Assembly: GCA_003558065.1 (NCBI GenBank)
Contig: PWMU01000018.1
Span: forward strand, 1-34,219
Direction of reading: 5' to 3'
Length of the DNA stretch: 34,219 nucleotides
DNA from: Opitutia bacterium
GTDB lineage: Bacteria; Verrucomicrobiota; Verrucomicrobiia; Opitutales; T3Sed10-336
Every line of letters starts with the position of its first letter. The stretch's first letter is position 1. Shown in pieces: positions 1 to 34,219 of this stretch. Made by a program: the position numbers and the translations under genes. The notes below the pieces were generated by a model, which worked only from the letters and a program-made list of their open reading frames with translations, was not told where the DNA came from and ran no database searches.

Positions 1-1006
1 CCGAACAGATTACGGATACCGAGCCGAGCGTCTCCACGGCGGGGAGCCGTCGAATGATCGAGTGGCGCTTTGCCATGCGCTGCACGCCGATGGCCAGTGT
101 GATCGTAATGATGGCGGGAAGTCCTTCGGGAATGGCGGCAACCGCCATGGCCACCACGGCGAGAAAGATATCAACGAAGGGGTAGTCGCGGATCAGGATG
201 CCCACAAGAAAGGTGAGGATCCCGAGTCCCAGGATTCCCAGGGTCAGCGTGCGTCCGAATCCGGCGATCTGCCTAAGCAGGGGAGTCGTCAACTCCTCGA
301 CCTCGGAGAGCATTCGGTTGATACGGCCAATCTCGGTGTCCGCGCCCGTGGCGACGACCACGCCCATTCCCTGTCCGTACGAGACAAAGGTTCCGGAAAA
401 CGCCAGGCAGTTCCGGTCGCCGACGACCGCTTCCTCGGAAACCGGCTCCGGGCTTTTCTCCACGGCTTCGGATTCACCGGTGAGAACAGCTTCCTCGATG
501 CGGAGATTCTTCACCTCCATCAGTCGCAGATCGGCGGGCACCTTGTCGCCGGACTGCAGGAAGACAATGTCCCCGGGAACCAGGTCCTCGGCTGGAATGG
601 ATCGCTTCTCGCCTTTCCGGCGGACCACCGCTTCCAGCGAAAGCATCTTCTTAATCGCGTCCAGCGCCGCCTCCGCCTTGCCCTCCTGGATGAATCCTAT
701 CAGTGCATTGACAATCACCACGCCGAAAATCACCCCGGAATCCAGCCATTCCCCGATCGCGGCGGTCACCACACCCGCCACCAGCAGGACATAGATAAGA
801 ACGTTGTGAAACTGGTGCAGCAATCGCTTCAAGGGCCCTTTGCGAGGTGGCTCGGGAAGCACGTTACGCCCCCAGCGTTCGGTTCGCTCGCGAACTTCTT
901 CTCCGCTCAAACCTTCCGTCCGGGAATCGAGCGACCGCAGTACCTCGTCCGCGGATTGGGCGTGCCTGGGCATCGGGCCCGGTTCGGTCTGTGATGAGGT
1001 TTTCAT
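1..1006 (-). CDS. P-type cation-transporting ATPase (P2A-like), N-terminal part
   Basis: This is the first 335 codons of a membrane ion pump that uses ATP to move a cation, probably Ca2+ or another divalent ion. The ATG at 1006-1004 opens a protein with an N-terminal cytoplasmic domain, a first membrane pair (near LIYVLLVAGVVTAAIGEWL), the actuator-domain motif VLTGES at about residue 195, and the transmembrane motif AAIPEGLP of P2-type ATPases. The last readable codons give SVSVIC followed by Ser and the first base (G) of the next codon. That next codon should be the phosphorylated Asp of the DKTGT motif, so the catalytic core lies outside the window. The gene is divergent from hypA and has no visible functional link to it. 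The superfamily is certain; the transported ion is not. Confidence 0.9.
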   Translation of the reverse strand, partial: MKTSSQTEPGPMPRHAQSADEVLRSLDSRTEGLSGEEVRERTERWGRNVLPEPPRKGPLKRLLHQFHNVLIYVLLVAGVVTAAIGEWLDSGVIFGVVIVNALIGFIQEGKAEAALDAIKKMLSLEAVVRRKGEKRSIPAEDLVPGDIVFLQSGDKVPADLRLMEVKNLRIEEAVLTGESEAVEKSPEPVSEEAVVGDRNCLAFSGTFVSYGQGMGVVVATGADTEIGRINRMLSEVEELTTPLLRQIAGFGRTLTLGILGLGILTFLVGILIRDYPFVDIFLAVVAMAVAAIPEGLPAIITITLAIGVQRMAKRHSIIRRLPAVETLGSVSVICS

Positions 1007-1248
1007 TGGCCTTTTTTAACCTGCATGGCAGGGCGGTGGCTGTGCGTTGGTTGTCTCAGTATGTGTCGATTTTGTGAATGTCGGAATCTTGGTCAATCGC
1101 CGCTTTCCCGAACGGGCTGAAGGGGGATTACACCCCGGGTCAAAATCCGCGGAGTTTCCAGCAAGGGAAGCTCGGACAGTTGGAGGACCGATGACTATTG
1201 TTGGTATCAACGGATTAGGTACGGTACAAGTCCAAGAGCACGCGAATA
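1007..1248. promoter_or_regulatory. divergent intergenic region between the ATPase and the hyp operon
   Basis: These 242 bases separate two genes transcribed away from each other, so they should carry both promoters. I see no convincing -35/-10 pair. TTGTCT and TGTGAA 16 bases apart, near 1057-1084, is only a weak match. There is no long open frame with coding character, no hairpin with a T tract and no recognisable riboswitch. Confidence 0.4.
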
Positions 1249-1593
1249 ATGCACGAAGTCAGCCTCATGAAGAATGTCCTCGATCTGGCGCTTCTGGAAA
1301 TGACCCGGGCGGGAGCCGGACGGATCGGGCTTGTCCGGGTCAGGGCCGGCGTACTGGCCGGGGTTGTTCCGGAGGCGATGGAGTTTGCTTTCGACGTGTT
1401 GCGCCGGGAGAATGCAGCGACGGCCGAGGCCCGGCTGGCCATAGACTCGGTTTCGGCCTGCTGCCGGTGCCGGGACTGCGGATTCGAATTTGAGCCGACG
1501 GATGCCGTTTTTGAATGCCCCGGCTGCCGCGGTCTGAATGCGATAATTCTGCGGGGGCGCGAACTCGAACTTTCTCAACTGGAGGTAATCTGA
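1249..1593 (+). CDS. hypA: HypA, hydrogenase nickel-insertion protein
   Basis: HypA is a small zinc-containing metallochaperone that works with HypB to load nickel into the large subunit of [NiFe] hydrogenase. The 114-residue protein begins MHEVSLM, where His2 is the family's nickel ligand. It has the zinc-site cysteines in CRCRDC near residue 75 and CPGC near residue 93. Length and layout match the family. It is the first gene of a six-gene maturation operon, and hypB starts 2 bases after its stop. The client is most likely the HoxH subunit encoded on the opposite strand in this window. Confidence 0.96.
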   Translation: MHEVSLMKNVLDLALLEMTRAGAGRIGLVRVRAGVLAGVVPEAMEFAFDVLRRENAATAEARLAIDSVSACCRCRDCGFEFEPTDAVFECPGCRGLNAIILRGRELELSQLEVI

Positions 1594-1595
1594 TT

Positions 1596-2468
1596 ATGTG
1601 TGAAACGTGCGGATGCAATCGGGAGGAAGCGTATCAGGTTCACGCCGGAGCCGCGGGCCCGGATCGGCCGGAAGGCCATCACGCTGCTTTTCATGTCCAC
1701 CGAAGTGCCGACGGGCGCGCTCATGTGCACGCGCACTCGCACGACCTTGGCGGTACGGAGCACGCATCGGGCGGGGCCGGCCCCGGGGGGCGGACCCTGG
1801 ATGTCAACCGGTCGATTCTTGGGGCCAATGATCGTGCGGCCGAACAGAACCGCGGCTTCTTCCGAGCCAGCAAGGTGCGGGTCATCAATCTCCTTTCATC
1901 GCCGGGAGCCGGAAAGACCGAGCTGCTTGCGCGTACCCTGAAAGACATGAAGGACGGGCCGCGTATGGCTGTGATCGTCGGGGATCTGGCCACCGAAAAC
2001 GATGCGGAACGACTTCGAGGCTACGGGGCCCAGGTTGTCCAGATCACTACCGGGACTCTTTGTCATCTCGACGCCACTATGGTGATGACCGCCGTGGAAG
2101 CCCTGGACCTGGCGGAGGTCGATCTCCTTTTTATCGAAAATGTCGGAAATCTGGTGTGTCCCTCCTCGTTCGACCTGGGCGAGAGCACACGGGTCGTCCT
2201 GCTTTCGGTGACCGAAGGGGAGGACAAACCGCTGAAATACCCCCCCATCTTCAAGGGGGCGGATGTGATTCTGGTCACCAAGACGGACCTTGCGGAAGCC
2301 GCCGGGTACGACCGGGCGCTCGGATTGGAAAACCTCACGCGCGTGGCCCCGCAGGCCCGTATCCTCGAAGTCTCCGCTCGTAACGGCGCGGGGTTGGAGT
2401 CGTGGAATGCTTTTCTCGCCGCCCAATTGGAAGAGGCCGGGCACCGTCCGGGAGTAGCCGGGCCGTGA
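1596..2468 (+). CDS. hypB: HypB, hydrogenase nickel-incorporation GTPase
   Basis: HypB is a SIMIBI-class GTPase that supplies nickel to the hydrogenase precursor together with HypA. The ATG at 1596 is chosen over upstream in-frame codons because GGAGG lies 10 bases before it and because the protein then begins MCETCGCN, the N-terminal CxxCxC nickel site of HypB. A histidine-rich segment follows (about residues 27-52, with several HxH pairs), a probable nickel store. The P-loop SSPGAGKT is near residue 105, and the GTPase motifs ENVGNLVCP and TKTDL follow. Length is 290 residues. A 51-base gap separates it from hypF. Confidence 0.96.
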   Translation: MCETCGCNREEAYQVHAGAAGPDRPEGHHAAFHVHRSADGRAHVHAHSHDLGGTEHASGGAGPGGRTLDVNRSILGANDRAAEQNRGFFRASKVRVINLLSSPGAGKTELLARTLKDMKDGPRMAVIVGDLATENDAERLRGYGAQVVQITTGTLCHLDATMVMTAVEALDLAEVDLLFIENVGNLVCPSSFDLGESTRVVLLSVTEGEDKPLKYPPIFKGADVILVTKTDLAEAAGYDRALGLENLTRVAPQARILEVSARNGAGLESWNAFLAAQLEEAGHRPGVAGP

Positions 2469-2519
2469 AGGAGTCGAAATTCCGTCCCGGGCGCAAATCC
2501 AGTCTCATTTATAGAACGC

Positions 2520-4901
2520 ATGGACACCTTCCAGCAGAGTTCGAATACGCGGACCGGGGCCGTGAAAGAGAGCCGCGAACGAAAGGTTCGCTTGCGGGTG
2601 GAGGGAACGGTTCAGGGAGTCGGATTCCGGCCGTTTGTCTACCGGTTGGCGTGCCGGTACGGGCTGAGCGGCTGGGTGCTCAATGACGAGCGGGGCGTGC
2701 TGATCGGGGTTTCCGGGCTGTCCCGAACGATTGCCCGGTTCGAGTCCGCCCTGCGGACGGAAGCCCCGCCCGCGGCCCGGGTAGAGCACATTGGCCCTGC
2801 TGAGACCGGCGAGGATCCTCCGGGGTATTCCGGCGGCGAGGGGTTTGTGATTCTCGGCAGCCGGAGCCGGGCTCGAATCGAGGCCGCGATTCCCCCCGAT
2901 CTCGCTGTGTGTTCCGACTGTTTGCGCGAGATGCGCGATCCGGAGGACCGTCGCTATCAGTATCCATTTATCAATTGCACAAATTGCGGGCCGCGTTATT
3001 CAATAATTGAACGGATTCCTTACGACCGGCCCGGCACGACGATGCGGGGGTTTCGCATGTGCCCGGCCTGCCGCGCGGAGTACGAGAATCCCGCCGACCG
3101 CCGGTTTCACGCTCAACCCGTGGCCTGTCCGGACTGCGGCCCGCAGTTGAGCTATTGGGACAGCCGGGGAAAGCCGGTTGCCGGGCGGCATGTTGCGCTG
3201 CTGTATGCCGTTGCCCGATTGCGAGCCGGCGGGATTGTTGCGGTCAAGGGAATCGGAGGGTTTCACCTGATGTGCGACGCCGGCAATGACACCGCCGTCA
3301 AAACACTGAGGGAACGAAAGAACCGCCCGGAAAAACCCTTTGCATTGATGGCCCCCTACCTCGCCGCGGCCCGGCGCCTTTGCGGGCTTTCGCCGGAGGA
3401 AGAGGCCCTGCTTGCTTCCGCCCGGGCGCCGATCGTCCTCGCCCGGCGCCTGCCGGTTTGTTGCGGAGACGTCAGTCCGTTCGTGGCGCCGGATAATCCA
3501 CTGGTGGGCGTCATGCTGCCCTACGCCCCCCTGCATCATCTCATCATGGAGACCTGGCAGGGATTCCTGGTGGCCACCAGCGGAAATCTGTCGGACGAGC
3601 CCATTTGTGTCGATGAGAATGAGGCGCTTTCCAGGCTGCACGGCATTGCCGACGTTTTTCTGGTTCACAATCGACCGATTTCCCGGGCGGTTGACGACTC
3701 GATTGTTCGCTGGATGAACGGCGGGCCTGTCGTTTTGCGGCGTGCGCGCGGCTATGCCCCGGAACCGGTTTCGGCGCCTTCCGGCTTGCCGCCCCTTCTG
3801 GCGGCAGGGGCGTATCTTAAGAACAGTGTGGCGGTGACGGCCGGCGGGCGGCTTTTCCCCAGTCAGCATCTTGGGGACCTTTCCACGCAGGCCGCCCGCG
3901 GAGCGTTTGCCGATGCGGTTGCTATGCTGTCCCAGCTCTACCAAGCCCGGCCCGAGGCGGTGGCCTGCGATCTTCACCCGGACTACCCGTCGAGTATCTG
4001 GGCTGAGGGGCGCGGTATTCCCGTGGTTCGTGTCCAGCACCATCATGCCCACGTCCTTTCCTGCATGGCCGAACACGGGCTCGGCGGCTCCGCGCTCGGG
4101 GTATCCTGGGACGGAACGGGTTATGGACCGGACGGTACGGTATGGGGCGGGGAGTGGCTGGTGGCGGGGTTGCGGACGCCGGGGTTCCGGCGTCACGCCA
4201 GTCTGAGAGCCTTTCCGCTTCCGGGCGGTGAAGCCGCGATTCGCCGCCCGGCTGCGACCGCGCTCGGGCTCCTGTGGGAACTCTATATGGACGAAATGTT
4301 CCGGCGTGATGAAGCCCGCTCGATTCTGGGCTTTGCGGAGAAGGAGCTGCGCGTTTTCGAACGCCTGATTTCCCGCCGGATCAACACACCCGAGACCACC
4401 AGTGCCGGGCGCCTGTTCGACGGCGTGGCGGCCTTGCTGGGACTGGGCGGATCGGTTTCATTCGAAGCGCAGGCCGCCATGAAGCTGGAGTTTCTTGCCG
4501 GAGAGTCCGGTGATTCCGGGCATTATGATTTTCATCTGATTCCTTCGGTGCGGAACGATGTCGAGGACCCGGCACCCGCGTTCGTCGTCGATTGGGCGCC
4601 GATGCTTCTTCAACTGCTTGAGGAGCGGGCCGAAGGAAGGGACAGGGCGGCTATCGCGCGCCGGTTCCACAACACGCTGGCCGAGATGATGGTCGAGGTT
4701 GCCCGGACAATTCCGGGTCTTCCCCTGGTCCTTACCGGCGGTTGTTTCCAGAACAAGCTCCTCCTCGAGTGTGCGTTCGACCGTCTGAAAGCGTCTGGCC
4801 GTGAGGTTTACGGCCACCGCGATATTCCGCCAAACGACGGCGGAATCTCCATCGGGCAGATTGTCGGGGCCGCCGCAATGCTTAATCCTTCACCCTTTTA
4901 A
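2520..4901 (+). CDS. hypF: HypF, carbamoyltransferase for the hydrogenase cyanide ligands
   Basis: HypF turns carbamoyl phosphate into a carbamoyl group that it passes to the C-terminal Cys of HypE, the source of the CN ligands of the NiFe site. The 793-residue protein shows all expected parts. There is an acylphosphatase domain with VQGVGFRPF near residue 32, then two CxxC zinc fingers (CSDC with CTNC, CPAC with CPDC). A YrdC-like domain has KGIGGFHLMCDA near residue 245, and a Kae1-like domain has the metal motif HHHAH near residue 507 and GGCFQNKLLLE near the end. The start at 2520 lacks a clear ribosome site; an in-frame GTG at residue 16 is an alternative. The stop is 2 bases before hypC. 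Confidence 0.95.
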   Translation: MDTFQQSSNTRTGAVKESRERKVRLRVEGTVQGVGFRPFVYRLACRYGLSGWVLNDERGVLIGVSGLSRTIARFESALRTEAPPAARVEHIGPAETGEDPPGYSGGEGFVILGSRSRARIEAAIPPDLAVCSDCLREMRDPEDRRYQYPFINCTNCGPRYSIIERIPYDRPGTTMRGFRMCPACRAEYENPADRRFHAQPVACPDCGPQLSYWDSRGKPVAGRHVALLYAVARLRAGGIVAVKGIGGFHLMCDAGNDTAVKTLRERKNRPEKPFALMAPYLAAARRLCGLSPEEEALLASARAPIVLARRLPVCCGDVSPFVAPDNPLVGVMLPYAPLHHLIMETWQGFLVATSGNLSDEPICVDENEALSRLHGIADVFLVHNRPISRAVDDSIVRWMNGGPVVLRRARGYAPEPVSAPSGLPPLLAAGAYLKNSVAVTAGGRLFPSQHLGDLSTQAARGAFADAVAMLSQLYQARPEAVACDLHPDYPSSIWAEGRGIPVVRVQHHHAHVLSCMAEHGLGGSALGVSWDGTGYGPDGTVWGGEWLVAGLRTPGFRRHASLRAFPLPGGEAAIRRPAATALGLLWELYMDEMFRRDEARSILGFAEKELRVFERLISRRINTPETTSAGRLFDGVAALLGLGGSVSFEAQAAMKLEFLAGESGDSGHYDFHLIPSVRNDVEDPAPAFVVDWAPMLLQLLEERAEGRDRAAIARRFHNTLAEMMVEVARTIPGLPLVLTGGCFQNKLLLECAFDRLKASGREVYGHRDIPPNDGGISIGQIVGAAAMLNPSPF

Positions 4902-4903
4902 AT

Positions 4904-5161
4904 ATGTGTCTGGCAGTTCCAGGAAAAGTTCTCTCGGTTTCGGGCGACCCGCCGTACGACCTGGCTGGACGTGTCAGTTTCGGCGGCATTGTCAAGGAGG
5001 TCAGTCTGGCCTACGTTCCGGATGCACGGCCCGGAGACTACGTGATTGTTCACGTTGGTTTTGCCCTGAGCAAGGTGGATGAGGCTGAAGCGAAACGGGT
5101 TTTTGAATACCTGGAGAGCACCGAAGGTCTGGACGAACTCCGGGGAGAGGAGTCTGCGTGA
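4904..5161 (+). CDS. hypC: HypC, hydrogenase assembly chaperone
   Basis: HypC is a small chaperone that, with HypD, carries the Fe(CN)2CO unit and delivers it to the hydrogenase large subunit. The 85-residue protein starts MCLAVPGKV. Cys2 is the essential, invariant residue of the HypC/HybG family, and the rest matches the usual beta-barrel length. It begins 2 bases after hypF and overlaps hypD in a GTGA arrangement, so translation is probably coupled to hypD, its physical partner. Confidence 0.96.
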
Positions 5162-6306
5162 AATTCATCGACGAGTACCGCGACGCCAAAGCCGCTTCCC
5201 GCTTCGCCCGCGACATTGCGAAGACGGTAACCCGACCCTGGAAAATCATGGAGGTGTGCGGGGGACAAACCCATGCCATCATTCGTTTCGGCATAGAGGA
5301 GCTGCTGCCGGGGGAGGTCACCCTCATCCACGGTCCCGGCTGTCCGGTCTGTGTCACCCCCCTGGAGCTCATCGACAAAGCGGTGGAGCTGGCGAGCCGG
5401 CCCAATATCATTCTTTGCTCTTTCGGCGATATGCTCAGGGTGCCCGGATCCCGGACCGACCTTCTCACCGTCAAGGCGGAGGGCGGCCGGGTGAGAGTCG
5501 CCTATTCCCCAATGGATGCCTTGGAGATTGCGCGAAACCACCCCGATAAGGAAGTGGTTTTTTTCGCGGTCGGGTTTGAAACAACGGCTCCGGCCAACGC
5601 CATGGCCGTGCTTCAGGCCGCGCGACATAAGATCACCAACTTTTCCGTTCTTGTGTCCCACGTCCTGGTCCCGCCCGCGATGGAAGCAATCCTGTCCTCG
5701 CAGGGCAACCAGGTTCAGGGATTCCTTGGCGCCGGGCATGTGTGCACGGTGATGGGAATCGAGGAATATCACCCCCTCGCCCTTCGCTACCGGGTGCCCA
5801 TCGTGGTAACGGGCTTCGAGCCGTTGGATATTTTGCAGGGGATCTCGATGTGCGTGAAGCAACTTGAAGAAGGCCGGGCCGAAGTCGAGAATCAGTATTC
5901 GCGTTCGGTGCGACCCGAGGGCAACCTGAATGCGATCCGGACTATGAGCGAGGTCTTCGAAGCCGGAACGCGGAAATGGCGGGGGATCGGGGAGATCCCG
6001 AACAGCGGGCTCAGATTGCGCGAGGCGTATCAGAAGTTTGATGCGGAGCTCCGGTTCGGTCTCGCCGATTCCACTTGCGAGGAGCCTGCGGACTGCATCA
6101 GCGGGCTTGTGCTTCAGGGAAGAAAGAAACCTGACGAGTGCCCGGCTTTCGGGACCCTTTGCACCCCCGACCGGCCGCTGGGCGCGCCGATGGTATCGAC
6201 CGAGGGGGCGTGCGCCGCTTATTACCGGTATCGCGGAAATGGAACCGCACATTCAACAACGGCCGGGGGGACTAAGGGTCCGGACGAGCAAAGAAAACGG
6301 TCATGA
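5158..6306 (+). CDS. hypD: HypD, iron-sulfur scaffold for Fe(CN)2CO assembly
   Basis: HypD is the [4Fe-4S] protein on which the iron with its CN and CO ligands is assembled. The 382-residue sequence holds the family motifs: MEVCGGQTH near residue 35, [11 protein letters not shown] near residue 58, [10 protein letters not shown] near residue 140, and a C-terminal set of cysteines ([31 protein letters not shown]) that bind the cluster. The GTG start at 5158 overlaps the hypC stop, and the stop overlaps the ATG of hypE (ATGA). A polar tail of about 24 residues follows the usual YYRYR end. Confidence 0.95.
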
Positions 6307-7388
6307 AAAAAATCAACTCGATGAATCCGGTCAAAGGCAGCGCACTCGCGGAGGGCGCGGTTGCCTGCCCCGCCCCTGTCTCCGGTCACACCTCCATTCA
6401 GATGGCGCACGGGGGCGGCGGACGATTATCGCACGAGTTGATTGAGAAACTCTTTTTTCCGGCATTCGCGAATGCCGCTCTTGAAGAGCGCCACGACGGG
6501 GCGGTTCTGGATCTCGGGGACGAGCGACTCGCGTTTACAACGGACTCCCACGTCGTGAGCCCTTTGTTCTTTCCGGGAGGCGACATCGGGAAGCTGGCGG
6601 TTTGCGGAACAGTCAACGACCTGGCGATGTGCGGCGCCCGGCCCCTCTGGTTGAGCGCGGGATTTATCATCGAAGAAGGTCTTCCCATGGAGACTCTCAA
6701 ACGGGTTGTCGAGTCGATGCGGAGCGCGGCGGGCGAAGCAGGGGTCCAACTGGTGACCGGCGATACGAAGGTGGTGGATAGGGGGAAGGGAGACGGCCTT
6801 TATATCAACACCGCCGGAATCGGGCGGCTCAACCGGACGGGCCTGGTCCCGTCACGGATCCGTCCGGGCGACGCGATTCTGCTCAGCGGCGATCTGGCGC
6901 GGCACGGGATCGCTGTCATGGCCCTCAGGGAGGGGCTCGAGTTTGAGGGAGGGGTCGAAAGCGACTGCGCCTCCCTTGTGCGTCCGGTTATGGCTCTCCT
7001 GGACGCCGGAGTTGACGTCCATTGCCTACGGGACCTGACACGTGGAGGACTGGCCACTGCGCTTGTGGAGACGGCCGGGACCGCCGGAATGCAATTCCGT
7101 ATCGATGAAACCCTGACGCCCGTGAATGAAACCGTTCGCGGCGCCTGTGAGATTCTGGGCCTCGATCCCCTCTACGTCGCCAACGAAGGCCGGCTTATCG
7201 CATTCCTGCCGGAGGAGCAGGCCGAGGCGGCCCTCGAAACTTTGCGCCGCTTCGATGAAACCGGCGGTGCGTGTGTTATTGGAAGGGTGATGCGGGAGGG
7301 AAGCGGAACCGTCACTCTGAAAAGCGCGATCGGCGTCGACCGCGTTGTCGACATGCTCAGTGGCGAGCAGTTGCCCCGGATTTGTTGA
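6303..7388 (+). CDS. hypE: HypE, carbamoyl dehydratase forming the thiocyanate donor
   Basis: HypE accepts the carbamoyl group from HypF on its C-terminal Cys and dehydrates it with ATP to a thiocyanate, the CN donor for HypCD. The 361-residue protein belongs to the PurM/AIR synthase family. It has [13 protein letters not shown] near residue 35, the metal/ATP motif [10 protein letters not shown] near residue 80, [11 protein letters not shown] near residue 150 and [11 protein letters not shown] near residue 243. It ends in PRIC, the required terminal Cys. The last 32 bases overlap the 3' end of the Enzyme I-like gene on the opposite strand. Confidence 0.96.
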
Positions 7389-9111
7389 AGTGCCGGGATT
7401 CAAAGGCATTGATATGGCGGAGAGCTCCCTCGGCGGTCACTTCTTCAAGCACGTCCAATGTGAGTTGTTCACACTGGCTTGCATTGAGGTGCAACACCCG
7501 GTCTTTAACCTCCGGGATCGCTTCCGGATTCATGCTCAAAGTTCGCAGCCCCAGTCCGATCAACAATGGGGTGAACTTCGGGTCGCCGGCAATCTCGCCA
7601 CAAAGCGAAACAGGCTTTCCGCTTTCTTTAGCCGCCTCGAGCGTTCGGCGGATCAGCTCCAGAACCGCTGGATTCAAAGGTTGATACAACCGGGCTACCG
7701 AAGGTTCATTCCGGTCGACCCCGAGCGTATATTGAGTCAGATCGTTGGTGCCAATGCTGGCAAAGTCAGCCTCCTTGAGCAGGGCGCGCGCCGCAATCGC
7801 CGCGGACGGCAGCTCGATCATGAGCCCGAGGGGAAGGTTGCTTGGAAGGGTTTTCCCTTTCGCGCGCAACTGCTGCTTCGCTTCGGCAAAGGCATGGCAC
7901 ACTTCCCGCCATTCCTCGACGGTGGCAACGAAGGGGAAGACAACGCGCAGGTTGCCGCACTGGGCAGCAACCCGCAACAGTGCACGGAATTGAGTTTGTA
8001 AGACCTCCCGATGAGTCGACAGCAATCGCAGGGATCGCAATCCGAACAGTGGATTGGCCCCTTGCTCCAGGCGAAAATAGGGAGGCGTTTTCTCTCCTCC
8101 GACATCGAGGGTTCGGATGGTAAGTGTCTTGTCCCCCAGACGTTCGGCCAGTGCGCGGTAGATTTCGGTCAACTCTTCTTCCGAAGGGTAACGGTTTCGC
8201 AACAGGTACGAAAGCTCGCTCCGGAAGAGGCCCACTCCTTCGGCGCCGGATCGCTCCACCGCTTCGGCTTCCGCAGTCAGCACAAGATTCGCCTGCAGAA
8301 CAATCCGGCAGCCGTCCCGGGTGATTGCGGGCAGATCCCGGTTGGCCAGGAGTCTCGTTCGAGTCCTCTGCAGCCGCCTTTCCAGATTGCGGTAGCTGGT
8401 GTCTTTCGCCTCAGTCGGATTAACGATAACGGATCCGGTGGTTCCGTCCAGAATGACACGGTCTCCCTCACGGACGATTTCCCGCCATTCCCGCACATTG
8501 ACCACCAGCGGAATTTGGAGAGCACGTGCCAGAATGGTGGCGTGGGCGGCCTGGCCGCCCGAGCGGGCTACGAAGCCGACAACCCTTTCGAGTTCCGCCC
8601 TTATTACCATTGCCGGTGTCACTTCGTTGACGAAATCAATGATTGAGGCCTCCGTGCGGGAAATGACCGGCGCATCCCCCCCTTCGAGCTCGTCAAGCAG
8701 GTCTTCCCTGAGACCCATGATTTCGGCGGCCATCGCGCGGATCTTGGCCTCATTGGACCGCGCGTATCGACCGCAAAAGAAGTCGATCGCCGCTTCTACC
8801 GCGGTGTCCGCGGAACACCCGCAACGCCGGATTCGTGAACGGATCTCCTTCTGAAGCATGGGATCTTCCAGCACGTGCCGATGCATCCGGAAGATCTGGG
8901 CCTCGGCTTCCTCCATATTCGTGCGGGCAATTTCAAACAGTTGGTCGAGCCGGTCGGTCAATCGCCCCAATGCTTCTTCAAAGCGGCGTTCCTCCTCGTC
9001 CGGATCCTGGAACTCCGGAGCAGCCTGCCTCCTTTCGCGACGTTGTTCTTTGATTCGGGCTAATCCAAAGGCGAGGTGGGGAACGATCGGCTGTCCTTTT
9101 AAGATGACCAT
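7357..9111 (-). CDS. ptsI: PTS Enzyme I-like PEP-protein phosphotransferase
   Basis: Enzyme I moves phosphate from PEP to a histidine on HPr. The ATG at 9111 is preferred over an in-frame GTG at 9153. It gives a 584-residue protein starting MVILKGQPI, and it puts the phospho-histidine ([13 protein letters not shown]) at position 190, nearly matching His189 of the E. coli enzyme. The PEP-binding barrel is complete: GLFRSEL, the Arg-rich [27 protein letters not shown] and the active Cys in [10 protein letters not shown]. The usual T-S before the histidine is A-A here. No HPr or EII gene lies in the window. It is the last gene on this strand after ppdK, 162 bases downstream. A nitrogen-PTS role (ptsP without its GAF domain) is an alternative. 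Confidence 0.88.
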
Positions 9112-9273
9112 ATGATAGGGGCCTTTTCCCTGCCAATAATCCCCGAATTGCACGAACCCGAAAACAACGGTTCGAAGCCGAATCGTTCCCTCGAAGCCGC
9201 TATAGGAGCGGGTTTGGCCTCCGATAAAACGGGAACGAAGGCACAGGAAATGGTTAGTTGTATTTTGCGACGA

Positions 9274-12087
9274 TCAGTAGGATGCCGTTTGAGTGGATCC
9301 TGCCTTTCTTGAGATTGCCAGGGATGGGCGAGAGGCTTGCAGCGCTGCCTGGGCGGCAGCCAGACGAGCGACGGGAATGCGGTTGGGGGCGCAACTGACG
9401 TAGCTCAACCCGATGTCATGACAAAACCGGATTGAATCGGGATCGCCTCCATGCTCGCCGCAGATACCGAGTTTGAGGTTCTTCCGAATATTCCGGCCGT
9501 TTTCGGCCGCGAGTTTCACGAGAAAGCCGACGCCTTCGGTGTCGAGTGAGGCGAACGGGTTTCGCGTGATGATATCCAGTTTCTCGTAGGGGACCAGAAA
9601 CGGGCCGGAATCGTCGCGGCTCATTCCCAAAGTTGTCTGGGTGAGATCGTTGGTGCCAAAGCTGAAAAACGCGGCGGTCCGGGCCAGTTTGCCGGCGATC
9701 ACAGCCGCTCTGGGAACTTCGATCATGGTGCCGACGAGGTAAGGGATCTTTACCTTGTCCCGCGTCATTATCTCCTCGGCGACCCGATGAATGATCTCCG
9801 TCTGATGTTCCAGTTCTCCCTGGTAGCTGACCAGCGGCACCATGATTTCAGGTTTGATCTTAACCGAATGTTTCCGGACCACAAACGCAGCGGCCTCAAA
9901 AAGAGCTCGGACCTGCATTTCGGTGATTTCCGGGAAGGTCACGCCGAGGCGGCAACCCCGGTGCCCCATCATCGGATTCTGCTCGTGCAGTTCCCGAAGG
10001 CGTTCGATGAAAACCTGCCGGGAAATTCCCAGGCTCTTGGCGAGGGTGCCGTCCACACCGTCGTGACTCGGGAGGAACTCGTGCAGAGGCGGATCCAGCA
10101 AGCGGATGGTGACGGGACGGTCTTCCATTTCCAGGAAGAGCAAAGTAAAGTCGGAACGCTGGAACTCGAGCAGTTTGTCCAGCGCCTGCTGCCGCTGTTC
10201 CCGGGTGGGCGCCAGGATCATTTCCTGCACGATCGGGAGCCGCTCGCCCTGAAAGAACATGTGTTCGGTGCGACAGAGCCCGATGCCTTCGGCCCCGAGC
10301 GCGATGGCGTGCCTGGCTTGCTCGGGCGTGTCGGCATTGGTACGAATTCCGAGTTTCCGGGCCCGGTCGGCCCATTTCATGATTTGTTCGAAGAGCTTGT
10401 AGGTCGGGCTCTGTTCAGGCGTGAGTTCTCCGTCGATCACCTGGATCACTTCCGACGGGGCTGTATCCAGATAGCCGACGAACACTTCTCCGGTGGTCCC
10501 GTCGATAGAGATGACATCGAGTTCCTTCAATCTGACAGAGTCCACGGTGAGGGTCCGCTTCTGGCTGTCGATATGGATGTCCGAGGCACCCGTTACGCAA
10601 ACCTTTCCCATCTGCCGGGCAACGAGGGCCGCGTGGGAACTGACTCCTCCCCGGGCGGTCAGGATACCGTTGGCCGCCAGCATGCCGTGGATATCGTCAG
10701 GCGAGGTTTCATTCCGGCAGAGGATGACCTCTTCGCCGCGCTGCCCCAGACGTTCCGCCTCTCGGGCACTGAAAACCAGTTGGCCGGACGCCGCGCCCGG
10801 CCCGGCCGGCAGTCCGGTGGCGATCAATTTCGCCGCCTTGCGGGTTTCGCTGCGAAAGACCGGAACCAGGAGTGTCGAGATCGAGTCCGCGGGAATGCGG
10901 GTGAGGGCGGTTTTCCAGCGGATCAGGCGTTCGTTGACCATTTCCGCGGCGATGCGGACGGCCGCGAGACCGGTGCGTTTGCCGTTTCGGGTCTGGAGAA
11001 TGTAGAGAGCCTTTTCCTCAATCGTGAACTCGAAATCCTGCAGGTCCCGGAAATGCCGTTCCAGGCGACGACTGACTCTTTGCAGCTCCTCGTGGGCCCG
11101 GGGCATTTCAACCTCCAGGTCGGCGATCGCTTTCGGCGTGCGGGTGCCGGCGACGACGTCTTCGCCCTGGGCATTGACGAGGTATTCCCCGTAAAGCACC
11201 TTTTCGCCCGTGGCCGGATCGCGTGTGAAGGCGACCACTGTCGCGGAATCTTCCCCCATGTTCCCGAAAACCATCGTCTGCACGTTGACCGCGGTTCCCC
11301 AATCCCTCGGGATATTGTATTTCCGGCGATAAACGACGGCGCGCTCGTTGTGCCATGAATCGAAGACCGCGCCGATGGCTCCGCTGAGTTGCTGAAAGGC
11401 CTCCTGGGGAAACCCGGAACCCGTCGAGCTCTTGATCAGTTTCTTATAACGATCAATCAATTGCATCAGGTCTTTTGCCGAGAGCTCCAGATCCAGTTTG
11501 ACGCCTGCGCTCCTCTTAACGTCGTCCATGACCTCTTCAAAGGGATCATGGGAGTGTTCATCCTGGGGCCGCACCCCCATGACGACGTCGCCGTACATGT
11601 GAATAAAGCGCCGGTAACAGTCGTGGGCGAAACGGGAATCGCCGGTCTTGCGCGCCAAACCTTCAACGGTGTCGTCGTTGAGCCCGAGATTCAGAACCGT
11701 ATCCATCATTCCCGGCATCGACGAGCGGGCGCCGGAACGAACCGACAGGAGCAGCGGGTTTGCCGGATCGCCGAATCGCTTGCCGGTTTGTGCTTCGAGT
11801 TCCTTCACCGCCGTTCGCATCTCACGCTCGAGACGTCGCGGCAGCTTGCGACCCTTGTTATAATAGAGGTTGCAGACTTCCGTTGTCAGGGTGAATCCCG
11901 GCGGCACCGGCAGGCCGATGCGGGCCATTTCCGCTAAGTTCGCCCCTTTTCCTCCGAGGAGAGCCAGCATCGAGCCGTCACCGTCCGTTTCTTTGCCGAA
12001 ACGGTAGATGCGTTTCGCCGCAGGGCGGGCGGAGGACGCCTTCTTCGCTGCGGTCTTTCGAACGGTTTTCTTTGCTTTCATAGTCAT
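9274..12087 (-). CDS. ppdK: pyruvate, phosphate dikinase
   Basis: This enzyme interconverts pyruvate + ATP + Pi and PEP + AMP + PPi, serving in PPi-linked glycolysis or in gluconeogenesis. The 937-residue protein has the N-terminal ATP-grasp domain ([20 protein letters not shown] near residue 45), the phospho-histidine swivel domain ([13 protein letters not shown] near residue 487), and the PEP barrel with [37 protein letters not shown] and the catalytic Cys in GICGEHGG. Residues 1-25 are an unusual Lys/Ala-rich extension. The ATG overlaps the hoxW stop (ATGA), so it is probably translated as part of the hydrogenase operon. The middle Thr of the usual TSH is Ser. Confidence 0.95.
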
Positions 12088-12578
12088 GCTTCGGAAAGGG
12101 AATGCCGGGGGAGGATCAGTTCCCGGGTCTTTTCCAGGGCGATCAAGAAGTTGTCTGCAGCGCGGGGAGAGAGCTTATCGGTCCAGTCAAAACATTCGCC
12201 CGGAATGGTGAGGAGAAAGCAATCGGGAATGCGGCCGTTCAGTTGCGCCGCAAGCGAGAGAAGTTCGGAGGGGCCGCAGTGATGACTTCTTGCGGCGACC
12301 GTTTGGCCGATGGTGAGCCCCATCACTTTCACCTCGGTATTTCCTTCGGACGCGGCTGTCGCATCCGCGAAGACGACGCGAGGGCGTCCCGCGATCTCCG
12401 CTGCGAGATCCGGTGTCAGTTGGCGTACCGAAAGGGTGTCGACTTCCTCGAGACCCCATCCCTCCACTTCCTCCGCAAGCTTTCTGCCCGCTCCGTCGTC
12501 TCCGCGCAATTCGTTTCCATAACCGATAACCAGGATCCGCGGGGAGTGTCCGGGCGATTCAGTCGCGCGTGCGTTCAT
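12084..12578 (-). CDS. hoxW: HoxW, hydrogenase maturation endopeptidase
   Basis: This protease removes the C-terminal tail of the HoxH precursor after nickel insertion. I start it at the ATG at 12578 because GGAGGGAGG lies just upstream and because the family core begins soon after with [17 protein letters not shown]. The Glu and the later Asp (FADATAA) and His ([10 protein letters not shown]) are the expected nickel-sensing residues of HybD/HycI-type proteases. Length is 164 residues, normal for the family. It overlaps hoxH by 20 bases and ppdK by 4 bases. Confidence 0.92.
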
Positions 12579-14013
12579 CGAGTTTGCCTCCCTCCGGCCC
12601 GTAGAGGGCCACCTGTAAGGGCATTTGACCAAATGCGTGAGTCGAGCAGCTCAGGCAGGGGTCGAAGGCGCGGACTCCCGCTTCTATGCGGTTCAGCAGA
12701 CCTTCGGGGATCGTGTTTCCGGTGATGTAGTGTTGGGCGGCCTGGAGCACCGTGCGGTTCATGGCGAGATTGTTCTGGCCGGTGGCGATGATCATGTTGG
12801 TCTTCTCGATCAAACCGTGTTCATCGACCGTGTAGTCGTGGAAAAGGGTGCCGCGCGGGGCTTCGCTGACCCCAACGCCGCGCAGGCGATTTACCCCGGC
12901 GTTTGAACGGATCTGATCCGATAGGATCTCCGGATCGTCGAGAAGGATTTCAATTCTTTCGATCGCTCCGACCATTTCCACCAGCCGGGCGTAGTGATAG
13001 TAAAAAGACGAGGTGACCGGCTTGCCTCCGGCGGTGTCGCGGAATTGCTGCCAGGCTTCGTCCGCCAAAGGAGTCCCCATGCGCTCACAGAGGTTCAGTC
13101 TCGCGAGCGGCCCGACGCGGTACATGCCGTCGGGATAGCCGTGGTCCCGGTAGTAAGGAAACTTGAGATACGACCAGGACTCCGTTGCCTCGCCGATGAA
13201 TGAGCGGTAATCCCTCGGGTCGAGCCCATCCGCGACCAGGCTGCCCGTGGCGTCCACGAATCTCAGCGTTCCGTCGTAATGCTCCCAGGTCCCGTCTTCG
13301 CCGACCAGGCCCATGAAGAGGGAGGGGAAATCGCCCAGCGCGGCGGCTTCCTCTTCGAACTTTGAAGCGAGTTTCTGGAAAAGCGCGAGCGCCTCCCGGG
13401 CGGTCCGGAGAGCCTCGGGAATACGGTCCTGCATTGCCGTCCGTTTGGCATCGACAAGTTGGCCGCGCACGCCGCCGGGCACCGCCCAGCAGGGATGGAT
13501 CTTCTTGCCGCCAAGGGATTCGATAATCTCCTGGCCGAACTGCCGCAGGCGGATGCCTCCACGGGCCAGTTCGGGTTCGGCGGCCATCAATCCGAAAACA
13601 TTCCGGCTCGCAGGCTCGCTGTCCATTCCCAGCAGCAGGTCGGGGGCGCTGAGGTGGAAGAAGCTGAGCGCGTGGGACTGAACGATCTGCCCGAGATTCA
13701 TGAGCCTCCGCAGCTTGGTCGCGGCGCTCGGAACGGCGACCGCGAGAATCTCGTCCCCGGCTTTGGCCGAGGCCAGCAGGTGGCTGACGGGACAGATGCC
13801 GCAGATTCGGCCCGTGATTCCCGGCATTTCCCAGAGCGGGCGCCCGTCACAGAACTTTTCGAATCCGCGAAATTCGGTGACATGAAACCGGGCGTCGGCT
13901 ACGCGGCCCTTGTCGTCAAGGTGAAGGGTGATCTTGGCGTGACCCTCGAGTCGCGTGACCGGATCGATCGTGAGGGTCCGCGCCTTAGAATTCTCAGGTT
14001 TTGGGTTCGCCAT
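12559..14013 (-). CDS. hoxH: HoxH, [NiFe] hydrogenase large subunit (group 3d)
   Basis: HoxH carries the NiFe active site of the cytoplasmic NAD-reducing hydrogenase. From the ATG at 14013 (AGGA upstream) the protein has 484 residues. Near the N terminus are [11 protein letters not shown] and [10 protein letters not shown], giving the first pair of Ni/Fe cysteines. Near the C terminus is DPCLSCSTH, giving the second pair. About 25 residues follow that His (starting AFGQMPL), the tail expected to be cut off by HoxW. It overlaps hoxY by 20 bases at its start. The adjacent hoxE, hoxF and hoxU support assignment to the bidirectional Hox type rather than F420 or NADP enzymes. Confidence 0.95.
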
Positions 14014-14587
14014 TTTCTTCCTTTCCCATTTTCGCCGCGGCGCCCTCCCCGGGCGTCCCGAGAAGCGTTTCAAGCAAACTGCGAATCTCGTGGGGCGGGG
14101 GCGGGCAGCCGTGGAGGAACGCATCGACTTTCACCACCTGGTGCACGGGCAGGACTTTCGGAAGAAGCTCGGGCACGAGCGGCCGATCTCCCGGTACCTG
14201 CGGCTGGAAGTCCGCTTCTTCCACGTAGGCGTGCCGGAGAAGTTCCTCGGGGGTTACGAACCTGTTGCGCAGCGCGGTCACGTTGCCGGTTATGGCGCAG
14301 TCGCCGAAGGCGATGACCGCCCCGGTGCGGGCGCGGACCTTGCGGATCAGTTCGAGGTTGTCGACATTGGCAACGGCGCCTTCGACCAGAACGGCGTCCA
14401 CATTCTCCGGGTATTCCTTGACGTCCGCGACCGGGCTGTAAACGACGTCGGCGAGTTTGCTGAGTTCGAAAAGCCATTCGTCCAGATCGAGAAAGGACAT
14501 ATGGCAGCCGGAGCAGCCGGCCAGCCAGACGGTGGCGATACGGGGGCGCCGGGCGGCCGGCGCGGCTGCGGGGTCCTGGGTGCTCAT
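13994..14587 (-). CDS. hoxY: HoxY, [NiFe] hydrogenase small subunit
   Basis: HoxY is the small subunit that passes electrons from the NiFe site through one [4Fe-4S] cluster. The ATG at 14587 overlaps the hoxU stop (ATGA) and gives 197 residues. A longer in-frame reading upstream is unlikely because it would run inside hoxU. Cluster cysteines are visible in [12 protein letters not shown] near residue 23, FGDCAITGN and [10 protein letters not shown]. The short form, without the extra C-terminal clusters of uptake hydrogenases, fits the soluble Hox type. An Ala/Pro-rich leader of about 15 residues precedes the core and shows no Tat signal, which agrees with a cytoplasmic enzyme. Confidence 0.94.
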
Positions 14588-15300
14588 GGGTTCCACTCCT
14601 GTTTCTTGCGGGCGTCCGTGATGAAACGGATGCGGTCGCGCCGGTGCTCCATTTCGCAGACGGTTGACCCCTTTCTGAAGATCGCGCCCGTGGGGCAGGC
14701 TTCGACGCACTTGCCGCAGGTGGTGCAGGTGTCGGCTTCGCCCCACGGCTGGTTGAGGTCCGTGATCACAATCGATTGGGTGCCCCGCCCGGAGAGATCC
14801 CAGGTATGAGCGCCTTCAACTTCGTCGCAGACCCGTACGCAACGGGTGCAAAGGATGCAGCGGTTGTGGTCGACGCCGAAACGGTCGTGGGTAATGTCCA
14901 CCGGGAGATCGGGATGCTGGTAGGGGAAACGGACGTGGTCCATCCCGTTTTCCCGGGCCCGGTTCTGAAGCTCGCAATGGCCATTGGCCACGCAGACCGG
15001 GCAGACGTGATTCCTTTCGGCAAAGAGCAGTTCGAGGGTCATGCGGCGATACCGCTTGAGGCGCTCGGTGTCGGTTTGCACCTCCATCTCTTCGGCCGCC
15101 TCGGTCACGCAGGCGGGCTGCAGCCGAGGGCTGCCGGCGATTTCCACCAGGCAGAGACGGCAGGCGCCGACGTTGGAAATCCCTTCGAGCTCGCACAAGG
15201 TCGGGATTTCCACGCCGTTCTCGCGCGCGGCTTCAAGGACCGTGGCTCCCGGTGAGGCGCTGACCAGTTGGCCGTTGATCTTAAGCGTGGTTACCTTCAT
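14584..15300 (-). CDS. hoxU: HoxU, iron-sulfur subunit of the hydrogenase diaphorase module
   Basis: HoxU conducts electrons between the hydrogenase dimer and the flavin subunit HoxF, and resembles the N-terminal part of NuoG. The 238-residue protein has a ferredoxin-like [2Fe-2S] domain (cysteines in [18 protein letters not shown] near residue 37). It is followed by a His/Cys-ligated cluster motif ([15 protein letters not shown] near residue 98) and two [4Fe-4S] motifs ([11 protein letters not shown] and [12 protein letters not shown]). It overlaps hoxF and hoxY by 4 bases each, so the three are likely co-translated in fixed ratio. Confidence 0.95.
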
Positions 15301-16928
15301 GTCCCGATCGCCTCCGCGACCAACAGGTTTTCGTATTCATGCCGGAAGAAGCGGAGGGTGCTGAGCACCGGATTGGGCGAGGTCTGGCCCAATCCGCAGA
15401 GGCTGGTGTGTTTCACCATGTCGCAGAGATTCTCGAGCAGGGCCAGATCGTCCGCGGTTGCCTCACCGTCGCAGATTTTCTTCAAAAGCCCGTGCATCTG
15501 CACGGTTCCCGCGCGGCAGGGGATGCATTTGCCGCAGGACTCATCCATGCAGAACTCCATGAAGAAACGGGCGACATCGACCATGTTGTTGGATTCGTCC
15601 ATCACGATCATGCCGCCCGAGCCCATGATCGACCCGAGCGATGCCAGCGATTCGTAATCCACCGGCGTATCCAGGTGTTCCGCGGGGATGCATCCCCCGG
15701 AGGGACCGCCGGTTTGTACCGCTTTGACCCGCCCGCCCGGTATGCCGCCGCCGATGTCTTCGACGATTTCCCGGAGCGAGATTCCCATCGGCACCTCGAT
15801 GAGCCCCGTGTTCGCGATCTTTCCGGCCAGCGCGAAGACTTTGGTTCCCTTGCTCTTTTCCGTTCCCACCGAGGCGAACCAGTCGGCGCCATGAAGGAGA
15901 ATCGGGGCTACGTTGGCCAGCGTCTCCACGTTGTTGATTAGAGTCGAGTGTCCCCACAGGCCGTGCTCGGCGGGGTAGGGCGGTCGCGGGCTGGGGGACC
16001 CGCGTTTGCCTTCGATCGACGCCATCAACGCGGTCTCCTCGCCGCAGACAAAAGCCCCCGCTCCGATCCTCAGGTCGACATTGAAATCGAAGGGGGAATC
16101 AAAGATCCGTCCCCCGAGCAAGCCGAGCCGCCTGGCCGTGCGGATGGCCGATTGCAGCCGATTGATGGCCAAAGGGTATTCTCCCCGGATGTAAATGTAA
16201 CCCTGGGACGCTCCGACGGCATAGGCGGCAATCGCCATTCCTTCGAGCACGCGGTGGGGATCGCTTTCGAGAATGCTGCGGTCCATGAAGGCCCCGGGAT
16301 CGCCTTCGTCCGCGTTGCAGACGACATATTTTCTCTCCGACGGCGATTTCGCCACCAGCGCCCATTTTACACCGGCCGGAAAGCCGGCGCCTCCCCGGCC
16401 CCGAAGGCCGCTCCGGGTGATTTCCTTAACCACTTCTGCCGGGGCTTTTTCCCGCAGGGCCAGATGAAGAGCCCGGTAGCCGTTGGCTTCAATATAGGAT
16501 TCGATGCGCTCCGGCTCGATCCGGCCACAGTTTTCCAGTACGATGGGCTTCTGGCGGGTAAAAAACGGCTGGGACAGATCGATGGCGGGATGCTCGGCCC
16601 GGACATTGTTGACGGCGGCCCGGATCAAAGCTCCGGTATCCGCGGGGGCGACGCGTTCGTAAAGGATTTCATCCGGGGGTTTCTCTGTTCCTCCCGCCGG
16701 ACCCTGCGTCCTCACGAGGGGGCCGCGGGAGCAGAGCTTCATGCAGCCGACCGCCCGGACCTCAATCCGTTCATCGGCCCCGTCCGCCGGAACGGCGGCC
16801 CGCAGCCCTTCGAGCACCTCGCCTCCGTTGGCCGACAGGCATCCGGCCGCCGTGCAACAGGAAACGCAAACCGGTTTTCTTGCACGGCGTTCCTTGTCGG
16901 CGATGGCCTCGAGTTCACTCTTCTCCAT
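15297..16928 (-). CDS. hoxF: HoxF, NAD-binding flavoprotein subunit of the hydrogenase
   Basis: HoxF binds FMN and NAD(H) and is the diaphorase end of the bidirectional hydrogenase, homologous to NuoF. The 543-residue protein begins with a thioredoxin-like [2Fe-2S] domain ([10 protein letters not shown] near residue 21, [10 protein letters not shown] near residue 61), a typical fusion in HoxF. The FMN/NAD region follows ([14 protein letters not shown] near residue 173, [27 protein letters not shown]), then the C-terminal [4Fe-4S] motif [12 protein letters not shown]. It overlaps hoxE by 14 bases. Confidence 0.95.
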
Positions 16929-17457
16929 GATCCGCCTCCCATTCTTTCAGCTTGTTGAGCACGTCTTCCGGGCCCTGGTGGCCGGCGACTTCCCCGTCGT
17001 AGACCACCGCGGGAGCGAGGCCGCACGATCCCAGACAGCGGGCGGTGGTGAGGCTCAGGCTCCCGTCTTCCGCCGACATCCCGTCTTTGAGGCCGCTTTC
17101 CTGCTCCACTGCCGCAAGAAGGGCTCCGGCGCCTTTGACGTAACAGGCTGTTCCCATGCAGATCGTGCAGGTGTGCCGTCCTCGGGGCTCCAGCGTGAAG
17201 AAATGGTAGAAGGTGGCGACGCCGTAGACGCGGCTCGGAGGGAGTTTGAGGGCGTGGGCGACGTAAAGCAGAAGATCGTTGTTCAGACAGCCGAAGAGCC
17301 CTTGCGCGCTGTGGAGCACTTCGATGAGCGAATCGGGCTGGTACCGAAGCTTCTTCATTGAAGTATCGAGCGACTTGAAACGATCGTCTCCGCTGGGGTG
17401 ATCGCTGTTTTTAGTGCGAACACCGTTTCGCGAGGGCGTTATGGACGGAGGCTTCAT
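16915..17457 (-). CDS. hoxE: HoxE, [2Fe-2S] subunit of the bidirectional hydrogenase
   Basis: HoxE is a NuoE-like subunit that associates with HoxFU and probably takes part in electron exchange with the diaphorase. The thioredoxin-like [2Fe-2S] cysteines are in CMGTAC near residue 100 and CLGSC near residue 142 of the 180-residue reading. The segment [14 protein letters not shown] matches the start of the conserved core. The N terminus is uncertain: the ATG at 17457 is the best start codon, although no ribosome site is visible and an in-frame GTG at 17520 would add 21 residues. It is the first gene of the hox operon, so its promoter should lie within 17458-17729. Confidence 0.9.
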
Positions 17458-17612
17458 GAGAGCGGCTGCTGGCCTTCTGTTGATTACTTCGGTGGAGAAA
17501 CGAAGTCTAGCCGAGCTCACCCATCGCGTCTTGGCACTGCTTGTCCTCTTAGGGGCGGATTTTGTACAGAAGACCGCTCTTCCGAGTCTCCGTTATCCCC
17601 GAAACAGCAACA

Positions 17613-17648
17613 GGATCCCGCCTGAAAACCTGTGGTTTCGCAGGATCC
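17613..17648. repeat. imperfect inverted repeat between the transporter and hoxE
   Basis: GGATCC at both ends and AAACC/GGTTT around a TGT loop form an imperfect hairpin in the gap between the transporter gene and hoxE. Transcription runs on the - strand. The hairpin is not followed by a strong T run, so it could be a weak terminator for the transporter or a regulatory structure in the hox leader. Confidence 0.4.
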
Positions 17649-17729
17649 TCCCCGGCCGCAGGGAGGTCGCTTGCCTACCTCTCCGCCCGATGGGAGGATT
17701 GGTATCTATTTCGGTGGTCCCAGGAGACG

Positions 17730-19310
17730 CTACCGCCGGATCGGCAAAATCACCAGTGCGCCCAACAGGCAGGAAACCGCAAGGAGGGCGAAGACCGGGG
17801 TGGTGCCGTACAAGTCGATCACCCAGCCGATGAGCGGGTCGGTCGTGGCGGCAACAAAATACGCCCACATGTTCATGACCCCGATCGCGGTGGCGGCGCG
17901 GTAGCGCCCGAGCAGGTCCGGACAAAGCGCCCAGTAGCACGATTGGGGGCCGTACACCAGGAAACCGGCCAGGAAGAGCAGAACCACCCCGAGCACGATC
18001 TGCTCCGGTGGCAGAAGGTAAAAAAGCACCAGCACAACCGCGGCCAGTGTCATAAGCAAGGCGATCGGTTTGGAGCGATTTGAAGCGAAGAGTTTGTCCG
18101 AGATGTAGCCGGTGCTCAGCGCGCCCAGCGCCATGCCGATTGGCAGCGCCATGCCGATCCAGAAGCCGAAACGCTGCTCTTCGTAAGCGGGCCCCAGCAG
18201 ATGGGTCGGAAGCCAGACGATCAATCCGTACCGGGCGAGACTTTCGAAACCGATCGAAAGCGTGGCCAGCAGGAAGCGCCAGTTTCTGACCACCTGTCCG
18301 TAGCGTTGCAGCGAGGTCTCCTGGCCCCCGCCCAACGCACGCTTGTCCTCATCACGGTCCTCCGGAATGGGTGGATACCCTTTGTCTTCCGGCTTGTTGC
18401 GGGCGACAATGTAAAAGACGATCGCTCCGCCCGCCAGCAGTATGACCGGCAATTGGAAGAAGGCCCGCCACGAAAGCATCCCCGTCCGGACAACTTCGGT
18501 GAGCGCCGAAACGTCCGCCACCAGGCCTCTTATTTGGCCGGACGTCAATTCTTCCTGGTCCGGGAGGTCGGCGAGCGTTTCCCTGAACTCTTCAAGCCGC
18601 TCGGGTTCGATTACCGGATCGGTTTCGGATTTATCCGCGATTCTCTCCCCGTCGTTCTCGAAAATACGGAAATGCAACCTCCCCTCCGCATCTTCGGCCA
18701 CGTAAACGATGCCCGTTCCTTCTTCAGGGATTTCTTCGCGGCTTTCCACCGTGATCAACCTGAAGTCGATGGAAGGCGGCTGGACCAGCATGTTAATGCC
18801 GCCACAAATGGCGAAAACGAGAACACCGGAACATCCCGCGGCGAACACGTAGAAGCCGAACGCTTTCCCCCGCTCTGAATGATGCCACCAGTTTGAAAGC
18901 ATCCGGCTGCCCGGCGCCCACCCCATCGACTGGGCGTATCCATTGGCCGCCCATGGCACGAGCAGCGACACGAACGAGGTGGCGAAGCCGGTTATCCAAT
19001 TGAACAAAGCGGAAAACAGCCCGCCCATGGCCATCATCTTCCGGCCGCCGAACTTATCGCCAAGGTTGCCGTTGATGAACTGACCGATCCCGTAGCAAAG
19101 CAGCAACACCATGCTGAAGACCCCGAGCTGTCTGTACGTCAAGCCGAGATCGGCTTCGATGTACGGAAACGCCCACCCGTAGTTGTGGCGGCCGAGGTAA
19201 TAGAAGAGGTAACAGAACATCAACGCCAACAGCATGCCCCACTGGGCGCGGCGGAAGGATTTTGGCGCGGGACTCGGCGGGCGGCCGTCAGGGGAATCAG
19301 ATGGGTCCAT
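17730..19310 (-). CDS. OPA-family (GlpT/UhpT-like) organophosphate transporter with periplasmic insert
   Basis: This is a 526-residue inner-membrane protein of the major facilitator superfamily with about 12 hydrophobic segments. The first half carries OPA-family signatures: YLGRHNYGWAFPY near residue 38, whose Arg aligns with the phosphate-binding Arg45 of GlpT, and NGYAQSMGWAPGSRML near residue 123. OPA carriers exchange phosphate for glycerol-3-phosphate, hexose phosphates or similar anions. Unusually, about 100 polar, acidic residues (178-278) sit between membrane segments 5 and 6, which should face the periplasm. The gene lies 178 bases downstream of the PHP gene on the same strand, at the end of the phosphonate-like gene set. 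Import of an organophosphate or phosphonate is inferred from family and context. Confidence 0.82.
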   Translation of the reverse strand: MDPSDSPDGRPPSPAPKSFRRAQWGMLLALMFCYLFYYLGRHNYGWAFPYIEADLGLTYRQLGVFSMVLLLCYGIGQFINGNLGDKFGGRKMMAMGGLFSALFNWITGFATSFVSLLVPWAANGYAQSMGWAPGSRMLSNWWHHSERGKAFGFYVFAAGCSGVLVFAICGGINMLVQPPSIDFRLITVESREEIPEEGTGIVYVAEDAEGRLHFRIFENDGERIADKSETDPVIEPERLEEFRETLADLPDQEELTSGQIRGLVADVSALTEVVRTGMLSWRAFFQLPVILLAGGAIVFYIVARNKPEDKGYPPIPEDRDEDKRALGGGQETSLQRYGQVVRNWRFLLATLSIGFESLARYGLIVWLPTHLLGPAYEEQRFGFWIGMALPIGMALGALSTGYISDKLFASNRSKPIALLMTLAAVVLVLFYLLPPEQIVLGVVLLFLAGFLVYGPQSCYWALCPDLLGRYRAATAIGVMNMWAYFVAATTDPLIGWVIDLYGTTPVFALLAVSCLLGALVILPIRR

Positions 19311-19354
19311 TGGGAAGAATTTCGGGTTGGAGTGGTGAAGCTTTGGAGGTGCGG

Positions 19355-19377
19355 GTAGCCGGAAGTAACCCGGCTAC
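19355..19377. repeat. hairpin downstream of the PHP gene
   Basis: GTAGCCGG and CCGGCTAC are perfect 8-base arms around a 7-base loop in the gap between the PHP gene and the transporter. It could slow or end transcription of the upstream operon, but no T tract follows on either strand, so a classical intrinsic terminator is not supported. A dispersed palindromic repeat is an alternative. Confidence 0.45.
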
Positions 19378-19488
19378 GGTGAGAGTTTCGCAATCAATGC
19401 ACAGGCCTGCGATGAAAAAACGGCATTGGCAGATCGATCTGATACTTTAACGCAATCAAACCACTGAGAAGACAAGCCTTCCGGAGTC

Positions 19489-20925
19489 CTATTCGGTGTC
19501 CGGGACTACAGGCTGTACCCAGGCCTTTTCTTTTTCGCCTTCGGAGTAGTAATTTTCTTTGTCTTTCGAGGAGATGACCCGTGCGCGGACGTAGAGCTCG
19601 TCGCCCTCGAAGGAGTAGGCGGCGGTGGTGCCCTCAACCGTATCAAGAACGACGCCGATGTCGTCGCTGTACTTGCGCGTGACCCCGAGTTCCCCGCCGT
19701 CCTCGTCCAGGATCGCTTCGCTGTCCGGATCGAAGCCGCGCCGGGTTCCGATGAATTCAGTGGTGTAGGTCACCCCGTCCTCGGCGTCGATCTCGATGGA
19801 AATGTTGTCGTCGTTTACGCGTATCCGCCGCAGGGTGACGCCGCTGCTGGAATAAAAATCACCCGACTCCAGCGCGTCGATCAAGTACTCAGGGGTCAAA
19901 AACTTGGACCGGACCTGGACCCAGCCCCGGCCGGGCCGCGAGACGTCCGAGGAACTGTCCTCGTAGTTGTGGGAGTCGTCGACCGCGAGACCGTAAATCA
20001 CATCGAGCCCCTTTTCGCCGAGACGCTGGGCGAGGATGATATCCCACATACGTTCGAGGCTTTTGTGGGTGTCGTCGCCGTAATTGCGCGAATTGCGGTG
20101 GCCGTTGTAGACCTCGAAGAAGCGCAGGTCTTCGACCGGCGCCATGTCTTCGGCGGTGACCCGCCAGCGCCAGTTGGGGTGGTTCAAGTGCGGCAGCATG
20201 GGCTGGCCGGTCTCGTCGCGTTGCTGCATCACCGCCTCGATGTTCTTTTCGATGGTTTCGCGTGCCCCGTCGCCTCCCTGCGGAGGAATGAAATCGACCA
20301 GGTTCGTGACGTTGACGTGAATATAGTCGGTGATCTCCTCCGCCTTGAGCATCAGGAAGCGATTCGGTTCCTCGAAAAAGGTCCGGAATTCGTTGAGCGG
20401 TTTGAGCCGGACGAGCTCTTCCCCGAGCTTCATGTGCTCCTCGGGAGGACGGCGCGCGCCCGAGCCCCCGCCTTCCGGGATGCGTTCGAGCTCGGCACGG
20501 AATTCCTCGTCGACCACGCGGGTTTCCACCCAGTCCTCGCCGAAACGCTCCCGGTAGAGCTCGAGGGCCTCTTCGCCTTTGCCGCGGGTAAAACGATGCT
20601 CAATCGGATGAATCCATTTTGTCCCCCGCGAAATCACATTGTGGTCGGAGAGAGCGAGGAAATGGTATCCATTCCGCTTATACCAATCCGCGATAACTTC
20701 CGGATAATGGTCGCCGTCGCTCCAGAGGGTGTGGGTGTGAAGGTTGCCCTTCCACCAGTAGTAGCCTTCTTCGTCCGCTTCGGGGGCTTCGTAGTTGCCG
20801 GTGTCGCCGTCATAGGCGCCGGCGGGCATCGCGGAAAGCAGGAAAATCATCCCGGCGGCGGCGGCTGTTATTGCGGCGGCATGGGGTGTCTGGAATGTCG
20901 GTAAGCGGGTGAGCGTGAAGTTCAT
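19489..20925 (-). CDS. secreted PHP-domain metal-dependent phosphoesterase
   Basis: PHP proteins hydrolyse phosphoester bonds with a metal cluster. The ATG at 20925 gives 478 residues with a signal peptide (hydrophobic stretch near residues 16-36, ending SAMPAGAYDG). The PHP motif NLHTHTLWSDG follows near residue 61, then LALSDHN, HLNHPNWRW and AVDDSHNYED, which supply the usual His and Asp metal ligands. The last 120 residues look like a beta-rich accessory domain. The gene starts 17 bases after the HAD gene, suggesting it is the last member of that operon. The substrate is unknown; export suggests extracellular or periplasmic release of phosphate from an ester. A second secreted PHP protein is encoded near 32 kb. 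Confidence 0.85.
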   Translation of the reverse strand: MNFTLTRLPTFQTPHAAAITAAAAGMIFLLSAMPAGAYDGDTGNYEAPEADEEGYYWWKGNLHTHTLWSDGDHYPEVIADWYKRNGYHFLALSDHNVISRGTKWIHPIEHRFTRGKGEEALELYRERFGEDWVETRVVDEEFRAELERIPEGGGSGARRPPEEHMKLGEELVRLKPLNEFRTFFEEPNRFLMLKAEEITDYIHVNVTNLVDFIPPQGGDGARETIEKNIEAVMQQRDETGQPMLPHLNHPNWRWRVTAEDMAPVEDLRFFEVYNGHRNSRNYGDDTHKSLERMWDIILAQRLGEKGLDVIYGLAVDDSHNYEDSSSDVSRPGRGWVQVRSKFLTPEYLIDALESGDFYSSSGVTLRRIRVNDDNISIEIDAEDGVTYTTEFIGTRRGFDPDSEAILDEDGGELGVTRKYSDDIGVVLDTVEGTTAAYSFEGDELYVRARVISSKDKENYYSEGEKEKAWVQPVVPDTE

Positions 20926-20942
20926 GATCAGTGTTTTTGAGG

Positions 20943-21722
20943 TTAGGTGAAGGCTCCTTTCGGAGTTGTGTCCTTGCCGGTCCGGAGTCGCCGGTTGAGC
21001 TTCCGTCGAATATCGTCGAGGGAATCGCCGGCACAAAGATTTCTCAGGGGATGCAACGAGTCGATTAATACGATGTCGGCGGGAACCTCCTTGATAGGCT
21101 GCCGCGGAATCGACGCGTGCCGTAGCCAGACAGGGAATATTCCGGCGTCCCGCGCCCCGCAAATGTCATCGGTCCAGTCATCGCCGACAAACACGGCTTC
21201 GCCGGGGGATACTCCCAATGCGGCGAGCAGCTTTCGAAAGCCGTCGGGATTCGGTTTCAGGAGGATATCGTTCGTGCCGCCAACGATGACGCTGTCGAAC
21301 ATGGCCATCAACGATCTGAACTGTTCGACGTGACGCCCGCGTTCGTGCACGGTGGAAGCGTTGGTCAGCAGGCCGACCTTGAAGTGCCTGCGGAGTTCGC
21401 CGAGTACCGGCATCGTGTCGGGAAGCAGGCGCGTCTCAGCGTCGACGCGGTCCCAGTATTCCGCTTCCCAGGTCGAGAGAAGGGTGTCCTGAAGCTCGAC
21501 ATTGAAATGGCGGCAAACCTTGTGCCATTGACGGACTTTATGGGCGGGTGAATTGCCGCCTTCCTCGGCGCGGATTCGCCGATAGGCGCCGATAAAGAGA
21601 TTCCAGTCGGGAAGATCCAGCCACTCGAACAGCCTTCGTTGAATCCAGCGTTCCGCCGTGCGAAACCCGTTTGCCGAGTTCACCAGCGTCTGATAAAAGT
21701 CAAAGAGGACCGCTTTAAGCAT
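20943..21722 (-). CDS. HAD-superfamily hydrolase (DxYxT type)
   Basis: This is a 259-residue cytoplasmic HAD hydrolase. Motif I is LFDFYQTLV near residue 6: the nucleophile Asp is present but the usual second Asp is Tyr, as in haloacid-dehalogenase-like members. Motif II is LLTNAS near residue 118, motif III is the Lys in LKPNPDGF, and motif IV is VFVGDDWTDDICGA near residue 193. An alpha-helical cap lies between motifs I and II, placing it in the HAD-IA group. Phosphonatase (PhnX) has a different motif I (DWAGT), so this is not a typical phosphonoacetaldehyde hydrolase. The gene follows the aldehyde dehydrogenase by 31 bases. Phosphatase or dehalogenase activity cannot be decided from sequence. 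Confidence 0.85.
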   Translation of the reverse strand: MLKAVLFDFYQTLVNSANGFRTAERWIQRRLFEWLDLPDWNLFIGAYRRIRAEEGGNSPAHKVRQWHKVCRHFNVELQDTLLSTWEAEYWDRVDAETRLLPDTMPVLGELRRHFKVGLLTNASTVHERGRHVEQFRSLMAMFDSVIVGGTNDILLKPNPDGFRKLLAALGVSPGEAVFVGDDWTDDICGARDAGIFPVWLRHASIPRQPIKEVPADIVLIDSLHPLRNLCAGDSLDDIRRKLNRRLRTGKDTTPKGAFT

Positions 21723-21753
21723 GGGATCTCAGCAAATGCCGCGCTCGACCGAT

Positions 21754-23205
21754 TCAATCGCGTCCCCACTTCTTGAGGTACGTGCCGAATATCTCTTCTT
21801 CGGAAGGAATGTGTTCCGGGATCGGATTTGTCATGATGGTGTAGTTGAGGAAGTGGCGCCAATCAATGTTTTCAGACGTCATATTGCCCGCCCAGGTTCC
21901 ACAGCCGAGGCTGTCGGTCGTGGGCATGCCGCTCCCCCAGCCGCCGCTGTTGGCGGCGGTGTGTCCCATATTGCAGACCACCCGCCCGACGTTGCTTTTC
22001 AACGCGAGTTCGGTCCGGCGCTCCTCGTTGAGGCTGTGGATCGACACCGAATGTCCCTCACCGGAGAATTTGAGCATCCTGCCGATGCGGTCGACCATCT
22101 CGCTGAAGTCGGACCACTTCCACACGGTCAGCACCGGGGAGATTTTTTCGCCGGAGAAGCGGTCGTCCGGACCGGGTTTGATACCCAGCACCATGATGAC
22201 GCGAGTTCCGTCGGGAACCTTGATGCCGGCTTGTTCTGCGATGAAGGACGCGGGTTTGGCCACGACCTCGCGGTTCAGCGTTTTGCCGTCCGGCCAGTAG
22301 TACTTCCGGAGGGCTTCGCGCTCCTTGTCGTTGCACAGGTGGCAGCCTTCCGCCTTCAGGGCCTCGAGCATCTCGTCGTAGATGCCCTCTTCGAGGGCTA
22401 CGGCGTTTTCCGAGGAGCAGGAGGCGGCGTTGTTGGCCGTTTTACTCTTCACGATTTTCGCCGCGGTCGCCTTGAGGTCGACGGTGGCGTCGACGATGGA
22501 AACGACGTTGCCGGCGCCGACGGTGTGGGCGGGCTTGCCGGCTTCGTAGACCACGCGCACCAGCGCCGCGCCCCCGGTAGCTATAGCAAAGTCGCACCGG
22601 CCCATCAGCTCACGTGTCTTGGCGTGGGAGGTTTCGCTGATGCACTGAAGCAGGTCTTCGGGCGCGCCGACTTTGCGCAGGCCTTTGCGGCCGAGCTCGA
22701 CGGTCTGCGCGGTGCTGCCCTGGGTGCGCGGGTGGGGCGAAACAATCATCGCGTTGCGGGTCTTGAGAGTGCTGAGGCCGAGGCAGCACACTGTGGATTC
22801 GGGATTGGTGCAGGGGACGACATTGGCGATGACTCCCATCGGTTTGGCGAAGATCTTCAGGCCTTTTTCCGGGTCCTCTTTCACCAGGCCACAGGTTTTG
22901 GCGCCAACCTGATCCCGCAGGGTACCGATGGTCTTGGTGAATATCTTGGCGACCTTGTGCTCGTACACACCGATGCCGGATTCGTCCACGGCCTGCCGGG
23001 CCAGCTTCTTTCGGTTCTCCTCCTTCTGCCACTCCCATCCGGCCGCCAGGACCATCTCGTCGACCTTCTCCTGCGGCCAGTCCTTGATGACCTCGAAGGC
23101 CTTGCGCGCCTTGACGTACATGGCCTCGAGTTCTTCGGCGGCTCCGTCGGATGCGGCCCGGGTCTCGGGCATCGCTTGTTTGCCGGTTTTGGTTGATTCA
23201 GCCAT
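21754..23205 (-). CDS. CoA-acylating aldehyde dehydrogenase (sulfoacetaldehyde dehydrogenase-like)
   Basis: This 483-residue enzyme should interconvert an aldehyde, CoA and NAD(P)+ with an acyl-CoA and NAD(P)H. It resembles the acylating subfamily (EutE, AdhE N-terminal half, SauS) rather than acid-forming dehydrogenases. It has PCTNPESTV near residue 131, LKTRNAMIVSPHPRTQ near residue 147, the nucleotide-binding VGAGNVVSIVD near residue 229 and the catalytic Cys263 in NNAASCSSENAV. There is no microcompartment targeting peptide and there are no shell genes nearby. It begins 3 bases after the second citrate-synthase-like gene, so it is part of the same operon. The aldehyde is unknown; phosphono- or sulfoacetaldehyde is suggested by the similarity and by the nearby phosphonoacetate hydrolase. 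Confidence 0.85.
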   Translation of the reverse strand: MAESTKTGKQAMPETRAASDGAAEELEAMYVKARKAFEVIKDWPQEKVDEMVLAAGWEWQKEENRKKLARQAVDESGIGVYEHKVAKIFTKTIGTLRDQVGAKTCGLVKEDPEKGLKIFAKPMGVIANVVPCTNPESTVCCLGLSTLKTRNAMIVSPHPRTQGSTAQTVELGRKGLRKVGAPEDLLQCISETSHAKTRELMGRCDFAIATGGAALVRVVYEAGKPAHTVGAGNVVSIVDATVDLKATAAKIVKSKTANNAASCSSENAVALEEGIYDEMLEALKAEGCHLCNDKEREALRKYYWPDGKTLNREVVAKPASFIAEQAGIKVPDGTRVIMVLGIKPGPDDRFSGEKISPVLTVWKWSDFSEMVDRIGRMLKFSGEGHSVSIHSLNEERRTELALKSNVGRVVCNMGHTAANSGGWGSGMPTTDSLGCGTWAGNMTSENIDWRHFLNYTIMTNPIPEHIPSEEEIFGTYLKKWGRD

Positions 23206-23208
23206 GGT

Positions 23209-24249
23209 TCAATGTCTCTTTCGGGGGTTCTTGGGATCCTCGATTTCCTCCACGATGGCAAACCCGCTGGCGGGGATCTTCTTGCGGCGTTCCAGCTCTT
23301 CCTTCCATTCCTCAAGCGAGTGGGTCTGGGCGGGTACGGCGTGTTTGTCGCGGTCGGCGAGAGGGGGGACGGGCCGGTCCGCCGGTCCGTCGTACAGGTC
23401 TTTCGGAGTCAGCACTTCGCCGAGGCGTGACGTGCCCTCGCGTTCGACTTCCTCCATGTAGTGCGCGCCCGCGCCAAACGAACGGGTGACTGCGATGATC
23501 GTCCAGGTTGCCTCGGGCGAGAAATCCATATCCGCCATGATCGCGCCTGTTGCGCCGAGCATGTCGATGTCTACCGGTGATGAGCCGGCTTGTTGGGCGG
23601 CTTTAACGACCTCCTTCATAAACGCGACGTGTTCGCCGGCCACGCCGAGTTTTTCGGCCCGGGCGATCATGCGCTTCGCGGCCGGATCCTTCAGCATCAG
23701 GTCCGAGACCCCCAGCGCCTCGTCATCGCCGTAATGCCTGACGAGTTCCGCCGCCATTTCCGGGAGAGGCTTGTCTTCTTTCCTGGCGCGTTCGAGATAG
23801 GACGTCAGGCGGTTGCCGAAGGCCGCGTACGCGCCGTAGGCATGGCCGAAGGCGAGAATGGAGGCGCCGCAGGCCTGCGTCAGGAATGTCTTGGACCGCG
23901 CCACGAGCCGGGACAGGGTCGCCGGCATCGACAGGCCGTCCTCCAGGGCAAGGATGAGGATGTAGTTGAGCATTTTCTCCTCTTCCTCGGTCGGGATGCG
24001 CGCCTGGAAATCCACGAAAAGCATGTCCACGACGCCGTAGCCCTCTTCAACCAACTCCGTGGTATCATACCCGCGCGCGACAATCCGGTGGATGTTCTTG
24101 TAGGCAACCTCGGAGACCCATTGGAACGGCGGGCGTTTTTCGTCGAGGGGCACCGTTCCGTGCTCACGGTTGATGTAGTCGTAGGGCAACCGGGGATCAT
24201 CCAGATTCCCGATCTTTTCCTTTGCCTCGTTGTCTTTCAGATTATCCAT
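23209..24249 (-). CDS. citrate-synthase-like protein, subunit B (degenerate active site)
   Basis: This 346-residue protein is homologous to the upstream gene product and to the citrate synthase/citryl-CoA lyase superfamily. Shared landmarks are VARGYDTTELVEEGY near residue 57, FQARIPTEEEEKML near residue 81, and MADMDFSPEATW and VTRSFGAGAHYMEE near residues 238-267, then YDGPADRPVP, like the YxGPxxR tail of citrate synthases. The first catalytic His is replaced by Tyr138 (GHAYGAY). The second His motif (GxGHxxYKxxDPR) is reduced to GVSDLMLKDPAAKR. Asp242 is kept. It overlaps the upstream gene by 13 bases, so the two are probably made together as one complex in which this subunit is structural, regulatory or contributes CoA-binding residues. 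The reaction is unknown. Confidence 0.75.
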   Translation of the reverse strand: MDNLKDNEAKEKIGNLDDPRLPYDYINREHGTVPLDEKRPPFQWVSEVAYKNIHRIVARGYDTTELVEEGYGVVDMLFVDFQARIPTEEEEKMLNYILILALEDGLSMPATLSRLVARSKTFLTQACGASILAFGHAYGAYAAFGNRLTSYLERARKEDKPLPEMAAELVRHYGDDEALGVSDLMLKDPAAKRMIARAEKLGVAGEHVAFMKEVVKAAQQAGSSPVDIDMLGATGAIMADMDFSPEATWTIIAVTRSFGAGAHYMEEVEREGTSRLGEVLTPKDLYDGPADRPVPPLADRDKHAVPAQTHSLEEWKEELERRKKIPASGFAIVEEIEDPKNPRKRH

Positions 24250-25166
24250 TTCTTATACTCTCCGGATTCCTTATGTTTCTTGGCGTAGGCCTGGCGTTCT
24301 TCCTGCTTGGGCACTTTGCGGTCTTCAGGGCCGACGTATTTGATCATGGAAAGATCCAGCATCTGCACCATGGGCTCGTTCCGCGAGGCGGCCCAGGCCC
24401 GGCCTTTCTTCACGGTAAACACCGCGTGAGCCGCGCAACTGTACCCGCGCACCACGCTGCCGATGCACCAGGCCGCGTTCGGCGCAAAGCCGATATCGCA
24501 CAGTGCCGTATTGCCTGCGCCGACGCAATTGACCGGAACGTACGCGCGCCCCTCCTTTTCACGGCGGGCATGGAAGTGTTTCTCAATCGCGCGCTGCAGC
24601 CGCAGGTAAACCCCGTCGAGTTTCAACTGTTCCTGCTTGAGGTGGGTGGGTTCGGCGCGCGGGTCGCCGTCGCGGTGCTGGGGCTGGCCCATTCCCATTA
24701 CCGGCTGTTTATTGTCGAGATAGGTGTCCACGAGGATCTTGGCGATCTCCTCGATGGTCTTGCCCTCGGCGAGGGCGCGTTCGAGGTACTCGTTCATCAT
24801 GTAGCCGTGGGCCGCTCCCGGGCCGTGGGCGCTGCCGAAGGTCATTACTGAGGAGGCCACGGCCGCCGGGAGGTTGGGCCGTCCGGCGGTCACGGCGATG
24901 GCGGATGCCGCCGAGGGCGACATCGAGTGCTCCATGAACTCGCCCATTTCATACTTGAGCATTTTCTCTTCCGCTTCGGTCGGAATACGGGCCTGGAAGA
25001 GCACGAACATGGCGTCGCAAAAGGAGTAGCCTTCCTCGGCCAGGTCGCTGAGATTATAGCCGCGAAGCACGGTTTTCTCTTCGGTCTTGTAGGCGATCGA
25101 CGTTTTTCTGGGGAGAAGCGGATCCCGCCCCCTTGATGTCTTCTGTTCTTTCTGATCCATCTCCAT
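24237..25166 (-). CDS. citrate-synthase-like protein, subunit A
   Basis: This 309-residue protein belongs to the citrate synthase/citryl-CoA lyase superfamily, whose members make or break a C-C bond next to an acyl-CoA. It is shorter than type II citrate synthase (about 430), like stand-alone citryl-CoA lyases. Landmarks: VLRGYNLSDLAEEGY, FQARIPTEAEEKML, His114 in FGSAHGPGAAHG (first catalytic His region), MGQPQHRDGDPRAEP at 159-173 where the usual catalytic His is Gln161 but His164 is near, Asp224 in ALCDIGFAPN, VVRGYSCAAHAV, and the tail YVGPEDRKVP. It is the first gene of the operon with its paralogue, the acylating aldehyde dehydrogenase, the HAD and the PHP genes. A leader hairpin lies just upstream. 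Substrates are unknown; true citrate synthase activity is unlikely. Confidence 0.78.
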   Translation of the reverse strand: MEMDQKEQKTSRGRDPLLPRKTSIAYKTEEKTVLRGYNLSDLAEEGYSFCDAMFVLFQARIPTEAEEKMLKYEMGEFMEHSMSPSAASAIAVTAGRPNLPAAVASSVMTFGSAHGPGAAHGYMMNEYLERALAEGKTIEEIAKILVDTYLDNKQPVMGMGQPQHRDGDPRAEPTHLKQEQLKLDGVYLRLQRAIEKHFHARREKEGRAYVPVNCVGAGNTALCDIGFAPNAAWCIGSVVRGYSCAAHAVFTVKKGRAWAASRNEPMVQMLDLSMIKYVGPEDRKVPKQEERQAYAKKHKESGEYKKWII

Positions 25167-25175
25167 TAATCCGGG

Positions 25176-25214
25176 TTAAAAACAAAATCCGAGCGCCGAC
25201 AGGATTCCGCTCGG
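25176..25214 (-). promoter_or_regulatory. leader hairpin with U-rich tract before subunit A (attenuator-like)
   Basis: On the - strand the perfect 7-base arms CCGAGCG and CGCTCGG (25208-25214 and 25189-25195) enclose a 12-base loop. They are followed at once by ATTTTGTTTTTAA, ending about 10 bases before the start codon at 25166. This has the form of an intrinsic terminator placed inside the 5' leader. A terminator for phnA already exists about 100 bases upstream, so attenuation or riboswitch control of the operon is a plausible reading. A backup terminator is the alternative. Confidence 0.6.
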
Positions 25215-25312
25215 GTCAGTTAAAGGTAAGGTAATACTGATTGCAGTGTAGGTGCTTGATTGATGACGATACTGGGGGGGATGGCGACCGAAATGAAAAT
25301 TTCCTCTTAGTC

Positions 25313-25355
25313 AAAAAAAATTCCTGGAACTCCCATTTCGCCGGAATAGTTCCAG
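25313..25355 (-). terminator. intrinsic terminator of phnA
   Basis: Immediately after the phnA stop, the - strand reads CTGGAACT, a 16-base loop, then AGTTCCAG (perfect 8-base arms at 25348-25355 and 25324-25331), then GAA and eight Ts (25313-25320). Position and form are those of a rho-independent terminator ending the regulator-phnA transcript. Confidence 0.85.
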
Positions 25356-25356
25356 T

Positions 25357-26607
25357 TCAGCCAACCGCCGCCGGGAGCGTGCCGTTACAGAGAAAGTCGA
25401 GGAGGGCGTAGTTGTTTGTGCTCCCGCCGCTCAGCCGATCGGCGTAGTCGGCGTTCAAGCGATGATTGACGATAAAGGGCACCTCCTGTTCGTGCAACCC
25501 CCCGTGGGAGCGGAGGCCGTTCCGGACCGCGGAAAGGTCGTGCCATTCGGCGGTTCGTCCCAGGACCGTGTTTCGATCGCCCAGGACCACCAGCTCCCCG
25601 ATGCGGTCACCGGGGAGGGAGAAACGGTTTTCGGCTTCCTCCCGGGAGAGCACCAGCTCGACGCCGGGAACTCCCTGAAGGATGCTCCGGGCGGCCGCGA
25701 TGTCTTCGGGCTTTACGTAAACGGTGGCAAAGGATCCGAGCGCACCGTGATGGACGACGTAGGGGTCGGTGATCGGCAGGATGACGCGGGGGGCGTCGAT
25801 ACCTTTTTCATTCAGCAGGGATTCGAGGTACCGGACGCGGGGGGAGCCGTCGGGATTCGTCTTGTCGTTCATGCCGTGATCCGCGGTGATCCCGAGCAGG
25901 ACGCCCTGGCTGTCGATTTCGCCGAGGAACCGGTCGAGCCGCGCGTAAAAGGCCCTCGCCTCCGGTGCTTCGGGCGGGTGCTTGTGCTGCACGTAATCGG
26001 TGGTGCTCAGGTAGAGAAGATCCGGCCGACTTTCCCGCAGGAGCCAATTTCCGGCTTCGATGCAGTAGACGCTGGATTCCGGATCGTAGATCCCCGGGCT
26101 CGGCCGCCCGATTTTTTCGACGACGCCGGTGATGCCGTTTTTCTCGTCGCTGGTTTCGGCGGCTTTTTCCACCGAGAAACAGATTCCGTTCCGGAGATCC
26201 TTGCCCAGCAGCTGGCACAGTTTGTCCTTGGTCGTGACGACGGCGACTGACTTTTCGACCCGGCTGAACGCGGACAGTACCGTCGGGCAGCGGAGGTGGG
26301 CGGGGTCGTTCATCATGATCTCCCGGTCCCGCCGGCGGTCGTAGTAAAAGTTGCCGCAGATTCCGTTTACGGAGGGAGGGGCGCCGGTGACCAGCGCCAG
26401 GTTGTTCGGGTTGGTGAAAGACGGGATCACCGACCGGGCGACCCCGCAAGCCCCCTTCGTCCGGATCCGTTCGAGATTCGGTGTGACGTCACGCGCGGCC
26501 TCCAGGTATTCGGGGGCGGTTCCGTCCAGACAGACGAGCACGATCGGCTTATCCCGAAGAGAAAAAGCGTTCCCGTTGACCGTTACATTCGGTTTGTTCG
26601 CGTTCAT
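25357..26607 (-). CDS. phnA: phosphonoacetate hydrolase
   Basis: PhnA, a zinc enzyme of the alkaline phosphatase superfamily, cleaves the C-P bond of phosphonoacetate to acetate and phosphate. The ATG at 26607 gives 416 residues, close to characterised PhnA (about 410). Strong family matches are VCLDGTAPEYLEAA near residue 25, the nucleophile Thr65 in SVIPSFTNPNNL, GICGNFYYDR, LYLSTTDYVQHKH, TADHGMN, LPITDPYVVHHGALGSFA and the final metal His in GLRSHGGLHEQEVPF. It has no signal peptide, so it acts in the cytoplasm. It starts 26 bases after the XRE-cupin regulator, probably its co-transcribed controller. Classic LysR control of phnA is replaced here. Function by family is strong; activity on a related substrate cannot be excluded. 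Confidence 0.9.
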   Translation of the reverse strand: MNANKPNVTVNGNAFSLRDKPIVLVCLDGTAPEYLEAARDVTPNLERIRTKGACGVARSVIPSFTNPNNLALVTGAPPSVNGICGNFYYDRRRDREIMMNDPAHLRCPTVLSAFSRVEKSVAVVTTKDKLCQLLGKDLRNGICFSVEKAAETSDEKNGITGVVEKIGRPSPGIYDPESSVYCIEAGNWLLRESRPDLLYLSTTDYVQHKHPPEAPEARAFYARLDRFLGEIDSQGVLLGITADHGMNDKTNPDGSPRVRYLESLLNEKGIDAPRVILPITDPYVVHHGALGSFATVYVKPEDIAAARSILQGVPGVELVLSREEAENRFSLPGDRIGELVVLGDRNTVLGRTAEWHDLSAVRNGLRSHGGLHEQEVPFIVNHRLNADYADRLSGGSTNNYALLDFLCNGTLPAAVG

Positions 26608-26633
26608 CGGCTGAGGCCGGATTCCGGCGCGGC

Positions 26634-27194
26634 TCAAACATTGTCCCCCGAGAAAACACAAAGCACCTGGGCGGTCTTGTTTCCCGGATTCAGCAACCGG
26701 TGCTTCTCGGTCGCGTCGATGTACGCGCAGTCGCCTTTCTTGAGCCGGTAACGTTCGTCGCCGTACTCCAGTTCCACCGTGCCCTCGACGACCATGATAA
26801 ATTCTTCGCCTTCGTGCGGCAGCGCTTCCTTTCGAGGCTCTCCCTCCGGCAGCTCGAGAAGGAGGGGCTCCATCAGCTTGGCGTGCTTCGTCGCGGCGAG
26901 CGAACGGTAAACGATACTCGACTTCGGGCGGTCGCGGTCGACTACGGGACCCTCTTTCGCCGCCACGACCACGATCTTTCTTTTTTCGTCCACCCCCTCT
27001 ACCAGCTCGGAGAAAGTGACTCCGAGAGCTTCCGCGATCCGTCCCAGTGCGGCGAGAGACGGGGTGACCCGAAAATTCTCCACTTTGGAAAGGACGCTCT
27101 GGGTCAATTGGCTGCGCTCGGCCAGTTGACCCAGAGTCAATCCCCGCTTCTTGCGGATTTCTCGAATGCGTTGTGCCAGGAATACAAGGTTCAT
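26634..27194 (-). CDS. XRE-family regulator with C-terminal cupin domain
   Basis: This 186-residue transcription factor has an N-terminal helix-turn-helix of the XRE/Cro type (RIREIRKKRGLTLGQLAERS with QSVLSKVENFRVTPSLAALG, residues 9-56). Its C-terminal cupin has LPHEGEEFIMVVEGTVELEY near residue 125 and KKGDCAYIDATEKHRLLN. Such proteins (SutR/PuuR-like) usually repress neighbouring catabolic genes until a small molecule binds the cupin. It is the first gene of a two-gene unit with phnA, so it probably senses a phosphonate or a breakdown product. The start at 27194 has no clear ribosome site. Confidence 0.9.
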   Translation of the reverse strand: MNLVFLAQRIREIRKKRGLTLGQLAERSQLTQSVLSKVENFRVTPSLAALGRIAEALGVTFSELVEGVDEKRKIVVVAAKEGPVVDRDRPKSSIVYRSLAATKHAKLMEPLLLELPEGEPRKEALPHEGEEFIMVVEGTVELEYGDERYRLKKGDCAYIDATEKHRLLNPGNKTAQVLCVFSGDNV

Positions 27195-27214
27195 AAAAAG
27201 GGAGGAAACTGTTC

Positions 27215-27242
27215 TTTATGGTAAAGGCGGCGCCTCCTGCAA
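27215..27242 (-). promoter_or_regulatory. possible promoter and operator of the regulator-phnA unit
   Basis: On the - strand TTGCAG (27242-27237) and CATAAA (27220-27215) are 16 bases apart, a fair sigma70-like pair about 20 bases before the regulator's start. The spacer contains the palindrome AGGCGGCGCCT (27225-27235), a possible autoregulatory operator. The rest of 27195-27473 shows no gene. Confidence 0.35.
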
Positions 27243-27473
27243 TCCAATTGCGAGGCTACAGGCGCCAAACTCTTTCCGCCCGTGAAATAGGATTTTTTCC
27301 CGGGGGGTGTGGCGCGGCCGGTGGTCGCCCCCGCCTTCGCTGAATCCCGGGAGATGGGCGGGCCGGAAGTGCGCGGCGGGGGACTCCGGGGGTTAACCCG
27401 TCGCAAAGGGAGGGAAGTGCCTTTCCGTGGCGACCGGGGTTATCCGGGGAGATTCCGGGCCGATCCCGGCGGC

Positions 27474-28640
27474 CTACGGCTTTACGGCCACGCGCAGCAC
27501 ATCCTTATTCGCGATAGCGTAGTCGAAGGCCTCGGCGATTCTCGCCAGTGGAAAGGATTTCCCCACGACTCGATTGAAGGAAAAACGGTCGTGATGGGCC
27601 TCCAGGAAGCGGAGCGCGGTCAACAGGTCCCCCGGCGCATAATTGTGCACGCCGCTGAGCCGCAGCAGGCGGGTTGTGACCAGCCGGAGGTCGATCTCGG
27701 CCAGAGCTCCGGGGAAGACGCAGCCGGCCAGCGCGTAAGCCGCGCCCTGTTTGAGCGCGGGCAGGGCTTCAGCTACCGCCGGGGGATGCCCGCACACTTC
27801 GATCGCCGCGTCGAAGCCGTAAGACCCCGCGACCTCGCGGGAAAACGCCTCGAGCCCGCCGGGACCGGCCTCGTCGACGCGCAAAATGTGGGTGGCTCCG
27901 AATTCCCTGGCGAGCTTGAGGCGCTCGGGAAAGGTGTCGGTAACCAGCACCGCGCGGCACCCGCTGGCGGACGCGAGGGCGGCTGCGCAGAGTCCCAGCA
28001 GCCCAGCCCCCTGGATGAGCACCGCCTGGCCGGGGCGGATGTTGGCGGTGCGGTGGGCGGCAGCGACGGTCGCCATGGCGCAATTGGCAAAGACCACTTG
28101 GTCGAATTCCAGTGAGTCGGGAATCTTGTAGATTGCCGACCCCGGGGCGAGGTAAATGAAATCGGCAAAGCCGCCGTTGAGCGGCGGAAGCGTATCCACC
28201 GATTCATGACCGTACTTGAAAAGCGTCGCGCATTTCTGTGGCAGGCCGTCTCCGCAGTAGAAACAGTGACCGCAACTTGCGGCGACGCTCCAGGTGACCC
28301 GGTCGCCCGGCGCGAGGGGCTCCCCGGCGGCGTCCCTGCTCAGGTTTTCGCCCAGCCGCGAAACCACGCCGCAGATTTCATGGCCCAGGATCAAAGGCCC
28401 TTCCGGGGTGCGGTGGCCGAGGAAGGTGTGGATATCCGAACCGCAAATCGCGCTCGAGGCAACCCGGACGATCGCCTCCTCCGGTTCGGGGGCGGCGAGG
28501 TCGAATTCCCGGATCTCCAGTTTGCGCGTTTTCGGATCAAAGACCGCCCCCCGGCAAGAGGGAGGGAGTTCCGCATCCGGATCACGAACCTTTTTCGAAT
28601 TCCCGGGGGAGTTGCTGCTTGGTTTGGGACTGCTTGTCAT
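27474..28640 (-). CDS. zinc-dependent alcohol dehydrogenase, phosphonate-associated type
   Basis: This 388-residue medium-chain dehydrogenase oxidises an alcohol or polyol with NAD(P)+. The catalytic zinc site shows as ICGSDIHTFLG and LGHEICGVV, the structural zinc cysteines as CGHCFYCGDGLPQKC, and the cofactor fold as IQGAGLLGLCAAA. The stretch VTWSVAASCG...GLPQKC..LFKYGHE with LNGGFADF strongly resembles the family annotated as phosphonate-catabolism-associated alcohol dehydrogenase (TIGR03366-type), judged from memory and not searched. About 30 polar Ser/Pro-rich residues precede the core. The start at 28640 fits a promoter just upstream; an ATG at 28667 would add 9 residues. It is divergent from a cupin gene. 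Inferred role: oxidation of a hydroxyalkyl phosphonate to the aldehyde. Confidence 0.85.
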   Translation of the reverse strand: MTSSPKPSSNSPGNSKKVRDPDAELPPSCRGAVFDPKTRKLEIREFDLAAPEPEEAIVRVASSAICGSDIHTFLGHRTPEGPLILGHEICGVVSRLGENLSRDAAGEPLAPGDRVTWSVAASCGHCFYCGDGLPQKCATLFKYGHESVDTLPPLNGGFADFIYLAPGSAIYKIPDSLEFDQVVFANCAMATVAAAHRTANIRPGQAVLIQGAGLLGLCAAALASASGCRAVLVTDTFPERLKLAREFGATHILRVDEAGPGGLEAFSREVAGSYGFDAAIEVCGHPPAVAEALPALKQGAAYALAGCVFPGALAEIDLRLVTTRLLRLSGVHNYAPGDLLTALRFLEAHHDRFSFNRVVGKSFPLARIAEAFDYAIANKDVLRVAVKP

Positions 28641-28646
28641 TATGCT

Positions 28647-28676
28647 TGATAAGAAAACATTAGTCATCTATGTCAA
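28647..28676 (-). promoter_or_regulatory. possible promoter of the alcohol dehydrogenase
   Basis: A perfect TTGACA lies on the - strand at 28676-28671. An AT-rich TTATCA-like -10 lies 17-18 bases on, at about 28653-28647, just before the ATG at 28640. If used, the message would be nearly leaderless from 28640, and the ATG at 28667 would lie within the promoter. The same 50 AT-rich bases must also hold the promoter of the divergent cupin gene. Confidence 0.4.
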
Positions 28677-28689
28677 TTATTAGTTTTTA

Positions 28690-29043
28690 ATGAAGAAGCC
28701 GGCCAACCTCCTGAAAAATCTCCCTCCCCCCGATGCCGAGGAATTTTTCGAAACGCTGCTCGATCAGCCCGACTTTCGTCTCGAACGGATCGTTTCGCAG
28801 GGCCATGTCACGCCCCCGGGTGAATGGTACGACCAGGACCGGGACGAATGGATCCTGCTCCTGAGCGGCGGTGCCACGCTTCTGTTCGAACACGAGGAAC
28901 AGCCGGTCCGTCTGGAGGCCGGCGATCATCTCCACCTGCCGGCCCATGTCCGCCATCGGGTGGAGTGGACCGATCCCGCGCAATCCACCATCTGGCTCGC
29001 CCTTCATTTTCGCGGCAAAGTCGGCGCAGCAGCGCCCGGCTGA
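28690..29043 (+). CDS. small cupin-domain protein
   Basis: This is a 117-residue single-domain cupin. The fold is indicated by the acidic GEWYDQDRDEWILLLSG segment near residue 43 (in place of the HxH of typical motif 1) and by LEAGDHLHLPAHVRHRVEW near residue 75, which supplies three or four candidate metal-binding His. Such small cupins are common beside catabolic genes and may act as isomerases, sensors or metal-dependent lyases; the exact role is unknown. It is divergent from the alcohol dehydrogenase and 20 bases before the sulfatase, so it may be co-transcribed with the latter. Confidence 0.8.
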   Translation: MKKPANLLKNLPPPDAEEFFETLLDQPDFRLERIVSQGHVTPPGEWYDQDRDEWILLLSGGATLLFEHEEQPVRLEAGDHLHLPAHVRHRVEWTDPAQSTIWLALHFRGKVGAAAPG

Positions 29044-29063
29044 GAACAATCTCCCCCCGGGTC

Positions 29064-30545
29064 ATGTCAGGTTTGCAACAAGACCGCCGGAACGTGCTCT
29101 TCATCCTTTCCGATGACCAGGGCCCGTGGGCGATGGGATGCGCCGGCAATTCCGAAATAGAGACACCCAATATGGACCGACTCGCGGTCACCGGAATGAG
29201 GTTCGATAACTTCTTCTGCGCCAGTCCTGTCTGTTCTCCAGCACGAGCGACGCTCCTGACGGGGCGCCTGCCTTCGCAGCATGGGGTACATGACTGGATC
29301 AACGCCGGAAACACGATCGCGAAATACGAACCGGCGCGAAACGGTGAACTGATCGAGTATCTCAAGGATCAAGTTGGCTACACGGATCTTCTGTCGGCGG
29401 CCGGATATTGTTGCGGAATAAGCGGCAAGTGGCACCTGGGGGATTCTCACCACCCGCAAAAGAGCTTCGACTACTGGGGTGTTCATGCCAAAGGCGGCGG
29501 CCCCTACTTTAATGCACCGATGATAAGAGGCGGCGGAATCCATGAAGAACCGGGTTACGTCACCGATGCCATCACAGCCAATGCTCTCCGCTGGCTTGAA
29601 GGGCAAAAAGCCGGCAAACATCCCTTCTACCTGAGCGTTCATTATACCGCGCCGCATTCGCCCTGGTCACGCAATAACCACCCCACCGAGGTGTATGACC
29701 GTTACTACAATGATTGCCCCTTCAAATCCGTTCCCGAGCATCTCACGCCCCCTGACTGGGTTCAGAACGTTTCCATCCCGGTGAAAACGGCTGAGCAGCG
29801 TCGTGAGCATCTCAGTGGTTACTATGCTGCTGTAACGAGCATGGACAGAAGTATCGGGAGATTGATCGATTGGCTGGAAGCCAATGGCCTTCGAGAAGAG
29901 ACGCTGATCGTCTTTACGAGTGATAACGGGATGAACATGGGACACCATGGCGTGTATGGCAAAGGAAATGCCACATTCCCACTGAACATGTTCGAGGAGT
30001 CGGTAAAAGTCCCTTTTATTGTATCCAACCCCGGCCGCGTCGCACAGGGAACCGTAAACAGCGATCTGGTCAGCCAGTACGATTTTATGCCAACATTGCT
30101 TGACTACGTCGGGATTGAGAATCCGCAGCGCGAACAGCTGCCGGGAAGGAGTTTTGCCGGCGTATTTCGCGGGGCAGAAACGAAAAGTGATTCACACATC
30201 GTGGTATTTGATGAGTACGGGCCGGTTCGTATGATCAGAAATCGGAAATGGAAGTACGTCCACCGCTTCAACCATGCACCCAACGAGTTGTATGACCTCG
30301 TAAGTGATCCTTACGAGCAGCGCAATATGGCGGGAGACGTGAATTGCCATACTGTTGAAAATAGATTGCGGACCTGTCTGACAGAATGGTTTTCTCGATA
30401 CGTTATTCCGGAACGTGACGGCTCAATGAAACCTGTTACCGGGAACGGGCAGCTTGGATTGTGTTGGGAGAAGGAAGAGGGGAGGCTCCCCTTTAATCCG
30501 GGCTGTACGCGCCGGGCTGGAGTAAAAAATGAAAGAGAGTGTTAG
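29064..30545 (+). CDS. type I sulfatase (formylglycine-dependent), cytoplasmic form
   Basis: This 493-residue member of the alkaline phosphatase superfamily should hydrolyse a sulfate ester (or, less often, a phosphonate monoester). The ATG at 29064 is chosen because the family core starts 9 residues later (RRNVLFILSDDQGPW). Cys57 in PVCSPARATLLTG is the C-x-P-x-R site to be converted to formylglycine. Metal and substrate residues follow in GKWHLGD, YTAPHSPW and FTSDNGMNMGHHG. There is no signal peptide, unlike most polysaccharide sulfatases of this kind, so the substrate is probably a small imported molecule. No formylglycine-generating enzyme is in the window. The second half of the gene looks less GC-rich than its neighbours. 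Confidence 0.9.
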   Translation: MSGLQQDRRNVLFILSDDQGPWAMGCAGNSEIETPNMDRLAVTGMRFDNFFCASPVCSPARATLLTGRLPSQHGVHDWINAGNTIAKYEPARNGELIEYLKDQVGYTDLLSAAGYCCGISGKWHLGDSHHPQKSFDYWGVHAKGGGPYFNAPMIRGGGIHEEPGYVTDAITANALRWLEGQKAGKHPFYLSVHYTAPHSPWSRNNHPTEVYDRYYNDCPFKSVPEHLTPPDWVQNVSIPVKTAEQRREHLSGYYAAVTSMDRSIGRLIDWLEANGLREETLIVFTSDNGMNMGHHGVYGKGNATFPLNMFEESVKVPFIVSNPGRVAQGTVNSDLVSQYDFMPTLLDYVGIENPQREQLPGRSFAGVFRGAETKSDSHIVVFDEYGPVRMIRNRKWKYVHRFNHAPNELYDLVSDPYEQRNMAGDVNCHTVENRLRTCLTEWFSRYVIPERDGSMKPVTGNGQLGLCWEKEEGRLPFNPGCTRRAGVKNEREC

Positions 30546-30620
30546 GAACGTAACGTACCGGGCGGACATCCGGCCTGTGGTGGTTGAAGTTTAAATGTCT
30601 CTCGAACTACCTGGCGCGTT

Positions 30621-30667
30621 AATCCGGATTGTCTGATCCGGGTGGTTCTGCCGAGGGATCCCGGATC
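30621..30667. repeat. palindrome and hairpin after the sulfatase
   Basis: AATCCGGATT (30621-30630) is a perfect palindrome. It is followed by GATCCGGG (30635-30642) and its inverse CCCGGATC (30660-30667), 17 bases apart. It may serve as a transcription stop for the cupin-sulfatase unit, but there is no T tract. Confidence 0.4.
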
Positions 30668-30969
30668 GGAATAGAGCTCGTGGACACGGTCACCTGTCGT
30701 AACACTTTCGATTTCACGAGATTTCGGTAACGCTGGATTTCCTGATCGCCAGGTTCATCCTGAAACAAGGGGGAGGTGCCATTTCGGACATGATGGCAAA
30801 CGCCAGCGTGCCGGCGTCGATCCCAAGGGCTACAAGTCCAGGCACATGCCGGACTGGAAAGCGGACAACGCCTTCACAACTCCTACGGCTAGCCTGAGTG
30901 GCGCTCGGTTAGGGGGCTCGACCGGCGGGATTGGGCTTATGGAGAGTGGGAGATTCAGGCCGGTTGGTC

Positions 30970-31026
30970 GACACGCCCCACCATGCTGGCGCATGGTCCC
31001 CCCTCTCAAGAGCGGTGGGGTGTGTC
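30970..31026. repeat. nested inverted-repeat element
   Basis: The outer arms GACACGCCCCACC (30970-30982) and GGTGGGGTGTGTC (31014-31026) pair at 12 of 13 positions. Overlapping them is a second perfect hairpin ACCATGC-TGGC-GCATGGT (30980-30997), and between the arms lies CTCT-CA-AGAG (31003-31012). The arrangement allows alternative structures. It resembles dispersed intergenic repeats of some bacteria; copies elsewhere cannot be checked here. Confidence 0.55.
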
Positions 31027-31135
31027 CCTTGTACCCATCCTTCCATCGATCGACCCGCTTATCCGAGCGGCATTCCTCCATACCCCGTAAAGTGAGAGTA
31101 TGAAAAAAATGAGCAGCAACGACGATGGATTTCTC

Positions 31136-31453
31136 TCAGCCCGCATGAAACGCATCCTTTCCGATTCCCGCGATTATCGACAGAACTTCACCTGATGGGA
31201 ATTTCCCGATCGCAAACGACGAAGTTCCGCGTGGTTGACAAAGGCTATACGGTCGTCCTTTCGGAACTCTAATGACTTCACCTGCACACCCGGCGTTGTT
31301 TCGAGCGAAGCTACCATGCCAAAGCTCAACAAGCAGCCGTATCCATTCATCGAATCGTTCAGTCCCGAAAAACGCCGGCGATAGCGACGGACCCAAACCG
31401 CGTCCGCCTCCCGTCACCACGGCGCATTTCCCTGCAAAATCGATTGATCTCAT
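31136..31453 (-). pseudogene. decayed short-chain dehydrogenase/reductase
   Basis: Reading from an ATG at 31453, the first residues (MRSIDFAGKCAVVTGGGRG and LG) are a typical start of a short-chain dehydrogenase with the TGxxxGxG cofactor motif. About 40 residues later, instead of about 80, comes NNAGCAGE, the family's NNAG motif. A weak match to the next strand (GEVLSIIAG) follows before the frame ends at 105 residues, where an intact enzyme has about 250. The Tyr-xxx-Lys catalytic motif is missing. I read this as the remains of a gene with internal deletions. A chance resemblance of the later motifs is possible, but the N terminus is convincing. Confidence 0.6.
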
Positions 31454-31554
31454 AAGAAGTGTACGATTCTCAAGGTTGCAGGAAGGTTTTCGGACACGCA
31501 ATCATCGTGTAGCGACGAATTCGGCCCTCGGAGTTTCATCCAGGCCTGGATGAT

Positions 31555-33429
31555 TTACTCCCTGACACATCTGACACAGAAACCGAGATCCTTATTTAAC
31601 GGGAAACGGGTGACTTTGTCGTAATCGAGTTCCATCTTCCGCGACCAGGCGACACCGGAATCGCGTTCCGTTGATGACCACCAGTATCCGGCGCGCCCGC
31701 GGCTCACAAAATAGCCGGTGGAGGTTCGCAATCCTCCGGGCAAGGCCGAAAACCCGCTTTCGTCCGTCGCCGCTTCGTTTAGTCCGTCCAACCACCCGGG
31801 ATGACCGGCCGCCTCGGTCCGGGTGCTTTTTAACCGATTGACGACATCGGTGCCTCCGCCGCGCCAACCGGCCGCGTTGACTTCCTCATAGCTCATACCC
31901 AGATACATCTCCAGAATCTTCCAGTCGTCATCGGTCGCCATGCGCCACCCTTCCGGGCATAGGCCGGATTCATTGTCCGTGGCATACCAATTGTACAAAG
32001 CTCCATACGCCGCATACGTTTCTTTGTCGTTCTCATACCACGAGTAGGCGCCGGTCTTATTGTCCCGCCAGGCGGAATAGTCCTCTCCAGGAGAATCAAT
32101 CGGCGTCCCGTCACGATAATGCGTCACCCTGAGGTTTTCGGCCAACCACTCCTGCCCGCCTATGACCACCGTTCTATATTCGTTGCCATCGATATCCGTG
32201 ACCCCCGAGCCTTCCTCAAAAGAAAGGAGCCGTTCCCCGATTCCGATTCTTTCAAGCGCTGAACCTGCGGGAGGCCTGATGCCGAAAGGCTGGGTGGTGA
32301 TATAGGTCCCGCCCTCACCGAAGAAAGCCGCCCGGATATAACCGCCGACTTGCGACAGCTCGTTCAGGTCAATCGAGCCCTCATCATGAACGACCACGCC
32401 GCCGGATACCCATTTCACGGTTACGTACCGGGAGGCGTCGATTTCGATGGTTCCGTTCCGCCGATCCACGCTGATCGACTCAATCACGGGCGGCGCCGGC
32501 CCATCGTGTCCGTTCGATGTAATGACCGAAAAAAAGCGCCCCTCCTCCAGGCAACGTCGCACCGCATCCCTGGAAAACTCCGGCAGGACCAGCTCGACCC
32601 AACGGCGTCCGAGGCTCGACCGCGTGTGCATGTCGTCGGTCGCAAACCCCCAGACCGGCCGATCCGGCATCGTTCGGCTCAACATTCCGTCCCAAAAACT
32701 TCGATCTCTCCTGTTGTTCATCTCCTGTCCTACCAGGTTGTCGAAGCGTTCATAAAAATCGGCAAACCATCCTTCAAGGTCATCGGTGAGCACTTCCACT
32801 TTATTCCGCTCCCGAAGCCGATAGGGGTGCGCCCAGAACATCAACCCGTCGTCTTCGGTGACGGCTTTCAATGAGACCTCTTCTTTGCCCGCGCCGGTGT
32901 GCGAATCGACCCGTCCAAACTCTCCCTCATAGTCGCTGAACAGGCTCACCAGGTGGTTGTGATTGGATATCTCGTTTCCCTTTATGGAAATCATTCCCAT
33001 TTCGGAAGGATTCCGGTCTTCGTATTCCAATTCCTCCGGCTGAAGCGCGCCTTCGTTCAGGAGCCTTTGAGCCCGCACCGCATAGCGCCCCCAGGGAGCC
33101 ATGTCTGAGAACTCCGTCCAGGGATAGGTTACGGCATTGTGATCCGTGATCGCCAGAACCGTATACCCTAAGTCATGGTACCTATCGACTGCGGTGTTCG
33201 GTGCCAGGCGGCCGTCACTGCGTGTCGTATGCGTGTGCAGGTTCGCTTTATGGCGCGTGTCGGTCTCCCAGTCCGCGGTCTCGTAGGGATTTTGAATCTC
33301 CCATGCGGGAAGATCGGTCGCTCCCGTCTGAAGATTCGCGAACCCAAGCAACAGAACGGCGGCAACCAGCCGGCCACAGAGCAAATTGACAGCGTTGCGC
33401 CTTCCTGTCTTACGTAGCTTTTCTTTCAT
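31555..33429 (-). CDS. secreted PHP phosphoesterase fused to a FISUMP domain
   Basis: This 624-residue exported protein starts at the ATG at 33429 (AAGGA upstream) with a basic N terminus and hydrophobic stretch ending near residue 37 (signal peptide). A PHP domain follows ([11 protein letters not shown] near residue 63, [28 protein letters not shown]), with His/Asp metal ligands. After a beta-rich linker, residues about 410-624 form a Fibrobacter succinogenes major paralogous domain: [62 protein letters not shown] and the end [15 protein letters not shown] domains occur on secreted or surface proteins. A role in binding or anchoring at the cell surface is inferred; the phosphoester substrate is unknown. 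It is divergent from the threonine dehydrogenase gene. Confidence 0.88.
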
Positions 33430-33488
33430 ATTCCTTCGCCTTGTGGGTTCACTTAATGGCGATTGCGCATGATTGGTCAACAGAGGAA

Positions 33489-34219
33489 ATGTGTGCCCTG
33501 GTGAAGTCGCGGCGGGAGCCGGGCTTGTGGCTGGAGGACGTTCCGCTACCGGAATATGACTCCAACGACGTAGTGATACGGGTTCACAAGACCGGCATTT
33601 GCGCGACGGATCTGCACATCTACAATTGGGACAAATGGGCGCAGGAGACAATTCCAGTTCCCATGGTTGTCGGGCATGAGTTCGTCGGCGAGATTGTGGC
33701 GGTTGGATCCAACGTAAACGACTACCGTACGGGAATGATCGTGAGCGGGGAGGGACACCTCGTCTGCGGACGGTGCCGCAACTATATGGCGGGGCGGCGA
33801 CATCTCTGCAATCACAGCGAAGGAATCGGCGTAAACCGGCCGGGCGCGTTCGCCGAATATCTGGTGATTCCCAACGCGAACGTTTGGGAACACATGTCGG
33901 GGATCGACCTGGAAATCGCCAGCATCTTTGATCCATTCGGAAACGCCGTTCATACGGCGCTGCAATGGGAATTGCTCGGTGAGGACATCCTGATCACCGG
34001 CGCCGGGCCAATCGGTGTCATGGCAGCGGCGGTCTGCCGCCATGCCGGCGCCCGGGACGTCGTCGTATCCGACCTGAACCCGTGACGCCTTGACCTCGCA
34101 AAAAAGATGGGGGCGACGCGCCTCGTAAACGCCCGCGAGGAAGCAATCGAGGAGGTGCAAAAAGATCCGGGGATGGCCGAAGGATTCGACATCGGCCTCG
34201 AAATGTCCGGCTCGCCACA
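33489..34219 (+). pseudogene. tdh: L-threonine 3-dehydrogenase, interrupted by TGA and cut by the window edge
   Basis: Tdh oxidises L-threonine to 2-amino-3-ketobutyrate with NAD+. The ATG at 33489 ([25 protein letters not shown] upstream) matches the family start. [38 protein letters not shown] and [15 protein letters not shown] follow. An in-frame TGA at 34083-34085 falls where a sense codon (Tyr in E. coli) is expected, and the same frame continues correctly ([12 protein letters not shown], then [11 protein letters not shown]) to the window end. In the structural zinc site [15 protein letters not shown] the third Cys is Tyr. Two lesions at conserved places point to a decaying gene; a sequencing error at the TGA is the main alternative. 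The right end lies outside the window. Confidence 0.8.

Follow-up and report, generated by a model that had tools for sequence, protein, structure and literature searches.

What do two citrate-synthase-like proteins and an acylating aldehyde dehydrogenase do beside a gene for phosphonoacetate hydrolase? This question is raised by the window analysed here, a 34,219-nucleotide stretch of an Opitutia bacterium contig. The original prediction described five same-strand genes with gaps of -13 to +31 bases following a terminated regulator-phnA unit, and our analysis confirmed this layout throughout. From 5′ to 3′, the XRE-cupin regulator gene is followed by phnA, its terminator (recognised by reading and folding of the sequence), and the five-gene set CSa-CSb-ALDH-HAD-PHP, with successive gaps of -13, +3, +31, and +17 bases.

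27474-28667, minus strand: phosphonate-associated zinc alcohol dehydrogenase, TIGR03366 type (309.7 bits, just under the cut-off of 328.1)
26634-27194, minus strand: XRE-cupin transcriptional regulator (HTH_3 and Cupin_2)
25357-26607, minus strand: PhnA phosphonoacetate hydrolase, accessory in the window genus (TIGR02335, 479 bits; cut-off 407.55)
about 25318-25355, minus strand: intrinsic terminator 3′ of phnA (stem CTGGAACT/AGTTCCAG, then T8)
24237-25166, minus strand: CSa, citrate-synthase/citryl-CoA-lyase-like subunit, 309 aa (PF00285, 60.5 bits)
24237-24249, minus strand: overlap of the CSa stop and CSb start, 13 bases, translational coupling
23209-24249, minus strand: CSb, degenerate citrate-synthase-like paralogue, 346 aa (PF00285, 32.4 bits)
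21754-23205, minus strand: ALDH, acylating aldehyde dehydrogenase, candidate CoA-acylating phosphonoacetaldehyde dehydrogenase, 483 aa
20943-21722, minus strand: HAD-family hydrolase, 259 aa (PF00702)
19489-20925, minus strand: secreted PHP/CehA-McbA-like metallohydrolase (NF038032, 64 bits; cut-off 80), ATG start seen
17730-19310, minus strand: MFS transporter of GlpT/PgtP type, candidate phosphonate importer (best match TIGR00881)

The cassette is not confined to the lineage of the window. We found 44 cassette loci, at 62-93% identity to CSa, which are spread over Verrucomicrobiota, Planctomycetota, Chloroflexota, Desulfobacterota, SAR324, and further groups. The carriers are uncultured bacteria, mostly of sediment origin; on plasmids and phages, the only relatives are distant, citryl-CoA-lyase-like ones (<60% identity). 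What recurs is the core CSa-CSb-(PhnW)-ALDH-(HAD), and because the same gene order recurs in several phyla, a chance grouping can be dismissed. The CSa/CSb overlap measures exactly 13 bases in 33 of 33 related loci from several phyla. An ALDH ortholog is present in 42 of 48 cassette genomes and lies 3′ of CSb in 20 of the 22 loci with room to show it; the Chloroflexota loci L021 and L022 have the arrangement PhnW-CSa-CSb-ALDH. Relatives of the MFS transporter adjoin the cassette in L017 and L019. The PHP gene, like phnA, was added locally and is found next to the cassette in some Verrucomicrobiota only (for PHP relatives, L016 and L014/L020 among the loci examined). The proposed membership of the PHP protein in the pathway was not supported. 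As previously claimed, the gene set corresponds to no described pathway that we could find in the open-access literature.

The neighbourhood of the cassette points to phosphonates. A PhnW-type 2-aminoethylphosphonate transaminase is encoded in 29 of the 44 loci, in 23 of these directly beside CSa/CSb (≤400 bases), and other loci hold PbfA, PhnC/PhnE, TIGR03366, TIGR03340, or PhnX-like genes. The original prediction had envisaged that the set might recur widely without phosphonate genes, and the opposite was observed. PbfA scores over its cut-off (10 of 15 class III members match the PbfA model), PhnC and PhnE are both over cut-off in L032, and the group with a TIGR03366-type zinc alcohol dehydrogenase comprises 10 loci, the window included. 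At the genome level, PhnW exceeds its cut-off in 31 of 43 cassette genomes; among 291 related genomes, which are not independent of each other, it occurs in 14 of 15 CSa-positive versus 27 of 276 CSa-negative ones (Fisher p 2e-12). No PhnW match came from the genome of the window or from that of its congener, and the zinc alcohol dehydrogenase of the window is possibly a source of phosphonoacetaldehyde. The cassette genes are thus linked to a PhnW-type transaminase or another phosphonoacetaldehyde-producing enzyme, as expected for 2-aminoethylphosphonate catabolism. Since PEP mutase is over cut-off in only 3 of 43 cassette genomes, catabolism rather than synthesis is indicated, and it is nearly certain that the cassette serves phosphonate catabolism.

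The best NCBIfam match of ALDH is SauS (NF047625, 483.6 bits, under the cut-off of 600), and its score against the PhnY model TIGR03250 is 20 bits (cut-off 635.65). The nearest solved structure is 8cei, an acylating succinate-semialdehyde dehydrogenase, and the catalytic Cys263 is kept in 25 of 25 sequences. SauS, AdhE, and SucD, the nearest relatives of ALDH, are CoA-acylating enzymes. Judged by its family, ALDH is a candidate CoA-acylating phosphonoacetaldehyde dehydrogenase, and a CoA thioester is a likely intermediate of the pathway. Of the original prediction, a CoA-dependent pathway starting from phosphonoacetaldehyde gained support, whereas a sulfo analogue as an equal option did not, as no sulfonate gene was found among the cassette neighbours scanned.

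CSa and CSb are indeed paralogous citrate-synthase-like proteins: both exceed the PF00285 gathering threshold of 27 and they are 35% identical to each other, with citryl-CoA lyase giving the best models at scores under cut-off. In citrate synthase, D375 deprotonates acetyl-CoA and H320 activates oxaloacetate. When residues were mapped to 6hxp/2c6x, by profile alignment only and with CSa distant from the solved enzymes, H114 (aligned to H274) and R170 (R329-like) proved to be kept in all 40 members of the CSa alignment, while all 40 have Q161 at the H320 position and V or I at the D375 position (V215 in the window CSa). The window CSb has none of the four equivalents (Y138, V181, A190, and L231 instead), and throughout its 36-member alignment the H320 position is V, I, Y, or A and the D375 position is Leu. 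Equivalents of the catalytic His320 and Asp375 are therefore missing from both proteins. Loss of D375 is not unique to CSa/CSb, because some plasmid citryl-CoA lyases share it (Thr in 3 of 4). Structure predictions made for each protein from its own alignment were of low confidence (mean pLDDT 46 for CSa and 58 for CSb).

Which protein, then, cleaves the C-P bond? True PhnX was over the family cut-off in 0 of 43 cassette genomes, in a search run without a positive control genome, and a PhnX-like protein occurs in about 7. PhnJ of C-P lyase is present in 2 of 43, the window genome not among them. PhnA, assigned by the original prediction to finish the pathway, is over cut-off in only 3 of 43, and that role was not supported. 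In about 31 of 43 cassette genomes we found none of the known C-P-cleaving enzymes searched for, a count that leaves the O2-dependent PhnZ and PalA outside its scope and in which absences from metagenome-assembled genomes are weak evidence. G124 and G115, each a single chromosome, contain none of true PhnX, PhnA, and PhnJ, and neither HAD, PhnX-like, PhnA, nor PhnJ was found in the Chloroflexota genomes of L021 and L022. Genes with an HD domain, located near L046 and L055, were considered as PhnZ and set aside, the L046 member matching the generic PF01966 only.

The best explanation, to which we assign a probability of roughly 0.4, is that phosphonoacetaldehyde is oxidised to phosphonoacetyl-CoA, whose C-P bond is then split by a heteromer of CSa and CSb, yielding acetyl-CoA and phosphate. 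The reactions of PhnW and PbfA are already known, and stabilising the enolate of acetyl-CoA is a strength of the citrate-synthase fold. Bacteria, probably anaerobes for the most part, would use this CoA-dependent route to break down phosphonates of the 2-aminoethylphosphonate type. PhnW and PbfA, and perhaps also the window's zinc alcohol dehydrogenase, would supply phosphonoacetaldehyde, which ALDH, as its family suggests, would convert to phosphonoacetyl-CoA using NAD(P)+ and CoA. CSa/CSb would then cleave the C-P bond of this thioester, with the acetyl-CoA enolate, stabilised by the fold, as the leaving group; because the enolate would arise from C-P cleavage, D375 and H320 could be dropped. 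HAD would be an accessory hydrolase, and acetyl-CoA would be produced at no ATP cost.

The main rival, which we consider rather unlikely, assigns C-P cleavage of phosphonoacetyl-CoA or phosphonoacetaldehyde to HAD (in some genomes to the PhnX-like protein) and leaves CSa/CSb with another step, such as acyl-CoA handling or product condensation. PhnX, too, belongs to the HAD proteins, and in 13 of 16 cassette HADs motif I lacks the second Asp of phosphatases; the remaining 3, however, keep it, and the closest models are CTE7/YjjG, with no family match to PhnX. A single-copy HAD ortholog is present in 27 of 43 and 6 of 6 further cassette genomes (33 of 49 in all), lying beside PhnW and ALDH but apart from CSa in G347; in G102 its neighbours are ALDH and a PhnA-like gene. 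Yet it was not found in 16 of the 43, among them the genomes of L018, L020, and L021, where the neighbourhood is fully visible (in G088, also counted here, a contig end truncates the gene), whereas CSa/CSb is much more conserved and more constant.

It is improbable that CSa/CSb acts as a synthase, joining phosphonoacetyl-CoA and a 2-oxoacid into a phosphono-citrate analogue that loses phosphate later: the fold family and the H274-like and R329-like residues of CSa fit this, but no member retains the D375 and H320 equivalents, which serve to enolise and to activate oxaloacetate, respectively, and no recurrent neighbour gene cluster hints at a subsequent lyase or dehydratase. Quite improbable, too, is the unloading of CoA by CSa/CSb, as thioesterase or transferase, to give phosphonoacetate for PhnA. 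That phnA immediately precedes the cassette in the window and its congener would suit such a step, as would the PhnA-like gene beside ALDH and HAD in G102; the scarcity of PhnA elsewhere argues against it, and a thioester made only to be hydrolysed would be wasted energy. It is very improbable that the cassette really acts on a sulfonate or on some other aldehyde: SauS, with a substrate of analogous shape, is the nearest named family of ALDH, but the score of 484 is well under 600 and the pathway-assignable genes around the cassette are mostly phosphonate, not sulfonate, genes. Phosphonate biosynthesis is hardly tenable, since the AepZ-like Desulfobacterota transaminases (those checked were over the TIGR03301 and under the TIGR02326 cut-off) and the 3 genomes with PEP mutase stand against 40 of 43 without PEP mutase over cut-off and against PbfA and PhnC/E, which are catabolic or uptake genes.

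The cassette resembles the PhnW-PhnY-PhnA route in its PhnW entry, followed by an aldehyde dehydrogenase on phosphonoacetaldehyde, and the window has PhnA as well. In contrast to that route, the dehydrogenase is of the CoA-acylating rather than the PhnY type, and nearly all cassette genomes have the citrate-synthase-like pair in place of PhnA. With the phosphonatase route (PhnW-PhnX) it shares PhnW and, often, a HAD protein in the operon, but that protein is not true PhnX. Citryl-CoA lyase and citrate synthase share the fold family with CSa/CSb (closest solved sequence 6hxp), whereas the cassette has two unlike, translationally coupled subunits, both without the H320 and D375 equivalents.

2-Aminoethylphosphonate has been described as the commonest biogenic phosphonate (PMC8154272), and the hydrolytic and radical routes of its C-P cleavage have been mapped mainly in Pseudomonadota (PMC10574752). 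Sulfate reducers have been noted to lack PhnX, with PhnA present in 18 of 95 strains (PMC4046663); for such bacteria without PhnX, the cassette would offer a concrete answer. It predicts a new catabolic phosphonate metabolite, phosphonoacetyl-CoA, and two or three purified proteins would suffice for a direct test of a new C-P-cleaving enzyme. We tentatively propose, a little short of an even chance, that CSa/CSb represents a new C-P-cleaving class, a phosphonoacetyl-CoA hydrolase built as a heteromer on the citrate-synthase fold, which releases phosphate by expelling the enolate of acetyl-CoA. If true, this enzyme would be unrelated to PhnX, PhnA, PalA, PhnZ, and C-P lyase, and anaerobes would obtain acetyl-CoA directly from 2-aminoethylphosphonate.

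Five minus-strand genes in the window occupy the positions that the original prediction gave, with matching gaps of -13, +3, +31 and +17 bases:

24237-25166, minus strand, CSa, citrate-synthase-like protein
23209-24249, minus strand, CSb, its paralogue
21754-23205, minus strand, acylating aldehyde dehydrogenase (ALDH)
20943-21722, minus strand, HAD-family hydrolase
19489-20925, minus strand, secreted PHP protein

Upstream lie an XRE-cupin regulator and phnA (25357-26607; 479 bits against TIGR02335, cut-off 407.6), a unit closed by a stem-loop and a run of eight T. The window makes up contig C48 in a draft genome of 4.13 Mb; the closest cassette-bearing relatives of this genome are named Verrucomicrobia/Opitutales MAGs. 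A genome-level profile search found no PhnW (2-aminoethylphosphonate transaminase) in this genome or in its congener. Here, speculatively, phosphonoacetaldehyde could come from the action of a zinc alcohol dehydrogenase (27474-28667), e.g., on 2-hydroxyethylphosphonate, and phosphonoacetate may be a separate substrate for PhnA. Divergent from the dehydrogenase is a sulfatase-family gene (28824-30545) with sub-threshold matches to the models for arylsulfatase and PehA (phosphoric/sulfuric ester hydrolase); a relative adjoins the cassette at locus L060.

In a search around the window's own genome, CSa occurred in 5/88 genomes, the five belonging to three genera; it also occurred in 15/291 genomes of one class. 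A scan with one genome per species gave 44 CSa loci (62-93% identity), all in MAGs or symbiont assemblies, from Verrucomicrobiota, Planctomycetota, Chloroflexota, Desulfobacterota, SAR324 and a candidate Muproteobacterium. Since identity is so high between phyla, the sequences suggest horizontal transfer of the cassette. CSa, CSb and ALDH recur in that order; PhnW is upstream or sits between the last two, and a HAD gene is often found 3' of ALDH. Of the 22 loci with enough visible sequence, 20 have ALDH no more than 2.5 kb past CSb, and an ALDH ortholog is present in 42/48 cassette genomes. Verrucomicrobiota loci differ in carrying RpiR-type regulators and GlpT/PgtP-type MFS transporters, and some have a PHP gene or phnA. 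The CSa and CSb genes share an overlap of exactly 13 bases at 33/33 loci, with ATG as the start codon in 32 of them, and the pairwise distances of the two proteins are correlated (Spearman 0.77); together this suggests a stoichiometric CSa/CSb complex. A Sedimentisphaerales genome has a second CSa-CSb pair (L050 9998-11970) with no ALDH or PhnW nearby. At L044 (11917-12885; CP070785.1, a single-chromosome MAG) the ALDH is disrupted, with just 207 aa aligning, which reflects either a genuine pseudogene or misassembly.

A PhnW-type gene cluster is represented at 29/44 loci (28/29 members at E < 1e-60 against TIGR03301), in 23 of them less than 400 bases from the CSa/CSb pair. Among members checked, Planctomycetota and Chloroflexota transaminases are PhnW proper, and those of Desulfobacterota are AepZ-like (above the TIGR03301 cut-off, below that of TIGR02326). 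PhnW exceeded its cut-off in 14/15 CSa-positive vs 27/276 CSa-negative genomes (odds ratio 129, p 2e-12; the genomes are related, not independent). PhnC and PhnE are above cut-off in L032, and TIGR03366, TIGR03340 and TIGR03351 proteins recur at cassette loci, all below cut-offs. MtmB-family proteins (PF05369, monomethylamine methyltransferase) without an in-frame stop also lie in or near cassette operons:

L023, 7148-8521 and 8588-9952, pair tested against PF05369
L026, 7671-9191, clusters with the L023 pair
L044, 516-3363, clusters with the L023 pair
L059, 16566-17939, clusters with the L023 pair

By family, these are candidate anaerobic N-methyl-2-aminoethylphosphonate demethylases, counterparts of the FAD enzymes PbfB/C/D. 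Beside the cassette, on the opposite strand, L023 (13687-15189; TIGR01722 above cut-off) and L026 (15388-16842, clustering with it) encode methylmalonate-semialdehyde-dehydrogenase-type proteins, by family another CoA-acylating dehydrogenase.

PEP mutase, a marker of phosphonate synthesis, is above cut-off in 3/43 cassette genomes. True PhnX was found in 0/43 (a profile search with no positive control genome, on incomplete MAGs), PhnA in 3/43 above cut-off with a fourth, G112, at 402 bits against 407.6, and PhnJ in 2/43. Even counting PhnX-like proteins (7 genomes) and G112, 31/43 of these incomplete MAGs have no PhnX, PhnA or PhnJ; PhnZ and PalA lie outside this tally. PhnW is above cut-off in 24 of the 31, which include two single chromosomes, G124 and G115, the latter having PhnW, PbfA, CSa, CSb and a disrupted ALDH. 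Near the cassette, PhnX-like proteins conserved between phyla match TIGR03351 below cut-off, with an MG..K stretch that we take to resemble the Schiff-base lysine region of PhnX:

L018, 19364-20233, PhnX-like
L023, 4838-5587, PhnX-like
L032, 5793-6722, PhnX-like
L049, 2-625, PhnX-like
L074, 6106-6831, PhnX-like

In citrate synthase, oxaloacetate is activated by H320, D375 deprotonates acetyl-CoA, and H274 stabilizes the enolate. When aligned by profile to solved citryl-CoA lyase and citrate synthases, CSa has H114 at H274 and R170 at R329 (each 40/40), Q161 at H320 (40/40), and Val/Ile at D375. The CSb residues are Tyr or Phe at the H274 equivalent, mostly Val (32/36) at that of H320, Ala (Ser in one member) at that of R329, and Leu (36/36) at that of D375. 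With the H274 equivalent kept and those of D375 and H320 lost, the CSa residue pattern fits an enzyme whose enolate would arise from C-P cleavage of phosphonoacetyl-CoA and then be protonated. This argument is tempered by a control set of plasmid citryl-CoA lyases, 3/4 of which carry Thr at the D375 position, although H320 is kept in 4/4. A metal site in CSa is possible, since H120, H164, H175 and H247 are invariant. That CSa/CSb cleave the C-P bond is a tentative assignment.

The main rival gives the C-P step to the HAD protein. Its ortholog is single-copy in 27/43 cassette genomes (in a 28th, G088, a contig end truncates the copy) and in 6/6 further ones, and in G347 it is grouped with PhnW and ALDH apart from CSa-CSb. 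HAD is missing at L018, L020 and L021, all with fully visible neighborhoods, and a genome-wide search did not detect it in the L021 or the L022 genome. In G102, HAD is grouped with ALDH and a PhnA-like alkaline-phosphatase-superfamily gene directly 3' of both (L078 3208-4317, contig C177; 210 bits, cut-off 407.6). From its distribution and neighborhoods, HAD is therefore the main rival for C-P cleavage or else an accessory enzyme.

In the open-access literature, the sole paper found to name phosphonoacetyl-CoA deals with biosynthesis; the compound is a prediction there, and the by-product expected with it did not appear (PMC12871164). Citrate-synthase-like or acylating enzymes go unmentioned in a phosphonate degradation review and three papers on recurrent phosphonate genes (PMC10574752, PMC8154272, PMC10590968, PMC12366243); an earlier description outside open access is possible. 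Phosphonoacetyl-CoA is probably the pathway intermediate. A role of the cassette in phosphonate metabolism has a probability of about 0.9; this phosphonate catabolic cassette is real and widespread, and it seems not to have been described before.
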